Part shown: positions 1 to 64,000 of the stretch, piece by piece
Numbering within the stretch: position 1 is the stretch's first letter
How the letters are laid out: each line of letters begins with the position of its first letter
From: an uncultured Kiritimatiellota bacterium
Lineage (GTDB): Bacteria; Verrucomicrobiota; Kiritimatiellia; RFP12; DVOR01
Assembly (NCBI GenBank): GCA_944389585.1
Contig: CALXMW010000001.1
Coordinates: 71,748-135,747 of the forward strand
DNA: 64,000 bases
Direction: 5' to 3'
Made by a program: the position numbers and the translations under genes
The notes under the pieces: generated by a model
Database searches by the model: none
Told to the model about the DNA's origin: nothing
The model's input: the letters and a program-made list of their open reading frames with translations, nothing else

Positions 1-969
1 TACGCGCGCTTCGAGGCCCAACCCGTCACCGAAAGCCGCCTCACCGACGACAAATGCCCCTACGGCGAGGAGGAGACCACCCTCGCCGGCGAGGCCAGCG
101 CCGAGGGCGTCGGCACCTTCGAGCGCAAACGCCGCCCCGTCCTCACCTTCGGCCCCTCCCCCATCCGGGGCTGGTGGATCCACCGCGCCGACCTGCGCGA
201 GCAGCTCGACGTCAAGGTCTCCGTCCGCAACGTCTGGACCAGCGCCCGCAACATCGTCCTGCGCGCCGGCTCCCCGCACAACTACCTGCGCATGGTCGAG
301 CACATCGTCGCCCTCCGCCTCGGCCTCGGCGTCGACAACGTCCGCCTCGCCATCGCCGGCGGCGACCCGCCCCTCTTCGACCGCTCCAGCCTCGACCTCG
401 TCGAGGCCGTCGAACGCGCCCGCGTCGTCCCCACCGGCCGGCCCGCGCGCTACGTCACCGTCCGCGAGCCCGTCACCATCGGCGGCACGCGCGGCGACTT
501 CGTCACCCTCCTCCCCGCCGAGCCCGGCGACCGCCGCCTGCGCCTGGACGTGGCCATCTCCTGGGACACCGTCATCGGCGACCAGCGCATCCAGGTGGAC
601 CTCACCCCCGAGACCTTCACCCGCGGCGCCGGCGCCCGCACCAACGCCACCCAGGCCCAATACCTCCTCTCCAAGACCCTCGGGCGCCTCTTCGCCGAGA
701 CGCGCAACATGGGCTACACCCCAGACAACATCCTCATCCACGGCAAGCGCGGCTTCATCACCCAGCCCCGCCCCGAGTTCGACCTCGGCGAGGGCCGCAG
801 CTGCGAGCCCGTCTGGCACCGCACCATGCTCGACCTCGTGGCCGCCATCGCCCTCATCGACCGCGGCCGCTTCTGCGGCACCGTCAAATCCTACCGCGCC
901 GGCCACACCCTCGACGTGCGCCTCATGACCCTCCTCTACCTCCTCGACCTCCTGGAACCCGCGCCATGA
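1..969 (+). CDS. LpxC-like UDP-3-O-acyl-GlcNAc deacetylase family protein, 5' end cut by window edge
   Basis: The frame is open from base 1 to the TGA at 967-969, giving 322 visible residues. It resembles LpxC, the zinc deacetylase that commits UDP-3-O-acyl-GlcNAc to lipid A. A G-x-G segment followed by an R-x-D-L stretch lies near codons 35-65. The family VEH motif is at 99-101, followed by an LGVDN stretch. H273 and D278 match the second zinc region, and GH at 301-302 matches the catalytic His of the Y-K-S-G-H motif. Two departures are visible: the His and Asp of the second zinc motif are one residue further apart than in E. coli LpxC, and the usual Asp four residues after D278 is Ala282. 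It may therefore be a divergent paralogue. It overlaps the next gene by ATGA, so the two are probably co-transcribed. The start lies outside the window. Confidence 0.7.
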   Translation, partial: YARFEAQPVTESRLTDDKCPYGEEETTLAGEASAEGVGTFERKRRPVLTFGPSPIRGWWIHRADLREQLDVKVSVRNVWTSARNIVLRAGSPHNYLRMVEHIVALRLGLGVDNVRLAIAGGDPPLFDRSSLDLVEAVERARVVPTGRPARYVTVREPVTIGGTRGDFVTLLPAEPGDRRLRLDVAISWDTVIGDQRIQVDLTPETFTRGAGARTNATQAQYLLSKTLGRLFAETRNMGYTPDNILIHGKRGFITQPRPEFDLGEGRSCEPVWHRTMLDLVAAIALIDRGRFCGTVKSYRAGHTLDVRLMTLLYLLDLLEPAP

Positions 970-2042
970 AAAAAACCGTCCTCTGGTGGGGCCGCTTCGA
1001 CCCCGGCTACTCCCGCAACCGCGTCTACATCGCCCTCTTCCAAGAGCTCGGCTGGGACGTGCGCCTCTTCCCCGTCAAATACTGCTGCGCCCTCGGCGAC
1101 CTCGAATGGGCCCTCCGCGGCGACAAAACCCTCAAGCCCGACCTCGTCTGGGTCCCCGTCGCCCGCCAGCGCGACGCCGCCGCCGCCACCCGCTGGGCAC
1201 ACCGCCGCGGCATCCCCGTCGCCTTCGACCCCATGATCTCGGCCTGGGACAAAAAAGTCCTCGAGCAACGCAAATGGAAGGCCGAGGAACCCCGCGCCAA
1301 GCGCCTCCTCGCCTGGGAGACCAAGCTCTTCAACGGCGTCGACCGCATGATCTGCGACACCTCCTGCCACGCCGACTTCTTCCACGCCCACATGGGCGTC
1401 CCCCGCGAAAAGCTCCGCGTCCTCTTCACCGGCACCGACGAGCAGGTCTTCAAGCCCGCCGAACGCCCCGAGGACGACCCCCCGCACGACCCCAAGGCCC
1501 CCCTGCGCATCCTCTACCACGGCGCCTACCTCCCCCTCCACGGCACCGAGGTCATCGTCGAGGCCGCCCGCCGCACCCAACACCTCAACGTCCACTGGGA
1601 CTTCCTCGGCTGGGGCGCCTACAAGGCCGCCACCGAGGAAAAGGCCAAAGGCATCGCCAACATCACCTTCCTCGAAAAAGTCCCCTACGTCGACGTCCCC
1701 CGCGTCATCCGCACCGCCGACATCGTCCTGGGCGTCTTCGGCACCACCGAGAAAGCCTCCCGCGTCATCGGCAACAAAGTCTACGAGGCCATGGCCTGCT
1801 GCCGCCCCGTCATCAACGAATACTGCACCGGCTACCCCCCGGAGGCCAAAGACTGCCCCGCCATCGCCTTCATCCCACCCGGCAACCCGCAGGCCCTCGT
1901 CGACGCCGTCGTCCCCTGGATCGACCGCCGCGAAGACCTCCACGCCCTCCGCCAAGTCGCCCGCGACTTCTTCGAGCGCCACCTCTCCATGGCCGTCATC
2001 AAAAAACAGCTCGCCGACATCCTCGCCGACCTCGGCCTCTGA
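966..2042 (+). CDS. glycosyltransferase, GT4-like (GT-B fold)
   Basis: The protein has 358 aa. The start ATG at 966 overlaps the upstream stop as ATGA. The N-terminal half opens MKKTVLWWGRFDPGYSRNR, typical of a Rossmann-like acceptor domain. The C-terminal half carries a GT4-like donor-site pattern: LRILYHGAYLPLHG near 185, then GNKVYEAMACCRPVI near 275, where E-A-M-A matches the family sugar-nucleotide-binding glutamate region. There is no signal peptide or membrane span, so it is probably cytoplasmic or membrane-peripheral. Its link to an LpxC-like gene suggests a role in lipopolysaccharide or surface-glycan synthesis, but donor and acceptor cannot be read from the sequence. Third codon positions are almost all C. 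Confidence 0.72.
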   Translation: MKKTVLWWGRFDPGYSRNRVYIALFQELGWDVRLFPVKYCCALGDLEWALRGDKTLKPDLVWVPVARQRDAAAATRWAHRRGIPVAFDPMISAWDKKVLEQRKWKAEEPRAKRLLAWETKLFNGVDRMICDTSCHADFFHAHMGVPREKLRVLFTGTDEQVFKPAERPEDDPPHDPKAPLRILYHGAYLPLHGTEVIVEAARRTQHLNVHWDFLGWGAYKAATEEKAKGIANITFLEKVPYVDVPRVIRTADIVLGVFGTTEKASRVIGNKVYEAMACCRPVINEYCTGYPPEAKDCPAIAFIPPGNPQALVDAVVPWIDRREDLHALRQVARDFFERHLSMAVIKKQLADILADLGL

Positions 2043-2119
2043 CCGCCCCCACGCAAACGCCTTCCCCTGTCCACGCCTAAGCCACCGCCTCCACCCACGA
2101 TGACGGTGCGGGCTTCCTT

Positions 2120-5062
2120 TTGGAAAACGGAGACGCCCCCATAAAAAGACGCCACCTAGCCACGCTCCTCGCGCTTCTCGCGGCCTTCGCGGCGCACGGC
2201 GGCGAGGTCGGCGCGGACGAAGCCAAGGCCGCCGCGCTGGCCTTCGCGCGGCAGAACGCCATCCTGCGCGGCCACGTCCTGGGCGTGGGCGAGGCCTTTC
2301 GCCACGGCGCGGGCATCTGGGTGGTGCCGTTGCGCCCGGCTGGCTATGCGGCCCTCGAGGCCGACGACGCGCGCTTCCCCGTCGTGGCCTTCTCCGAGGA
2401 AAACGACTTCCCCGCAAGCGGCCTGCCCGAGGCGTTGGCCGCCGCGCTCTGGCGCGCGCCGCGGCCGTCGCCCCTTCTCCACGCCTTCGCCCTCGCGCCC
2501 GAGCCGCCCCGCCACCCCGCCTGGGACGCCCTCCTCTCTCCCCAAAACGCTATCGCGCGCTTTGCCTTCACGCCGGACGAGGACATCGAGACGGCGGGCG
2601 GCTCGTGGGGCGCCATCGACACCTTCACGACGCAATGGAACCAATGCCTGCCGTGGAACCTTTACGCGCCGGGCCTCGACGCCGCCATCGTGGGTGAGGG
2701 CGGGCAGCCGCTTTTGGACGACTACGGCACGCGGTGCGCCATCGGGTGCGTGACGTTGGCGATGGCCCAGACAGCGGCGTGGTTCCGCTGGCCCTATGCC
2801 TTTCGCGGGGTCGCGCGCGCCGAGAACGCCACAATCGAGGAATACGGCATCATCCGCTCGCTGAGGGTGGCGGCCCCCGGAAAACCCTACGACTGGGGCG
2901 CCATCCGCAGCAAGGATTGGTTCCCCGCCTCCGACACCGGCGGCGCCTATATGGGAAACGGCGCCGAGGCCGCGCGCCTGTGCCACGACTGGGCCACCAT
3001 CCTGGAGACGGACTACGACACCACCGGCTCGGGCGGCACCTTCGCCACAAACTGCCGTCCGCTCCTGGCCCTGCAGATGGGCTACAAGATGGTCTTCAAG
3101 GAGAACATCCGCCTCACCCCGGACTTCTCCGAGCCCGATACGGAAGATGAACTGGATCCCGACCTCCACGACTCCTTCCGCAAGGCCATCCTAGATTACG
3201 GCATCCCCGCGCCGACGGGCATCGCCGGCCACGAAATCGTCTGCTACGGCTGGGCCGACGGCGTGGACTCGCTCCTCGGCGACCTCACGAAGCGGCACAG
3301 TTACGCCAAGATGAACTACGGCTGGGGCAAAGGCTTCAACGGCTGGCTGGGCGTGCGTTGCCGGAACGACGGCGACGGCGAGGCCCTCACCGCCGACGGC
3401 ATGGTCTTCCCGATGGAAAACTCCGCCTTCCTCCCCTTCCAATGCGGGCAGATTGTCGGCCTGCCCGCGCAGGGGCCGCTTCCGGCGTCCATCGCCTGGT
3501 ATGAGTCGCCCTACTGGCAGACCAAAAAGGCGAAGGCGTGGCTGGGCACGGACGCGGGTGCCCGCGGCCTCCGTGCGCTGACCTTCGGCGGGGAACCCGG
3601 GACGCGCGCCTCCGACCTGAATGAGGCGGCGGCAAGCGACCCCAACTGGACGCTGGAGGAGGTCGACGGGAAGGCGTTGCTGGTCTGCGAGGATCGCCCC
3701 GGGCTCTTCGCCGGCGTGCTCTTGCCCGAGCTCTTCATGGGCGGGGAGACCGTCACCATCGACCTGCGGCGCCTGACCGACACCGAAGGCAATCTTCGCG
3801 AGAACGCGGCGGGCGTGCCCCTCGCCCTCTTCCTGCAGGAAGAACCCTCGGGCGAGGTCTCGGTGCTCGGCGAGGTCTCCCTGCCGGATGGGACAGACGA
3901 GGGCACGTGTACGATTGACCTGCCGAAAGGCATCAGTGCCTTCCGCCTCTGCGTCGCCACCGTCGAAACGCCGGTTTGGCCGTTGCCGAGCGCGCCCGCC
4001 TTCGGCATCGCCTCCATCTCCGTCCAAGGCACGCTCCCGGCCACAGAGGCGCTCTATCCCCTTGACGCGACGGTGGATGAGGCGGACAAAGTCTCCGCGG
4101 CGTTCCCCGAAGATCTCTCCCTCGCAGAAGACGAGACCTGCTGGCTGGCGGTGGTTCTCGGCAAGGCGGGCGACGCGGCCCTGAAAGCCGGCGACGTCCT
4201 CTGGGCACCCCTCACCCTCGGCGAGAAGGACGCGCCGCCCGAAATCGCGCTCCCCGAGACCATCATCTTGGGCGACGACGTAAACGCGCCCATCCCCTTT
4301 TCCGTGTGGGATGACACCCTGGAGGCGGGACTCGCCTTCACCGTCTGCCTCAGCGACGGCCTGTGGCAGGGCCTCGACCCCGACGCGGAGGACTTCGACC
4401 CCGACGCGGCGCGGGAGGCCGGCGAGGTGACCTTCGACGAAGCGGGCAACGCCACCCTGACGCTCCACCTAGACCCGGATTTCCTGGACACCTACGCCGC
4501 GATGGGCCACGACGCCATCCTCTCCATCGGCGCGGAGGACGCCGCCGGCAACGTTGCCTGGGCCCACGCCCGCCTCGTCAACCGCCTCCCCGGCGCCGTG
4601 CTCGAAGGTATGGTCGACGACGAAAGCACCGGCGCTTCCCTTGACAAGTGGTCCGCCGCCAACCTCGACAGGCTCCTGTGCGCCATCGAGAGCGAAGGGG
4701 AACTCTCCGCCCCGGAGGCCTATGAACGCATCGAGGACCTCGCCGCCTTCGGCTACACGTACAACGACAACCTCCTGAGCGCGCCCCTGCCCGAGCCGGC
4801 CATCGAGGTGACGGACGTCGCGCCCGGGGCCATGCGCTTCCGTCTGGTGGACGCAGGGGATGCGGACGGCTCCGCCGCCGAACTCGCCACGCGCGACATC
4901 CCCGTCACCCTCGAAGTCGGCTCGACGCCCGGCACCCTCGAACCCGTGGAGGCAACGCCGACCCTCGTGGATAAGGCAACCGGCGTCTTCGAGGTGAACT
5001 TAAAAGAGAAAACATCCGCCCCCACGCGCTTCTTCCGCCTCCGCGCCCGCCCCAATCCATGA
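2120..5062 (+). CDS. secreted C10 (streptopain-type) cysteine peptidase
   Basis: Read from the TTG at 2120 the protein has 980 aa. The peptidase domain spans about residues 30-430. The catalytic Cys is C210 in GCVTLAMAQ, the C10 signature, preceded by WNQCLPWNLYAP. The catalytic His is H371 in GHEIVCYGW, followed by NYGWGKGFNGWLG. Residues 450-980 are acidic and beta-rich without a recognised domain and end in FFRLRARPNP, so this is probably a large cell-surface or secreted protease with a C-terminal extension. Start choice is uncertain. The signal peptide (KRRHLATLLALLAAFAAHG) begins just after an ATA codon at 2141, with GGAG at 2129-2132 ideally placed for that codon, whereas TTG 2120 has no Shine-Dalgarno. 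A bidirectional terminator follows. Confidence 0.85.
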   Translation: MENGDAPIKRRHLATLLALLAAFAAHGGEVGADEAKAAALAFARQNAILRGHVLGVGEAFRHGAGIWVVPLRPAGYAALEADDARFPVVAFSEENDFPASGLPEALAAALWRAPRPSPLLHAFALAPEPPRHPAWDALLSPQNAIARFAFTPDEDIETAGGSWGAIDTFTTQWNQCLPWNLYAPGLDAAIVGEGGQPLLDDYGTRCAIGCVTLAMAQTAAWFRWPYAFRGVARAENATIEEYGIIRSLRVAAPGKPYDWGAIRSKDWFPASDTGGAYMGNGAEAARLCHDWATILETDYDTTGSGGTFATNCRPLLALQMGYKMVFKENIRLTPDFSEPDTEDELDPDLHDSFRKAILDYGIPAPTGIAGHEIVCYGWADGVDSLLGDLTKRHSYAKMNYGWGKGFNGWLGVRCRNDGDGEALTADGMVFPMENSAFLPFQCGQIVGLPAQGPLPASIAWYESPYWQTKKAKAWLGTDAGARGLRALTFGGEPGTRASDLNEAAASDPNWTLEEVDGKALLVCEDRPGLFAGVLLPELFMGGETVTIDLRRLTDTEGNLRENAAGVPLALFLQEEPSGEVSVLGEVSLPDGTDEGTCTIDLPKGISAFRLCVATVETPVWPLPSAPAFGIASISVQGTLPATEALYPLDATVDEADKVSAAFPEDLSLAEDETCWLAVVLGKAGDAALKAGDVLWAPLTLGEKDAPPEIALPETIILGDDVNAPIPFSVWDDTLEAGLAFTVCLSDGLWQGLDPDAEDFDPDAAREAGEVTFDEAGNATLTLHLDPDFLDTYAAMGHDAILSIGAEDAAGNVAWAHARLVNRLPGAVLEGMVDDESTGASLDKWSAANLDRLLCAIESEGELSAPEAYERIEDLAAFGYTYNDNLLSAPLPEPAIEVTDVAPGAMRFRLVDAGDADGSAAELATRDIPVTLEVGSTPGTLEPVEATPTLVDKATGVFEVNLKEKTSAPTRFFRLRARPNP

Positions 5063-5083
5063 CCGCGGCCCGCCGCGCCCCAC

Positions 5084-5124
5084 AAAAAAGCCCCCGGCCT
5101 CACAACGAGGCCGGGGGCTTTTTT
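5084..5124. terminator. bidirectional rho-independent terminator
   Basis: A perfect stem of GCCCCCGGCCTC and its complement, with an ACAAC loop, is flanked by an A-tract on the left and a T-tract on the right. It lies between the convergent C10 peptidase and PEP-CTERM genes and can stop both. Confidence 0.93.
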
Positions 5125-5141
5125 GTGGCCATCAGGCAGGC

Positions 5142-5789
5142 TTACGCCACGCGGCGGCGGAGCGCCACCCCCGCCACGCCCAGCGCCAGCAACGCCAGCG
5201 CCGTCGGTTCGGGAATATTCGTGATGGTTGCCGTGCCATACCCGACGTAAGGCGCCCAACCGGTCTTTTCCGAGGTGCCTTGCATGACGGTAACGCCAGA
5301 AGTGCCGGCGCCCGCCGTGTTCGTCACGGCAATCACGAAGTTCACAGGCGTCCCCGCCGAATCGACGACATGCAGCGTGAAGCCCGCTTGGAGCGACACC
5401 TCCTTCGTGAAGGCGAACTGGAGCACCTTGCCGTCGCCAGAGCCGTTCGTGGTAGAGGAGTATTCCGCGTCCGCCGTGACGACGAGCAAGGATTTCGCCA
5501 CCTCCGAACCGGAAGCGTCCCGGATGCTGAGATAGACATCCGTGAAATCGACCGAACTGTTCAGGGCTTTCGCGCAAGAGGCAATGCTGATGGCCGAAAC
5601 GGCGCTCGAGGGCGCGCTCGACACCTTCAGGTAAGCCTCTTCGTCGTTGCTCCCAGAAGTGTAGATGTTGCCCTCAATGTCCCCGGTGGGGAGCGTGGGC
5701 GAACTCGTCCAATCCCACTCGATTGTCACCGCCTGGGCGGCGCCGAGGGCCAGTGCGGCGAAGGCCGCTGTGAGAAATGTCTTCTTCAT
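5142..5789 (-). CDS. PEP-CTERM sorted secreted protein 1
   Basis: The protein has 215 aa. Start ATG 5789 is chosen because MKKTFLTAAFAALALGAAQA is a clean Sec signal peptide with AAGGAG 11 nt upstream. The C-terminal 24 residues begin IPEPTALALLALGVAG and end in LRRRVA. That is the tripartite PEP-CTERM signal (PEP box, hydrophobic span, Arg cluster) recognised by exosortases, so the protein should be exported and processed at the cell envelope. The mature domain (about 20-190) is beta-rich, Ser/Thr/Gly-rich and not recognised. No exosortase gene is in the window. The signal peptide and sorting tail are nearly identical to those of the protein at 35633-36265, and both genes follow the same kind of structured leader, which suggests shared regulation. 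Confidence 0.88.
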   Translation of the reverse strand: MKKTFLTAAFAALALGAAQAVTIEWDWTSSPTLPTGDIEGNIYTSGSNDEEAYLKVSSAPSSAVSAISIASCAKALNSSVDFTDVYLSIRDASGSEVAKSLLVVTADAEYSSTTNGSGDGKVLQFAFTKEVSLQAGFTLHVVDSAGTPVNFVIAVTNTAGAGTSGVTVMQGTSEKTGWAPYVGYGTATITNIPEPTALALLALGVAGVALRRRVA

Positions 5790-5923
5790 GTGTGTCGGTT
5801 CTCCTTCCCCGCCCGAGGGGTGGCCGAAGGAGGTCGGGGCGGGAAAGACGGGGGACCCCTTCGGTGTTGCGCCACGGACACGCGCCCGTGTGCGCCCGTT
5901 CCCGCCGCCCGACACAGCCATAT
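5790..5923 (-). promoter_or_regulatory. conserved second leader module with possible Shine-Dalgarno hairpin
   Basis: This 134 nt stretch, read on the minus strand between structured RNA A and the PEP-CTERM start, is strongly similar to 36266-36401 before the other PEP-CTERM gene. Shared blocks include CACACGGGCGCGTGTC, GTGGCGC, CCCCGTCTTTCCCGCCCCG and GCGGGGAAGGAGAA. The CTTTCCCGCCCC block can pair with the GGGCGGGGAAGG that contains the Shine-Dalgarno, so ribosome access could be controlled. Nucleotide similarity continues across a 1 nt indel, which argues for conserved RNA rather than conserved coding. Confidence 0.65.
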
Positions 5924-6112
5924 AAAAAGACGCACCGCCTTTTTACGCTCTACTGAGGCCCTAGGAAAGCCCTGTCAAGAACGTGCAAAGAAAGTGCGCC
6001 AAATATGGCGCACTTTGCCGAACACGCTGTCTTGACATGAAGTTTCCTAGGTTTCAGTAGACAGCTGTTTCGCGCAAAGCGCAAACGGAGCCGTGGCTTT
6101 CCCACGGCGTGC
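5924..6112 (-). ncRNA. structured RNA, copy A (candidate new family)
   Basis: This roughly 190 nt transcript starts near GCACGC, just after the -10 box. Visible structure: hairpin CCGTGG/CCACGG; a GCGC hairpin; then a long arm of stacked helices CTACTGA/TCAGTAG, CCTAGGAAA/TTTCCTAGG, TGTCAAGA/TCTTGACA, CGTG/CACG and AAAGTGCGCC/GGCGCACTTT. The 5' GCAC..GCC can pair with GGC..GTGC before a CTTTTT tract, closing the molecule. The same fold with different paired bases occurs at 36402-36591 and 38705-38902. Function is unknown. It lies in the leader of a PEP-CTERM gene, either as an upstream terminated sRNA or as part of a cis-regulatory leader. Confidence 0.8.
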
Positions 6113-6116
6113 CAAT

Positions 6117-6146
6117 AGCATAGCACTGCAGGACGCAGGTGTGCAA
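6117..6146 (-). promoter_or_regulatory. sigma70-type promoter of RNA A
   Basis: On the minus strand the boxes are TTGCAC (6141-6146), an 18 nt spacer, and TATGCT (6117-6122) with an upstream TGC extended -10 element. The predicted transcript start falls on the first bases of the closing stem of RNA A. Confidence 0.72.
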
Positions 6147-6163
6147 GTCTTTTTTGGGAACCC

Positions 6164-6193
6164 TTGCCGCGAGGTGCGCGGCTTTGCTAGACT
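6164..6193 (+). promoter_or_regulatory. promoter of GH16 gene
   Basis: TTGCCG (6164-6169), an 18 nt spacer and TAGACT (6188-6193) preceded by TGC. It is divergent from the RNA A promoter about 20 bp away, leaving a leader of about 70 nt before the GH16 start. Confidence 0.6.
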
Positions 6194-6269
6194 GCGGGCA
6201 AAGTCCTCTCTGGCGCGCCTTCGCCCAGGCCGCCGCCGCAAAGACGTTCCGTTCCCAAGGATCGACCCC

Positions 6270-7091
6270 ATGAAGCTTCCCCTTCTCCTCCCCTGCCTCG
6301 CGCTCCTGACCGGCTGTGCCACCGAGCGGCTTGTCTTTTCGGACGAGTTCGACCGCGAGGGCCTGCCCGACCCCGCCAAGTGGCGCTACGAGGAGGGCTG
6401 GGTGCGCAACCAAGAGGCCCAGTGGTATGCCAAGGCCGACCCCGCCAACACCTTCGTCGCGGACGGTACGTTGCGCCTCACCGGCCGCGCCCTCCCCGAG
6501 CCGCGCCCCAACCCCGCCTTCGACCCCAACGCCCCCGAGCGCGACTGGGGCGCCCGCCGCGACGCCATCCGCTATACCTCCGGCTCCATCGACACCAAGG
6601 GGCGCTTCGCCTTCCAGTATGGCCGCGTCGAGGTCCGCGCCCGCCTCCCCAAAGGCCAAGGCCTCTGGCCGGCCATCTGGACACTCGGCGTCTGGGGGCG
6701 CCATCCCGCCTGCGGCGAAATCGACATCATGGAACACGTTTGGTCAAGCCGCGACCGCGTCTGGGCCACGCTCCACTTCCCCGGCCGCTACGACGTCCCC
6801 CCGGAATCGCGCTCCGGCGCCTACGCCGGAGCCGAGGTGCAGGACGGCGACTTCCACCTCTACGGCATGGAGTGGGACGCCGAGCGCATCGTCTTCACCT
6901 TCGACGGCGCGCCTTACTACACCTTCCCCCTCAGCCGCGTCGACCAGCCCGACGGCACCAACCCCTTCCGCCAGCCGCACTACCTTAAACTCAACCTTGC
7001 CCTCGGCACCGAGGCCAACTGGGGCGGCCCCCTCGACCCCGCCGCCCTCCCCGCCACCTTCGAGGTCGACTACGTCCGCATCTACCAGTGA
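6270..7091 (+). CDS. GH16 family endo-beta-glucanase (laminarinase-like) lipoprotein
   Basis: The protein has 273 aa. Start ATG 6270 has AAGGA just upstream. Residues 1-16 form a lipoprotein signal with lipobox LLTGC (Cys16), so the enzyme is probably membrane-anchored. The GH16 catalytic motif GEIDIMEHV places E150, D152 and E155 as nucleophile, assisting Asp and acid/base. RVEVRARLPKGQGLWPAIW upstream and the ending FEVDYVRIYQ are also characteristic of the family. Members cut beta-1,3- or mixed beta-1,3/1,4-glucans, or galactans such as agarose; the exact substrate is not certain here. The catalytic domain fills the protein, with no added carbohydrate-binding module. A stand-alone gene, divergent from the PEP-CTERM leader. 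Confidence 0.92.
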   Translation: MKLPLLLPCLALLTGCATERLVFSDEFDREGLPDPAKWRYEEGWVRNQEAQWYAKADPANTFVADGTLRLTGRALPEPRPNPAFDPNAPERDWGARRDAIRYTSGSIDTKGRFAFQYGRVEVRARLPKGQGLWPAIWTLGVWGRHPACGEIDIMEHVWSSRDRVWATLHFPGRYDVPPESRSGAYAGAEVQDGDFHLYGMEWDAERIVFTFDGAPYYTFPLSRVDQPDGTNPFRQPHYLKLNLALGTEANWGGPLDPAALPATFEVDYVRIYQ

Positions 7092-7124
7092 CCCAGGCGC
7101 GGGGGTGCCGCGGCGGGGGCTTTT

Positions 7125-7133
7125 TGATATACT
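7125..7133 (+). promoter_or_regulatory. extended -10 promoter giving a probable leaderless transcript
   Basis: TGATATACT is an extended -10 (TGN plus TATACT at 7128-7133). Only six bases separate it from the ATG at 7140, so transcription should start at or very near the start codon, with no room for a Shine-Dalgarno. Confidence 0.62.
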
Positions 7134-7139
7134 GCGCGT

Positions 7140-8378
7140 ATGTTTTCGCTCTTCCTCGCATTGAAATATCTTCGGCCCAAGCGGGGGGTGGCGTCTGTGG
7201 TGACGTTGCTCTCCGTGCTTGGGGTGACCATCGGCGTGGCGATCGTCATCATCGTGCGGGCGGTCTTCACCGGCTTCGGCGACACGTGGGAGAGCAAAAT
7301 CCTGGCCTTCAAGCCGCACATCGTGGTGCAGCCGGCCTATCGCGGGGCCCTGGGGCGGGTGGACGCGCTGTGCGAGGCCGTCGAGGCCCTGCCGGGGGTG
7401 GCGGCGGCCTCGCCGAGCATCGAGACGCGCGTGCTGGTGGAGTTCGACCGCCGCATCCTCGCGCCCATCCTCCTGGGGGTGGACGCGGCGCGGATCCAGC
7501 GGATGCTCCCGATCAGGATGTGGCGGGGGGACTTCGACCTCTCGGGCGACGGGGTGGTGATCGGCGTGGACATGGCGCGGCTCCTGGGGCTGGGCGTGGG
7601 CGACGAGTTGCTCGTCTACTCCCCGATGAACCTGATCGACAAGGACGAGATCTACTTCCCCGAGCGCCTGGCCGTGCGCGGGATCTACGAGACGGGCCAG
7701 GCGGAGTACGACGGCAACTTCGTCTTCGTCTCCCTCCCGGTGGCGCGGGATCTGGCGGGGCTCGACTTCGGCGCGAACAGCGTCAGCCTGCGCGTGGGCG
7801 AGCCTCAATCCCTGCGCCCCGGCGAGGGCCTGGTGGAGGCCGTGCGCCGCGCCGCCGAGGCCGTCTACGGCCCGAACCGCTGCCGCGTGCGGACGTGGCA
7901 GGAGCTCGACAGCCTCATCTTCAACGCCGTGGCCACGGAAAAGAACATGATGACGCTGCTGCTCATCTTCATCAGCGTCGTGGCCGTCTTCTGCGTGGTG
8001 AACACCATCATCGTCATCACCGTGCAGAAGACCGACGAGATTGGCCTCCTGAAGTCGTTGGGCTTCTCCACCAGCCAGCTGACGATGACCTTCGTGCTCT
8101 ACGGCTGGGTGCAATGCCTGCTCGGCACCGCGCTGGGCGTGGGCCTGGCCTTCCTGGTGCTGCACAACCTCCAAAACCTGGTGGACCTGCTGGCGCGCCT
8201 GGGCGTCGAGGTCTTCCCCAAAGCCGTCTACGGCCTGGACGCCCTGCCGTGGCGCGTGGTGCCGGCGGAAATCGCGCAGGTGGCCCTCCTGGTCGTGCTC
8301 TTCTGCGCGTTGGCCTCGCTGCTGCCCGCCTGGCGCGCCGCCGCCCTGAACCCCGTCGAAGCCCTGCGCAAGGAGTGA
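7140..8378 (+). CDS. LolC/LolE-type ABC transporter permease (FtsX family)
   Basis: The protein has 412 aa with the classic FtsX/MacB permease layout. A first transmembrane helix (LSVLGVTIGVAIVIIVRAVF, about 22-43) is followed by a large periplasmic domain (about 50-255). Three C-terminal helices follow, near 265-295, 315-345 and 370-400, ending RAAALNPVEALRKE. The pairing with the ATPase at 8382-9065 matches the Lol system, which extracts outer-membrane-directed lipoproteins from the inner membrane, although exporters of the same superfamily look similar. Several lipoproteins in this window could be cargo. Translation probably starts on a leaderless mRNA. The gene ends 3 bases before the ATPase gene. 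Confidence 0.85.
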   Translation: MFSLFLALKYLRPKRGVASVVTLLSVLGVTIGVAIVIIVRAVFTGFGDTWESKILAFKPHIVVQPAYRGALGRVDALCEAVEALPGVAAASPSIETRVLVEFDRRILAPILLGVDAARIQRMLPIRMWRGDFDLSGDGVVIGVDMARLLGLGVGDELLVYSPMNLIDKDEIYFPERLAVRGIYETGQAEYDGNFVFVSLPVARDLAGLDFGANSVSLRVGEPQSLRPGEGLVEAVRRAAEAVYGPNRCRVRTWQELDSLIFNAVATEKNMMTLLLIFISVVAVFCVVNTIIVITVQKTDEIGLLKSLGFSTSQLTMTFVLYGWVQCLLGTALGVGLAFLVLHNLQNLVDLLARLGVEVFPKAVYGLDALPWRVVPAEIAQVALLVVLFCALASLLPAWRAAALNPVEALRKE

Positions 8379-8381
8379 GCC

Positions 8382-9065
8382 ATGGACACCGCGCCCGCAC
8401 TCGAAGCCGCCGAGCTCCACAAAGCCTACGCCCTCCACGGCAAACGCCTCGAAATCCTCCGCGGCGCCAGCCTCGCGGCCAACCCCGGCGAGACGCTCGC
8501 CATCGTCGGCCGCAGCGGCGCGGGGAAATCGACCCTCCTGCACGTGCTCGGCGGTCTGGACAGGCCGGACGCCGGCGCCGTGCGCATCCTCGGGCAAGAC
8601 CTCTACGCCATCTCTGCGCGGCGGCGGACGCGCCTGCGCGCCACGGCCATCGGCTTCGTCTTCCAGGCCTACCACCTCCTCCCCGAGATGGACATCGCCG
8701 AAAACGTCATGCTCCCGGCCATGGCCCTGGGCAGGCTCTCGCGCCGCGCCATGCGCGCCCGCGCCGAAGACCTGCTCGCGCGCGTCGGCCTCCAAGACCG
8801 CCTGCGCCACACGCCCCCCGAGCTCTCCGGCGGCGAACAGCAACGCGCCGCCATCGCCCGCGCCCTCATGAACGAGCCCGCCCTCCTCCTGGCCGATGAG
8901 CCGACCGGGAACCTCGACGCCGCGACCGGCGCGCAGGTGCTCGACCTCCTCTTCGCGCTCGCCCGCGAGCGCCGGGCCCTCCTCGTGATGATCACGCACA
9001 GCCCCGAGACCGCCGCCCGCTGCTCGCGGACGTTGCGCCTGGAGGGCGGCGTCCTCGCGCCCTGA
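8382..9065 (+). CDS. lolD: LolD-type ABC transporter ATP-binding protein
   Basis: The protein has 227 aa. Walker A is GRSGAGKST near 46-54, the Q-loop lies in GFVFQAYHLLPEM, the signature is LSGGEQQR near 148, Walker B is LLLADEPTGNLD, and the H-loop is MITHS. The spacing and the EPTGNLD sequence are typical of the LolD/MacB/FtsE group. It sits 3 bases after the permease gene in the same operon and would power lipoprotein release. It converges with the large permease gene at 9071, with five bases between the stops and no clear terminator. Confidence 0.88.
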   Translation: MDTAPALEAAELHKAYALHGKRLEILRGASLAANPGETLAIVGRSGAGKSTLLHVLGGLDRPDAGAVRILGQDLYAISARRRTRLRATAIGFVFQAYHLLPEMDIAENVMLPAMALGRLSRRAMRARAEDLLARVGLQDRLRHTPPELSGGEQQRAAIARALMNEPALLLADEPTGNLDAATGAQVLDLLFALARERRALLVMITHSPETAARCSRTLRLEGGVLAP

Positions 9066-9070
9066 GCGCC

Positions 9071-11767
9071 TCAGCGCCGAAGCAAATCCCGCAACAACAG
9101 GCCGATCGGCACCGGCGTGACCACCAGCGTCGCCGCGAACAGCACCGCCAGCCCCACCCCCACCTGCCCCCACGGCAGCACCAGCACGGTCGGCAACCCG
9201 CCGAACGGCATCCACGCCAACGTCCACCCCGTGAACCCCCACCCGACCGTCAGCCCAAATGCCAGCGAGAGCGCCGCCGCCGCCGCGCAAAGAAGCAACG
9301 CCTGCGCCAGCAGAAAACGCCCCAACTGCCCGCGCGTCATCCCCACGGCATGGAGCGTGCGCAGTTCGCCCGACATCGCGCGGACGTTCGCCGCCAACAG
9401 CGAGACGAAGCCGAAGCAGAGGATGGCCAGCGACCACAACGGGATGCGCGCCAACCCGCCCAACAGCTCCGCGCTGTGCGCCAACGTGCCATCGGCGATC
9501 TCGTCGCGCAGGTGGACCGCGGCGTTCGGGACGGCCGCCCCCGGCCCAAAGCCGCGCCCGCGCCACGGCTCGGGGTCGGCCTCGGCCAAACGTTGGAGCC
9601 GAAGCTCAAGCAGGTCGGCGGCGGAATAGAGCGCCTCCGCGCCCGCCGCCGGCAAGGCGTCAAGCCACAGGAAGCGGACGCGCGCGGCGGCCTCGGGATC
9701 CCACGCGGCGGCCACGTCCCCCCCCACGAAAACCGGCCCGAGCGTGCCGAAGGGCGCGCCGTTGCGGGCACGGAGCCCGGCGCGCGCGGTGACGAGATGC
9801 CAGTTGCAACGGACAACCCGGGTGATGGTCAGCGGGAGCGAATGGATGGCGCCGGCGGCGTCTTTGCGCTGGATGGTGAAGGTGTCGCCGACGCGCAGGC
9901 GGCATTGGCGCGCGAACATCTCCGTGACGGTCACGCCCGCCTCGCCCTCGGTGCCGATGAGCAAGACGTTGTTCTGGGCGGGCGTGCGGCCGGCGCGCGC
10001 GGCGAGCGCCTCGAAGTCCGCGTCGGCCAGGCGATACTGCTCGGCGAAAAAGGGGCGCAGGGGCAGGCCGGCCTCGCGGCGGACGGCCTCGGCGCAGGCG
10101 GGGCTCACGCCGTTGGGCAGGAAGGAGACGATCGCGGGTGGCAGGTCGCGCGAAGGGATGAAGGGGTCGGTCAGCGAAGCGCCCCAGATGTGGATGGCGA
10201 AGAAGGCGCCAAGCCCCGTGGTGAGCGTGAGCGCCATGCGGGCGTTGCGGTCGGCCGCGCGCGTCAGGACGCCGCGCAGGAGCTCCCGCCGCAACCCCAG
10301 CGCCGCGCCGAGCGGACGTGCCAGCAGACGCTCGCACAGCGCCAGCAGCGGGCGCGTCAGGGCGATCAGCCCAAAGACCGCAAGCGGCAGCCCCACCGCG
10401 AGGAACCAGGCGCTGCGGAGCCACGGGTTCGGCGTGAAGGGCAACGGCGTAAGCGCCACGGGCACCAGGCAGAGCGCCGCCAAGACCCCGCGCCGCACCG
10501 GGTGCGCCGCACGCCAAGCCTCCGGGCGCACGCGCAGGTCGCAGGGGCTGAGCCGCGCGGCGCGGCGCAGGGGCACGCAGAGCGCCACGCCCGCCGAGAG
10601 CCCCAGGAGCGCCGCCGTCGCCGCGGGCGTCACCCACCCCACCGCCAGGCCGTCCGGGAAGGCCAACGGGTGCGCCTCCACGAAGGCCGCCAGCACCCCC
10701 ACCCCCGCCGCCGTGCCGACGAGGCCGCCCACGCCGGCAAGGAAGGCGGCCTCGCACGCGACCAACCCGCCCAGCTGGCGCGCCGTCATGCCGATGGCGC
10801 GCAGGCGGGCGTAGCGGACGCGGTTCTGCTCCAGCCCCACGCAGAGCGCGTTGACGATCATGCAGAGCGTGGCGACGCACGCCAGCGCCACGAGGAGCGG
10901 CAGTTGGAAAAGCAGGTTGTTCGTCGCGTCCGAGCGGAGTTGGCGGAGCAGCCCCTGGCGCGTGACAAGGGTGGCCGCGTCGTCGTCCGGCGCGGCGGTG
11001 CGCACCAGCGCGGCCAGGGCGTCAGGCGAGCGGAAGGGCTTGAGGCGGATGAGCATCAGGTTGCAGCGCCCGTGGGCCTCGGCGAGGGCCGCGGCGTCGG
11101 CCAGCGCGTCGCTGGCGAACATCGTGGGGAAGCCGCCGACGGGGCGGGTGCGCTCGGAGAGGTAGCCGCAGATCGTGGCCTCGACGCGGCCCGAAGGGGT
11201 GACGACGGGCACCTTCGTGCCCACCGGCGGCGCGTCGGCCAGGCCGTCCCCGCCGAAGGCCCGCGGGGAAATGGCGAACTCCGGCTCCGGCGCGTCGGCG
11301 CGCGGCCAGCGCCCGGCGGCCAAGCCGTCTGGGTAAGGGCACTCGGGGAAGTCGCGGACGGGCGCGATGCCGCCGCCGACGCCCGGGCCTTGGGGGGGGC
11401 GCCCCTCGGGGCGCCAGTCGATGCGGCAGCGGAAGACGGTGGTGACGAGGACGCTGGCGACGTCCGGCGAGGCTTTGACGGCCTCTGCGACGGCCGGCGG
11501 GATGAGTTTGACGGGGGAGCCGTGGGCGAGCGTCTGCATCCCGCTGCCTTTTGGCGCGGCGGCGGAGGCCCGGCCCGTGGCGACCCAGCAGTCGAAGGGG
11601 CGCCCCATCGCCTCGGCGAGCGGGCGGCATTGGGCGGCGGTGGTCTCGGCCAGGCCGACGGCCCAAGCCAGGAGCGCGGCGGCGGCGGCCACGCCGAAGA
11701 GGGCGCAGGAAAGGCGCACGCAGTCGCGCCGCAGGATGTCTCGGAAGAGCAGGGGGAGCGCGCTCAC
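9071..11767 (-). CDS. large ABC permease with two FtsX domains
   Basis: The protein has 898 aa. An N-terminal helix (about 15-38) precedes a long extracytoplasmic domain. Helices near 285-310, 330-355 and 375-395 form the first FtsX unit. After a linker, a second periplasmic segment (about 510-760) precedes three helices near 770-800, 815-840 and 860-890. Two fused units occur in permeases of the YbbP/MacB-like superfamily, which move hydrophobic or lipidated cargo rather than importing nutrients. Its start overlaps the ATPase gene by four bases, and both follow a TonB-dependent receptor gene, so the three proteins may serve one envelope process. Cargo is unknown. Confidence 0.8.
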   Translation of the reverse strand: MSALPLLFRDILRRDCVRLSCALFGVAAAAALLAWAVGLAETTAAQCRPLAEAMGRPFDCWVATGRASAAAPKGSGMQTLAHGSPVKLIPPAVAEAVKASPDVASVLVTTVFRCRIDWRPEGRPPQGPGVGGGIAPVRDFPECPYPDGLAAGRWPRADAPEPEFAISPRAFGGDGLADAPPVGTKVPVVTPSGRVEATICGYLSERTRPVGGFPTMFASDALADAAALAEAHGRCNLMLIRLKPFRSPDALAALVRTAAPDDDAATLVTRQGLLRQLRSDATNNLLFQLPLLVALACVATLCMIVNALCVGLEQNRVRYARLRAIGMTARQLGGLVACEAAFLAGVGGLVGTAAGVGVLAAFVEAHPLAFPDGLAVGWVTPAATAALLGLSAGVALCVPLRRAARLSPCDLRVRPEAWRAAHPVRRGVLAALCLVPVALTPLPFTPNPWLRSAWFLAVGLPLAVFGLIALTRPLLALCERLLARPLGAALGLRRELLRGVLTRAADRNARMALTLTTGLGAFFAIHIWGASLTDPFIPSRDLPPAIVSFLPNGVSPACAEAVRREAGLPLRPFFAEQYRLADADFEALAARAGRTPAQNNVLLIGTEGEAGVTVTEMFARQCRLRVGDTFTIQRKDAAGAIHSLPLTITRVVRCNWHLVTARAGLRARNGAPFGTLGPVFVGGDVAAAWDPEAAARVRFLWLDALPAAGAEALYSAADLLELRLQRLAEADPEPWRGRGFGPGAAVPNAAVHLRDEIADGTLAHSAELLGGLARIPLWSLAILCFGFVSLLAANVRAMSGELRTLHAVGMTRGQLGRFLLAQALLLCAAAAALSLAFGLTVGWGFTGWTLAWMPFGGLPTVLVLPWGQVGVGLAVLFAATLVVTPVPIGLLLRDLLRR

Positions 11768-12489
11768 GCCAGACGCCCCAGGTATTCGGCGGAGACGCGC
11801 GCGGGATCGTGGCCGGTCTCGAAGGCGCCGAGGATGCGGCCGTCGCGCAGGAGGTGGACGCGGTCGGCGGCGGCGGCGACCTGCGGGTCGTGGGAGATGA
11901 GGAGGATGGCGGCGCCGAGCTCGCGGTTGAGGCGGGTGAGGGTGGCGCAGAAGTCGGCGGCGGCGGGGCTGTCGAGGTTGCCGGTGGGTTCGTCGGCGAG
12001 GATGACGCCGGGCGCCATAGCGAAGGCGCGGGCGATGGCGGTGCGTTGGGCCTCGCCGCCGGAGAGGCGGTCGGCGGGCTGGTCGCGGCGGTGCTCCAGG
12101 CCGACGAGGCGCAGGAGCGTGGCGAGGCGCGCCTCGGGGAGGGCGCGGCCGTCGAGAAGGGCGGGGAGGGCGATGTTTTGGGCGACGGTGAGGGTGGGGA
12201 TGAGGTTGCAGTCTTGGAAGACGACGCCGATGGCGCGGCGGCGCAGGAGCGTCAGCTCGCGGTCGGAGAGCCCGGCGAGGGGGCGCCCGGCCACGGAGAC
12301 CTCGCCGGCGTCTGGGCGGAGGAGGCCGGCGAGGAGGTTCAGGAGCGTGCTTTTGCCGGAGCCGGAGGGGCCCATGACGGCATGGAAGGCGCCTTTGGGG
12401 AGGGCCAGGGAGACGCCGCGGAGGACGTCGATGTCGCGGCCTTCCACGTGGAAGGATTTGCGCAGGTCGGTGGCTTGGAGGGCGTTCAT
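11764..12489 (-). CDS. ABC transporter ATP-binding protein, LolD/MacB type
   Basis: The protein has 241 aa. Walker A is GPSGSGKST near 40-48, the Q-loop is in GVVFQDCNLIPTL, the signature is LSGGEAQR, Walker B is VILADEPTGNLD, and the H-loop is LLISHD. It is the energy partner of the 898 aa permease, whose start lies inside the last codons of this gene (ATGA overlap). It begins two bases after the receptor gene ends. It is distinct in sequence from the LolD-like protein at 8382-9065, so the window carries two separate FtsX-type export systems. Confidence 0.88.
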   Translation of the reverse strand: MNALQATDLRKSFHVEGRDIDVLRGVSLALPKGAFHAVMGPSGSGKSTLLNLLAGLLRPDAGEVSVAGRPLAGLSDRELTLLRRRAIGVVFQDCNLIPTLTVAQNIALPALLDGRALPEARLATLLRLVGLEHRRDQPADRLSGGEAQRTAIARAFAMAPGVILADEPTGNLDSPAAADFCATLTRLNRELGAAILLISHDPQVAAAADRVHLLRDGRILGAFETGHDPARVSAEYLGRLA

Positions 12490-12490
12490 G

Positions 12491-14599
12491 TCAGAAGCGG
12501 TAGCGGAGCGTGAGCTCGAAGGTGCGGCCGTCGTTGGCGAAGGCCTGGAGGTTGCGGGCGGATTCGATGCCGCGCGAGTCGAAGAGGTTGCGCACGGCCA
12601 GCCCCAGCGTGAGCTTTTTGGTGAGGGGGAAGTCCACGGAGGCGTCGAAGGTGAGGAGGCGCTTGGCGATTTGGTCCTCGCCCGCGGGGCCGCCGCGGAA
12701 GGTCATCATCCAGGCGTCGCGCCAGCGCGCGCCGAAGCCGAAGACGGCGTCGCGGAACCAGGGAGCCTTATAGCTGGTCCAGAGCGAGACGGCATGGGGC
12801 GGGTAGCGGTCGAAGCTGCGGTGGTTGGTCTTGTCGGTGTAGTCGATGTAGGCGTAGGCCAGATAGAGCGACCAATCGTCGGTGAGGTTGCCGCTGGCGG
12901 AGAGTTCCACGCCCTGCGAGAAGGTCTTGCCGTCGTCCGCGTAATAGCCTTCGCCGGCCTCGTCGGTCATGGCGATGGGGGCGTTGCTTTGGTCGATGCG
13001 GAAGTAGGCGCCCGAGAGCCAGAGGCTGCCCACGGGGTTCACGCGCAGCCCGGCCTCGCGCTGCACCGCGCGCCACGTGGTGTCCAGGTAATCCGAGGGG
13101 GCCGTGCCCGTGTCGCCGGGCCAGCGCTTGTAGTTGAAGTTCGGGGTCTCGGTGAGCGCGACGTTCGCGAAGAGGATGGCCCACCCTTCCTCGAGCAGGT
13201 CGTAGGAGAGGCCCAGGCGCGGCGAGTAGGCCCACTGGTGCGCGTGGTTCACGCTGTCGTGCCAATCTGCGCGGACGCCCGCGATAAGGCTGAGCCCGCG
13301 CCAACGCAGCAAATCCTGCGCGTTGACGCCGATCTTCGCCTGGCGCGTGTCGGAATAGTTGTCCGGGTCACCTTTGATGACGGCGACGTAGTCGTCGTTG
13401 GTCACCCCCGATGAGATGAAGGTGCCCCACCCCTGGTTTTCCTTCACCGAGGCGTTCACGCCCACCAGAAATTGGTGTTCCACGCCGAAGGTGTCGAACG
13501 TGAAGACGGCGTCCTGCCCCGCGTAGAAGGTGCGCCCCAAGCGGTCGCCCGCCGCCCACTCATAGCGCTTGCCGCTCGCCGGGTCGGGGTCGAAGCCTTT
13601 GTTGGAGAAGGGCCCGCGGTAATTGTAGCGGCTTTCCGTCTGGAAATAGGAGAGGCGCGTGCGCAGCGACAGCCAATCCGTCACCTCGCCGTCCAGGCGG
13701 AAGGTGCCCCCGAAGGTCTCGAAGCGCATCCGGTCGTCCGCGTCCGTGTACGTGTCGTCCCACCCGCTCCCATACGGCTTGCCCCAGCGCGTGCGCACAC
13801 CCTGGTAGGCCGGTTGGTCGCTGTACTGATAAAAGAGATCCAGCCCCGCCTCCAGGCGATCCGCCGCCAGCATCGTCAGGCTCGGCGCCGCCGAGAAGGT
13901 CGTCCCATGCCCCGCGCCCGAGGGTGCCCACCCGGGCTCGCGCCACTCATAGGCCATCGGCACGCGCGCCGCCGCGCGCCCCTCCGCGCCCAAGACCCGG
14001 TTCACGTCCGCCGCGACCTTCAGGCGCGAGCCCGAGGCGCGCGAATACGCCCCCTTGAAGAGGAAGTCGTGGAAATCCTCCTCCAGGCTCGCCCGCTTCG
14101 GCTGCAAGATCACCGTTCCCCCCGCCCCCATCAAATCCGTCATGTCCCCCATCTGCCCCCCGTAAGCGCCCCCCACCGGGCCCTTCACCACGTCCACCCG
14201 CTCGAGCAACGTCGGGTCCAGGAACGTCCCGATCCCCCCCGCCAGCGGCACCCCGCCCAGCAACACCTCGCTGCCCGAATACCCGCGGATCGCGTAAGTC
14301 CCCGCCTGGCGCGCCATCAACGTCTTTCCCCCCTGGTAAATCCCCGGTTGCAACGACAGGAGCTGATCCAAATCCGTCGCGTTCCGCTCGCGGATGAAGT
14401 CCTCCGTCAGCGAATCCACCGTAAAGGGCGAGACCTCCGGCGGCAACGCCACCAACGTCCCCGAATCCACCTCCTCCGCCCGATACTTCGGCAACGGCGC
14501 GGCCGTCACCCGCACCACCTCGTTCGTCGCCGCCTCCGCGGCCAACGCCGCGCCCGAGGCCAACGCGCCCACCAAAATGACAGCCGTCCTAAGTTTCAT
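12491..14599 (-). CDS. TonB-dependent outer-membrane receptor
   Basis: The protein has 702 aa. Start ATG 14599 (MKLRTAVILVGALASGAALA signal peptide) is preferred over an upstream ATG at 14668 because the promoter lies between them. The plug domain (about 50-175) includes YAIRGYSGSEVLLGGVP and VDVVKGPVGGAYGG, as in siderophore and metal-chelate receptors. The remainder has alternating aromatic beta-strands and ends in FELTLRYRF, a typical outer-membrane barrel terminus with final Phe. NEVVRVTAAPLP near the mature N-terminus may be the TonB box. The ligand is not identifiable. It heads an operon with an ABC ATPase and permease, and energy would come from the tonB-exbBD genes at 19585-21337. Confidence 0.9.
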   Translation of the reverse strand: MKLRTAVILVGALASGAALAAEAATNEVVRVTAAPLPKYRAEEVDSGTLVALPPEVSPFTVDSLTEDFIRERNATDLDQLLSLQPGIYQGGKTLMARQAGTYAIRGYSGSEVLLGGVPLAGGIGTFLDPTLLERVDVVKGPVGGAYGGQMGDMTDLMGAGGTVILQPKRASLEEDFHDFLFKGAYSRASGSRLKVAADVNRVLGAEGRAAARVPMAYEWREPGWAPSGAGHGTTFSAAPSLTMLAADRLEAGLDLFYQYSDQPAYQGVRTRWGKPYGSGWDDTYTDADDRMRFETFGGTFRLDGEVTDWLSLRTRLSYFQTESRYNYRGPFSNKGFDPDPASGKRYEWAAGDRLGRTFYAGQDAVFTFDTFGVEHQFLVGVNASVKENQGWGTFISSGVTNDDYVAVIKGDPDNYSDTRQAKIGVNAQDLLRWRGLSLIAGVRADWHDSVNHAHQWAYSPRLGLSYDLLEEGWAILFANVALTETPNFNYKRWPGDTGTAPSDYLDTTWRAVQREAGLRVNPVGSLWLSGAYFRIDQSNAPIAMTDEAGEGYYADDGKTFSQGVELSASGNLTDDWSLYLAYAYIDYTDKTNHRSFDRYPPHAVSLWTSYKAPWFRDAVFGFGARWRDAWMMTFRGGPAGEDQIAKRLLTFDASVDFPLTKKLTLGLAVRNLFDSRGIESARNLQAFANDGRTFELTLRYRF

Positions 14600-14606
14600 G
14601 CGCCTA

Positions 14607-14635
14607 AATGTACCGCAACCTCCCGGAAAAAGCAA
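14607..14635 (-). promoter_or_regulatory. promoter of TonB-receptor operon, near-leaderless
   Basis: On the minus strand the boxes are TTGCTT (14630-14635), a 17 nt spacer and TACATT (14607-14612). The ATG at 14599 follows after seven bases, so the mRNA should have almost no leader. No iron box was recognised. Confidence 0.55.
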
Positions 14636-14676
14636 CCCCTTTTTCGGTACCCCGCCAAGGTGAGGCAAGAAGGGAC

Positions 14677-14718
14677 AAAAAAACGGTGGCCGTACCCCCC
14701 CTCTGGGGCACGGCCACC
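14677..14718 (-). terminator. terminator of the tRNA operon
   Basis: On the minus strand GGTGGCCGT pairs perfectly with ACGGCCACC across a 16 nt loop, followed by G and seven T. It lies just downstream of tRNA-Asn and upstream of the receptor promoter. Confidence 0.9.
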
Positions 14719-14725
14719 GAAAAAT

Positions 14726-14800
14726 TGGCTCCGAAGGCAGGATTCGAACCTGCGACCAAGTGATTAACAGTCACCTGCGCTACCACTGCGCCACTTCGGA
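14726..14800 (-). tRNA. tRNA-Asn(GTT)
   Basis: 75 nt including an encoded CCA. The acceptor stem is TCCGAAG/CTTCGGA with discriminator G. The anticodon stem GTGA/TCAC encloses loop CTGTTAA, so the anticodon is GTT. The T-arm contains GGTTCGAATCC. It is transcribed after tRNA-Met and before the terminator. Confidence 0.97.
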
Positions 14801-14825
14801 CTGTGGTATGTCTTCCTCTCTCGCA

Positions 14826-14901
14826 TGGTAGCGGGTGAGGGGATCGAACCCCCGACACGCGGATTATGATTCCGCTGCTCTACCGACTGAGCTAACCCGC
14901 C
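14826..14901 (-). tRNA. tRNA-Met(CAT), elongator type
   Basis: 76 nt with encoded CCA. The anticodon stem GCGGA/TCCGC encloses loop ATCATAA, so the anticodon is CAT. The sequence lacks the three G-C pairs of initiator tRNA in the anticodon stem, and it is less like tRNA-Ile2 than the CAT tRNA at 61849. The acceptor stem has an unusual G1-T72 wobble at its end. Confidence 0.85.
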
Positions 14902-14921
14902 ATGTCGGGAAAACGCCGCAC

Positions 14922-14950
14922 ATGATAGCAAACACGCCCACGCCGCGCAA
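14922..14950 (-). promoter_or_regulatory. promoter of tRNA-Met/tRNA-Asn operon
   Basis: On the minus strand the boxes are TTGCGC (14945-14950), a 17 nt spacer and TATCAT (14922-14927) with a TGC extended -10. Transcription should begin about 15 bases before tRNA-Met. Confidence 0.7.
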
Positions 14951-15013
14951 GCCTTTTTTGCGCACCGCCCAAAAAAAGTCCCACCCGGGGGGCGGGAGGG
15001 GCGCGGGGCGGGC

Positions 15014-15042
15014 TTGTGAAATGGGCGCGGATTTGAGATGCT
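15014..15042 (+). promoter_or_regulatory. promoter upstream of the duplicated-domain unknown gene
   Basis: TTGTGA (15014-15019), a 17 nt spacer and GATGCT (15037-15042) preceded by TGA. A strong AAGGAGG Shine-Dalgarno follows, 10 bases before ATG 15071. Confidence 0.5.
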
Positions 15043-15070
15043 GTGGGGCGAACGAAGGAGGTTTCCCACG

Positions 15071-16366
15071 ATGGCACAGGCCGATTATCTGATGGCCGAT
15101 CGCGACGATCGCCCCGAGCAAAGCGCCTTCCAAATGCCGGAGGCTTACGCCGAGGCGCGCCTGGCGCGGCTGTACCGCCAAATCCCGCTGAGCGCGGCGG
15201 ACGAGGCCTTGCTGAGGCGGGCCTTCGCGGCGGCGGCGAGCCTTTACGGCGTCCTCGCGCTGGAGGATTTCTGGCCGCTGTTCAACGCGATGTTCCCGGG
15301 GGCCGTCCCGGCGCGCGCCTTCTTCGCCTTCGCCAAGGTGGCGCGGCACGACTTCCGGGACGGCCCGGGTTTCTTCATCCTCGGGGAGGAAGAGCTGTGG
15401 GGCACGCCGCGGCGCTCGACCGCCCGCGACCGCCTCATCGTCAACCCCGCCTACCTCGACGACGAAGGCTACGCCGACGCCATCGACCTCTACCACCCCC
15501 ACATCGAAACCTACGCACGCCTCGGGGCCGACGCCTTCCTGGCCTGCGCCGAAGGGAACCTCGGCGAACGGCGTGCCGCCTACAAAGGCCACGCGCCCGG
15601 CGAGGTGGCCGAGGCCCTCGCCGAGGCGGAGCGGGAAGACGCGGCCTTCGCGCCGTGGGACGAGGAGACCCTCCGCGCCAGGCGCGACGAACTGAGGCTC
15701 GACGCCCCGCGCGAGCGCCTCCTCCGCACCTACTGCGCCGCGTTGGCCGACCTCTACGGCATCGTGCCGGCCGCCGTGGTCAAAGACGTCCTCGACGCCC
15801 ATCACCCCGGGCTGTTCCAGGAGGAAACGCTCCTGGGCTACCTGGCCTTCACCAACCACCTCGAAGGCCTCCCCTTCGCCGCGCTCGACGCGGGCGAGGA
15901 CGGCACCGTCGTGGTCGACGGCACGCTCCTGGACGCCGACGACCCCAAGGATGCCTACGAAGCCCTCCAAGACGACATCGACCCCGACCTGCCCTATTAC
16001 ATCCCCACCCCCGAGGAAGTCGAGACCCTCGCCCAAGCCGCCGAAGAAGGCGCGCTCGCCCCCTGTTGCGCCGACCCCAAGGCCGAACGCGCCCTCCTCG
16101 CCCTCCTCGACGCCGCCAAAGGCGACCCCGAGGCGCAGGCCTACTTCCGCGACGCCGCGCTCGGCCTCGCGCGCCACCAAGCCTATCTCGACGAAGAGAC
16201 GCTCCGCGACGACCTCACCCACTACGCCCACCAAGCCGGCGTCACCCTCCCGCACGCCAAGCTCAACGCCCTCTGCGAGGCCTTCCCCGCCTACTGCCGG
16301 CACGCCCGCGCACAACCCCTCAAAGGCCACACCCCCGCCGAGGCCGAGGCCCTTATGCTACAATAA
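15071..16366 (+). CDS. conserved-looking protein of unknown function with internal duplication
   Basis: The protein has 431 aa, is acidic, Ala- and Leu-rich, and lacks a signal peptide or membrane span. ATG 15071 is chosen for its AAGGAGG site. Two alpha-helical repeats can be seen: about 50-90, around AAASLYGVLALEDFWPLFNA, and about 222-260, around ALADLYGIVPAAVVKDVLDA. Each consists of an LYG(V/I) helix, an acidic turn and a second helix ending in an aromatic Phe-rich stretch, which suggests one domain duplicated and then joined by a variable linker. A third, weaker helical block follows 360. I recognise no enzyme motif. It lies 20 bases before pyrF in the same direction. Function is not assigned. 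Confidence 0.8.
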   Translation: MAQADYLMADRDDRPEQSAFQMPEAYAEARLARLYRQIPLSAADEALLRRAFAAAASLYGVLALEDFWPLFNAMFPGAVPARAFFAFAKVARHDFRDGPGFFILGEEELWGTPRRSTARDRLIVNPAYLDDEGYADAIDLYHPHIETYARLGADAFLACAEGNLGERRAAYKGHAPGEVAEALAEAEREDAAFAPWDEETLRARRDELRLDAPRERLLRTYCAALADLYGIVPAAVVKDVLDAHHPGLFQEETLLGYLAFTNHLEGLPFAALDAGEDGTVVVDGTLLDADDPKDAYEALQDDIDPDLPYYIPTPEEVETLAQAAEEGALAPCCADPKAERALLALLDAAKGDPEAQAYFRDAALGLARHQAYLDEETLRDDLTHYAHQAGVTLPHAKLNALCEAFPAYCRHARAQPLKGHTPAEAEALMLQ

Positions 16367-16386
16367 GCCAAGAAAGGAACCGACCA

Positions 16387-17103
16387 ATGGCAGAACTCAT
16401 CGTCGCGCTGGACGTGCCGAGCAAAGACGCGGTGTGCAAGACCCTCGTCACCCTCGACGACGCCGTGGACTTCTACAAAATCGGCCTCGAGCTCTTCACC
16501 GCCGAGGGCCCCGACATCGTGCGCCTCGTGCGTGGCGCCGGCAAGCGCGTCTTCCTCGACCTCAAGCTCCACGACATCCCCCGCACCGTCGAGCGCGCCG
16601 TCCGCTCCCTCGGCGGCCTGGGCGTCGACCTCGCCACCATCCACGCCTCCGGCGGCAAGGCCATGATCCGCGCCGCCGCGGACGCCGCCGCCGAGTTCGG
16701 GCCCCGCGCCCCCAAAATCCTCGCCGTCACCTGCCTCACCTCCCTCGACCAAGCCGACCTCGCCGACCTCGGCATCGGCCGCGCCATGCCCGCGCAGGTC
16801 GAGGCCCTCGGCCTCCTGGCCATCCAAAACGGCGCCGACGGCATCGTCTGCTCGCCCAAAGAGGTCGCCGCCATGAACCGCGCCCTCATCCCCGCCGCCC
16901 AAGGCCGCGCCGTCCGCTTCGTCACCCCCGGCGTCCGCCCCGCCGGCGCGGCCGTCGGCGACCAAAAGCGCGTCGCCACCCCCGCCGGCGCCGTGCGCGA
17001 CGGCGCCACCCACCTCGTCGTCGGCCGCCCCATCCTCGAGGCTCCCGACCCCGCCGCCGCCGCCCGCGCCATCCGTGCCGAGATGGACGCGGCCCTCGCC
17101 TAA
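16387..17103 (+). CDS. pyrF: orotidine-5'-phosphate decarboxylase
   Basis: The protein has 238 aa, normal length. PyrF decarboxylates OMP to UMP, the last step of de novo pyrimidine synthesis in the cytoplasm. The N-terminal LIVALDVPS strand is typical, and the catalytic D-x-K-x-x-D array is present as D58, K60 and D63 in LDLKLHDIP. The phosphate-binding region VTPGVRP near 180 and VVGRPILEA near 215 complete the TIM barrel. Start ATG 16387 has AAAGGAA upstream. No other pyr gene is nearby; the flanking genes are an unknown and a DUF721-like gene. Confidence 0.96.
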   Translation: MAELIVALDVPSKDAVCKTLVTLDDAVDFYKIGLELFTAEGPDIVRLVRGAGKRVFLDLKLHDIPRTVERAVRSLGGLGVDLATIHASGGKAMIRAAADAAAEFGPRAPKILAVTCLTSLDQADLADLGIGRAMPAQVEALGLLAIQNGADGIVCSPKEVAAMNRALIPAAQGRAVRFVTPGVRPAGAAVGDQKRVATPAGAVRDGATHLVVGRPILEAPDPAAAARAIRAEMDAALA

Positions 17104-17104
17104 G

Positions 17105-17545
17105 ATGAAAAAATCCCAGGCGTTCGTCACGCGCGGGGCCCCCACCCCGCGCCCCGGCGCCGGGCAGCCCCTGCCCGGACCGCCGGAGCCGCGCGCCTAC
17201 TCCTCGGCCATGCACCCGGCCGACCTGCCGCAGGATCGCGGCATGGCCGGGCCCGTCGGCGCCTACGAGGTGCCGCCCCTCTCGGGCGCCGTCGACGCCA
17301 CCCTCAAGACCCTCGCCGAGCGCCTCCAAGCCGCCCCGCTCAGCGACGCCGAGGCCGCCCTCGACGCCCTCCTCCCCCCCGCCGAGCGCCAGCGCGTGGC
17401 CATCGAGGCCCTCGAGGGCGGGCGGCTCCTCCTCTCGGTGCGCCGCGAGGACCGCTTCCGCTACGCGCGCACCCTCGCGCCCCGCCTCCGCGCCGCCCTC
17501 GCCCCCGCGCACGGCCCGCTGGACATCCGCCTCATCGACCGCTGA
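17105..17545 (+). CDS. small protein with DUF721/DciA-like C-terminus
   Basis: The protein has 146 aa. Start ATG 17105 lies one base after the pyrF stop. The first 55 residues are Pro/Gly/Ala-rich and probably disordered. The C-terminal part contains GGRLLLSVRREDRFRYART and ends HGPLDIRLIDR. This pattern (short hydrophobic strand, charged helix, terminal strand) resembles the DUF721 domain of DciA-type helicase loaders and related proteins, but the match is by eye and weak. It is probably translated with pyrF and waaA in one operon. Confidence 0.6.
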   Translation: MKKSQAFVTRGAPTPRPGAGQPLPGPPEPRAYSSAMHPADLPQDRGMAGPVGAYEVPPLSGAVDATLKTLAERLQAAPLSDAEAALDALLPPAERQRVAIEALEGGRLLLSVRREDRFRYARTLAPRLRAALAPAHGPLDIRLIDR

Positions 17546-17550
17546 ACGCC

Positions 17551-18849
17551 ATGAAATGGTTCGTCTATAACCTCCTCTTCGCCGTCGCCTACGTGCTGAT
17601 GATTCCCAAGTTCCTCCTGCGCATGGCCAAGCGCGGCGGCTACGCCAACCGCTTCGCCGACCGCTTCGGGCGCTACCCCAAGGCCATCCGCGAGCGCCTC
17701 GCCGACGGCACGCCGCGCCTCTGGATCCACGCCGTCTCCGTGGGCGAGGTCGCCGTGGCCGGGCAGCTGATGGACGAGCTCCGCCGCCAACGCCCCGGCC
17801 TGGCCTTCGTCCTCTCCGTCACCAGCAGCACTGGTTGGGCCCAGGCGGGGAAGCACCTCGGCCCCGACGACGTCCTCATCTACAACCCGCTCGACTACCC
17901 CGGGTGCGTCCGCCGCGCCCTCCGCGCCGTCAACCCCCTGGCCTACGTCATCACCGAGACCGAGCTCTGGCCCAACATCATTCGCCACGCCACCGACCGC
18001 GCCATCCCCGCCTTCCTCGTCAACGCCCGCATCTCCGACCGCAGCGCCCCCGGCTACCGCCGCCTCCGCTGGTGGTTCGGCCCCGTCCTCAACCGCCTCG
18101 ACCACGTCTACGCCCAAAGCGACCTCGATGCCCGCCGCCTGGCCGACGCCGGCTGCGACCCCGCCCGCATCACCGTCACCGGCACCATGAAGTTCGACGT
18201 CGCCCGGCGCGCCCCCGCCAAGGAAGCCGAGCTCAGCGCCTACCTCCAAGCCGCCGGCTTCGACCCCGCCGCGCCCCTCCTCCTCGGCGGCTCCACCTGG
18301 CCCGGCGAGGACGCCTTCCTCCTGGCGGCCTACCGCAAGGCCCTCGCCAAACGCCCAGACCTGCGCCTCGCCATCGTGCCGCGCCACTTCGAGAAAGCCG
18401 GCGACGTCGAGGTCGCCATCCGCACCGCGGGCTTCCCCTGCCTGCGCAAATCCCGCGCCGAAAACCCCGAGCGCCAGCCCAAGGACGCCGTCCTCCTGGC
18501 CGACACCACCGGCGAGCTCATGGGCTTCTACGGCCTGGCGAACGTCGCCTTCGTCGGCAAAAGCCTCTTCGAGAAGGGCGGGCAGAACATGATCGAGCCC
18601 TGCCTCTGCGGCTGCGCCACCGTCGTCGGCCCCCACACCGAGAACTTCCGCCCCGTGATGAGCGACCTCCTGGCGCAGGGCGCCCTCCTCCAAGGGCGCG
18701 ACCTCCCCGACACCGAGGCCCGGCTTCTGGGCCTGCTGGCCGACCCCGCCGCCGCCGAGGCCCTGGGGCAGCGCGCCGCCGCCGCGGTCGAACGCCGCCG
18801 CGGCGCCACCCCGGCCATCGCCGCGGCCATCCTCAAGGCGTTGCCGTAA
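17551..18849 (+). CDS. waaA: 3-deoxy-D-manno-octulosonic acid (Kdo) transferase
   Basis: The protein has 432 aa, normal for WaaA/KdtA, which adds Kdo from CMP-Kdo to the lipid A precursor at the inner membrane. An N-terminal hydrophobic anchor (FVYNLLFAVAYVLMIPKFLL) precedes the GT30 acceptor domain with WIHAVSVGEVAVAGQLMDEL, whose Glu in VGE is the family catalytic base. VITETELWPNII near 133 and KSLFEKGGQNMIEPCLCG near 338 are also diagnostic. It starts 5 bases after the DUF721-like gene. Its last 17 bases overlap the convergent ABC ATPase gene. With LpxA and the LpxC-like protein it indicates a Kdo-lipid A outer membrane. Confidence 0.95.
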   Translation: MKWFVYNLLFAVAYVLMIPKFLLRMAKRGGYANRFADRFGRYPKAIRERLADGTPRLWIHAVSVGEVAVAGQLMDELRRQRPGLAFVLSVTSSTGWAQAGKHLGPDDVLIYNPLDYPGCVRRALRAVNPLAYVITETELWPNIIRHATDRAIPAFLVNARISDRSAPGYRRLRWWFGPVLNRLDHVYAQSDLDARRLADAGCDPARITVTGTMKFDVARRAPAKEAELSAYLQAAGFDPAAPLLLGGSTWPGEDAFLLAAYRKALAKRPDLRLAIVPRHFEKAGDVEVAIRTAGFPCLRKSRAENPERQPKDAVLLADTTGELMGFYGLANVAFVGKSLFEKGGQNMIEPCLCGCATVVGPHTENFRPVMSDLLAQGALLQGRDLPDTEARLLGLLADPAAAEALGQRAAAAVERRRGATPAIAAAILKALP

Positions 18850-19585
18850 GGGCGGCCGAGACGTCCGGCACGGCGGCGAGAAGCGCCTTCGTGTAGGCGT
18901 GCCGGGGATTGGCGAAGACCGCCTTGGCCTCGCCGCGCTCGACGATCTCGCCTGCGTGCATGACGATCAGACGGTCGCAGACGGTGCGCACGACGGCCAG
19001 ATCGTGGGAAATCAGCAGGATGGTCAGGTTCCGCCGGGAGCGGAGGTCGGCCAGCAGATTGAGCACGCGCGCCTGCACCGAGACGTCGAGGGCGGAGACC
19101 GGCTCGTCCGCGACGAGAACGCGCGGATCCATGGCCAGGGCGCGGGCGATGGAGACGCGCTGGCACTGGCCGCCGGAGAGCTCGCGCGGGTAGGCGCCGG
19201 CCACGTCGGCAGGGAGCCCCACCTCGTCAAGGAGCGTGGCGATGCGCCCGGCGCGGTCGGCGGGCGGACACAGGCGGTGGACGGCGAGCACCTCGGCGAG
19301 CGCGTCGCCGATCGTCTTGCGCGGGTTGAGCGAGCCGACGGCGTCCTGAAAGATCATCTGCACGGCCCCGCGCGGCATGTGCGCGAAGGCCAGCGTGCCC
19401 GAGGCGACCGGCTGCAGTCGGCAGAGCGCCTTGGCCAGCGTGCTCTTGCCGCACCCAGATTCCCCGACGATGCCGAAAAACTCATTCTCGCGCACGTCGA
19501 AGGTGACGCCTTTGACGGCGCGGAAGGGCGGCTTGCCCGGCCGGGGATACTCAATGACAAGATCTTTGACGGAAAGGATGTTCAT
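18833..19585 (-). CDS. OppF/DppF-type ABC transporter ATP-binding protein
   Basis: The protein has 250 aa. Walker A is GESGCGKST near 40, the signature is LSGGQCQRVSIARALA, Walker B is VLVADEPVSALD, and the H-loop is LLISHD. GQ-QRVSIARAL with EPVSALDVSVQ is typical of the oligopeptide/nickel importer ATPases. No permease or binding-protein gene is adjacent, so its partners must lie elsewhere or it has been recruited to another role. It starts inside the tonB stop (ATGA) and is the last gene of the thyX-tonB operon. It may have lost the C-terminal oligopeptide-binding extension seen in longer family members. Confidence 0.85.
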   Translation of the reverse strand: MNILSVKDLVIEYPRPGKPPFRAVKGVTFDVRENEFFGIVGESGCGKSTLAKALCRLQPVASGTLAFAHMPRGAVQMIFQDAVGSLNPRKTIGDALAEVLAVHRLCPPADRAGRIATLLDEVGLPADVAGAYPRELSGGQCQRVSIARALAMDPRVLVADEPVSALDVSVQARVLNLLADLRSRRNLTILLISHDLAVVRTVCDRLIVMHAGEIVERGEAKAVFANPRHAYTKALLAAVPDVSAALTATP

Positions 19586-20316
19586 CAGCGGAGCCTGTAT
19601 TCGATGGGCTGGATCAAACGCCCGGGGCCGTTGGCGAAGCGGGCGCTACGGATCATGCGGAGCGCGGCCCGGTCAAGGACGTCGTGGCCGCTGGAGGCGT
19701 GGATGGCGGCCTCGGCCAGCGTGCCGTCGGCATTGACGCGCAGATCCAGGACGACGGTGCCCTCCCAGCCGTTGCGGCGGGCGACGGCGGGATAGGACTT
19801 GCGCAGGCGGGTGAGGTCGGTGAGCAGGCGCGGCTTCCGCTCCAACCGCGCGGTATCCCCCGCGGCGGCGCGCGCCTCCTCCGCGGCCGGGGCCTCCCGC
19901 GCGGGCGGCAGGGCGATCTCGGGGAGCGTCGTCCGCTCCGGCGCCCACGCCGGCGGCAAGGTCGGCGCCGGCAACAAATCCGGCGTCGCGGGCACGGCAA
20001 GCGGCGGCGGGGGCGGCAGGGCGACGGGCGCCTCCGCGCCGCCGGTGAGATAGGGCGCGGCCTCGGGGATCGGCAGGGGGCGCGCGGCGGGGCGCGCGGC
20101 CTCGGCGGGCGCGACGGGCGTGAGACTCTCGGTCTCGGCAAGGGTCAGCTCGATGGAATCGGCCATCAGGCGCGGGCTGGGCGCGGAGGGCCGCGGCCCC
20201 GCGATAAGCCACGCGGCGGCGAGCGCGGCCAGGAAGTGCAGGCCAAGCGCCGCGGCCCAGAGGGCGGCCTCGCGGGACGCCGCGGCGCAGGCCCTCACCG
20301 CCCAAGGCATCCTCAC
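19585..20316 (-). CDS. tonB: TonB family energy transducer
   Basis: The protein has 243 aa. A short cytoplasmic start is followed by one membrane helix (about 20-39), a long Pro/Ala-rich spacer (about 70-135) that would cross the periplasm, and a C-terminal TonB domain (about 165-243). The TonB domain is recognised by SYPAVARRNGWEGTVVLDLR and SSGHDVLDRAALRMIRSARF. It links the proton-driven ExbBD motor to outer-membrane receptors such as the one at 12491-14599. It overlaps exbD upstream and the ABC ATPase gene downstream by four bases each. Confidence 0.93.
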   Translation of the reverse strand: MRMPWAVRACAAASREAALWAAALGLHFLAALAAAWLIAGPRPSAPSPRLMADSIELTLAETESLTPVAPAEAARPAARPLPIPEAAPYLTGGAEAPVALPPPPPLAVPATPDLLPAPTLPPAWAPERTTLPEIALPPAREAPAAEEARAAAGDTARLERKPRLLTDLTRLRKSYPAVARRNGWEGTVVLDLRVNADGTLAEAAIHASSGHDVLDRAALRMIRSARFANGPGRLIQPIEYRLR

Positions 20317-20714
20317 TTCCCCTTCTCGACTTGGTAGGTGACCTTGTTCACGCCCTCGGCGCGGAGGGCGGCCATCAATTCGAGCGCGGGGCCGGCGTGC
20401 GCCTGGCGGTCGGCCCGGATGACGACGGGCAGACCCAGGGTCTTGGCGCGAAGGGCGGCGGCCTCGACGGCGGCGGGGGCGGGCATCGGCGTGCGGCCGT
20501 CGAGCAGGATCTCGTCGGCGGGGGTGAGGACGAGCTGGACGCTGTCGCCATGGGTGACGGCGCCGTCGGCGCGGGGCAGCTCCACGCGCAGGCCGCGCTG
20601 GACGGTCATGCTCAGGAAGGCGTAGACGAAGAAGACGATGAGCAGGAAGACGACGTCCATGATAGGCGTCATCTCCAGGCGCGCGCCGGGCCCCTCGTCC
20701 TCCCCCAACCTCAC
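20313..20714 (-). CDS. exbD: ExbD biopolymer transport protein
   Basis: The protein has 133 aa. The start is GTG at 20714, sharing bases with the exbB stop; no ATG fits the family length. Residues 13-35 (LEMTPIMDVVFLLIVFFVYA) form the single membrane helix with the essential Asp (D19), the proton-carrying residue of the ExbBD motor. The periplasmic domain follows, with ADGAVTHGDSVQLVLTPADE and a typical closing strand NKVTYQVEKGK. The four-base overlaps on both sides imply coupled translation with exbB and tonB. Confidence 0.92.
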   Translation of the reverse strand: MRLGEDEGPGARLEMTPIMDVVFLLIVFFVYAFLSMTVQRGLRVELPRADGAVTHGDSVQLVLTPADEILLDGRTPMPAPAAVEAAALRAKTLGLPVVIRADRQAHAGPALELMAALRAEGVNKVTYQVEKGK

Positions 20715-21337
20715 GGCGCGGCCTCCGCGGCGCGTTCGGCGGCGGTCATGGCCGCCTCCATCGCGCGGGTCTGGGCCCGGTGCCAGACGCGCCCGGCGTT
20801 GAGCGGGATGAGCGCGCCGATGGAGACGACGAGCCCCGCGGCGGTGGTGATGAGCGCCTCGGCGATGCCGCCGGCCACGCCGGTGGGATCGTCGACGCCC
20901 ATCGAGCCCATGAGGTCGAAGGAGGCGATGATGCCGGTGACGGTGCCGAGGATGCCGAGCATCGGGGCCAGAGTGACGATGGTGTCGAGCACGCCCAGCC
21001 CACGGGCCAGGCGGCGCAAGGCGGCGCGGGCCTCGGCCTCGAGCGCCTCGGCGAAGGGCAGGTCGGCGCGCCCGAGCGCGGCGGCGAGGACGGCGCCGTA
21101 GGGCGAGGCGCCCTGCGCGGCGAGGGCCTTCGCGGCCTGCCGGTCGCCCGCGCGGAGCGCGTCGAGTGCCTTGCCCCACAGCGGCGCGCCGGCGCGTTCG
21201 GCGAGGGCGTGGAAGGCCCATTGCAGCGCCTTGCGCAGGACGACGAGGGCCACGATGAGCGAGCAGAGGGCGATGGGCCACATCACGGGCCCGCCGCGCC
21301 GCATCACGGTGGCGATGAGCTCGAGCGCGCCGTCCAT
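20711..21337 (-). CDS. exbB: ExbB/TolQ/MotA-family proton channel protein
   Basis: The protein has 208 aa. One membrane helix lies near residues 20-37 (PVMWPIALCSLIVALVVL), a cytoplasmic domain spans about 45-110, and two further helices lie near 117-137 and 158-180. The helix-2 signature APMLGILGTVTGII, with its conserved Pro, Gly and Thr, and GGIAEALITTAAGLVVSI in helix 3 are classic for ExbB. With ExbD it forms the pentamer-dimer motor that energises TonB. It overlaps the upstream lipoprotein gene by ATGA. Confidence 0.94.
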   Translation of the reverse strand: MDGALELIATVMRRGGPVMWPIALCSLIVALVVLRKALQWAFHALAERAGAPLWGKALDALRAGDRQAAKALAAQGASPYGAVLAAALGRADLPFAEALEAEARAALRRLARGLGVLDTIVTLAPMLGILGTVTGIIASFDLMGSMGVDDPTGVAGGIAEALITTAAGLVVSIGALIPLNAGRVWHRAQTRAMEAAMTAAERAAEAAP

Positions 21338-22806
21338 CAGCGGCCCTTCCGCGCGGCGCCGGGGAGGCGCACCGTGTAAGTCTCGCCGGCGGCGGGCTTG
21401 GCGGCGGGGAAGCGGATCATATTGTCGAGCGCCAGGTCGGGCGTGCCGAGGGCGTCGGAGGCCTCGGCCGCGGCGGGGTCATAGGCCCAGGAGCCGGGGA
21501 GGCGCACCCAGACGGCGCCGGGGCGGACGCCGGGGCGGGCCTCGAGGGTGAGAACGAGGGCGCCGTCGGCGTCGAGGCGGGGCGGGAGCACCCGCCAGCG
21601 GCCGTCGGCGATGCGGGCGTCGAGGGCGGGGTCGCCGTAGAAGCAGACGACGTCGCGGTCGTGGAGGTGGCCGACGCGGTCTTGGAGGGCCTTCTGCACC
21701 TCGGCCTTGCCTTTGCCGGAGGCGGCGAGGCCGGTGGCCCAGGCCTGCAGGCCCGGGGTGACGGGGAAGTTGCCGGTGGATTTGATTTCCTTGAAGCGGA
21801 AGTCCATCATGTCGGGGATGCCGTAGGCGCGGATGGTCTCGACGATGGCGGTGTTGGTGAAGTGGAAGGCTTCGTTGGCGGTGGCGAGGCCGGCGGCGTC
21901 CACGAAGAGGCCTTGGGTGCCCCAACCCTGCGCGCCGAACCAGGTGGTGATGGTGTAGCCCATGAACTGGCGCGCGGCGCCGTCCTTGATCCACGAGAGG
22001 GCCATGCAGTCGGGCTTGTCGACGTCGCCGATGAGGCAGTTGCCGGTGCCGAAGTAGACCTTGGGCTCGTCGCTGCCGGCGGGGTGGCGCTGTTTCTTGG
22101 TGTCGATGGAGAAGAGGCGGCCGTCTTGGTGGACCATCGCCATGTTGGGGCCGCTGTAGCCCATCTGCCAATCGCGCTGGGTGGCGTGGCCGGAGGTGGA
22201 CATGAATTGGACGCGGTCTTTTTGGAGGCGTTCGAGGACGCCCTGGGTGTTGTCGGTGTCGCAGGGCACGTCCAGCACCTTGTCGGTGACGCCGCGCTCC
22301 CACACGTTCATGGTGCCGCGGTGGTCCTCGGTGTAGCGCCAGGCCTTCCGGAAGGCCGTGAGGTCGCACCCCGCGCAGTCGAGCGCGCGCTCGATGGCGA
22401 TGGGGCCGGCCTTGGCGAGGGCCAGGGCGCTCTCGGCGTCGTAGCCGGTGACGACGCCCCAGAAGGTGTCCGCGTAGGGGTCGTCGTCCAACGCGCGGCA
22501 GAGGTTGCTCAGGCAGATGGTCAGGGAGACGCCCGCCTGGGTGGGCTTGACGACGAAGGCGGTGAAGCTGGGCTGGAGCTCGGCCAGGCGCGCCTTGGCC
22601 TCCTCGGGGGTGTGCTCCCACACCAACGTCTCGGCGCCGGGGTGCTTTTGGGCCAGGGCCTCGGCCACGGCCGCCCACGCGGGGTCGTCCATCACGGCCT
22701 TGGAGGCGACGATGGCGTAGGTGTCCTTCGGGGTCTCGACGGGGCGGGGCACGGCGCACCCGGCGAGGGCCAGGGCGGTGAGGGCGAGGAGGGGGGCGTG
22801 GCGCAT
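21337..22806 (-). CDS. gingipain-like (clan CD, C25-type) lipoprotein
   Basis: The protein has 489 aa. ATG 22806 is followed by a lipoprotein signal with lipobox LALAGC (Cys17). A candidate catalytic His-Cys pair is visible. H207 lies in FMSTSGHATQRDWQ after a hydrophobic strand. C257 lies in VYFGTGNCLIGD, with the family-like S-x-x-x-x-D-G-A-A-R-Q-F-M-G-Y-T segment 13-30 residues later. This order (strand-GH, strand-NC, then a Gly-rich strand) matches gingipains and relatives. A C-terminal all-beta domain (about 400-489) could be an immunoglobulin-like cap. The assignment is by motif order only. It sits directly upstream of exbB and overlaps it, so it may act in TonB-dependent uptake, for example by releasing bound nutrients at the surface. 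Confidence 0.55.
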   Translation of the reverse strand: MRHAPLLALTALALAGCAVPRPVETPKDTYAIVASKAVMDDPAWAAVAEALAQKHPGAETLVWEHTPEEAKARLAELQPSFTAFVVKPTQAGVSLTICLSNLCRALDDDPYADTFWGVVTGYDAESALALAKAGPIAIERALDCAGCDLTAFRKAWRYTEDHRGTMNVWERGVTDKVLDVPCDTDNTQGVLERLQKDRVQFMSTSGHATQRDWQMGYSGPNMAMVHQDGRLFSIDTKKQRHPAGSDEPKVYFGTGNCLIGDVDKPDCMALSWIKDGAARQFMGYTITTWFGAQGWGTQGLFVDAAGLATANEAFHFTNTAIVETIRAYGIPDMMDFRFKEIKSTGNFPVTPGLQAWATGLAASGKGKAEVQKALQDRVGHLHDRDVVCFYGDPALDARIADGRWRVLPPRLDADGALVLTLEARPGVRPGAVWVRLPGSWAYDPAAAEASDALGTPDLALDNMIRFPAAKPAAGETYTVRLPGAARKGR

Positions 22807-22817
22807 GGCGGGCTCCT

Positions 22818-23660
22818 TCAGCCGATGGAGAGCAGGTTGTCGACGGCGGCCATGAAGGCCTTGGCCGCGGGGGTGTCCGGATGGGCGGCCACGAAGGGCT
22901 TGCCCTCGTCGCCGCTCTCGCCGATCTCGGTGGCGATGGGGAGTTTGCCGAGGAAGGGCAGGCCGTAACGCTTGGCCAGCGCCTCGCCGCCGCCGGTCTT
23001 GAAGATGGGCGTGAACGTGCCGCAGTGAGGGCAGGTGAAGCCGCTCATGTTCTCGATCACGCCGGCGATGCGCAGCCCCAGCTGGTTGCAGAAGGTGATG
23101 GATTTGCTCACGTCCAGCGTCGCCACCTGCTGCGGCGTCGTCACCAGGATGGCCTCCGCGCTGGGGATGAGCTGGCAGATGGAGAGCGGCTCGTCGCCCG
23201 TGCCGGGGGGGCAGTCGACGATGAGGTAATCCAGGTCGCCCCACCGCACCTCGCCGATGAACTGCTTGATGACGCCGGCCTTCAGCGGGCCGCGCCAAAC
23301 GATCGGCTCGTCCTCTTTCTCCAGGATGAGGCCGGTGGACATCACCTTCAGCCCCTCGGCCGTCTCCAGCGGGATGAGCTTCTCGCCGTCGCCCATCGCC
23401 CGCTGGCCCTGCAGGCCCAGGATTTTTGGGATGCTCGGGCCGTGGACGTCCACGTCCAGCAGGCCCACCGCCTGGCCGCGCAGGCGCAGGCCCAGCGCCA
23501 GGTTCGCCGCCACCGTGCTTTTCCCCACGCCGCCTTTGCCCGAGAGCACCACGAAGACGTGTTTGATGCGCTCCAGCGTCGGCTTCACCGGGTCTTCCTT
23601 CGGCGTGGAGCACGAGCCCTTGCTCGCGCACGCCGCGCAATCGCCATTGCAATCTGCCAT
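22818..23660 (-). CDS. mrp: Mrp/NBP35 family Fe-S cluster carrier ATPase
   Basis: The protein has 280 aa. ATG 23660 has AAAAGGAG upstream. The deviant Walker A SGKGGVGKST is at about 40-49. The family CPxC motif appears as FTCPHCGTF near 218, where the bridging Fe-S cluster binds in dimers. The N-terminus holds a Cys cluster (C4, C8, C11, C17) resembling the N-terminal ferredoxin-like segment of NBP35 and some bacterial ApbC proteins. Known relatives deliver Fe-S clusters to apoproteins in the cytoplasm. The gene follows thyX by 32 bases; nifU-nifS for cluster assembly lie about 10 kb away. Confidence 0.9.
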   Translation of the reverse strand: MADCNGDCAACASKGSCSTPKEDPVKPTLERIKHVFVVLSGKGGVGKSTVAANLALGLRLRGQAVGLLDVDVHGPSIPKILGLQGQRAMGDGEKLIPLETAEGLKVMSTGLILEKEDEPIVWRGPLKAGVIKQFIGEVRWGDLDYLIVDCPPGTGDEPLSICQLIPSAEAILVTTPQQVATLDVSKSITFCNQLGLRIAGVIENMSGFTCPHCGTFTPIFKTGGGEALAKRYGLPFLGKLPIATEIGESGDEGKPFVAAHPDTPAAKAFMAAVDNLLSIG

Positions 23661-23692
23661 GATGAGACTCCTTTTCTCGTTCGGTTCCAAAG

Positions 23693-24268
23693 TCACTCGT
23701 TCGGGCGAGCCCCGCCGCGGTAGGCCGCCACCGCCGCCTCGAAGGCCGGCGTCTTGGCGAACCCGCAGCACTTGAACTCCGGGCAGAACCCGCGGTAGAC
23801 GCACTCGGGCACGCAACACGCCGCCAACTCCGGCTGGCCGTTCGCCCGCAGGGCCTCCACCACCATCCCCCAGGCCTCCCGCGTCTCCGGCGAGGCCTGG
23901 CGGCACAGCCGCTTGCGCGAGATGGAGAGGATGGCCTGCGCGTTGGCGATGCACTCGTGCGTCACCGGCGCGTCCTGGCGCGAGGCGTTGCGGTCGACGC
24001 CCGTGCGGTCGCTCCGCTGCGTGCTCACGAAATGGTCGATGCCGAACTTGTGGCGCACCAAATGCACGCTCACCCAGCTCTTCAGCCCCACCCACTTCCA
24101 CCGGAAGACAAGCTGGCGGATGGGCGAATGCTCGGCCAGCAGCATCCGCTTCTTCCACGCCGCCGAAGGTTCCCCCGCCCCCGCCTCGCGATTGATGGTG
24201 GTGCGCGCCGCGTCCGCCACGTCGCGCCACGTCGAGCGCGTCCCATAAAACTCCAAAGTCGTTCCCAT
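23693..24268 (-). CDS. thyX: ThyX-like flavin-dependent thymidylate synthase
   Basis: The protein has 191 aa. ATG 24268 is chosen because the promoter lies just upstream and excludes an ATG at 24289. ThyX methylates dUMP using FAD and methylene-tetrahydrofolate. The signature RHR-x7-S is present with Lys in third place (R72, H73, K74 and S82), followed by TQRSDR. An earlier AEHSPIRQLVFRWKW segment matches the H-x-S-x-x-E-H region in position. It is shorter than the usual 220-250 aa. Its C-terminus carries six cysteines (C151, C152, C156, C162, C167, C168) not typical of the family, possibly a metal site. A dCMP deaminase at 28525 would supply dUMP. Confidence 0.8.
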   Translation of the reverse strand: MGTTLEFYGTRSTWRDVADAARTTINREAGAGEPSAAWKKRMLLAEHSPIRQLVFRWKWVGLKSWVSVHLVRHKFGIDHFVSTQRSDRTGVDRNASRQDAPVTHECIANAQAILSISRKRLCRQASPETREAWGMVVEALRANGQPELAACCVPECVYRGFCPEFKCCGFAKTPAFEAAVAAYRGGARPNE

Positions 24269-24277
24269 AATCCCGAA

Positions 24278-24286
24278 AGCATACCA
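24278..24286 (-). promoter_or_regulatory. extended -10 promoter of thyX operon, near-leaderless
   Basis: On the minus strand the sequence is TGG plus TATGCT (24278-24283). The chosen ATG lies nine bases downstream, leaving a leader of only a few bases. Confidence 0.6.
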
Positions 24287-24321
24287 CATTCCGCCCCCGC
24301 CGCCAAACCCGTCGCCGGCAC

Positions 24322-24346
24322 AAAAAAAGGCCCCGGGAGCGGGGCC
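24322..24346 (-). terminator. terminator of the ompA-ilvD operon
   Basis: On the minus strand GGCCCC pairs with GGGGCC around a six-base loop and is followed by seven T. It lies 24 bases after the ilvD stop. Confidence 0.92.
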
Positions 24347-24369
24347 TTCGGCTGAGGCGCGCGGGGCGC

Positions 24370-26040
24370 TCAGGAGAGGGTGGCGCCGGTGGAGGCGTTG
24401 CCCACGAGCTTGGCGTAGCGGGCGAGCCAGCCGGTGACGGGGCGCGGCGGCCAGGGCTTGGCGGCGGCGCGGCGGGCGGCGATCTCCGCGTCGTCGAGCT
24501 TGACCTCGAGGAGGTTGTTGGGGATGTCGATGTGGATCTCGTCGCCGTCCCGGACAAGGCCGATGAGGCCGCCTTCGGCGGCTTCGGGGGAGACGTGGCC
24601 GATGCAGGCGCCGTGGGTGGCGCCGGAGAAGCGGCCGTCGGTGATGAGGGCGACCTGCTCGCCGAGCCCCGCGCCGATGATGTAGGCGGTGGGGGCGAGC
24701 ATCTCCTGCATGCCAGGGCCGCCCTTGGGGCCTTCGCCGCGGATGACGACGACGTGGCCGGGCTTGACCTTGCCGGCGAGGATGCCGTCGCAGGCCTCCT
24801 CCTGGGAGTCGAAGCAGATGGCCTTGCCGGTGAAGACAAGCATGGAGGCGTAGACGCCGGCGCGCTTGACGATGGCGCCCTGCTCGGCGAGATTGCCGTG
24901 GAGCACGGAGAGGCCGCCGTCCTGGGAATAGGGGTTGTCGAGGGGGCGGATGACGGCGTCGTCGGAGACAGTGGCGGCGGCGGCGATCTCGCCGAGGGTC
25001 TTACCGCTGACGGTGCGCTTGTCGAGGTCGAGGAGCCCGGGGCGCTCGGAGAGGCGCTTGAGGATGGCGGGGATGCCGCCGGCGCGGTCGACGTCGACGA
25101 TATGGTAGGCGCAGCTGGGGGCGACCTTGCAGACGTGCGGGGTGCGCTTGGAGATGGCGTCGATGCGGCGCAGGTCGTAGTCCACGCCGGCCTCGTGGGC
25201 GAAGGCAAGGGTGTGGAGGACTGTGTTGGAGCTGCCGCCCATGGCCATGTCGAGGGCGAAGGCGTTGTCGATGGCGGCACGGTCGACGATATCGCGCGGG
25301 AGGGGGCCGTTGTCCTTGGCCATCTGGACGATGCGGCGGGCGGCGGCGCGCCAGAGGTCTTTGCGGCGGGGGTCGACGGCGGGGATGGTGCCGTTGCCGG
25401 GGAGCGCCAGGCCGAGGACCTCGCAGAGGCAGTTCATCGAGTTGGCGGTGAACATGCCCGAGCAGGAGCCGCAACCGGGGCAGGAGGTCTCCTCGATGGC
25501 CTCGAGCTGCTTCTCGTCGATCTTGCCGTTCTTGTACTCGGCCACGGCCTCGAAGACGGTGTTGAGGTCGGAGGCCGCGCCGGTGACGGGGTTGACGCCC
25601 GGGAGCATGGGCCCGCCGGAGGCGAAGATGGCCGGGATGTTCACGCGCAGGGCCGCGAGGATCATGCCGGGGACGATCTTGTCGCAGTTGGGGATGCAGA
25701 CGACGCCGTCGAAGCAGTGGGCGCGGAGCATGGTCTCGACGCTGTCGGCGATGAGCTCGCGGCTGGGCAGGCTCATCTTCATGCCCGCGTGGCTCATGGC
25801 GATGCCGTCGCAGACGGCGATGGTGTCGAACTCGAAGGGGACGCCGCCGGCGGCGCGGATCTCCTCTTTGACGAGATCGGCGACGCCGCGCAGGTGGCAG
25901 TGCCCGGGGACGATGTCGGTGTACGAGGAGCAGACGGCGATGAAGGGTTTGCCCATGTCCTCGCGCTTCATGCCCGTGGCGAAGAGCAGGGAGCGGTGGG
26001 GGGCGCGTTGGTAGCCGGATTTGATGGTGTCGCTGCGCAT
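24370..26040 (-). CDS. ilvD: dihydroxy-acid dehydratase
   Basis: The protein has 556 aa, normal length. IlvD dehydrates dihydroxyvalerate and dihydroxymethylvalerate in branched-chain amino-acid synthesis, using an Fe-S cluster. Cluster ligands and surroundings are visible as [11 protein letters not shown] near 59, [12 protein letters not shown] near 120, and [17 protein letters not shown] near 193, where two Cys fit the 2Fe-2S/4Fe-4S site. [14 protein letters not shown] near 440 and [10 protein letters not shown] near 470 are diagnostic of the IlvD/Edd family. The start lies 37 bases after the argH stop, and a terminator ends the operon. Confidence 0.97.
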
Positions 26041-26076
26041 GAGTGTTTCTCCTGTTGGGAACGGTGGAAAAGGGGG

Positions 26077-27453
26077 TCAGACGTCCATGAGGGCGGCGAA
26101 AGCGGCGTCGACCTTGGCCTGGGCGGCCTGGGCTTGGGCGGCGAGGGCGTCGGCGCGGCCGCGGAGGTGGGCGAAGTCGAGGCCGTTGGTGCCGCCGAGG
26201 TGGGTCTTCTGGGCGATGACGGCGTCGGGATCCATGCCGCGGAGGTCCTCAAGGTGGTCACGCACCTGGTGGTAGGCGTCGCGGAAGGGCATGCCGCCGG
26301 CGACGAGCTCGAGGGCGCGGTCGGTGGCGAAGACGCCGGGCTCGGCGAAGGCGGCGCGGCAGGCTTCGGGGTTGACGGTGAGGTTTTCGGCCATCAGGCG
26401 CATGATGCGTAGCGAGGCGCGGGTGACGCGGAGGCCCTCCATGTAGAGCTCCTTGGTGTCCTGCAGGTCGCGGTTGTACCCGCCGGGGAGGGCCTTGAGG
26501 ATGACGTTGGCGGAGGTGGCCTGGCCGACGAGGAGGGCGGCCTTGGCGCGGATGAGCTCGAGGACGTCGGGGTTGTACTTCTGCGGCATGATGGAGCTGC
26601 CGGTGCAGAGGTCGCGCGGGAGGGTGAAGTAGCGGAACTCGGGCATCGAGAAGAGGATGAGATCCTCGGCCAGGCGCGAGAGCGAGAGCATGACCTGCGA
26701 GCAGGCGGCGAGGAGGACGGCCTCGTCCTTGCCGCGGGCGCAGGAGGCGTAGAAGACGTTGTGGTGGGGGCGGCTGAAGGCGAGCAGGTCGCTCGTCAGT
26801 CGGCGGTCGATGGGCAGGGGCACGCCGTAGCCGGCGGCGGAGCCAAGGGGGCAGAGGTCGTTGGTCTTGTAGGCGGCCTCAAGGAGGTAGGCGTCGTCGA
26901 GCAGCATCTCGGCGTAGGCGCTGGCCCACATCCCCACGGAGCTGGGCATCGCCGGCTGCAGGTGCGTGCGCCCGACGAGGGGGACGGCCTTGTGGGCCTC
27001 GGCGAGGGCGAGCAGGGCGCGGGCGAGGTCGGCAAGCTCGCCGGTGAGGGCGTTGAGCTCGTTGCGCACGTGCAGGCGGATGTCCACGGCCACCTGGTCG
27101 TTGCGGCTGCGGCAGGTGTGCACTTTCTTGCCCAGGTCGCCCAGGCGCTCGGTGAGGCGGCGCTCGACGGCGAGGTGGACGTCCTGGTCGGCGGCGGTGA
27201 TGGTGAAGTCGCCGCGGCGGGCCTCGGCGATGATGTCCTTGAGGGCGCGCAGGACGGCGACGCGCTGCTCCTCGGTGAAGAGCGTGGGCTTGAAGTCCAT
27301 GCGCGAGAGCATGGTGACGTGGGCGGCGGTGCCCAGGCAGTCGACCTCGGCGAGGGCCAGGTCGAGGACGGGGTCTTTGCCCTCGGTGAAGGCGAGGACG
27401 TCTGGATTGATCTTGCCCACGGTGGTGGCGGTGTCGGCGGCTGGAGTGCTCAT
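26077..27453 (-). CDS. argH: argininosuccinate lyase
   Basis: The protein has 458 aa. It splits argininosuccinate into arginine and fumarate, the last step of arginine synthesis. The fumarase/aspartase superfamily signature GSSIMPQKYNPD with the catalytic Ser is near 275-286. VHTCRSRNDQVAVDIRLHVR near 103 and GRTHLQPAMPSS near 150 (His as proton acceptor) confirm argH. Start ATG 27453 overlaps the stop of the upstream secreted-protein gene by ATGA, although unrelated coding continues in frame upstream. Its place between surface-related and ilvD genes looks like a mixed housekeeping operon. Confidence 0.96.
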   Translation of the reverse strand: MSTPAADTATTVGKINPDVLAFTEGKDPVLDLALAEVDCLGTAAHVTMLSRMDFKPTLFTEEQRVAVLRALKDIIAEARRGDFTITAADQDVHLAVERRLTERLGDLGKKVHTCRSRNDQVAVDIRLHVRNELNALTGELADLARALLALAEAHKAVPLVGRTHLQPAMPSSVGMWASAYAEMLLDDAYLLEAAYKTNDLCPLGSAAGYGVPLPIDRRLTSDLLAFSRPHHNVFYASCARGKDEAVLLAACSQVMLSLSRLAEDLILFSMPEFRYFTLPRDLCTGSSIMPQKYNPDVLELIRAKAALLVGQATSANVILKALPGGYNRDLQDTKELYMEGLRVTRASLRIMRLMAENLTVNPEACRAAFAEPGVFATDRALELVAGGMPFRDAYHQVRDHLEDLRGMDPDAVIAQKTHLGGTNGLDFAHLRGRADALAAQAQAAQAKVDAAFAALMDV

Positions 27454-28523
27454 GGTGCGGGTGCCTTTGCGGGGGGCGTGTCTTGGATAAGGGGGGAAAC
27501 GGAAAGGGTCTGTCCAAGCAGGTCGCGGGCCTCGTCGGCCTCGGCGCGGCGCGCGCGGTAGGCGGCGGCGTCGCCGGTGACAAAGGCGGCGTAGGCGCGG
27601 AGGTACAGCTCGGTGAGGTCGCGGAAGACCTGCGGGCGGCCGATGGATTGGCGGGTGAGCCACTCGCAGAGGCGCGCGGCCTCCGCCGCGTCCTTGGGCT
27701 CGGCAAGGCCGTCGGCCCAGCGATGGAACTGCGAGCGCGTGAGCGTGCCGGGGACGAAGACGGTGTCCTCCTTCGCGCGGAACCACGCCTGCCAGGCCGC
27801 GTCGTCCGCGCCGCCCACGACGTGCAGGGGCTCCCACGGCGCGGTCAGAAGCGCCTCGCGCTTGGCCTTGGCGCCGTTGCGCTCGAAGACCCAGAGGGCG
27901 AAGAAGGCGGCGGGCTCGCGCGGCGGCTCGGCCCCCGGCGCGAAGAAGTCGCCAAGCGCGGGGAAGGCCCCCCGCCCCAACAGGTCGTGCGCCCGTTCGT
28001 AGGCCTCCGCGCGCCATAGGTTCCCGCGCGAGGCGTCGACCGCCGCGCGGATGAACCACGGCGGCCACTTGAGCGCGGCGTAGGAGCCCGAGAGGCCGCG
28101 GGCGCGTTCGCGCAGGAGCGCCTCGGCGATGCGCTCGCGCAGTTGCTCAAGGTCGACGGTGTCGGGGTTCGGCACGTGGATGATGAGCTGGGAGAACCCG
28201 TCCGGCGTGCCCATGGAGCGGCGGGTGACGCCCGCCACGCGGTTCGTCTCGGCGCCCAGGACGATGAGCAGGGGCGAGGCCTTGTCGCCCAAGGGCACGA
28301 AGGCGTCGGAAAGGTTGTCGCGCACGCCGTCGGCAAATTGGAGCACGGGCCAGCGCAGGTCGGCGCGCGCCGGGGTCTGGCAGGCGACGTAAAGCGCGCC
28401 GTCGGCCGACTGCATGGGGCCGGGCAGGCTCTTGAGGCGCGCGACGGCCTCCGCGTCGACCGCCGCCGCCGCGAAGGCCGCGGCCAGCGCGCACGCCGCC
28501 GCGAGGCAGGCCCGCGCGGTCAC
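27450..28523 (-). CDS. secreted protein of unknown function
   Basis: The protein has 357 aa with a GTG start at 28523, one base after the dCMP deaminase stop. The first 22 residues (VTARACLAAACALAAAFAAA) form a signal peptide, so it is probably periplasmic. The body is rich in Arg, Ala and Trp, with segments such as PLLIVLGAETNRVAG, SQLIIHVPNPD and ALKWPPWFIRAAVDASRG. The order strand, His-containing loop, long helical half could suggest a degenerate peptidase-like domain with helical repeats, but no motif is clear. It overlaps argH by four bases. Not recognised. Confidence 0.75.
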   Translation of the reverse strand: MTARACLAAACALAAAFAAAAVDAEAVARLKSLPGPMQSADGALYVACQTPARADLRWPVLQFADGVRDNLSDAFVPLGDKASPLLIVLGAETNRVAGVTRRSMGTPDGFSQLIIHVPNPDTVDLEQLRERIAEALLRERARGLSGSYAALKWPPWFIRAAVDASRGNLWRAEAYERAHDLLGRGAFPALGDFFAPGAEPPREPAAFFALWVFERNGAKAKREALLTAPWEPLHVVGGADDAAWQAWFRAKEDTVFVPGTLTRSQFHRWADGLAEPKDAAEAARLCEWLTRQSIGRPQVFRDLTELYLRAYAAFVTGDAAAYRARRAEADEARDLLGQTLSVSPLIQDTPPAKAPAP

Positions 28524-28524
28524 C

Positions 28525-29019
28525 TCACGCCTCCCACGGCCGCTCCGCGGGCGGCTCGTAATGGCGGCAGACGACGCCGGCCTCGTCGAAGAGCGCCTTG
28601 GTCTGCGCGTCGAAGGCGTACTGCCCGGCGTAGACCACCTCGCGGATGCCGGCATTGATGATCATCTTCGCGCAGGTCAGGCACGGGGTGAGGGTAACGT
28701 AGATGGTGGCCCCCGCCAGGCGGATGCCGTAATAGGCGGCCTGGCAGATGGCGTTCTGCTCGGCGTGGACGCAGACACACTCCTCCAGCGAGGCGCCGCT
28801 CTTCACGGCGCCCGAGCACCGCGGGCAGCCGCCCTCGAAGCAGTTGCGGATGCCGCGCGGCGTGCCGTTGTAGCCGGTGGAGATGATGCGGCGGTCGGCC
28901 ACGATGACCGCGGCCACCTTGCGCCGCGAGCAATTCGCCCGCATCCCGACGACCTTGGCGATCTCCATGAAATAGGTATCCCAATCCGGCCGCAGGTCTT
29001 TGTGCGCGTGTCCGTCCAT
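28525..29019 (-). CDS. dCMP deaminase
   Basis: The protein has 164 aa. ATG 29019 follows AAGGGAG. The zinc-binding cytidine-deaminase fold motif HAEQNAI (His and catalytic Glu) lies near 85, and PCLTCAKMI supplies the paired Cys ligands near 111-114. The inserted Cys-rich segment C-x-x-C around GGCPRC plus ECVCVHAE is typical of dCMP deaminases (ComEB type). It makes dUMP, the substrate of the ThyX-like enzyme 4 kb away. Embedded in the lpxA-argH operon. Confidence 0.92.
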   Translation of the reverse strand: MDGHAHKDLRPDWDTYFMEIAKVVGMRANCSRRKVAAVIVADRRIISTGYNGTPRGIRNCFEGGCPRCSGAVKSGASLEECVCVHAEQNAICQAAYYGIRLAGATIYVTLTPCLTCAKMIINAGIREVVYAGQYAFDAQTKALFDEAGVVCRHYEPPAERPWEA

Positions 29020-29032
29020 GGCGCGTTCTCCC

Positions 29033-29815
29033 TTAGGCGACGCCGTGCTTGGAGGCGTTGGCGTAGAAGTCGAGGAGGTGCTTGATCTCGGGGCACTGGG
29101 GCAGCTCGCGGGCGATGCGCTCGAGCGCGGCGGCGCGGGTGGAGCCCTCGGAGTAGAGGATCTGGTAGGCGTCCTTGAGCGCGGCGTAGGCCTCGGGGCT
29201 GAAGGCGTCGGCGTGGCGGCGGATGCCGACGGAGTTGAGGCCGCGGACGACGAGGTTCTCGACACCCATGGTGACCATGTAGGGGGGGGCGTCCTTGCGC
29301 AGCTGGGTGCCGCCGCCGACCATGGCGTAGGCGCCGACGTGGGTGAATTGGAGGATGGCGGAGGTGCCGCCGATGACGGCGTGGTGCCCGATGACGCATT
29401 CGCCGGCGACCTGGACGCCGTTGGACATGATGACGTGGTCGCCGAGGACGCAACCGTGGGCGACGTGGCAGTAGGCCATGATGAGGCAGTCCGAGCCGAT
29501 GACCGTCTTGGTGCCGTCGAAGGTGCCGGAATGGATGGTGGCGCATTCGCGGATGACGGTGCGCGGGCCGATTTCCACGTGGGTGACGGAGCCGGGCGCC
29601 CACTTGAGGTCTTGGGTCTTGGTGCCGACGCAGGCGCCGGGGAAGACCTCGCAGCCTTCGCCGAGGGTGGTGTGCCCTTCGACGGTGGCGTGGTGGTGGA
29701 GCTTGGCGCCGGGGCCGATGACGGCGTCGGGGCCGACGTAGGCGAAGGGGCCGACCTCGGCGGTGGGGTCGATCTGGGCGCCTTCGCAGACGAACGCGAG
29801 CGGATGGATGGGCAT
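29033..29815 (-). CDS. lpxA: UDP-N-acetylglucosamine acyltransferase
   Basis: The protein has 260 aa, normal length. It transfers a 3-hydroxyacyl chain from ACP to UDP-GlcNAc, the first step of lipid A synthesis. A left-handed beta-helix of hexapeptide repeats runs from about residue 3 to 190. HVAHGCVLGDHVIMSN near 120 contains the catalytic His region, and GLNSVGIRR near 200 starts the C-terminal helical domain. ATG 29815 is 8 bases after the lptF-like gene. Together with the LpxC-like gene at the left edge and waaA it supports lipid A production. Confidence 0.95.
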   Translation of the reverse strand: MPIHPLAFVCEGAQIDPTAEVGPFAYVGPDAVIGPGAKLHHHATVEGHTTLGEGCEVFPGACVGTKTQDLKWAPGSVTHVEIGPRTVIRECATIHSGTFDGTKTVIGSDCLIMAYCHVAHGCVLGDHVIMSNGVQVAGECVIGHHAVIGGTSAILQFTHVGAYAMVGGGTQLRKDAPPYMVTMGVENLVVRGLNSVGIRRHADAFSPEAYAALKDAYQILYSEGSTRAAALERIARELPQCPEIKHLLDFYANASKHGVA

Positions 29816-29823
29816 GGGGGGCC

Positions 29824-30978
29824 TCATTGGTGTTTGGGGATAAGATAGGCGGCGACGCCCAGGCAGATGAGCACGGGCACCCACACGAGCAGCCAGGGGA
29901 GGGCGGCGGGCTTGTCGGCCAGGGATTCGGAAAGGAGCAGCACCAGGAAGAAGGCAATGCCCACGCCCACGCCCAGGGCCATCCCGCGCGAGGAATCCTT
30001 GCGCATGGATTGGCACCCCAGCGGGATGCCCACGAGGACGAAGCAGAGCGAGGAGAGCGCCCAGACGGTGCGATAGTTGAGCAGGAAGCGCAGGCGCGAG
30101 CGCCACGTGGCGGCGGACTCCGGGGAGAGCTCGGAGCGTTGGCCGGCGGCGGCCGCGGCCTCCGCGGCCCGAAGGCCGCGCGTGGCGGCGCGCTCGGCTG
30201 CGCGCAGCTCGCCATAGTCGAAGTCCTTGGGCTTCTTGCTGTACTGGCGCGAACGGGAGACGACGTTGGTGGCGGTGTACGTCCACGTGTCGAAGACGGC
30301 GACGCCGTGGGTGCCCTCCAAAGGCGGGCTGACGACCACGTCGTGGAGGTCAAAGACCAGGTCGCTGCCGTCGGCGCGGACCTCGGCGCGGTCGGCGCGG
30401 ACCTCGCGGAGGAAACCGCGGCTGGCGTCGATGGCCAGCAGGTTGAAGAGCGTGGTGTAGCCGCGCCCGTCGGGGCCGGTCTCGTCCACCTTCCGGTCGC
30501 AGAAGATGGCCACGCCGTCGATGTCGTTGATGAAGCGCCCGGGCTCGAGGAGCTGGAGCCCGGCGTCGAGCGCCAGGCGGCTGGCCACGGTGCGGCGGAC
30601 GTAGTGGCCGCGGGGCATGGCGTAGTGCTGCAGGTAGAAGCCCAGCGCCGAGCAGAGCACGCCCACGATGATGGGCCCGCGCATGATGGTGAGGAAGCTG
30701 ACGCCGCAGGCCTTCATCGCGGCCACCTCGCTGTCGCTGCTCAGCCGCCCGAAGACGAGGAGCGAGGCCACCATCAGCGACAGCGGGATGGTGAAGCCCA
30801 GCACCTCGGGCAACGAGGCGGCCAGGTATTGCCCCACCAGGTGCGCGGGGGCGCCCTTCATGATGAACTGGAAGACCTGGAAAAGGAAGCCCACCGAGAG
30901 CACGAAGGTCAGCACCAACGCCGTGAGCCCGGCGGCCACCAGGAAGGAGCGCAGGATGTAGCGTTGGAGCGTGCCCAT
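29824..30978 (-). CDS. LptF/LptG (YjgP/YjgQ) family permease
   Basis: The protein has 384 aa. Membrane helices lie near 10-35, 52-75 and 95-118 in the N-terminal half and near 293-312, 322-340 and 350-372 in the C-terminal half, around a periplasmic beta-jellyroll-like domain. GFTIPLSLMVASLLVFGRLS followed by E-V-A-A-M-K-A-C-G-V-S is the YjgP/YjgQ signature. With LptB it would extract lipopolysaccharide from the inner membrane. Neither its partner permease nor lptB is in the window, so LptF versus LptG is left open. Ten bases separate it from ompA, eight from lpxA. Confidence 0.9.
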   Translation of the reverse strand: MGTLQRYILRSFLVAAGLTALVLTFVLSVGFLFQVFQFIMKGAPAHLVGQYLAASLPEVLGFTIPLSLMVASLLVFGRLSSDSEVAAMKACGVSFLTIMRGPIIVGVLCSALGFYLQHYAMPRGHYVRRTVASRLALDAGLQLLEPGRFINDIDGVAIFCDRKVDETGPDGRGYTTLFNLLAIDASRGFLREVRADRAEVRADGSDLVFDLHDVVVSPPLEGTHGVAVFDTWTYTATNVVSRSRQYSKKPKDFDYGELRAAERAATRGLRAAEAAAAAGQRSELSPESAATWRSRLRFLLNYRTVWALSSLCFVLVGIPLGCQSMRKDSSRGMALGVGVGIAFFLVLLLSESLADKPAALPWLLVWVPVLICLGVAAYLIPKHQ

Positions 30979-30988
30979 GGGCGGGGCC

Positions 30989-32197
30989 TCACTTGCCGGC
31001 GCGGATGCGCTCGCGCTCGGCCTCGGTGACGCCGTTGATGACGATCTCCACGCGGCGGTTGGCGGGGGTGCCCTTGTCCAGGTCCACCGGCTGGAGGGGC
31101 TGGTCGAAGGAGTGGCCCACGGCGGTCATGCGCGCGACGGGCGCGCCGTTCTGGGCCAGCAGGTTCATCACGCTCTTGGCGCGCGCCTCGGAGAGCTCCT
31201 GGTTGTAGGCGTGGTCGGAGCCGTGCTGGCGGTCGGCGTGGCCGTGGATCTCGATCTGCGCCTGGGGGTTGATCTCGAAGGCCGCCAGCACCATGCGCGC
31301 GAGCTCGTCCATGACGGGGTACTCGGAGGGCTGGATGACGGCGGTGTCCTTGGCGAAGCCCACGCGCAGCTCCAGGTGCATCGCGTCCCCGGCGCCGATG
31401 GGGGTGACGTCGCGCAGCTTCTCGGCGTGGGCGCTGGCCTCGTCGTAACGCTGGGCGCCGGGCTCGAGCTCGCCGCGCGGGGCGGGGGCGAGGGGCTGGA
31501 CGGTGTCGGCGGATTCCTCCTCGTCGCCGCCCACGAACCAGGTGAGGCCGACGTCGGCGGTGGTGAAGGAGAGGAAGTCGTCGGTCAGGCCCACGTGCCA
31601 ACGCAGGTCGCCGCGCAGGGAGAGGGTCTCGGTGAGGTGGTAGAAAGCTCCCACGCCGGCCTGCGCGAAGAAGTGCGCGCGTTGGCCGTCCTGCCACAGG
31701 GGCGCGGCGTTGCCGCCGTAGTACGAGAGGCCGCCGGCCAGGAAGGGGTCGAAGCGCGCATAGCGGTCGAAGTGCCACAGCGCCTCCGCGCCCAGGCCGT
31801 AGATCGCGCGGGCGGTGTCGGAGCCGGACTTGCGGTTGGCGCGGGCGAAGGAGCCGAAGGCCTCCAGGCTCCACGGGCTGTCGGCGAAGTCGTAGCCCAG
31901 GCGCAGCGTCACGGAGGGCTGCACGCCGCGCAGATCCGTCCCGGGCGCGGGGCTGGCCGCGCGGTGGACGCGCATCCCGCCGACGCCGACGCCGAGGTAG
32001 AAGCGGCCCTCTTCCTCTTTTTCCTCTTCCTGCGCCTGGGGCTCCTGCTCCTGGGGCTGCGCCTCGGCCTGGGCCTGGCGGTCCTCCTCGGTCAACTCAA
32101 CGGGGGCGTCGTCACGGGCGGTGACCACGGGGCCGTTCTGCGCCGCCGCCACGCCTGCCGCGGCCACGAGGCCGGCCATCAACCAAAAGCGTTCCAT
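30989..32197 (-). CDS. OmpA-family outer-membrane protein
   Basis: The protein has 402 aa. The signal peptide is MERFWLMAGLVAAAGVAAA. A Glu/Gln-rich linker (about 30-55) leads into a beta-barrel (about 60-210) with alternating strands such as SVTLRLGYDF and GRFYLGVGVGG. After a second linker comes the peptidoglycan-binding OmpA domain (about 275-395), recognised by FAKDTAVIQPSEYPVMDELA, IEIHGHADRQ and LSEARAKSVMNLL, then GTPANRRVEIVI. The Asp and Arg of the peptidoglycan site are present (HAD, NRRVE). It heads the operon to ilvD and has its own promoter, upstream of a weak AAAGGAA site. Confidence 0.92.
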   Translation of the reverse strand: MERFWLMAGLVAAAGVAAAQNGPVVTARDDAPVELTEEDRQAQAEAQPQEQEPQAQEEEKEEEGRFYLGVGVGGMRVHRAASPAPGTDLRGVQPSVTLRLGYDFADSPWSLEAFGSFARANRKSGSDTARAIYGLGAEALWHFDRYARFDPFLAGGLSYYGGNAAPLWQDGQRAHFFAQAGVGAFYHLTETLSLRGDLRWHVGLTDDFLSFTTADVGLTWFVGGDEEESADTVQPLAPAPRGELEPGAQRYDEASAHAEKLRDVTPIGAGDAMHLELRVGFAKDTAVIQPSEYPVMDELARMVLAAFEINPQAQIEIHGHADRQHGSDHAYNQELSEARAKSVMNLLAQNGAPVARMTAVGHSFDQPLQPVDLDKGTPANRRVEIVINGVTEAERERIRAGK

Positions 32198-32225
32198 GTC
32201 TGTTCCTTTCTTGGGGTTACTTCTT

Positions 32226-32234
32226 AGGATACCA
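32226..32234 (-). promoter_or_regulatory. extended -10 promoter of ompA operon
   Basis: On the minus strand the sequence is TGG plus TATCCT (32226-32231), 28 bases before ATG 32197. It lies in the short gap after the nifS stop, suggesting ompA is expressed separately from nifUS. Confidence 0.5.
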
Positions 32235-32245
32235 AATCTTTACGC

Positions 32246-33421
32246 TCAGTGTTTCACGAAGGGCGAGAGGGCGCGCATCTTGGCCACCACCTCGGGGCAG
32301 TGCGCGAGCACGTAGTCGATCTCCGCCTCGGTGGTGTAGCGGCTGAGGGAGAAGCGGATGGAGCCGTGGACGGCCGTGAAGGGCACGCCCATGGCGCGGA
32401 TCACGTGGCTAGGCTCCAGGCTCCCCGCCGCGCAGGCCGAGCCGCTGCTCGCGCAGATGCCCAGGTCGCTGAGGTGGTAGAGCACGCTTTCGCCCTCGAT
32501 GAACTCGAAGGAGATGTTGAGGGTGTTGGAGACGCGCTCGGCGCCGCCGCCGTTCACGCGGCTGTCGGGGCAGGTGGCCAGGAGCCCGGCCTGGAGCTTG
32601 TCGCGCAGGCGCCGGATGCGCGCCTCGGTGCCGTCGGCGAGGGCGGCCTGGGAGAGCGCGCAGGCCTTGCCGAAGCCGACGATGTAGGGCACGTTCTCGG
32701 TGCCGCCGCGCCGGCCGCGCTCCTGGTGCCCGCCGATGACGAAGGGCTTGATGCGCGTGCCGCGGCGGACGTAGAGCGCGCCGATGCCCTTGGGCGCGTG
32801 CATCTTGTGCCCCGCCAGCGAAAGCAGGTCCACCGGCGCCTCGCGCACGTCCAGCGGCACCTTGCCGGCGGCCTGGACAGCGTCGGTGTGGACGGTGGCG
32901 CCGGCGGCCTTGCCCAGCTCGGCGATGCGTTTGATGGGGAAGAGGACGCCCGTCTCGTTGTTCGCCCACATCACCGAGACCAGTTTGGGGCCAGGGTGGG
33001 CGGCCAGCGCGGCCTCGTAGGCCGCCAGGTCGAAGCGCCCCTCGCCGTCCACGCCGATCTCCACCACCGTGTGGCCCATCTCGCGCAGGCGCAGGCAGGG
33101 GCCCAGGACGGCCGGGTGCTCCACGCGGCTGGTGATGACGGTGCCCGGGCGGCCCCACGCGGCGGCCACGCCGAAGAGCGCGTGGTTGTCGGCCTCCGTG
33201 GCGCACCCCTCGAAGACGATCTCCTCGGGGCGCTCGGCGTTCACGAAGGCGGCCACTTGCTCGCGCGCCTCGGCCACGGGCTTGGCCACCTGCCCGCCGA
33301 AGGCGTGCATGCTGCTGGGGTTGCCCCACAGCTCGCAGAGGAAGGGCGCCATCGCCTCGACCACCTCGGGCGCGGGGCGGGTGGTGGCGTTGTTGTCCAG
33401 GTAGACCAGGGGCGCGCTCAT
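32246..33421 (-). CDS. nifS: cysteine desulfurase, NifS type
   Basis: The protein has 391 aa. PLP enzyme that takes sulfur from cysteine for Fe-S assembly. VYLDNNATTRPAPEV opens the protein. The PLP lysine lies in SLAGHKMHAPKG near 203. The active-site cysteine lies in CASSGSACAAGS near 325, the short loop form of NifS/IscS group I enzymes. It overlaps nifU by four bases and probably works with it. No iscR regulator, hscA or ferredoxin gene is nearby, so the unit looks like the two-gene NIF-type system found in anaerobes. Confidence 0.96.
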   Translation of the reverse strand: MSAPLVYLDNNATTRPAPEVVEAMAPFLCELWGNPSSMHAFGGQVAKPVAEAREQVAAFVNAERPEEIVFEGCATEADNHALFGVAAAWGRPGTVITSRVEHPAVLGPCLRLREMGHTVVEIGVDGEGRFDLAAYEAALAAHPGPKLVSVMWANNETGVLFPIKRIAELGKAAGATVHTDAVQAAGKVPLDVREAPVDLLSLAGHKMHAPKGIGALYVRRGTRIKPFVIGGHQERGRRGGTENVPYIVGFGKACALSQAALADGTEARIRRLRDKLQAGLLATCPDSRVNGGGAERVSNTLNISFEFIEGESVLYHLSDLGICASSGSACAAGSLEPSHVIRAMGVPFTAVHGSIRFSLSRYTTEAEIDYVLAHCPEVVAKMRALSPFVKH

Positions 33422-34257
33422 TCCATCACCACCTCGATCGCCGGGTCGACGAACTCATGGAGCGCGTTCGCGATGAGGTTGTCGCGCGTGATGGCCGCGC
33501 TGCGGCAGCCGGCGCACATCCCGCGGAAGGCGATGCGCACCGTGTCGCCGTCCACGTCCACCAGCTCCACGTCGCCGCCGTCCTTCTTGAGGACGGGGCG
33601 CACCTGCTCCTCGAGCGTCTGCTCGATGAGCTTGATTTTCTGGAGGGTGGTCATCTTCTTGGGGGGCTTGGGCGGCTCGGCCGCGGCGGCCTGGGCGTGG
33701 TTCACCTCGTCGACGATTTCCTGGATGCGCCCGCGGCACATCCCGCAGCCGCCGCCGGCCTTGCAGTAGTTCGTCACCTCCTCCACCGTGTGGAGGTGGT
33801 TCTCGCGCGTCACCCGCTCGATTTCCGCGCGCGAGACGCCGAAGCAGGTGCAGACGATCTCGTCGTTCACCTGCACCACGTTCTCCTCGCCGGTGCGGTA
33901 GTTGTGGATGGCGGCCTCGAGGGCCTCGCGGCCCATGACCGAGCAGTGCATCTTCTGGTCGGGCAGGCCGCCGAGGTAGTCGGCGATGTCCTTGTTGGTG
34001 ATCTTCTCGGCCTCCTCGAGCGTCTTGCCGATGACCATCTCGGTGAGCGCCGAGCTCGAGGCCACCGCGCTCGCGCACCCGAAGGTCTGGAACTTCGCCT
34101 CCGCGATGCGCCCGTCCGGCCCCAGCTTGAACATGAACGTCAGCGCGTCGCCGCACGCCAGCGAGCCCACCGTCGCCTTCCCGTCCGGGCGCTCAATCGC
34201 CCCGACGTTCCGCGGATGGCGGAAATGATCCATCACCTTGTCGGTGTAATCCCACAT
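33418..34257 (-). CDS. nifU: full-length NifU Fe-S scaffold
   Basis: The protein has 279 aa with three domains. An IscU-like N-terminus (1-125) has Cys ligands in LACGD, TFGCASAVASSSALTEM and KMHCSVMGREALEAAI. A BFD-like 2Fe-2S domain (about 130-180) has CTCFGVSR and GGGCGMCRGRI. A C-terminal Nfu domain (about 205-279) has the CAGCRSAAI motif. It assembles clusters on sulfur from NifS. ATG 34257 follows AAAGGAG. First gene of the pair, with its own promoter. The three-domain form is the type seen with nitrogenase and in many strict anaerobes; no nitrogenase gene is present. Confidence 0.96.
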   Translation of the reverse strand: MWDYTDKVMDHFRHPRNVGAIERPDGKATVGSLACGDALTFMFKLGPDGRIAEAKFQTFGCASAVASSSALTEMVIGKTLEEAEKITNKDIADYLGGLPDQKMHCSVMGREALEAAIHNYRTGEENVVQVNDEIVCTCFGVSRAEIERVTRENHLHTVEEVTNYCKAGGGCGMCRGRIQEIVDEVNHAQAAAAEPPKPPKKMTTLQKIKLIEQTLEEQVRPVLKKDGGDVELVDVDGDTVRIAFRGMCAGCRSAAITRDNLIANALHEFVDPAIEVVME

Positions 34258-34289
34258 ATGCGCTCACTCCTTTCTTAAAGGAAATATCT

Positions 34290-34298
34290 AGTATAGCA
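34290..34298 (-). promoter_or_regulatory. extended -10 promoter of nifUS
   Basis: On the minus strand the sequence is TGC plus TATACT (34290-34295), 33 bases before nifU. No convincing -35 box. Divergent from the nagA promoter. Confidence 0.6.
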
Positions 34299-34332
34299 CA
34301 CTTGGCGGCATGGGGGGAGGGCAGGCCAGGGC

Positions 34333-34361
34333 TTGCGGGGGCACGCGGAAAGCGCTATAGT
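34333..34361 (+). promoter_or_regulatory. promoter of nagA
   Basis: TTGCGG (34333-34338), a 17 nt spacer and TATAGT (34356-34361). The AAAGGAG ribosome site lies nine bases before ATG 34400. Confidence 0.65.
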
Positions 34362-34399
34362 ATCCACAGTCTATCGCAACACCCCAAAGGAGAGCAGAG

Positions 34400-35563
34400 A
34401 TGGCTAAAGGTTTGATCAAGCACGCGTACATCGTCAGCCCCGGCTATGAGCTCGACGACGGCGCCATCGTCATCGTGGACGGCAAAATCGCCCAAATCCT
34501 CGAGCCCGGCACGCCCTACCCCACCGACGTCGACTGGGCCTACGACGCCGAAGGCCGCCTGGTGATGCCCGGTTTCATCGACGTCCACACCCACGGCGCC
34601 GTCGGCGTCGACGTCTGCGACGCAGACGACCCCACCGCCATCGAGAAGATCGCCAAGGCCAAGCTCGAGGAAGGCTGCACCTCCTGGTGCCCCACCACCC
34701 TCACCGTCGCCGCCGAAGACCTCGAGAAGGCCCTCGGCCACGTCGCCGAATACCGCAAAAACGAGAAATACGCCAAAGTCCTCGGCGTCCACCTCGAAGG
34801 CCCCTTCATCAACCCCGCCTGCTGCGGCGCACAGAACCCCGCCTTCCTCCGCAAGCCCGACATCGAGGAAGTCAAGCGCCTCAACGCCATCACCCCCGTC
34901 TGCCAGATCACCTACGCCCCCGAGCCCGAGGTCGGCGAAGGCGCCAAGTTCGCCCGCGAATGCCTCGAGATGGGCATCGTCCCCTCCGCAGGCCACACCA
35001 AATGCTCCTACAAGGACTTCAAGGCCGTCTACGCCGCGGGCCTGCGCCACCTCACCCACTTCTGCAACCAGATGACCCCCCTCCACCACCGCGACATCGG
35101 CCTGGTGGGCGCCGGCCTCCTCCTCGACGACCTCCGCACCGAGATGATCTGCGACAAGATCCACCTCTGCCCCGAGATGATCGACCTGGCCTTCAACACC
35201 AAGGACACCGACGCCATCCTCCTCATCACCGACTCCATGCGCGCCAGCCACATGCCCGACGGCCCCTCCAGCCTCGGCGGCCTCGACGTCATCGTCAAGG
35301 ACGGCGCCGCCCGCCTCGCCTCCAACGGCGCCCTCGCCGGCTCCATCCTCCGCATGAACGTCGCCCTCAAAAACGTCCACGAGGTCACCGGCTTCCGCCT
35401 CTGCGAGCTCGTCAAATGCACCTCGCACAACCAAGCCGTCGAGCACGGCCTCGGCGACGTCCTCGGCTGCATCGAGCCCGGCTACATCGCCGACATCGCC
35501 GTCCTCGACGACGAAGACTTCTCCGTCCAGGCCGTCTTCGTCAACGGCGAGCGCCGCCTCTAA
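34400..35563 (+). CDS. nagA: N-acetylglucosamine-6-phosphate deacetylase
   Basis: The protein has 387 aa. It removes acetate from GlcNAc-6-P in amino-sugar use and wall recycling. Metal and catalytic residues are visible: PGFIDVHTHGA near 57-67, HLEGPFINP near 131 (metal Glu), AGHTKCSY near 194 (His), LTHFCNQMTPLHHR near 215 and LITDSMRA near 274, with the catalytic Asp. The amidohydrolase ending with GYIADIAVLDDE completes the fold. It stands alone between a promoter and a terminator; no nagB or transporter is adjacent. Codon third positions are almost entirely C. Confidence 0.95.
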   Translation: MAKGLIKHAYIVSPGYELDDGAIVIVDGKIAQILEPGTPYPTDVDWAYDAEGRLVMPGFIDVHTHGAVGVDVCDADDPTAIEKIAKAKLEEGCTSWCPTTLTVAAEDLEKALGHVAEYRKNEKYAKVLGVHLEGPFINPACCGAQNPAFLRKPDIEEVKRLNAITPVCQITYAPEPEVGEGAKFARECLEMGIVPSAGHTKCSYKDFKAVYAAGLRHLTHFCNQMTPLHHRDIGLVGAGLLLDDLRTEMICDKIHLCPEMIDLAFNTKDTDAILLITDSMRASHMPDGPSSLGGLDVIVKDGAARLASNGALAGSILRMNVALKNVHEVTGFRLCELVKCTSHNQAVEHGLGDVLGCIEPGYIADIAVLDDEDFSVQAVFVNGERRL

Positions 35564-35580
35564 GCCCCACGCGGCCAAAC

Positions 35581-35616
35581 AAAAAGCCCCCGGCCGCCGG
35601 CCGGGGGCCTTTTTTA
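35581..35616. terminator. bidirectional terminator between nagA and PEP-CTERM gene 2
   Basis: Stem GCCCCCGGCC with its complement around a GCC loop, with five A before and six T after. It serves the convergent nagA and PEP-CTERM genes, mirroring the arrangement at 5084-5124. Confidence 0.93.
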
Positions 35617-35632
35617 TCCGTTCGGCGAGCCC

Positions 35633-36265
35633 TTACGCCGCACGGCGGCGGAGCGCCACCCCGGCCACGCCCAGCGCCAGCAGCGCCAGCGCCGTCGGCT
35701 CGGGGACGCTGCGGATGTCCTTGGTCTTCGCCAAGGTGTCGATCTGGGCCTGCGTCAGCACGTCGTCGTAGATGGCGACGTCCTCGATCGTCCACGTCTG
35801 GCCGGCGGTGCCCGAGCCGTTCGCGAAGGTCAGCTCAATGCTGTCGCCGAAGGTAACCGAGGGCAAGTTCGAGGCATTCAGGCGGCCATCCAATTCACCG
35901 TCGACGTAGAAGGCGATCTTGGAGGAGCCGTTGGCCTGGCGCGTGGCCGTCAGGATGACCGTGTGCGTGCCGGTGGCCGTCCCGGAGGCCGCCTCACTCC
36001 ACTGATTCCCCATCCGAACGCCCAAGCCGTCCGTGCCGGAATAGGCCAGGAAGGCGCGTTCGCTTGCCCCAAAGGTGACGATGGGGCTGTTGGATTGGGC
36101 ACCAAGACTAGCGAAGTCGCAGTCGACGACCAGGCAGACGGAGAAGCTGTCCGTCGTGCTGTACGTGTAATTGGACTGGCTCTCACGCTCCCAGTCGATG
36201 GTCACCGCCTGGGCGGCGGAGAGGGCGAGGGCGGCGAAGGCCGCGGTGAGAAGTGTCTTCTTCAT
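35633..36265 (-). CDS. PEP-CTERM sorted protein 2, LamG/concanavalin-like
   Basis: The protein has 210 aa. ATG 36265 gives signal peptide MKKTLLTAAFAALALSAAQA with AAGGAG upstream. The C-terminus is VPEPTALALLALGVAG...LRRRAA, a full PEP-CTERM sorting signal. The middle (about 25-180) resembles a LamG-like jellyroll: HTVILTATR, KIAFYVDGELDGRLN and the strand QTWTIEDVAIYDDVLTQAQID, which is the family ending. Such domains bind sugars or proteins at the surface. The end regions are almost identical to those of the protein at 5142-5789 while the mature domains differ, suggesting one sorting and regulatory cassette attached to different cargo. Confidence 0.88.
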   Translation of the reverse strand: MKKTLLTAAFAALALSAAQAVTIDWERESQSNYTYSTTDSFSVCLVVDCDFASLGAQSNSPIVTFGASERAFLAYSGTDGLGVRMGNQWSEAASGTATGTHTVILTATRQANGSSKIAFYVDGELDGRLNASNLPSVTFGDSIELTFANGSGTAGQTWTIEDVAIYDDVLTQAQIDTLAKTKDIRSVPEPTALALLALGVAGVALRRRAA

Positions 36266-36401
36266 GTTGTGGTGTTTCTCCTTCCCCGCCCCACCGAGAA
36301 GCCGGAGGGAACCGGGGCGGGAAAGACGGGGAGCCCCTCTGGCTGTCGCGCCACAGACACGCGCCCGTGTGCGCACGCCTCGCCTTGCCACAACATCCCA
36401 T
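36266..36401 (-). promoter_or_regulatory. conserved second leader module of PEP-CTERM gene 2
   Basis: This is the homologue of 5790-5923. On the minus strand CTTTCCCGCCCC can pair with GGGGCGGGGAAGG, burying the Shine-Dalgarno in a stem of eight uninterrupted pairs plus a bulge and three more. The CACACGGGCGCGTGTC block upstream can form alternative hairpins (ACACG/CGTGT or CACGG/CTGTG). It differs from copy A by a 1 nt indel within otherwise matching sequence. Confidence 0.65.
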
Positions 36402-36591
36402 AAAAAAGCGCACAGCCTTTCCATGTTCCTGTTGAGGCCCTGAGAAAGCCCTATCAAAGCACATGCAAAGAAAGTGCGCCCAATGACGCACTTTGCCGAA
36501 CGTGTCGCTTTGATAGTGAAAGTTCTCAGGTTTCAACAGGCGACGTTGTCACGCAAAGTGAAGCGTTTGCCGCGGCTCTCCCACGGCGTGC
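36402..36591 (-). ncRNA. structured RNA, copy B (candidate new family)
   Basis: Same architecture as copy A with changed but still paired bases: hairpin CCGTGG/CCGCGG; arm helices CCTGTTGA/TCAACAGG, CCTGAGAA/TTCTCAGG, TATCAAAG/CTTTGATA, CACG/TGTG and AAAGTGCGTC/GGCGCACTTT. Unpaired bases kept in both include GAAAC, GGCCTC, GGGCT and TTCGGC. The 5' GCAC..GCC can pair with GGC..GTGC shortly before six T. Followed by the second leader module and PEP-CTERM gene 2. Confidence 0.8.
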
Positions 36592-36595
36592 CAAT

Positions 36596-36625
36596 AAGAT
36601 AGCACACTCCCCCACCCCTTTGCAA
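36596..36625 (-). promoter_or_regulatory. promoter of RNA B
   Basis: On the minus strand the boxes are TTGCAA (36620-36625), an 18 nt spacer and TATCTT (36596-36601) with a TGC extension. The distance to the first stem base is the same as in copies A and C. Confidence 0.7.
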
Positions 36626-36693
36626 GCCATTTTGCGCCGACCGGGAAGCACGGCAAGAACAAAGTTGGGCCGCGCGCCCGGTGGGCGGGATTG

Positions 36694-36702
36694 TGGTATA
36701 CT
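36694..36702 (+). promoter_or_regulatory. extended -10 promoter of aspS
   Basis: TGG plus TATACT (36697-36702) about 37 bases before the aspS ATG. No good -35 box is visible; a TGAGG site near 36727 may bind the ribosome. Confidence 0.6.
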
Positions 36703-36739
36703 GTCAGGCGATTTGCAACCATCAATCTGAGGCTTTGCC

Positions 36740-38545
36740 ATGCATCCTTACCGTACGCACACCTGCAACGAGCTCCGCGCCGCCGACGCCGGCAAGACGG
36801 CCCGCCTGTCCGGCTGGGTCTTCCGTAAGCGCGACCACGGCGGGATCCTCTTCATCGACCTGCGCGACCATTACGGCCTCACCCAGGTGGTGGTCCACCC
36901 CAGCCGCAGCTTCTTCGGCGACATCGAGAAAATCAAGCTCGAGAGCGTCGTCACCTTCACCGGCGAGGTCGTCCTGCGCGAGCCCTCGACGGTGAACCCG
37001 GAGCTGCCCACGGGCGAGGTGGAGCTGGTGGCGAACGAATGCGTCATCGAGTCGGCCTCCGAGACCACCCCGCTCTACATCCCCGACGAGACCGACCCCG
37101 CCGAGGACATGCGCCTGACGTATCGCTACCTTGACCTGCGCCGCGAGCGGGTGCATAAAAACATCGTCCTGCGCTCCAAGCTCATCTCCTTCCTGCGCAA
37201 GCAGATGGAGGCCCACGGCTTCAGCGAGTACCAGACGCCCATCCTCACCTGCTCCAGCCCCGAGGGCGCGCGCGACTACCTCGTCCCCTCCCGCGTGCAC
37301 CACGGCAAGTTCTACGCCCTGCCCCAGGCCCCGCAGCTCTTCAAGCAACTCCTCATGGTGGCCGGGTTCGACCGCTACTTCCAGATCGCCCCCTGCTTCC
37401 GCGACGAGGACTCCCGCGCCGACCGCTCCCCGGGCGAGTTCTACCAGCTCGACATCGAGATGTCCTACGCCACGCAGGACGACGTCTTCGCCGTGGTCGA
37501 GGACGTGCTCTCCAAGGCCTTCGCCGAGTTCGCCCCCAAAGGCTGGAAGATTGACCAGGCCCCCTGGCGGCGCATCCCCTACCGCGAGGCCATGCTGACC
37601 TACGGCTCCGACAAGCCCGATCTGCGCAACCCGCTGAAGATCATCGACGTCACCGACCTCTTCGCCACGAGCGGCTTCGGCGCCTTCGCCAAAGCCGTCG
37701 CCGGCGGCGCCATCGTCCGCGCCCTGCCCGTGCCGCAGATCAAAACCAAGCCCCGCAGCTTCTTCGACAAGCTCGAGCCCTGGGCCAAGCAGGAACTCGG
37801 CGCCAAAGGCCTGGCCTACCTCGTCTGGGACACCGACAAAATCAAAGGCCCCATCGCCAAGTTCCTCACGCCCGAGGAGCTCGACGCCCTGGCCCAGCGC
37901 GGCAACCTCAAGGACGGCGACGCCATCTTCTTCATCTGCGACACCGCCGAGAAGACCCCCACCATGATGGGCGCCCTCCGCAAGAAGATGGGCCAAGACC
38001 TCGACCTCATCGAGCAGGACGCCTACCGCTTCTGCTGGATCACCGACTTCCCCTTCTTCGAGAAGGATCCCGAGACCGGCGCGACCATCTTCTCGCACAA
38101 CCCCTTCTCGATGCCCCAGGGCGGGCTCGAGGCGCTCAACACCAAAGACCCGCTCGACATCCTCGCCTACCAGTACGACGTCGTCTGCAACGGCATCGAG
38201 CTCTCCTCCGGCGCCGTGCGCAACCACCGCCCCGACATCATGTACCGCGCCTTCGAGATCGCCGGCTACGGCCCCGAGGTCGTCGAGCAGAAGTTCTCCT
38301 GCCTCCTCAACGCCTTCAAGTACGGCGCGCCGCCGCACGCCGGCGTCGCCCCCGGCGTCGACCGCATGGTCATGCTCCTGGCCGGCGAGGAGAACATCCG
38401 CGAGGTCATCGCCTTCCCCATGAACCAGAAGGCCGAAGACCTCATGATGCACGCCCCCAGCGAGGTCACCGAGAAGCAACTCCGCGAGCTCCACATCACC
38501 ATCCGCCCCCACGGCGGCCAGCCCAAGCCCGCCCCCCAGGCCTAA
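36740..38545 (+). CDS. aspS: aspartyl-tRNA synthetase
   Basis: The protein has 601 aa, the bacterial AspRS length. The N-terminal OB-fold anticodon domain contains [20 protein letters not shown] (about 23-42). Class II motif 1 lies near 135-170, and motif 2 contains [14 protein letters not shown] near 218, with FYQLDIEMS after it. The GAD insertion spans about 300-410, and motif 3 is [14 protein letters not shown] near 536. A tRNA-Asn gene is present at 14726. The sequence does not by itself tell whether the enzyme is discriminating. A terminator follows. Confidence 0.97.
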
Positions 38546-38570
38546 CACCCGGCAACGGACAAGCAATCAG

Positions 38571-38600
38571 GCGCGCGGTCCCCCGCGCGCCTCTTTTATT
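38571..38600 (+). terminator. aspS terminator
   Basis: GCGCGCGG pairs with CCGCGCGC around TCCC, followed by CTCTTTTATTATT. It closes the aspS unit 25 bases after the stop. Confidence 0.9.
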
Positions 38601-38674
38601 ATTCTCTCGCACAAAGAACCGCAGTTTCGTTGCAGATTGAGGGCGTGCTAACGCACGCAAGACTGCCTGTGTAT

Positions 38675-38702
38675 TTGGAAATTGTGCGGCTTTTGCTATA
38701 CT
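38675..38702 (+). promoter_or_regulatory. promoter of RNA C and methyltransferase
   Basis: TTGGAA (38675-38680), a 16 nt spacer and TATACT (38697-38702) with a TGC extension. Just upstream (38643-38658) lies a perfect small hairpin GCGTGC-TAAC-GCACGC whose role is unclear. Confidence 0.68.
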
Positions 38703-38704
38703 GT

Positions 38705-38902
38705 AGGCACGCTGCGGGTGAGCCGCAGTCTAATGCTTGCGCTTTTGCGCGACAAGTTGCACTCAACGAAACTTAGGACACTTCGGAAACAGAGCAACGT
38801 GTTGTGGCAAGGCGTGCCGTCATTGGCACGTCTCCTTTTCACGTTCTGTTTCGGGCTCGTCCTAAGGCCTCGTTGGGTACGTGATTAGGAGGCGTGCTTT
38901 TT
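38705..38902 (+). ncRNA. structured RNA, copy C, leader of the methyltransferase gene (candidate riboregulator)
   Basis: Same fold as copies A and B with mostly different paired bases: hairpin CTGCGG/CCGCAG; GCGC hairpin; arm helices CTCAACGA/TCGTTGGG, CTTAGGAC/GTCCTAAG, GAAACAGA/TCTGTTTC, AACGTG/CACGTT and GGCGTGCC/GGCACGTC. The 5' GCACGC (38707-38712) pairs perfectly with GCGTGC (38892-38897), which is followed by five T and then directly by ATG 38903. That closing stem overlaps the end of the AGGAGG ribosome site (38887-38892). If it forms, it could act as a terminator or block translation of the methyltransferase. No ligand is known. Confidence 0.8.
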
Positions 38903-39889
38903 ATGGCGGACAACAAAGGACTACACAACGCTAAGCGTGCGAAGAAGGATGAGTTCTATACGCAACTCTCAGACATTGAGAACGAGTTGCGGCATTATCG
39001 TCATCATTTCCGGGGCAAAACGGTGCTCTGCAACTGCGATGATCCTCGCGTCTCTAACTTCTTCCATTACTTTGCGATGAACTTCGAGGTTCTGGGTCTG
39101 AAGCGACTGATCACCACCTGCTACAAGAATCAGGATCCTGATCTCTTTAGCATGAACACGTATGATCAAGCCATCTGGCTGGAGTATCTGGGCGACACGA
39201 ATGGGAATCGGGTGCCAGATCCCGAAGAAATTGGCATTCGCTACTTCAAGGGCGATGGGGACTTTCGCAGTCAAGAGTGCATTGAGCTCCTCAAGCAAGC
39301 GGACATTGTTGTCACCAATCCGCCTTTTTCGTTATTTAAGGAATACTTGGGACAACTGGTTGAATACGGGAAGAAGTTCTTAATCATCGGTCATCAAAAC
39401 GCTATCACCTATAAGGAGGTCTTTCCGCTTCTTCGAGCCAACGAGGTTTGGTTGGGCTATGGATTCAAAGGGAATGCTGGTTTTTTCATCTCCAAATATG
39501 AAGATGTCGCCACGGCGAGTTCGCATCGCGAGGGAATGATTCGCGTTTCGGGAGTGACGTGGTTCACTAATTTGGATATGCCCAAACGCCATGAAGACCT
39601 TATCCTCTATCGAACTTATTCGCCGGAGGCCTATCCGGAGTACGACAATTACAAGGCCATCGAAGTAAGCAAGACTGCCGACATCCCAATAGACTATGAT
39701 GGTGTCATGGGCGTACCCATCACGTTCCTCGACAAATACAATCCCGAACAATTCGAGTTGATTTGGACAACGGACCGCGGTGGCGATGGCATGCTTGAAG
39801 ACCTCAAGAAACCACACGTGCGGTATGATGCTCCCGTCGTTCATGGCGAGGGCGTGTACAAAAGGATTCTGATTCGCAGGAGGAAATGA
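38903..39889 (+). CDS. adenine-specific DNA methyltransferase, EcoRI-methylase family
   Basis: The protein has 328 aa. ATG 38903 is preferred over the in-frame GTG at 38894, which lies inside the RNA C closing stem. The opening KRAKKDEFYTQLSDIENEL and the amino-methyltransferase motif IV TNPPFSLFKEY (about 137-147) identify the EcoRI-type N6-adenine methylase family; FRGKTVLCNCDDPRVSNFF near 37-55 fits the SAM-binding region. GC content and codon use are clearly lower than in neighbouring genes, a sign of transfer. AGGAGG precedes the next gene, a DUF262-HNH protein, by a few bases, so the two form a probable modification-nuclease pair. Confidence 0.88.
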   Translation: MADNKGLHNAKRAKKDEFYTQLSDIENELRHYRHHFRGKTVLCNCDDPRVSNFFHYFAMNFEVLGLKRLITTCYKNQDPDLFSMNTYDQAIWLEYLGDTNGNRVPDPEEIGIRYFKGDGDFRSQECIELLKQADIVVTNPPFSLFKEYLGQLVEYGKKFLIIGHQNAITYKEVFPLLRANEVWLGYGFKGNAGFFISKYEDVATASSHREGMIRVSGVTWFTNLDMPKRHEDLILYRTYSPEAYPEYDNYKAIEVSKTADIPIDYDGVMGVPITFLDKYNPEQFELIWTTDRGGDGMLEDLKKPHVRYDAPVVHGEGVYKRILIRRRK

Positions 39890-39890
39890 G

Positions 39891-40973
39891 ATGGATATCA
39901 CGTTGAGAGCGGTGAGCGTCAGGGAGCTGACGGCGGGTTATTGTGATGATGGTGAGCAGGGGGTGCGTGGTTATGCGGGGAAACTCGACATCCGGCCGCC
40001 TTATCAGCGGGAGTTCGTCTACAATGACGTTCAGCGGGAGGCGGTGATTGACACGGTGACGAACGGTTATCCGCTGAATGTGATGTATTGGGCGGACCGC
40101 GAGGATGGCACCTTTGAAGTAATCGATGGGCAGCAGCGCACGCTGAGCCTATGCCAATATGTGGATGGCGTTTTCGCGCATAACATGCGCTACTTCCATA
40201 ATCTGACGAAGGATGAGCAGGAGCAGATTCTGGACTATAAGGTGATGGTCTATGTCTGCAAAGGGACGGACAGCGAGAAGCTGGCGTGGTTTCGCATCAT
40301 CAACATCGCGGGCGAGGAGCTGACGAATCAGGAATTGCTCAACGCGGTTTATAGCGGGCCCTTTGTAACGGATGCGAAGCGACATTTCAGCAAACAGGGG
40401 TGCCCGGCCTATAAAATCGCTTCGGAATATCTTTCAGGGAGCGTGGTTCGGCAGGATTATCTGGCGACGGCGTTGGATTGGATTTCCAATGGATATAGCG
40501 AGGGTTATCTGGCCACCCATCAGCACGATCCGAACGCCAATACACTGTGGCTCCACTTCCAGAACGTCATCAATTGGGTGCGAGCAACCTTCCCAAAGTA
40601 TCGCAAGGAGATGAAGGGGGTGGATTGGGGCACCCTCTGGCGGTGCCATCATGAGCGTCAGTTGGATGTGGCGGCTCTGGAACAAGAGGTTAAACGCTTG
40701 ATGGCAGACAGCGACGTGCAGAAGAAAAAGGGTATCTACGCCTATGTGCTAGATGGCGATGAACGTCATCTGAATCTGCGCGCCTTCGATGACAACACCA
40801 AGCGCGAGGTCTACGAACGCCAGGAAGGCATCTGCCCCAGGTGCGGCAAACGGTTCGACATCAAGGAGATGGAGGCCGACCACATCACGCCGTGGTCGCA
40901 GGGCGGTCATACCATCGCCGAAAACTGCCAAATGCTCTGCCGCACCTGTAACCGCCGCAAAAGCGACAAATAG
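39891..40973 (+). CDS. DUF262 (ParB/sulfiredoxin-like) protein with C-terminal HNH nuclease domain
   Basis: The protein has 360 aa. The N-terminal DUF262 domain (about 1-210) shows PPYQREFVYN near 37 and the family nucleotide-handling motif IDGQQRTLSL near 76. A C-terminal HNH domain (about 300-360) has zinc pairs CPRCGKRF and CRTCNRRK and the catalytic core MEADHITPWSQGGHT with the HNH His and downstream Asn. DUF262-HNH proteins are known parts of anti-phage nucleases (GmrSD and relatives). The gene starts one base after the methyltransferase stop with an AGGAGG site, and shares its lower GC. It may be the restriction partner, but it lacks a separate specificity subunit. Confidence 0.88.
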   Translation: MDITLRAVSVRELTAGYCDDGEQGVRGYAGKLDIRPPYQREFVYNDVQREAVIDTVTNGYPLNVMYWADREDGTFEVIDGQQRTLSLCQYVDGVFAHNMRYFHNLTKDEQEQILDYKVMVYVCKGTDSEKLAWFRIINIAGEELTNQELLNAVYSGPFVTDAKRHFSKQGCPAYKIASEYLSGSVVRQDYLATALDWISNGYSEGYLATHQHDPNANTLWLHFQNVINWVRATFPKYRKEMKGVDWGTLWRCHHERQLDVAALEQEVKRLMADSDVQKKKGIYAYVLDGDERHLNLRAFDDNTKREVYERQEGICPRCGKRFDIKEMEADHITPWSQGGHTIAENCQMLCRTCNRRKSDK

Positions 40974-41166
40974 CGCACCAATCCTGTTTGGGGGAGTTCT
41001 CCGCGAAGACGCAAGAGGATTCCACAGGCCTGTGCAAAGGGTGTCCCCGAACGACAGGTCTTGGAGATGGCGTATCTTGCGTTGGGCACGGGGATTGTTG
41101 TTGATTTAGGGAGGCCGGATGACAGGTCTTTGGCAAGGGTGCGAGGGTCGGTGTTCCACCGCCCCA
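40974..41166. other. intergenic stretch after the HNH gene, no gene recognised
   Basis: About 190 bases with no convincing coding frame or terminator. A short direct repeat GACAGGTCTT occurs twice (near 41054 and 41121), about 65 bases apart. It may be the scar of the boundary of the transferred methyltransferase-HNH block. Confidence 0.5.
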
Positions 41167-41198
41167 GAGAACGGAGAACAGAGAACGGAGAACAGAAC
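41167..41198. repeat. 14-base tandem repeat, made of AGAACRG heptamers
   Basis: GAGAACGGAGAACA occurs twice in tandem (41167-41180, 41181-41194) with a partial third copy. Each unit is itself two AGAACRG heptamers. Noncoding. Confidence 0.9.
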
Positions 41199-41222
41199 GC
41201 CCCTGCGGGCGGCGGATAAGCC

Positions 41223-41254
41223 AAGCCTCCAAGCTTCTAAACCTCTAAGCTTCC
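41223..41254. repeat. solitary octamer array
   Basis: Four tandem 8-base units AAGCCTCC, AAGCTTCT, AAACCTCT and AAGCTTCC. The same unit type makes up the inverted arrays at 48777-48816 and 49199-49230. The array ends eight bases before the hrpA -10 box. Confidence 0.9.
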
Positions 41255-41259
41255 CATCT

Positions 41260-41268
41260 TGCTATAAT
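41260..41268 (+). promoter_or_regulatory. consensus extended -10 promoter of hrpA, leaderless
   Basis: TGC plus a perfect TATAAT (41263-41268). ATG 41276 follows after seven bases, so translation most likely begins at the first transcript bases. Confidence 0.72.
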
Positions 41269-41275
41269 TTCCCGC

Positions 41276-44200
41276 ATGAATCGCCTGACCATCCCGCCTG
41301 AACTGCCCATCGCCGCGCATGCGGACGAACTGATTGAGACGCTCCGCAAGCGTCCCGTCACCATCGTCTGCGGCGACACGGGCAGCGGCAAGACCACCCA
41401 GCTGCCCAAGCTCGCGCACCTGGCCCGCCCCGAGGCCCGCGGGATGATCGGCGTCACCCAACCGCGCCGCCTGGCGGCCATCGCCATGGCCCGCCGTTTG
41501 GCCGAGGAGATTGGCACGCCCTTGGGCGCGGGTGTGGGTTACCAACACCGTTTCGAGCGCAAGACTTCGGCACAGACGCGCTTCAAGCTGATGACAGACG
41601 GTATCCTCCTGGCCGAGACGCGCGACGACCCCCTCTTCCGTCGCTATTCCACCCTCATCATCGACGAGGCCCACGAGCGTTCCCTCAACATCGACTTCCT
41701 GCTCGGCCTCCTCAAACGAGCACTCCCGCGCCGCCCCGACCTCCGTGTCGTCGTCTCCTCGGCCACGCTCGACGCCGAACGCTTCGCGGACTTCTTCGGC
41801 GGCGCGCCCGTCGTCACCATCCCCGGCCGCCTCTTCCCCATCGAGACCGTCTGGCTCCCCGAGGAGGACGCGGAGGACGACGACCTCCCCCGCCGCGTGG
41901 CCAACGCCGTCGACCTCCTAGGCCCCGAGAGCGGCGACATCCTGGTCTTCCTCCCCGGCGAGCGCGACATCCGCGAGTGCATGGCCTTCCTCGAGGGCCG
42001 CCGCCTGCCGCGCACCGAATGCCTGCCTCTGTTGGCGAGCCTCCCGCCAGGCGAGCAGGCCCGCGCCTTCCGCCCCTCGCAGAACCGCCGCATCATCCTG
42101 GCCACCAACGTCGCCGAGACCTCCGTCACCATCCCCGGCATCCGCGCCGTCATCGACAGCGGCCTGGCGCGCATCAAGCGCTATTCCGCCCAACGCCACG
42201 TCCAGACCCTCCGCGTCGAGCCCATCAGCCAGGCCTCCGCCCGCCAGCGCATGGGCCGCTGCGGCCGCGTCGGCCCCGGCACCTGCGTCCGCCTCTACTC
42301 ACAGGAGGACTACGCCCGGCGCGAGGCCCACACCGCCCCCGAGATCAAGCGCACCGCCCTGGCCGGCGTCATCCTCACCATGGCCGACCACCGCTTCGGG
42401 CGCATCGAGGACTTCCCCTTCCTCGAGCCCCCCGCCGGCGCCGCCATCCGCGAAGGCTACCGCGAGCTCCTCGAGCTCGGCGCCATCCGCCGCCGCGACC
42501 CCGTCGAGGGCCAGGCCGAGGGCTGGGCCCTCACCGGCATTGGCCGCGCCCTGGCCGCCTTTCCGCTCGAGCCCCGCTTCGCCCGCATCCTCCTGGCCGC
42601 CGAGAGCGAGCAGAACCTGCGCGACGCCCTCACCGTCGTCGCCGCCCTCGCCTGCGACGAACCCCTCCTCCGCCCCCTCGACAAATCCGCCCAGGCCGAC
42701 CAACAGCACGCCCGCTTCCGCTCGCCGAACTCCGACTTCACCGCCCGCCTCCGCCTCTGGGCCTGGTGGAACGACCCCTCGCAGGGCACCAGCGAGACCC
42801 AACGCCGCCGCCGCTGCAAGGCCGCCTTCGTCTCCTACCCCAAAATGCGCGAATGGGCCAACATCCGCGCCCAGCTCGAGGATCTCTGCGCCCAACGCCG
42901 CCTCCACGTCGCCGAGGACAAAGGCGGCGAGGCCGGGCTCCACCGCGCCCTCCTCTGCGGCCTCCTCTCGCGCATCGGCCACTACGACCGCGAGGCCCGC
43001 GACTACCGCGGCGCCTTCGCCATCCGCTTCGCCCTCTTCCCCGGCTCCGGCCTGGCCAAGGCCGCCAAGCGCGAGGAACGCCGCCGCGACGAGACCCCCG
43101 CCAAAAAGCCGCGCGGCGACGTCCTCCCCGACTCCCGAGAATGGGTCCTCGCCGGCGAGCTCGTCGAGACCTCACGCCTCTTCGGCCGCACCGTCGCCTG
43201 CATCGACCCGCGCTGGATCGAGCCCATCGCCGGCCCCCTCTGCCGCGTCCACCGCCACTCCGCCTTCTGGGACGCCGACAAAGGCTTCGTCCGCGTCCAC
43301 GAAGACGTCACCCTCTTCGGCCTCCCCCTCGCCAAGGGCCGCCTACGCGACCTCTCGCGCCTCGACCCCGAGGCCGCCCGCCGCTTCTTCATCGCCGACG
43401 CCCTCGCCGCCCCCGGCGCCATCCGCAACCCGCCCGCCTGGCTCGCCGCCAACTGGGCCCGGCAGCGCCTCCTCGAACAGCTCACCGCCCTCCGCCGCGA
43501 CGCCCGCGACACCCTCCGCGAGCGCCTCATCGCCTTCTACGAAGAGCGCCTCCCCCCCGACGTCTGCAACGCCCCCGCCCTCAAAACCTGCCCGCCCCTC
43601 CCCCTTGAGGGCGACGCCTTCGCCGTCGACGCGCAGACCCTCAACGACTTCCCCGACACCCTCACCGTCGGCGGCCACCCCTTCCCCCTCCTCTACAGGC
43701 ACGAGCCCGGCGCCCCCGACGACGGCGTCACCCTCGTGGCCGACCCCGACCACTTCCCCCTTCTCGCCGGCTTCCACGCCGAATGGCTCGTCCCCGGCCT
43801 CCTCCCCGACAAGGTCATGTGGCTCCTCAACGCCCTCCCCAGCCGCGTCCGCCACGTCCTCGGCCCCCTCCCCGAGCTCCAAAGCCTCGTCCTCTCCCGC
43901 GCCAAGCCCTACGCCCGCCCCCTCGCCGAGACCCTCTTCCGCCTCCTGCGCGACGAAAAGGGCGTCCGCGTCGACGAAACCCCCTGGGCCGAGGACAGGC
44001 TCCCGCCCCACCTGCGCATGAACTTCCGCGTCGAGAAAGACGGCGACGTCCTCGGCCAAGGCCGCAACCTCAAGCCCCTCCTCGACCTCTTCGCCCCCCA
44101 ATCCGCCCCCCAGCCCAAGGCCGACGCCATCGCCGACCCCGCCCTCGCGGCCCTTGCCCGCCGCAAGGAATGCCTCGAAGGCCTCCGCGCCCTCCTCGGC

Positions 44201-44866
44201 AACCAGGCCAAGACCCTCGAGGCCATCCCCTCCCCCACCGCCAACGTCAAGCTCTTCGCCAAAAACGCCGGCCTCTCCCTCGAACGCCTCGGCCGCGACA
44301 TCCTCGACCGCGCCCTCCAGGAAACCTGCCTCGCCCCCGACCTCCCCCCCGACGCAGACGCCCTCAAGGCCCGCCTCGCCGCGCGCCGCAAACACCTCCA
44401 AAGCGCCGTCGCAGACCTCCGCCGCCGCATCCTCTACGTCCTTGCCGAGACCGCCCGCCTCGAGCACGCCGCCCAAACCGCCACCGGCGTCTACCCCGAC
44501 ACCCTCGAGGACATCCTCGACCAGCTCGCCTGGCTCGTCTACGAAGGCTTCGTCGCCGCCACCCCCCAAGCCTGGCTCGAGCGCTATCCCCTCATCCTCC
44601 AAGGCGTCGCCGACCGCCTCGAGCGCGCCCGCAACAACCCCGCCGGCGACCGCCGCAAAGCCGAGCCCATCCTCCCCCTCTGGCAGCGCTACAAAGACTT
44701 CGCCGCCCTCCCCAAGAAGCCCCGGCACGACCCCATCGCCCTCGCCGACTACCGCTGGGCCGTCGAAGCCCTCCGCCTCTGCGCCTTCTCCCCCACCCTC
44801 CCCCCGCCCTCCCGCCCCACCCCCAAGACCCTCGACGCCCTCTGGCACCGCGTCCTCAACCCCTGA
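41276..44866 (+). CDS. hrpA: ATP-dependent RNA helicase HrpA (DEAH box)
   Basis: The protein has 1196 aa, slightly short of the usual 1300. Motif I is GDTGSGKTT near 35-43, motif II DEAH in LIIDEAHERS near 131, motif III SAT in VVVSSATLD near 158, and motif VI QRMGRCGR near 323. The RecA core is followed by the HA2/OB-fold region and the long HrpA-specific C-terminus. HrpA has been linked to clearing stalled translation complexes in E. coli. The start is chosen at ATG 41276 because the promoter leaves no other option. Third codon positions are almost all C. The next reading frame starts in its stop (ATGA). Confidence 0.95.
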   Translation: MNRLTIPPELPIAAHADELIETLRKRPVTIVCGDTGSGKTTQLPKLAHLARPEARGMIGVTQPRRLAAIAMARRLAEEIGTPLGAGVGYQHRFERKTSAQTRFKLMTDGILLAETRDDPLFRRYSTLIIDEAHERSLNIDFLLGLLKRALPRRPDLRVVVSSATLDAERFADFFGGAPVVTIPGRLFPIETVWLPEEDAEDDDLPRRVANAVDLLGPESGDILVFLPGERDIRECMAFLEGRRLPRTECLPLLASLPPGEQARAFRPSQNRRIILATNVAETSVTIPGIRAVIDSGLARIKRYSAQRHVQTLRVEPISQASARQRMGRCGRVGPGTCVRLYSQEDYARREAHTAPEIKRTALAGVILTMADHRFGRIEDFPFLEPPAGAAIREGYRELLELGAIRRRDPVEGQAEGWALTGIGRALAAFPLEPRFARILLAAESEQNLRDALTVVAALACDEPLLRPLDKSAQADQQHARFRSPNSDFTARLRLWAWWNDPSQGTSETQRRRRCKAAFVSYPKMREWANIRAQLEDLCAQRRLHVAEDKGGEAGLHRALLCGLLSRIGHYDREARDYRGAFAIRFALFPGSGLAKAAKREERRRDETPAKKPRGDVLPDSREWVLAGELVETSRLFGRTVACIDPRWIEPIAGPLCRVHRHSAFWDADKGFVRVHEDVTLFGLPLAKGRLRDLSRLDPEAARRFFIADALAAPGAIRNPPAWLAANWARQRLLEQLTALRRDARDTLRERLIAFYEERLPPDVCNAPALKTCPPLPLEGDAFAVDAQTLNDFPDTLTVGGHPFPLLYRHEPGAPDDGVTLVADPDHFPLLAGFHAEWLVPGLLPDKVMWLLNALPSRVRHVLGPLPELQSLVLSRAKPYARPLAETLFRLLRDEKGVRVDETPWAEDRLPPHLRMNFRVEKDGDVLGQGRNLKPLLDLFAPQSAPQPKADAIADPALAALARRKECLEGLRALLGNQAKTLEAIPSPTANVKLFAKNAGLSLERLGRDILDRALQETCLAPDLPPDADALKARLAARRKHLQSAVADLRRRILYVLAETARLEHAAQTATGVYPDTLEDILDQLAWLVYEGFVAATPQAWLERYPLILQGVADRLERARNNPAGDRRKAEPILPLWQRYKDFAALPKKPRHDPIALADYRWAVEALRLCAFSPTLPPPSRPTPKTLDALWHRVLNP

Positions 44867-45051
44867 TGGAAGCGCTCCTCTTTCTGCTTGTCCTGCTTGG
44901 CGTGATTTCCGCGCTAGTCGCCGCGGAGCGCAAGCGAAGAAACCTCCTCTCGCCCATCGCAAAAGGCCGCCATGGGGAGCAAAGCCTTCGCGCGGCCTTG
45001 TCTACTTTGCCCGGGGCACCCACCTTCTTCCCCAATCTTATATCCTCTTAG
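44866..45051 (+). pseudogene. short NERD-domain-like membrane protein fragment
   Basis: A 61 aa frame whose ATG overlaps the hrpA stop. Residues 3-18 are one hydrophobic helix (LLFLLVLLGVISALVA), followed by basic residues and GRHGEQSLRAALSTLPG then FPNLI. In nuclease-related (NERD) proteins this G-x-x-G-E segment opens the domain after an N-terminal membrane helix. Here a TAG ends it before any catalytic core, and the RluB promoter follows at once. It looks like the 5' remnant of a truncated gene. A genuine small membrane protein is possible. Confidence 0.5.
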
Positions 45052-45077
45052 GCGGCGCGTGGGTGGGGGCGGGGATG

Positions 45078-45086
45078 TGGTAGAAT
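45078..45086 (+). promoter_or_regulatory. extended -10 promoter, leaderless
   Basis: TGG plus TAGAAT (45081-45086). ATG 45093 follows after six bases, so the transcript should start at the codon. Confidence 0.6.
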
Positions 45087-45092
45087 GGGGGC

Positions 45093-45800
45093 ATGATGGA
45101 TGGCGAGCGGTTGCAAAATCTGTTGGCGCGGCGGGGCGCGGCCTCGCGGCGGGGGGCGGCGGAGCTGATCCGCGCGGGGCGGGTGCGCGTGGCGGGGGAG
45201 GTCGTCTCGGAGCCGGGGGCGCGGGTGGCGGCGGGGGCGCCCATCGAGGTGGATGGGCGGCCGCTCCAGGCGGCGGAGGAGCCGCGGCGGACGTTCCTTT
45301 ACAACAAGCCCGTGGGGGAGGTGTGCTCGACGGACGGGCAGGGGGCGCGGAGCGTGTTGGAGGCGTTCCGCGGGCTGGGGTTGCGCTTGGTGCCGGTGGG
45401 GCGGTTGGACAAGGAGAGCGAGGGGTTGCTCCTGGTCTCGAACGACGGGGCGTTGATCCAGCGGCTGACGCACCCGCGTTTCGGGCACGCGAAGGTGTAT
45501 GAGGTGGAGGTGGACGCGCCGCCTTCTGAGGGACAGTTGCGGACGTTGCGGAGCCCGTTGGTCATCGAGGGCTACCGGATCCGCCCGGCGGGGGTGGCGG
45601 CGTTGGGGGGGAGGCGCCTGCGTTTCACGCTCCGCGAGGGGCGCCACCGGCAGATCCGCCAGATGTGCGAGCAGGCTGGGCTGCGGGTGCGGCGGTTGCG
45701 GCGGGTGGAGCTTTCGGGGTTGCGCTTGGGGGGGCTGCCGCCGGGGCGCTGGCGGGAGCTCACGGCGCGCGAGGTCGCCGCCCTCGCGCAGGGTCGGTGA
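45093..45800 (+). CDS. RsuA/RluB/RluE-family 16S/23S rRNA pseudouridine synthase
   Basis: The protein has 235 aa. The N-terminal S4 RNA-binding domain (about 2-60) includes LQNLLARRGAASRRGAAELI. The catalytic motif is VGRLDKESEGLLLVSNDG near 103-120, whose Asp is the nucleophile. HARVYEVEV-like HAKVYEVEVDA and LREGRHRQIRQMCEQAG near 186-201 are typical of the RsuA/RluB group. It modifies uridine in rRNA; the exact target cannot be told. ATG 45093 or the adjacent ATG 45096 may be used. A terminator follows. Confidence 0.92.
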   Translation: MMDGERLQNLLARRGAASRRGAAELIRAGRVRVAGEVVSEPGARVAAGAPIEVDGRPLQAAEEPRRTFLYNKPVGEVCSTDGQGARSVLEAFRGLGLRLVPVGRLDKESEGLLLVSNDGALIQRLTHPRFGHAKVYEVEVDAPPSEGQLRTLRSPLVIEGYRIRPAGVAALGGRRLRFTLREGRHRQIRQMCEQAGLRVRRLRRVELSGLRLGGLPPGRWRELTAREVAALAQGR

Positions 45801-45804
45801 GGGA

Positions 45805-45840
45805 CAAAAAAGGCCCCCGCTTGACGGCGGGGGCCTTTTC
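45805..45840. terminator. bidirectional terminator between rluB-like gene and V-ATPase operon
   Basis: GGCCCCCGC pairs with GCGGGGGCC around a six-base loop, with six A on the left and four T on the right. It ends both the pseudouridine synthase gene and the convergent ATPase operon. Confidence 0.9.
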
Positions 45841-45853
45841 GTCGGGGGCGCGC

Positions 45854-46321
45854 TCAGGCGGCGAGGTTGCCGACGGCGATGAGGGTGAAGACCATGATGA
45901 AGATGGCGGTGGTCTCGATGACGCCGAGGGCGGCGAGGTTGTTGGTGAGGCCCTGGCCGGTCTCGCCGTGGGCGTCGGCGGAGCACCCGCCCGCGCGGCC
46001 CTGGAAGATGGCGGACATGCCGATGCCCGCGCCGGCGAAGATGCCGAGGATGAGCATGGCCAGGCCGGCGCCGGGCTTCATCGCGCCGCCGGTGACGCCG
46101 ATCATGGTGAACATGAGGATCATCCCGTAGAGCGTCTGGGTGATGGGGGCGCCGACGTAGGCCAGGAGGAGGAAGGGCGCGGGGCGGTTCTGCGCGTAGC
46201 ACTTCTTCCAGGCGCCGATGGCGCCGGCGGCGGCGAAACCCGTGCCGATGGCCGAGCCGAGGCCGGAGAGGGCCAGGCAGGCGACCGCGCCTGCGATGCC
46301 GAGAGCGATGTTGATGTCCAT
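45854..46321 (-). CDS. atpK: V/A-type ATPase subunit K (membrane rotor ring)
   Basis: The protein has 155 aa and consists of two hairpins of two membrane helices. Gly-rich LGSAIGTGFAAAGAIGAW fits the first helix and GLAMLILGIFAGAGIGMSAI the third. The ion-carrying Glu lies in GVIETTAIFIMVF in the last helix. The second helix has ITQTLYGMILMF, close to the T-Q-x-x-Y pattern that binds sodium in Enterococcus NtpK, so sodium coupling is possible. Last gene of the operon, 13 bases after subunit I. Confidence 0.92.
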   Translation of the reverse strand: MDINIALGIAGAVACLALSGLGSAIGTGFAAAGAIGAWKKCYAQNRPAPFLLLAYVGAPITQTLYGMILMFTMIGVTGGAMKPGAGLAMLILGIFAGAGIGMSAIFQGRAGGCSADAHGETGQGLTNNLAALGVIETTAIFIMVFTLIAVGNLAA

Positions 46322-46334
46322 GTCTGTGTTTCCT

Positions 46335-48161
46335 TTACTGTTGAGGTTGGCGGAAGGGGACGTAGGGCTGCCCGGCCCAGGTGATGCCCTTGGCGTTGGA
46401 GAACTCCAAGGTGTTGAGGCGGACGGCGTGAACGAGGACGGAGAGCGCGCCCATGGCCAGGTTGAGGCCGTGCCCGACGAGCAGGATGGCCACGACCGCG
46501 AGGACGCGCAGGGCGAAGGGAAGCTCAAGCCCCAGGGCCATCGCGTTGAAGTTCTCGGCGACCCTGACGGAGGCGAGGCCGACGGCGAAGAGGCGGACGT
46601 AGCTGATGATGTCGCCCATCGCGCTGATGACGTTGAGCGGCAGCATGCCGATATTCACGCCCTCGCTCCGGATGTCCGCGACGAGCGGGATGAGGATGAG
46701 CGCGACGCCGCCGCCCACCAGCCCGGCCATGAGCCACACGGGCGCGGAGAACCATGTCACGACGATGTTGCAGACCACGGCGAACATCCCCCACGTGACG
46801 CAGAGCCAGCCCACCTCGCCCACGGCCTTGAGGCCCGGGAAGAGAAGGAGGGCGTTCCACACACGGGCGATGGAGATGTGCGTCGCGCCGATAAGGAAGC
46901 AGAGGAACATCATGTTCGGGTCGGAACCCAGCCACGCGACGGTGGGGAGCGCCCGCAGGCAATCGGGCAGGGCGTCCTTCGCGATGCCGAAGTAGGTGCC
47001 CGAGAGCACCCCCCAGAGGATGGTCGAGAGGCTGAAAACGGCGAAGACCGTGAGCGCGGGACGGGCGGAGGGGCTCTTCCACAGCGCGGCGGCCGCGGCG
47101 AGGGTGGCCGCGAGCATGAGCGCGCCGTAGCCCGCGTCGCCCACGAGCATGGCGAAGAAGAGGGAGAAGAAGGCGTAGAAGGGGATGGAGACGTCGCCCT
47201 CGGTGTAGCCCGGGAGGATGCCGAGGCCCTTGAAGACCACGCCGATGGCGCGGAAGGCGCGCGGCGGCTCGAGCAGGACGGGCACGTTGGGGTCGTCCGC
47301 GTCCGGCGCCTCGGTGACGACGCCCCAACCCTCGGCCTTGGCGCGCCCCAGGAGCGTCTCCTCGGCGCGGGCGGGGAGATAGCCGCGCAGGTAGGCCACG
47401 TCGCCGGCGTCGCGCAGGTTGGCGGCGACCTCGGCGGCGACGTGGGCGTCCGCGGCGGCGGCGGCCTCGCGGCGGAGTTCGGGGCGGAGCGCGCCACAGT
47501 CGGCGAGCAACGCCTTGACGGCGGCGGCGCGGGCCGCGGCCTCGACGGCGCGGGCGCGCATCTCGCGGGTGGGAATCTCGGGCGGGGGCAGGGCCTCGCA
47601 GGCGGCAGGCAAGGGGTCGGCGGAGACCCACGCGCCGTAGGTGAAACCAGCCTCGGTGTTGAAGAGATAGGCGGCGGGACCGAAGGTCTCGGCGATTTTC
47701 TGGGGGGCCTTGAAGAGGGTCACGGGCAGGCCGGCGGCGGCGAGGGCGGAGAGGTTGGCGGGGTCGACCTCGCCGAAGGGGGCGTAGCGGCGGAGGGCGA
47801 GGGAGAGGGCGAAGGCCTCTTCGTTCAGGCGGGTGGCGAGCTCGGCCAGGCGGTTGACCTCGGCGGCGGAGGCGGGGCGAGCGGGGTCGCGGGCGGCGGC
47901 GAGGAGGGCGGGGAAGTCCATCGCGGCGACGGACGAGGCGGCATCCGGCTTGAAGACGAAGGAGCCGTCCTTCGCGGCGGCGTCGAGGGCGCGGAGGGCC
48001 TGTTCGGCGGCGGCGACCTGGGCGGCGGCGCGGCGGATGCCCTCGCCGTCGCGCACGTCAAGGGCGACGTGGACGCACCCGAGGGCGCGGAGTGCGCCGA
48101 GGGCGGCGAGGCGTTCCTTGGCCGCGCAGAGGAGGGTAAGGCGCAACATCGGGACAATCAT
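46335..48161 (-). CDS. atpI: V/A-type ATPase subunit I (a-type stator)
   Basis: The protein has 608 aa. The N-terminal half (1-300) is cytoplasmic, with coiled-coil stretches rich in Ala, Glu and Arg. The C-terminal half has about seven or eight membrane helices, beginning with FYAFFSLFFAMLVGDAGYGA near 325, the subunit I signature. Later helices contain SYVRLFAVGLASVRVAENFN near 525, including the Arg thought to face the rotor Glu, and a terminal GHGLNLAMGALSVLVHAVRL. It overlaps the atpD stop by four bases. Confidence 0.94.
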   Translation of the reverse strand: MIVPMLRLTLLCAAKERLAALGALRALGCVHVALDVRDGEGIRRAAAQVAAAEQALRALDAAAKDGSFVFKPDAASSVAAMDFPALLAAARDPARPASAAEVNRLAELATRLNEEAFALSLALRRYAPFGEVDPANLSALAAAGLPVTLFKAPQKIAETFGPAAYLFNTEAGFTYGAWVSADPLPAACEALPPPEIPTREMRARAVEAAARAAAVKALLADCGALRPELRREAAAAADAHVAAEVAANLRDAGDVAYLRGYLPARAEETLLGRAKAEGWGVVTEAPDADDPNVPVLLEPPRAFRAIGVVFKGLGILPGYTEGDVSIPFYAFFSLFFAMLVGDAGYGALMLAATLAAAAALWKSPSARPALTVFAVFSLSTILWGVLSGTYFGIAKDALPDCLRALPTVAWLGSDPNMMFLCFLIGATHISIARVWNALLLFPGLKAVGEVGWLCVTWGMFAVVCNIVVTWFSAPVWLMAGLVGGGVALILIPLVADIRSEGVNIGMLPLNVISAMGDIISYVRLFAVGLASVRVAENFNAMALGLELPFALRVLAVVAILLVGHGLNLAMGALSVLVHAVRLNTLEFSNAKGITWAGQPYVPFRQPQQ

Positions 48162-48769
48162 GCGGTCGCCTCCTTCTGCTTGGCGGTGCGGCCTTTGGCG
48201 ATTTTGCCGCGGACGACGGCGGCGGTCTGCTCATCGCCGATGAAGATGCGGATGACGCGGATGTTCTCCTTGCATTCGGGGATCTTCACCTTCTCGAAGA
48301 GGTTGACGCGCTGGCCGGTGGTGTGGAGTTCCTCTTGGATGAGTTCGCGCTGGCGGCGCAGGACGTCGCCCTCGGCCTTGAGGGCCATGAGCTGGGCGAG
48401 CATGTCCTGGGCGTCGTCGGCCCAGGCGGGGGTGCGGTAGGGGTCGAGGGGGGCGGGTTCGGCGGCGATGCCTTCGTAGAGGGGGATGGCGACGCCGGCG
48501 ATGTTGCCCTGGGCTGTGCGCACGCCCTTGAAGGCGACGAGGGCCTCGGGCGAGACGGCGGCATCGGCATAGAGGGCGACCCAGGCCTCGAGTTTGGCGC
48601 GGGCGGCGTCCTCGCGGCGTTGCACCTCGGCGAGTTTGGCGGTGATGCCGGCGATTTCGGCCTGGAGCTGCTGTTTCTTCAGCTGGAGCATGGGCAGGAA
48701 GCGCTGGAAGCGCTTCAGCGCGTCCGTCTGCGCCTTGAGCTCTGTCTTTGTGTGTTTAATTTTGGCCAT
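48158..48769 (-). CDS. atpD: V/A-type ATPase subunit D (central shaft)
   Basis: The protein has 203 aa. Two long helices form the rotor coiled coil: LKAQTDALKRFQRFLPMLQL near the start and GQRVNLFEKVKIPECKENIR near 150, both family signatures. No Shine-Dalgarno is visible: the 20 bases upstream of the ATG are the end of an octamer array and read C/T-rich on the coding strand. The upstream four-helix-bundle reading frame ends only 22 bases before this start, so coupling with it may replace the site. Normally this gene would follow atpB directly. Confidence 0.9.
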   Translation of the reverse strand: MAKIKHTKTELKAQTDALKRFQRFLPMLQLKKQQLQAEIAGITAKLAEVQRREDAARAKLEAWVALYADAAVSPEALVAFKGVRTAQGNIAGVAIPLYEGIAAEPAPLDPYRTPAWADDAQDMLAQLMALKAEGDVLRRQRELIQEELHTTGQRVNLFEKVKIPECKENIRVIRIFIGDEQTAAVVRGKIAKGRTAKQKEATA

Positions 48770-48776
48770 GACGACA

Positions 48777-48816
48777 GGAAGTTTGGAAGTTTAGAGGCTT
48801 GGAGGCTTGGTCGCTT
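48777..48816. repeat. octamer array, left inverted end of the cassette
   Basis: Five tandem units GGAAGTTT, GGAAGTTT, AGAGGCTT, GGAGGCTT and GGTCGCTT. It is the inverted counterpart of 49199-49230, together bounding a four-helix-bundle gene. Confidence 0.92.
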
Positions 48817-49176
48817 CAGAGGTCAGCTTCCGGACGAAGGCATTGATCTGGCGCGCCTGAGACTCGATACCAACGCGAGCCTCCTCGGTGTAAGACAAAT
48901 ATCCGTAAGCGTGGGCAAGCTCGAGCTGCGTATCCAACTCCGCCAATGCCCCCCCCGTGCAATCCCAAGGAAATGGGCGAAGTCTGCCGCCCCTCGACGC
49001 GATGAGCCCTCTGCGATGTTGGAAGGGATGGAAACAGAAGTCCTGCTGATTTGCGAATAAAGGCCAAAACGTTCTTCCTTCGGGAAATCCCGAATCAATT
49101 CATGCACGTATTTGGCAAGCGCCATCCCGCGCTTCCAAATCTCCAAATCACGATGCTTGAACTGTTTTCCCGTCAT
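48791..49176 (-). pseudogene. four-helix-bundle (23S rRNA IVP type) protein, frameshifted at G8
   Basis: Frame 1 from ATG 49176 gives MTGKQFKHRDLEIWKRGM...YSQISRTSVSIPSNIAEGSSRRG, typical of the short four-helix-bundle proteins found in rRNA intervening sequences and as stand-alone genes. After DFAHFLGIARG a run of eight G (48949-48956 as C on the plus strand) shifts the frame. The second frame continues with ALAELDTQLELAHAYGYLS, EARVGIESQARQINAFVRKL and ends at TAA 48791-48793 inside the octamer array. Six or nine G would restore a protein of about 128 aa. It is a pseudogene, a phase-variable gene or a sequencing slip. Function of the family is unknown. Confidence 0.85.
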
Positions 49177-49198
49177 AGCGACTGACCTCTGAGGCACC

Positions 49199-49230
49199 AA
49201 GCTTCCAAGCCTCCAACCTTCCGAACTTCC
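49199..49230. repeat. octamer array, right inverted end of the cassette
   Basis: Four units AAGCTTCC, AAGCCTCC, AACCTTCC and GAACTTCC abut the atpB stop codon exactly. Read on the minus strand they are GGAAGTTC, GGAAGGTT, GGAGGCTT and GGAAGCTT, nearly matching the left array read inwards. Confidence 0.92.
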
Positions 49231-50526
49231 TTACCGCTTGGGCCAGAACTTGTCGGAGAGTTTGGTGGGAATGCCGGTTTCCATGGGCTCGAAGCAGTCG
49301 GCGAGGATCTGCCAGCCCAGGTCGAGGGCCTGCTCCAGGGGGATGTTGACGGAGAGATCCATCATCTTTTCCTCAAAGCGGGCGCCGTAGCGCAGGAGCT
49401 TCTTGTCCCACTCGCTCATGCGGAAGCCCATGGATTGCTTTTCGGCGGCGTCCTTGTACTGGGCGTAGAGCTTGATCATCGCGTCCATGATGGTGCGGTG
49501 GTCTTCGCGGGTGTCTTTGTTGACCTGCTGCTTGAGGCGGGAGAGGGAGCCGAAGGGCTCGATGCGGCCGTTGCGGAGGTAGAATTGGCCCTCGGTGATG
49601 TAGCCGGTGTTGTCGGGAACGGGGTGCGTGACGTCGTCGCCGGGCATGGTGGTGACGGCGAGGATGGTGATGGAGCCGGCGCCCTCGAAGTCAACGGCCT
49701 TCTCGTAGCGGGCGGCGAGCTGGGAATAGAGGTCGCCGGGGTAGCCGCGGTTGGAGGGGATCTGCTCCATGGTGATGGCGATCTCCTTCATCGCGTCGGC
49801 GAAGGAGGTCATGTCCGTGAGCAGGACGAGGACGCGCTTGCCTTTGAGGGCGAACTGCTCGGCCACGGCCAGCGAAACGTCCGGCACGAGCATGCACTCG
49901 ACCACGGGGTCGGCGGCGGTGTGGACGAACATGACGGTGCGCGAGAGCGCGCCCGAGGCGTCGAGCTTGTCGCGGAAGGCGAGGTAGTCGTCGTGCTTCA
50001 GGCCCATGCCGCCGAGGATGATGACGTCGACCTCGGCCTGGAGGGCGATGCGCGCGAGGAGCTCGTTGTAGGGCTCGCCGGCGCGGGCGAAGATGGGGAG
50101 CTTCTGGCTTTCGACGAGGGTGTTGAAGACGTCGATCATCGGGATGCCGGTGCGCACCATGTGGCGCGGGATGATGCGCTTGGCAGGGTTGACCGAGGGC
50201 GTGCCGATGTCGGTGGGGCGCATCGTCAGCTCGGGGCCGTTGTCGCGGGGCTTGGCCGAGCCGGTGAAGACGCGCCCCAAAAGCTCATCGCCGAAGGGCA
50301 CCTGCATCGGGTGGCCCAGGAAGCGCACCTGCGCGTCGGTGGCCACGCCGCGGGCGCCGGCGAAGACCTGGAGGGTGACCTCGTCGCCGGCGAGCTTGAT
50401 GACCTGCGCCAGCGAGGTGCCGACGCGGGAGTCGATCTCGGCGAGCTCGCGGTTCCTGACGCCCTCGGCGCGGAGGGTGACGACGGAGCCGGAGATGTTG
50501 TCGATCTGGTGGTAGAGCTTACGCAT
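49231..50526 (-). CDS. atpB: V/A-type ATPase subunit B
   Basis: The protein has 431 aa. The non-catalytic nucleotide-binding-type subunit lacks a classic Walker A, as expected for the family. It opens with a beta-barrel (1-75). [20 protein letters not shown] and the strand [11 protein letters not shown] follow. [20 protein letters not shown] near 240 and [20 protein letters not shown] near 263 are signature stretches. It overlaps the atpA stop by eight bases and pairs with subunit A in the hexamer. The operon continues into an inserted cassette before atpD. Confidence 0.96.
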
Positions 50527-52261
50527 GGGGGGCCTCCGCGACGAAGTTGAGCACGGCCTCGCGGCGGGCGTCGTAGTCCGGGCCGCCCTGCGGGGTGTTG
50601 TTCCAATCGATGAACGCCTGCTGGAGGCGCAGGAAGGCGCGGCGGGCCTCGGCCTTGTCGGCGTAGGCGTAGCGGGCGGCGACGATCCGCTCGAGCACGC
50701 CGAAGGCCTCGCGCTGGCGCGCCACGGGGCAGCAGGCATCCACCTCGTTGAAGGCGTTCTGCTGCAGGTAGACCGCGTCGATGAGCTCCTTCTTGAGGAA
50801 ATCCATGAAGTCGTCCATCGCCGTGCCCTCCTCGCCGACGACCTTCATCATCTGCTCGACGTCCGCGCCCTTGCGCAGAAGCCCGCGCAGGGCCTCGACG
50901 CGCGGCTGCTCGATGACGGAGGGATACTTGCTCCACGAGTCCAACGGGTCGATGGCCGGGTAGCGCCGCGCGTCGGAACGGGCACGGGAGAGGCCGTGGA
51001 AGGCGCCGACCACCTTGAGCGTGGCCTGGGTGACGGGCTCGTCGAAGTTGCCGCCCGCGGGCGAGACCGTGCCGCCGATGGTGACCGAGCCGACGGTGCC
51101 GTCCTTGAGGCGAACGCGCCCGGCGCGCTCGTAGAAGCCCGCGATGACCGATTCCAGGTAGGCCGGGAAGGCCTCGTCGCCGGGGATCTCCTCCAGTCGG
51201 CCGGACATCTCGCGCAGGGCCTGCGCCCAGCGGGAGGTGGAATCGGCCAGCAGGAGCACGTTCAACCCCATCTGGCGGTAGTAGCCCGCCAAGGTGACGG
51301 CGGTGTAGACGGAGGCCTCGCGCGCCGCCACGGGCATGGACGAGGTGTTGCAGATGATGACGGTGCGATCCATCAGCGTGCGGCCCGTCTTCGGGTCGGT
51401 CAGCTCGGGGAACTCGCGCAGGGTCTCGACGACCTCGCCGGCGCGCTCGCCGCACGCGGCCACGATGACGATGTCCACGTCAGCGTACTGCGAGGTCTGG
51501 TGCTGGATCACCGTCTTGCCCGCGCCGAAGGGCCCCGGGATGCAATAGGTGCCGCCCACGGCCACCGGGAAGAAGGTGTCCACCGAGCGGATGCCCGTGG
51601 AGAGCGTCTCGGTGGGGCGCAGACGCTCGGCGTAGCACGTGATGGGCAGCTTCACGGGCCAGCGCTGCATCAGCTTCACCTCATGCTCCTGGCCCTTGGC
51701 GTCGACCGCCACGGCCACCGTGTCCTCCACCGTGTACTCACCAGCGGGGGCCACGGACTTCACCGTGTAGACGCCGCGCCACGCGAAGGGGATCATGATG
51801 CGGTGGGTGTGAACGCCCTCGGGCACCGTGCCCACCGTCTCGCCCGCCGTCAGGCGGTCGCCAGGCTGGGCCACGGGCGTGAAGGCCCACTTCGCCGCGC
51901 GGTCGAGCGAGGGCAGATAGGTGCCGCGCTGCAGGAAGAAGCCGCACTGCTCGGCCAACTCCGGGAGCGGGTTCAGCAGGCCGTCGTAGACGCGCCCGAG
52001 CAGGCCCGGGCCGAGCTCCGCGGCGAGCAGGTCGCCGGAGAACTCCAGCGCGTCGCCCACCTTCAGGTCGCGCGTGTCCTCGAAGACCTGCATGTCCGCG
52101 ACGCCGTTGCGCACGCGCACAATCTCGCTCATCAGCCGCAGGGGGCGCTCCCCGCCCGGGATGCAGGCGTAGCCCACCTCGTTCTGCGCCACGGCCCCGG
52201 TGAACGCCACCGTGATCATGTTGCCGTTGACGCCTGTCACCTTGCCAATCGTCTTGTCCAT
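50519..52261 (-). CDS. atpA: V/A-type ATPase catalytic subunit A
   Basis: The protein has 580 aa, normal length. Walker A is [13 protein letters not shown] near 227-239, and the catalytic Glu lies in [15 protein letters not shown] near 255. [20 protein letters not shown] near 320 and [17 protein letters not shown] near 380 are diagnostic of subunit A, including the A-specific non-homologous region (about 110-185). It hydrolyses or makes ATP with subunit B. It follows the DUF2764 gene by seven bases. Confidence 0.97.
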
Positions 52262-52268
52262 AGTCACC

Positions 52269-52793
52269 TCAAAGCGTCTGTTTGGGGAGCGCGGCCTCCA
52301 GCCGCCCCCGCCCCTTGTCCGCGTCCAACGCCGCGCGGCGCAGGGCCAGGCGCAGGCGCACCGCGTAGGCGAAGACCTGCCCCTTCGCCATCGGGTCGAA
52401 CCCGCCCAGCTCGTCGGCCGCGGCCCAGCGGGCGCGGTCAAGCGCCTCCTCGCGCGCCAAGGGGTCCGGCGCGCCCTCGAAGGCCGCGTCCACCAGGCGC
52501 GTCAGCCACACCGGGCAGGCGTCCGTCTCGGGCGGCGCGAAGGCCCCCGCGCCCTGCCCCCGGCGCGCCAGGCGGCGGCGGCCGACGGCGCCGTCGATGG
52601 CGGCCTCCAGCGCCTGCCACCTGCGGGCCGCGGGATGGTCGCAGGCCTCGCCGCGGACGAGGGCCGCCGCGCACGCGGCGTCCTTCTCGGAAAGCGCGGC
52701 GGCGCAGGCCTCGGCGAAGGCCTCGGCCGTCAGCCGCGGCGCGCGGCCGTAGTCGAGCATCGGCAGGGAGGCCAGCAGATAACCCAGGCTCAC
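52269..52793 (-). CDS. DUF2764 V-ATPase operon protein
   Basis: The protein has 174 aa, starting MSLGYLLASLPMLDYGRAP. The Y-x-L-A-S-L-P opening and position between subunits E and A match DUF2764 proteins, a family known from the V-type operons of Bacteroidetes, spirochaetes and chlamydiae. It is helical, Ala/Arg-rich and cytoplasmic, and probably fills a peripheral or central stalk role in operons without separate C, F or G genes. It begins two bases after subunit E. Confidence 0.75.
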   Translation of the reverse strand: MSLGYLLASLPMLDYGRAPRLTAEAFAEACAAALSEKDAACAAALVRGEACDHPAARRWQALEAAIDGAVGRRRLARRGQGAGAFAPPETDACPVWLTRLVDAAFEGAPDPLAREEALDRARWAAADELGGFDPMAKGQVFAYAVRLRLALRRAALDADKGRGRLEAALPKQTL

Positions 52794-52795
52794 GC

Positions 52796-53371
52796 TCAGG
52801 CCCCCAGGAGCTTGGCCAGCTGCGGGCGCAGGAGGGCGGCGAGCGCCTCGCGCACGGCCTCGCCGGAGAAGTCGTGCTCCACGCGCCCGCCGTCCAGGCG
52901 CACCTTGAAGCCCGTGCCCATCTGCGCGTTGGTGACGACCGTGGCGCCGCCCTGCTTGGCCAGGCGGGCCTTGAGGGCCTCGGCCAGGCCGGGGGCGGCC
53001 TCGAGGGTCACCTCGCCGTCCTTGAGATAGGCCTTGACGGCGGCCTCGGCGAGGGCCTCGACGCTCCGGCCCTGGGCAAGGGCCTCGTCCACCGCGCCGC
53101 CGAGCGTCCGCTCAAAGAGGGCTTCGACGTCCTGCCCCAGCTTCAGGAGCACGTCGCGCGCGGCCTGGCGGATGGTCGCCTCCGCGCCCTGGGCCAGGCG
53201 CTCGGCGTCGACCTTGGCGCGGTCGCGCTCGGCCTGGGCCTCGGCCTTTGCCTTGGCGAGGGTTTCCGCCGCCTCTTTCTGGGCCTTGGCGACGATCTCC
53301 GCCGCCTCCCGTTTCGCGGCCTCAACGCCGTCGGTGCGGATTTTCTCCAGAAGCGCGTCCAGGTTTTCCAT
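52796..53371 (-). CDS. atpE: V/A-type ATPase subunit E (peripheral stalk)
   Basis: The protein has 191 aa. A long N-terminal helix rich in Ala, Glu, Lys and Arg (about 10-80, EAAEIVAKAQKEAAETLAKA) is followed by a compact C-terminal domain that binds subunits A and B. First gene of the operon; ATG 53371 follows a weak AAAGGGA site. The operon is the short bacterial form: E, DUF2764, A, B, D, I, K. Confidence 0.88.
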   Translation of the reverse strand: MENLDALLEKIRTDGVEAAKREAAEIVAKAQKEAAETLAKAKAEAQAERDRAKVDAERLAQGAEATIRQAARDVLLKLGQDVEALFERTLGGAVDEALAQGRSVEALAEAAVKAYLKDGEVTLEAAPGLAEALKARLAKQGGATVVTNAQMGTGFKVRLDGGRVEHDFSGEAVREALAALLRPQLAKLLGA

Positions 53372-53406
53372 GCTCGTGTCCCTTTCCTGAAGGATAATCG
53401 CGCAAA

Positions 53407-53436
53407 AGCATACCAAATCCCCGCCGCGGCGGTCAA
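53407..53436 (-). promoter_or_regulatory. promoter of the V/A-ATPase operon
   Basis: On the minus strand the boxes are TTGACC (53431-53436), an 18 nt spacer and TATGCT (53407-53412) with a TGG extension. A short leader of about 30 bases follows. Confidence 0.75.
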
Positions 53437-53524
53437 TATACAAACCTTAGGGTCAGGCAAGGGAATCGTTAGTTTTCCGTTTCGCCGGGCCGTGGGAAAA
53501 AGCCGTGCGCGAAGCGGCGGTTTT

Positions 53525-53533
53525 TGGTATGAT
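53525..53533 (+). promoter_or_regulatory. extended -10 promoter of the aminotransferase operon
   Basis: TGG plus TATGAT (53528-53533), divergent from the ATPase promoter. Transcription near 53540 excludes an in-frame GTG at 53536 and favours GTG 53560. Confidence 0.6.
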
Positions 53534-53559
53534 GAGTGCGCTTTCGGAGCCGTAAGGAC

Positions 53560-54528
53560 GTGAAAGAGCTGCAAGCGAGCGAGTTCGTCGAGGCCCTGCG
53601 TGGGAGCACCCACGCGGGGAAGACGGCCTATTACCTTTTCTATTCCAGCCTGTGGGACGCCTTCGTGCGTGAGCCGGCGCTGATGGTGGTGCCCTTCGCG
53701 GACCATCTGGCGCACCGGGGCGACGGCGTCTTCGAGACGATGAAGTGCGTGGACGGCGCGGTCTACAACCTCGAGGCGCACCTGCACCGTCTGCGCCGCA
53801 GCGCGTACCAGATCGGCCTGGCCTTCCACCGCGGCCCGGAGGCCCTGCGCGAGAAGGTCTTGGAGGCGCTGGCGGCCGCCGGCCAACGCGACTGCTCGGT
53901 GCGCGTGGTGCTGAGCCGCGGGCCCGGCGGGATGGGCGTCTCGCCCACGGAGAGCGAGGCCTCGGCCCTCTACATCCTGGTCTACGGCGCCGGGCGGCCC
54001 TTCATGGAGCGCAAGCCCGGGGGCGCGCGCCTGCGCCTGAGCGCGGTGCCGCCCAAGCACCCGGACTTCGCCACCGCCAAGACGTGCAACTACATCCCCA
54101 ACGTCCTCATGAAGATGGAGGCCGAGGCCTGGGGCGTCGACTTCACCGTCGGCGCGGACGGGCGCGGGCACATCACCGAGGGCGCCACCGAGAACGTCGG
54201 CATCGTCTCCAAGGGCGGCACGCTCGCCTTCCCGCCGCTCGACGCCGTCCTCGCCGGCACCACGATGCTGCGCGTGGCCGAGCTGGCGCAGGGGCTGGAG
54301 GCGCAGGGCCTGCTGCGCGGCGTGGTCTTCCGCCCCATCCGCGTGGAGGAGCTGGCCGAGGCGCGCGAGATCCTGGTGGTGGGCACGACGCTGAACGTGG
54401 CCTCGGCCGTGGAATGGGAGGGCCGGCCCGTCGGCGACGGCAAGCCCGGGCCCATCGGCCGCGCGCTCGACGAGATGATTTTGCGCGACACCCGCGGGAA
54501 CGCGGCGCTGCGCACCGCCTATCTGTGA
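53560..54528 (+). CDS. class IV aminotransferase (branched-chain or D-amino-acid aminotransferase-like)
   Basis: From GTG 53560 (GGAG 10 bases upstream) the protein has 322 aa. PLP fold-type IV features: HRGDGVFETMKCVDGAVYNL near 48-67, with the Arg before the VFE strand; the PLP lysine in the AKTCNYIPNVLMKMEA segment near 170; and the phosphate-site Glu in ITEGATENVGIV near 205. Family members include IlvE, D-amino-acid transaminase and aminodeoxychorismate lyase. The sequence does not decide among them. An ilvD gene elsewhere makes an IlvE role possible. Followed by a PTS EIIA-like gene after 18 bases. Confidence 0.82.
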   Translation: MKELQASEFVEALRGSTHAGKTAYYLFYSSLWDAFVREPALMVVPFADHLAHRGDGVFETMKCVDGAVYNLEAHLHRLRRSAYQIGLAFHRGPEALREKVLEALAAAGQRDCSVRVVLSRGPGGMGVSPTESEASALYILVYGAGRPFMERKPGGARLRLSAVPPKHPDFATAKTCNYIPNVLMKMEAEAWGVDFTVGADGRGHITEGATENVGIVSKGGTLAFPPLDAVLAGTTMLRVAELAQGLEAQGLLRGVVFRPIRVEELAEAREILVVGTTLNVASAVEWEGRPVGDGKPGPIGRALDEMILRDTRGNAALRTAYL

Positions 54529-54546
54529 TTTGACAAGGAAACCCCT

Positions 54547-55002
54547 ATGAGCACCTACGACACGATGTTGGACAAGGCCGTGGTCATCAACTCCCTCAAG
54601 GGCGAGGACATCTTCGGCGTCATCGCCGAGCTGGTCGACGCCCTGGTCGCCGCCGGCGCCCTCCCCGAGGACAAGCGCGAGGACGCCAAGCAGGCCGTCG
54701 TCCGCCGCGAGATGTCCGCCTCCACCGTCATGCCCGGCGAGATCGCCCTCCCCCACGGCCGCACCGACGTGGTGGCCGAGCTCGCCTGCGCCATCGGCAT
54801 CCACAAGGAAGGCTTCCCGGCCGACGCGCCCGACGACGAGCCCACGCGCGTGGTCATCCTCATGCTCGTGCCCCCCGCCGCCGGCTCGGGCTACATCGCC
54901 TTCCTCGGCAGCGTCAGCCGCACGCTGATGGACGCCGACAAGCGCGCCGCCATGATCGCCGCCACCGACCGCGAGGGCGTCCTCGCCGTCCTGCGCGATT
55001 GA
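54547..55002 (+). CDS. PTS EIIA-like protein (fructose/nitrogen type)
   Basis: The protein has 151 aa. The phosphoacceptor His lies in EIALPHGRTDVV near 76, after STVMPGEI, as in the PTS-EIIA type 2 domain of PtsN and FruA. The rest fits the domain: VVILMLVPPAAGSGYIAFLG and SVSRTL. No sugar-specific permease gene is adjacent, so a regulatory PtsN-like role is more likely than transport, but this is inference. ATG 54547 has AAGGAAA upstream. Sits between the aminotransferase and ileS genes. Confidence 0.82.
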   Translation: MSTYDTMLDKAVVINSLKGEDIFGVIAELVDALVAAGALPEDKREDAKQAVVRREMSASTVMPGEIALPHGRTDVVAELACAIGIHKEGFPADAPDDEPTRVVILMLVPPAAGSGYIAFLGSVSRTLMDADKRAAMIAATDREGVLAVLRD

Positions 55003-55023
55003 TTCCCCGCACCAAAGGAAACC

Positions 55024-58155
<3,132 letters not shown>

Positions 58156-58159
58156 CCCC

Positions 58160-58192
58160 AAAAAGAAGGCGCCCCACCCGGGCGCCTTTCTT
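58160..58192 (+). terminator. ileS terminator
   Basis: GGCGCCC pairs with GGGCGCC around CACCC, followed by TTTCTTCT. It lies within 15 bases of the ileS stop. Confidence 0.85.
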
Positions 58193-58342
58193 CTCCCGCC
58201 GCGGCGTTCGCCCCGGCGCTTCTTGTCCATGCGCGCCGGCTCGCGGGCCACGGGCCCGGCTACTGCCCCACCCCGCATGGGGCGCGGGGGCTGGCCGGCC
58301 GCCTCGCCCGTGCGGGGCTCGGAATGGCGCGGGGCGGTTGCC

Positions 58343-58381
58343 AAAAAGAGCCGCGCGCGGGTGGGATGGGCCCGCGCGCGA
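58343..58381 (-). terminator. folE terminator
   Basis: On the minus strand CGCGCGCGGG pairs with CCCGCGCGCG across a nine-base loop and is followed by GCTCTTTTT. The region 58193-58342 between the two terminators is GC-rich and holds no gene I can support. Confidence 0.85.
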
Positions 58382-58407
58382 GATTTTGAGGGAGGGATGG
58401 GGCAGGG

Positions 58408-58974
58408 TTATTTGACGAGGGACATGAACTCGGCGCGGACGGAGGGGGAGGTGCGGAAGGAGCCGAGGACGGAGGAGGTGACGGTGAGGGCGTTCTGCTT
58501 TTCGACGCCGCGCATCATCATGCAGAGGTGGGCGCAGCTCATGACGACGCCGACGCCTTCGGCGCCGGTGATTTCCTGGATGGCGTGGGCGATTTCCTCG
58601 GTGAGGCGCTCTTGGATTTGGAGGCGGCGGGCGTAGCAGTCGACGATGCGGGCGATTTTGCTGAGGCCGACGACGTGGCCGTCGGCGATGTAGCCGACGT
58701 GGCAGCGGCCGTAGAAGGGGAGGAGGTGGTGCTCGCAGAGGGAGTAGACCTCGATGTCGCGGACGATGACCATGTTGTTGGCGGCGGACTGGAAGACGGC
58801 GCCGTTCAACACGTCTTGAGGGGTTTGGCGGTAGCCTTGGGTGAGGGTGGCGAGGGCCTTGGCGACGCGCTCGGGGGTCTTGAGGAGGCCTTCGCGGTCG
58901 GGATTCTCGCCGAGCTCGGCGAGGATTTCGCGGACAAGCTGGGCGAGGCGGGTTTGGTCGGGTTGCTTCAGCAT
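58408..58974 (-). CDS. folE: GTP cyclohydrolase I
   Basis: The protein has 188 aa. FolE turns GTP into dihydroneopterin triphosphate for folate or other pterins. Zinc ligands are visible as C and H in [12 protein letters not shown] near 80 and C in [10 protein letters not shown] near 150; [16 protein letters not shown] and [12 protein letters not shown] are conserved stretches. ATG 58974 overlaps the end of the M24 peptidase gene by seven bases, so the two are translated together. Confidence 0.96.
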
Positions 58975-60047
58975 GGGAGGACGAGGCGATGGGGGGTGTG
59001 GGAGAGGATCTCGCAGCCGGTTTCGGTGACGACGAGGAGGTCTTCGATGCGGACGCCGACTTGGCCGGGGATGTAGATGCCCGGTTCGTCGGTGATGACC
59101 ATGCCTGGCTTGAGGACGGTGTCGCAGGTCTTGGAGAAGCCGGGCATTTCGTGGATTTCGAGGCCGACGCTGTGGCCGAGGGAGTGGTCGTAGTAGTCGG
59201 CGTAGCCGTATTTGCCGATGATGTCGCGGGAGAGTTTGTCGAGGTCGCAGCAGCGGAGGCCGGGTTTGACGGCGGCGGCGACGGCTTGGTTGGCTTCGAG
59301 GACGATGTCGAAGATTTCGTTGAAGCGGGGGGTGGGGATGCCGTAGAAGAGGGTGCGCGTCATGTCGGAGCAGTAGCCGTCGACCTTGACGCCCATGTCG
59401 ATGAGGAGCTCGGAATTGGGCTGGAGGACGGTGGCGTCGGGCTGGTGGTGGCATTCGACGGCGTTGGCGCCGGCGCAGAGGATGGGGTCGAAGGATTCGA
59501 CGAGGCCGCGGGCGGCTTCGGCCATGCGGAAGTGGCGGAGCATCTCAAGCTCGCTCATGCCGGGGCGGAAGGTTTCGAGGAGATCGGCAAGGAGGGCGTC
59601 GTTGGCGGCGGCGGAGCGGCGGATGGCATCGATCTCGCGGGGGGATTTGACGCCGCGGATGGCGGAGACGAGGCTGGTGACGCTGGCCATCTTGGCGTGG
59701 GAGAGGGCCTCCTGGAGGGGGAGGTATTGGGCGACGGTGAGGGAGCCTTCGTAGCCGACGGTGCCCCAGCTTTTGCCCATGGCGGCGTAATCGGCGAGCT
59801 GCTCTTTGGCGGGCTTGAACTTGCGGATTTCGACGCCGGTGAGGAGGCGGTGGGCGACTTCGAGGTAGCGGAAGTCGGTGTAGAAGATGGGGGTGCCTTG
59901 GCGTTCGACGAGGAGGAGGCCGTTGCTGGTCTCGAGGCCGGTGAAGTAGAGGCGGTTGACGGGGGTGTAGAGGAAGGCGGCGTCGATGCCTTCGGCGGCC
60001 ATGGCGCCTTGGAGGCGTTCGATGCGGGAGAGGTGTTCGGTGTCCAT
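58968..60047 (-). CDS. M24 family Xaa-Pro peptidase
   Basis: The protein has 359 aa. An N-terminal creatinase-like domain (1-130) precedes the pita-bread catalytic domain. Five metal ligands are in order: D in [12 protein letters not shown] (two Asp, near 217 and 228), H in [10 protein letters not shown] near 293, E in DEPGIYI near 324 and E in VRIEDLLV near 338. It removes N-terminal residues before proline or a related dipeptide in the cytoplasm. It sits between gpmI and folE; a palindromic element occupies the gap before it. Confidence 0.9.
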
Positions 60048-60062
60048 GATTTGCCTAGAAGG

Positions 60063-60150
60063 CGGAAAGCGGGGAACGGGGCGACGGGGCGCCCTTCCGG
60101 CAGGGCCTCGCCCGTCGCGCGCAAGCGTGCGCTCCGTTCCCCGTTTTCCG
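60063..60150. repeat. long GC-rich imperfect palindrome
   Basis: An outer stem of 17 pairs (CGGAAAGCGGGGAACGG with CCGTTCCCCGTTTTCCG, one G-T pair) encloses a second stem GCGACGGG/CCCGTCGC with an inner GCCC/GGGC, and a small hairpin GCGC-AAGCGT-GCGC. It fills the gap between gpmI and the M24 gene and may be a REP-like element or a strong stem between operon genes. Confidence 0.85.
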
Positions 60151-60168
60151 TCCTCCTTTTTCCGGTCT

Positions 60169-61728
60169 TTACTTGACGAAGAGGTCGTCGGCGGTCATCT
60201 GCGCGGGCTTCTCGAGGCCGAGGAGATCCAGGCAGGTGACGGCGATGTCGGAGAGTTTGCCGTCGGGGCGCATGGCGCGCTTGTCGGCGTCTTTGGCCAC
60301 GTAGATGCATTCGACCTTGTTGAGGGTGTGGGAGGTCTTGGGCATGCCGGTGGCGTAGTCGACCATCTGCTCGGCGTTGCCGTGGTCGGCGGTGATGAGG
60401 ACGTGGGCGTCGAGGGCCATCAGGCGGGGGAGGAGCTTACCGATGCATTCGTCGACGATCTCGACGGCGCGGGTGGCGGCCTCAAGGTTGCCGGTGTGGC
60501 CGACCATGTCGCAGTTGGCGTAGTTCACCACGATGAAGCCGTAGGGATTGTCCTCCAGGCGCTTGAGCAGCTCGTCGGTGACGTTGTAGGCCTCCATCTC
60601 CGGGTGCGAGGCGAAGGTGGCCGGGTCGAAGCGGCTGGGCACCTCCACCTGATCCTCGCCGGGATAGGGCTTGGTGCTCTTGCCGTTGAAGAAGCTGGTG
60701 ACGTGGCGGAACTTCTGCGTCTCGGCCAGGCGGAGCTGGCGGATGCCGGCCTTGGAGACGACCTCGCCCAGGAGCATGTCCATGGCGCCGTCGCCGCCCA
60801 TCGCGCCAAGAAGGTAATCCTGGAACTCGTCCCAATAGCGGGTGAAGCCCAGGTAGGTGACCTTGGGGCGGCGGGGACGCGCGCCGGCGTAGTCGTCGCA
60901 GACAAAGGCCTGGGTCAGCTGGATGGCGCGATCCTGGCGATAGTTGGTGTGCATCACGCTGTCGCCATCCTGGATGCCCGCGTAATCGCCGATGACGGAG
61001 CAGGGGATATACTCGTCGGTCATCGGGTCGCCGTCAGGCGTCTTCTCCGTGTCATAGGCCGTCTTCACGGCCTCCTCGACGGTGGCGAAACGCTTGCCCT
61101 TGGCATCGACCAGGCACTCGAAGGCCTCGGAGGTCAACGCCCAGTTCTTGGAACGATCCATCGCGTAATACCGGCCCATGGCCGTGCCGATGGCGCAGCC
61201 GCCGACCTCGGCCATCACGCCCTGAAGCTTGGCCAGATACTCGAGCGTCGAGCGCGGCGGCGTGTCGCGGCCGTCCAAGAAGGGATGGACAACGATTCGG
61301 CCCTCGGGGAACTCCTGGCGCGCGCGGCGCATGATCTTGAAGAGGTGTTCCTGGTGGGCGTGGACGCCCTCGTCCTGCAGCAGGCCCATCAGGTGGAGCT
61401 GGGACTGGTTCGCCTTCCAATTGGCGATCAGCGCCTCCCACTTCGGGCTCTTGAAGAGCTCGCCGCTCTTCAGGCCGTCGTCGATGCGCTTGAGCTCCTG
61501 CTCCACGATGCGGCCTGCGCCCATGTTCAGGTGGCCCACCTCGGAAGAGCCCTGGTAACCGTCGGGCAGGCCCACCTCCTCGCCCGAGCACTCGATGCGG
61601 CACCACGGGTAACGCGCGCGCAGACGATCGATCACGGGGGTCTTGGCGCTGAAGACGGAGTTGCCGGCGAAGCGGGGGTTCATCCCCCAACCGTCGCGGA
61701 TGATCAAGCAGACAGGGCGTTTGTCCAT
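60169..61728 (-). CDS. gpmI: 2,3-bisphosphoglycerate-independent phosphoglycerate mutase
   Basis: The protein has 519 aa, normal length. It interconverts 3- and 2-phosphoglycerate using two metal ions. LIIRDGWGMNP holds the first metal Asp. The nucleophile Ser is in GYQGSSEVGHLNMGAGR near 60. VVNYANCDMVGHTG near 408 and LITADHGNAEQM near 450 give the remaining ligands. ATG 61728 has AAAGGA upstream. First gene of the gpmI-M24-folE cluster, with its own strong promoter. Confidence 0.97.
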   Translation of the reverse strand: MDKRPVCLIIRDGWGMNPRFAGNSVFSAKTPVIDRLRARYPWCRIECSGEEVGLPDGYQGSSEVGHLNMGAGRIVEQELKRIDDGLKSGELFKSPKWEALIANWKANQSQLHLMGLLQDEGVHAHQEHLFKIMRRARQEFPEGRIVVHPFLDGRDTPPRSTLEYLAKLQGVMAEVGGCAIGTAMGRYYAMDRSKNWALTSEAFECLVDAKGKRFATVEEAVKTAYDTEKTPDGDPMTDEYIPCSVIGDYAGIQDGDSVMHTNYRQDRAIQLTQAFVCDDYAGARPRRPKVTYLGFTRYWDEFQDYLLGAMGGDGAMDMLLGEVVSKAGIRQLRLAETQKFRHVTSFFNGKSTKPYPGEDQVEVPSRFDPATFASHPEMEAYNVTDELLKRLEDNPYGFIVVNYANCDMVGHTGNLEAATRAVEIVDECIGKLLPRLMALDAHVLITADHGNAEQMVDYATGMPKTSHTLNKVECIYVAKDADKRAMRPDGKLSDIAVTCLDLLGLEKPAQMTADDLFVK

Positions 61729-61758
61729 GGCAGGATTCCTTTCTTAAACTCGCCCCTC

Positions 61759-61767
61759 ATTATACCA
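61759..61767 (-). promoter_or_regulatory. extended -10 promoter of gpmI
   Basis: On the minus strand the sequence is TGG plus a perfect TATAAT (61759-61764), 30 bases before the gpmI ATG with an AAAGGA site between. Divergent from the tRNA promoter. Confidence 0.75.
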
Positions 61768-61804
61768 CACCCGCGCCCCAAAAACCCGCCCCCGCACTTT
61801 TGCC

Positions 61805-61833
61805 TTGAGCCGCGCCCCCAAACATGGCATAAT
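61805..61833 (+). promoter_or_regulatory. promoter of tRNA-Ile2
   Basis: TTGAGC (61805-61810), a 17 nt spacer and CATAAT (61828-61833) with a TGG extension, 15 bases before the tRNA. Confidence 0.7.
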
Positions 61834-61848
61834 TCCCCCATTCCTCCC

Positions 61849-61925
61849 GGATCTGTAGCTCAGTCGGTCAGAGCAGGGGACTCATAATCCCTTGGCCGGT
61901 GGTTCAAGTCCACCCAGATCCACCA
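61849..61925 (+). tRNA. tRNA-Ile2(CAT), lysidine type
   Basis: 77 nt with encoded CCA. The acceptor is GGATCTG/CAGATCC with discriminator A. The anticodon loop CTCATAA carries CAT. The segment after it, with GGCCGGTGGTTCAAGTCC, resembles bacterial tRNA-Ile2, which is converted to read AUA by TilS, more than elongator tRNA-Met. The 3' half also codes, on the other strand, for the last residues of the restriction gene at 61882. Confidence 0.88.
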
Positions 61926-64000
61926 GCTCCCCAACAAGGCCCATCAGCTCCCCGTAGGACGCGACCAGGTGGTATTCCACGTCCCCGTTTGGGGCGAGGG
62001 CCCGCGTCCAGGCCTCCGCGCAGGTCTTGCGCAGTCTCTCGTTCCCGCGCAGATCCCAGTCGTCCGAGGAGCCCTTGGTCTCCGCGAGGATGCAGACGTG
62101 GCGCACGCTTCCCTTCTTGAAGGCCACCGCCCAGTCCGGGTTGTAGGTCTCGCCGTTCGGGAGCGGGATGTGATAGGCCGACGGCAGCTTGACGAAGGCC
62201 TCCACCTCCTCGGCGCCGTCCGTGTCCTTGGCGAACCGCTGCTCGACCTTCGAGTCGGAGTCCAGCCACGGGTAGAGGTGATGGCGCAGGCGCGCCTCCT
62301 CGTCGCAACGCTCCGAAGGCAGGGACGGCGCCTCCTCCATGAAGAAGTCGTCCCCATACCGCTCGTCCGTCGGATGATAGGCGATGGCCTCCAGCGCCTG
62401 CCGGAGCTTCTCGGTGTTGATGATGCGGGCAACCTCCGCGATGAAGACCTCCGGGTTCACCGCGTAGAGGGCACGCACCGCCGGCTCCAAGCGCCGCAGG
62501 ATGGCCACGAGGGTGCGGCGCGTCAAGCCCGTCCGCTTCGGGTCGGCCAGCTCGCCCACCAGGTCATACGCCACCTTGCCGCCGCCGAGCGCGACGTCTT
62601 CCGAGCGCGACCGTTTCTCCCCGAAGGCCTCCCCACCCCGCACAGCCGTGGAGGTGAGGGCGTCCTTCTGGCTCACCCGCTCGATGACGACCTTGGGCTG
62701 AGGGACCTTGGGCCCTGTCTCCGTGCTGTTGAGCGCCGCGACGCAGGACTCGATGAGGCGCGGCGTGTCGATGCTGACCCTGCACACCGTCTTCTGCCGC
62801 AACTTCTGCCACAGCTCCTGGAACCCGGGCTTGCGCAGGTTCTCCTGGTTGACCTCCAGCCGCTTGCGGGCGCGGGCGTTCTCGACCTTGATCTCGCGCC
62901 CGGCGGCCAACGTGTCCAGGATGGCCAACACCGCCTCGCGCACATCCTCCAGCTCGCGTGGGAAGCCCTCCGCCAACGTCCCTGCCGCGCGGTCTTTGCG
63001 GAAGGCCTCGTTCAACGCCTCCTCGTTGTCCAGGTAGTCGTTGTTGAAGAGCCAGTTGTGGACCTTCCTGGACTGCGTGCCGTCGATGGTCTGCGTAAGC
63101 CCGTTGGGCGTCTTCAGCGCGCGCCCCTTCAGGAAGTCCGGCTTGATGGCCCACGAGCGGCTCTTGATGGCCTCGGCGAACTCCTTCTGCAAAGCGGCGA
63201 TGAAATCCTGGCAGGCATCCCGCGCCACCACGGTCAGGCGGTTGACGTCGTGCGTGTCGCCGGTCGCCCAGCGCGCGCCGTCCTGCGTCACGCAGAGGCG
63301 CAGCCCGCGCCCCACCTCCTGCCGCCGCGAAACGACGTTGTCCGTGTGCCGGAAGAGGCAGATGACGAAGACGTTCGGGTTGTCCCACCCCTCGCGCAGC
63401 GCCGAGTGCGAGAAGAGGAAGCGCACACGCGCACGGGCCGTGTCCTTCAGCGACAGCAGGCTCTCCTTGTCCCGCAGGATGAGGTCGTAGTCCTCCCCGC
63501 CGGACTTCTCGACCTCCCTCTCCGAGCGGTCGACGGCGCGTTTGCTCTTCTTGTCCTGGCTGAAGTAGCCTGCGTGCGTCTCCTCCGCCCGGATGCCGCG
63601 CAGGTAGTCCTTGTGCCGTTGGGGCCACGCCAGGTCGTCCAGGCACCTGTCCGCCTCCTCCCGATAGACGCGCTCGAAGAGCGCCGCCAGCGGCCCGCGG
63701 CCGTCCTCCTACCCATAGACGCGGTAATCCGCCACGTGGTCGATGAAGAAGAGCGAGAGCGTCTTGATGCCTTTGGCCAGGTTGGCGGCCTCCTTCAGCA
63801 GGTGCACCCTGACGGTCTCGCGCACCTGGATTTCCCGAAGCACGTCGGCCTCCACGGCGCCCACCGCCTCGCCGGCCCGGAGCGTCAGGCCGTTGGCGAA
63901 GCGTACCCAGCCGCCCGCGTCGTCCTTGCCCACCTCCTGCACCACGGAGCCCCGCGCGTATTCCGCCAACCCGCCGGAGAGGTCGTGGAGGTTCTCCTTC
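61882..64000 (-). pseudogene. res: type III restriction enzyme Res subunit, amber-interrupted and cut by window edge
   Basis: Read on the minus strand, one frame runs from the window edge to TGA 61882-61884 and is broken only by TAG at 63709-63711. Before the stop it reads KENLHDLSGG, then REIQVRETVRVHLLKE and GIKTLSLFFIDHVADYRVYG. After it comes EDGRGPLAALFERVY and the helicase motif VRFLFSHSALREGWDNPNVF, then VVSRRQEVGRGLRL (motif VI). The C-terminus carries a PD-(D/E)xK nuclease motif: NPDWAVAFKK with AETKG 12-20 residues later. This is the translocase-nuclease of a type III restriction system; the mod gene would lie to the right. The last 14 residues come from tRNA sequence. It may be inactive or produce two fragments. 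Confidence 0.88.

Follow-up and report, generated by a model that had tools for sequence, protein, structure and literature searches.

A multicopy structured RNA upstream of restriction-modification and surface genes in an uncultured Kiritimatiellota bacterium and its relatives: a probable cis-acting transcription attenuator

Introduction

Bacterial leader RNAs commonly control the genes that they precede. In trp-type attenuators, with their 1:2, 2:3 and 3:4 segment pairings, and in terminator-antiterminator riboswitches, mutually exclusive antiterminator and terminator helices lie upstream of the gene, and a U-run directly follows the terminator helix. The c-di-GMP riboswitches (GEMM) are a single class that occurs in many copies per genome before surface-related genes, and the EAR and put RNAs and LoaP-bound leaders, some of which precede surface-polysaccharide genes, are structured leaders that act on distant terminators. 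Acido-Lenti-1 (RF01687) has been reported from Acidobacteria and Lentisphaerae and is listed as probably not cis-regulatory (Table 1 of PMC2864571).

Here, we describe a structured RNA of about 190 nt that occurs three times in the window, the whole stretch of 64,000 nucleotides analysed, which is part of a 1.95-Mb draft genome. Like trp-type attenuators and terminator-antiterminator riboswitches, it has exclusive helices upstream of a gene and a U-run directly after the predicted terminator helix; unlike them, it combines a large constant domain, a probable loop-loop contact and possibly two four-way junctions, and it recurs many times in a genome, ahead of surface and defence genes that are unrelated. 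No leader peptide of the trp type was seen: by inspection, the own-genus copies show no Shine-Dalgarno sequence plus start codon before the long arm. With GEMM it shares the pattern of a multicopy class before surface-related genes, yet it matches no Rfam model, differs in size and fold, and counts restriction-modification genes among its targets. Unlike the terminators on which EAR, put and LoaP leaders act, its putative terminator is part of the element itself. An attenuator leader is thus a known kind of RNA, while the architecture and target set seen here are unusual.

Results

The original prediction recognised three loci that share a fold but not primary sequence. Copies A, B and C (Table 1) are indeed true homologues, but their sequences differ less than was stated: A and B share 76% identity, and a blastn search recovers many copies, with 23 matches to copy A in its own genome. 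Nor are there only three loci, as a covariance model built from an alignment of 20 own-genome copies (R1) identifies 34 copies in this genome at E < 1e-8. R1 matches occur in 45 of 59 genomes, the own genome counted, and a second model built from 69 diverse copies (R2) extends the family at E <= 1e-6 to 126 of 388 genomes sampled from the phylum and to 71 of 197 genera, other classes included. Copy number reaches 18 per genome in other families and 16 in another class. Altogether the covariance-model searches, which covered the phylum, return hundreds of homologues with strong covariation, as the original prediction had expected of a functional RNA. A DNA pattern derived from the element matches MAGs of uncultured Kiritimatiellaeota, uncultured Lentisphaeraceae and Candidatus Spyradenecus faecavium, the last placed by NCBI in Lentisphaerota, within the PVC group. 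Short matches at L057:2817-2901 and L107:1981-2066 contain the first two hairpins, P1 and P2, without the long arm, and are possible truncated leaders.

The RNA also matches no class of Rfam 15, and the original prediction had recognised none. Against Rfam 15 (4227 models), the window gave no match besides tRNAs at the gathering threshold, and copy A and 16 diverse loci gave no credible match at permissive E-values. Among the classes in Rfam 15, which include T-box, SAM, c-di-GMP and cobalamin, no family model matched the scanned copies, and RF01687, singled out earlier as the motif to compare, is in the searched library and never appeared, at gathering or permissive E-values, for copy A and the 16 loci. 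Low-scoring microRNA matches were set aside as chance matches to palindromes. Our literature search found no paper describing the RNA, nor one on Kiritimatiellota riboswitches. The family is therefore new as far as these sources reach, which for the 224 candidate RNAs of a 2017 paper means as far as they are in Rfam 15.

Table 1. Features of the three copies in the window and of the genes that follow them
Feature	Position	Strand	Evidence or remarks
Copy A	5922..6113	minus	5' end 6113, 3' end (U-run) 5922; R1 match 187 bits, E 1e-54
Copy B	36400..36592	minus	R1 match 175 bits
Copy C	38706..38905	plus	R1 match 152.5 bits
Extended -10 promoter element, copy A, GTGCTATGCTATTGG	6112..6126	minus	same place in own-genus copies
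P1 hairpin, copy A, GCCGUGG-GAAAG-CCACGGC	6090..6108	minus	cells paired 100% (20 copies), 96% (69 copies)
P2 hairpin, copy A, UUUGCGC-UUU-GCGCGAA	6069..6085	minus	helix alignments of 20 and 69 copies
Segment J, copy A, GCUGUC	6060..6065	minus	partner is K; copy-specific duplex
Segment K, copy A, GACAGCGUG, between P6 and P7	6023..6031	minus	copy-specific duplex with J
Long arm P4-P5-P6-P7-P8, copy A	5950..6060	minus	helix pairing and covariation; the "long arm" of the original prediction
arm3, copy A, 3' strand of P8 and P7	5981..6000	minus	partner is own 5' strand or tail
H5b mini-hairpin, copy A, GGGC-[P5b]-GCCU	5956..5972	minus	covariation across copies
Tail with U-run, copy A, putative terminator half pairing with arm3	5922..5948	minus	duplex and U-run analysis
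Promoter, copy C, TTGGAA, 16 nt, TATACT preceded by TG	38675..38702	plus	
arm3, copy C, complementary to copy C tail	38825..38845	plus	duplex -32.1 kcal/mol
Tail, copy C, putative terminator half, holds Shine-Dalgarno, ends UUUUU	38877..38902	plus	duplex analysis
Shine-Dalgarno AGGAGG of next gene, within copy C	38887..38892	plus	
Start codon ATG of next gene, within copy C	38903..38905	plus	
PEP-CTERM gene downstream of copy A	5145..5789	minus	start codon 132 nt after RNA
PEP-CTERM gene downstream of copy B	35636..36265	minus	start codon 134 nt after RNA
EcoRI-type adenine methyltransferase gene, predicted target of copy C	38903..39889	plus	PF13651, E 3.5e-134

From 5' to 3', the element consists of the P1 and P2 hairpins, segment J, the arm P4-P5-P6-P7-P8 and the tail. 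The helices quoted in the original prediction (CTACTGA/TCAGTAG, CCTGTTGA/TCAACAGG and CTCAACGA/TCGTTGGG) and the segments that it described as kept (GAAAC, GGCCTC, GGGCT and GGCAA) are all present once A and B are taken from the minus strand and C from the plus strand. The region of copy A folds with a z-score of -7.2 (plus strand folded). In the alignment of 20 own-genome copies, standard pairs fill 91.5% of 909 helix cells; shuffling lowers this to 74.6%, and shifting the partners by one to three columns to 34-52%. Changes on both sides are seen in 34 of 47 pairs. Among 69 copies from many genera the contrast widens to 93.0% against 64.9% in shuffled controls, both sides have changed in 46 of the 47 pairs, and P4 is paired in 99.7% of cells, bearing out the earlier claim that covariation marks a functional RNA. 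Since the 69-copy alignment was fitted to the model, we added a column-pair analysis of a diverse alignment, A8, with sequence weighting and average-product correction, in which the top 25 pairs all fall within predicted helices; A8 is itself model-aligned and so not fully independent, and the slid and shuffled controls are far lower. Covariation across the helices is overwhelming. A closing helix between 5' GGCACGC and 3' GCGUGC was considered and dropped, as 5' ends reading CTCACG, GTCACC and CCCACG have no compensating change.

Departures from standard helix pairing are G·U far more often than A·C (478 against 137), which fixes the transcribed strand and argues that selection acts on the RNA of that strand and not on the DNA. 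This bears on a DNA-level explanation, in which the element would be a mobile hairpin or a REP-like or attC-like site, with selection on its palindromes as single-stranded DNA. In favour of this, the element is a dispersed imperfect palindrome of high copy number, conserved in structure and variable in sequence. The G·U bias, the fixed orientation to promoter and gene together with the U-run, and the lack of any match in a pattern scan of viral contigs make this explanation highly improbable.

Three further pairings add to the hairpins and arm helices, the third of them at P5 (next paragraph). Segment J, just 5' of P4, pairs with segment K more strongly within a copy than across copies (mean -9.3 versus -5.6 kcal/mol, n = 80), and this specificity recurs in other classes (z -8.3). 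The strand that we call arm3 likewise forms a copy-specific duplex with the tail, at -27.7 kcal/mol with its own tail versus -18.7 kcal/mol between copies (n = 80, permutation p < 0.001; z -13.9 in other classes). The arm3:tail helix is 17.5 bp on average. The two partners of arm3 are near in strength, with means of -22.8 kcal/mol for the hairpin and -26.6 kcal/mol for the tail duplex, and tail pairing is the stronger in 125 of 155 copies.

The geometry of the core depends on P5. The motifs RGGY and RCCU, which flank the P5 3' strand, covary (C-G 101, U-A 18, C-A 0, U-G 3), counts that ignore relatedness and make p-values only indicative, but the change recurs in separate families. Apart from the nested helices and their extension, the A8 column-pair map has no stronger pair than this one (columns 288 and 301). 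GAAA and UUUC are placed likewise around the P5 5' strand, with too little variation for covariation to show. The RGGY/RCCU covariation points to P5 as a contact between the loops of two short hairpins, which would sit with P4 and P6 in a four-way junction, much as in a tRNA cloverleaf whose two loops touch. With P5 in this form, J:K and arm3:tail could add a second four-way junction that again includes P4 and P6, whereas they could not coexist with a straight P4-P5-P6 rod. We had dropped the idea of J:K and arm3:tail as simple pseudoknots on a continuous rod on grounds of geometry (zero-nucleotide linkers over about 23 bp), and after the H5b covariation it may be revived in a side-by-side form. 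In either the rod or the double-junction form, arm3 can pair with its own hairpin strand or with the tail, but not with both.

Signals for transcription start and stop flank this structure. Of 64 own-genus copies, 56 have TGnTAY in the 18 nt upstream, and in 47 it lies at -12; the own-genus RNA begins at GGCACGC just after the -10 element. A consensus promoter scan missed A and B, where the -10 is evident from the aligned copies. At the other end, at least 5 T within 8 nt directly follow the arm3:tail helix in 134 of 155 copies (background T about 0.22), the remaining 21 having weaker U-runs (fewer than 5 T in 8). The arm3:tail helix and U-run are together a predicted intrinsic terminator, which a local terminator scan missed in A and B on account of the long loop of the helix. 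Many own-genus copies hold the Shine-Dalgarno sequence of the next gene within the tail, and its start codon comes immediately after the U-run. The usual arrangement in other families is a gene start some tens of bases farther downstream. In both versions, arm3:tail pairing would switch the gene off. The tail of the PEP-CTERM copies also holds a second, local hairpin, which could terminate transcription without any switch. Between the RNA and the PEP-CTERM start codon lies a second conserved element, GCGCACACGGGCGCGTGTCTGTGGCGC, on the minus strand at about 5866-5893 and 36345-36372; it accompanies PEP-CTERM genes with long spacers and is also present at loci L002, L006, L011 and L013. Beyond copy A's PEP-CTERM gene, a perfect 22-bp inverted repeat with A/T runs (5080-5128) is an ordinary strong two-way terminator.

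By a simple ORF rule rather than a gene caller, a same-strand gene follows the RNA, which thus lies in cis, upstream and co-directional. By coordinate comparison, the RNA stands upstream on the same strand of 16 of the 32 PEP-CTERM genes in its own genome, where other targets include glycosyltransferases, acyltransferases, polysaccharide-related genes, HsdM, Mrr/ResIII restriction enzymes and DNA methylases. In other families the targets are EcoRI-type, D12 and N6/N4 methylases, type I/III restriction and SNF2 helicases, a QatA-like KAP ATPase, lipoproteins and BspA-like surface proteins; several downstream proteins there (L071, L120, L132, L190, L191, L196, L197, L206, L211) begin with a zinc ribbon. 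The EcoRI-type methylase gene after copy C is followed by a GmrSD_N + HNH nuclease gene (39891-40973), and copy C seems to be the leader of a restriction-modification-like pair. Among 30 EcoRI-type methylase loci from related genomes, the RNA is directly upstream in 20, in many genera, and about half of the ten loci without it are gene fragments or near contig ends. We estimate the number expected by chance at well under one, given some 1 to 34 RNA copies per genome of a few thousand genes, an estimate for the EcoRI-type loci alone.

This arrangement also bears on whether each copy could be an independent small RNA of about 190 nt, released at its own terminator to act elsewhere. Its own promoter, its terminator-like 3' end and the many paralogues per genome would all suit a trans-acting family, which nonetheless seems unlikely when so many own-genus copies carry the next gene's Shine-Dalgarno sequence and start codon in or directly after their 3' end, and when a single gene family, the EcoRI-type methylases, lies directly downstream in many genera. 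Terminated leaders might, in addition, play a side role in trans. Alternatively, the RNA might modify polymerase for antitermination or serve as a protein-bound leader in the manner of EAR, put or LoaP leaders, aiding the transcription of long surface and defence operons, with the tail helix as a default terminator only. We judge this quite unlikely: it would suit the surface polysaccharide genes among the targets, as for EAR and LoaP leaders, and the large constant domain with conserved loops around P5, but the predicted terminator lies within the element and uses one strand of the antiterminator hairpin, which is the arrangement of a local attenuator, and many targets are single short genes.

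Discussion

Helices that share a strand (arm3 with arm5 or with the tail), a U-run and a co-directional gene in cis are all present in this RNA, as in an attenuator, and a conserved core around P5 is seen along with a 3' part predicted to switch, although the conserved residues may serve folding only. The best reading of these features is a new attenuator or riboswitch-like class. The element is, in our view, probably a leader RNA acting in cis to switch transcription on or off by attenuation, and in many own-genus copies it would additionally hide the Shine-Dalgarno sequence. The analysis thus supports something more specific than the functional RNA of the original prediction, namely a terminator/antiterminator leader; that prediction had missed the alternative pairings, the way the RNA overlaps downstream genes and its nature as a leader.

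We propose that arm3 acts as one strand with two mutually exclusive partners. When arm3 is kept in the apical hairpin P7/P8, the putative antiterminator, the tail would remain free and RNA polymerase would read into the gene. When the tail captures arm3, the resulting helix of about 17 bp, ending in the U-run, would stop transcription, and where the Shine-Dalgarno sequence lies in the tail, the same helix would bury it. The core, comprising the J:K helix, P4, P6 and P5, the last probably a loop-loop contact between two mini-hairpins, would decide how easily the tail reaches arm3, and a ligand, protein or stress signal may act on this core. The analysis establishes homology, structure, strand, both pairings of arm3, the U-run, the promoter and the gene context, whereas termination in the cell, the choice of default state and the action of a signal on the core are inferred. 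As a counterpoint to a switch, the full P4-P8 arm is the minimum-energy fold and very stable, so that the tail must compete in time.

The targets do not point to one metabolite. A more far-reaching possibility, which we put forward tentatively, is that the family is a new phylum-wide riboswitch-like class. It would be built from two zero-linker four-way junctions that a kissing helix joins, would respond to a single cellular signal, be it phage attack, envelope stress or a second messenger, and would control restriction-modification genes, other anti-phage genes and surface genes together as one regulon. The presence of up to 34 copies per genome, phylum-wide, before restriction-modification, anti-phage and surface genes points to RNA control of defence and the cell surface as one regulon. 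The signal, once found, would show what makes these bacteria change their coat and arm their restriction systems.
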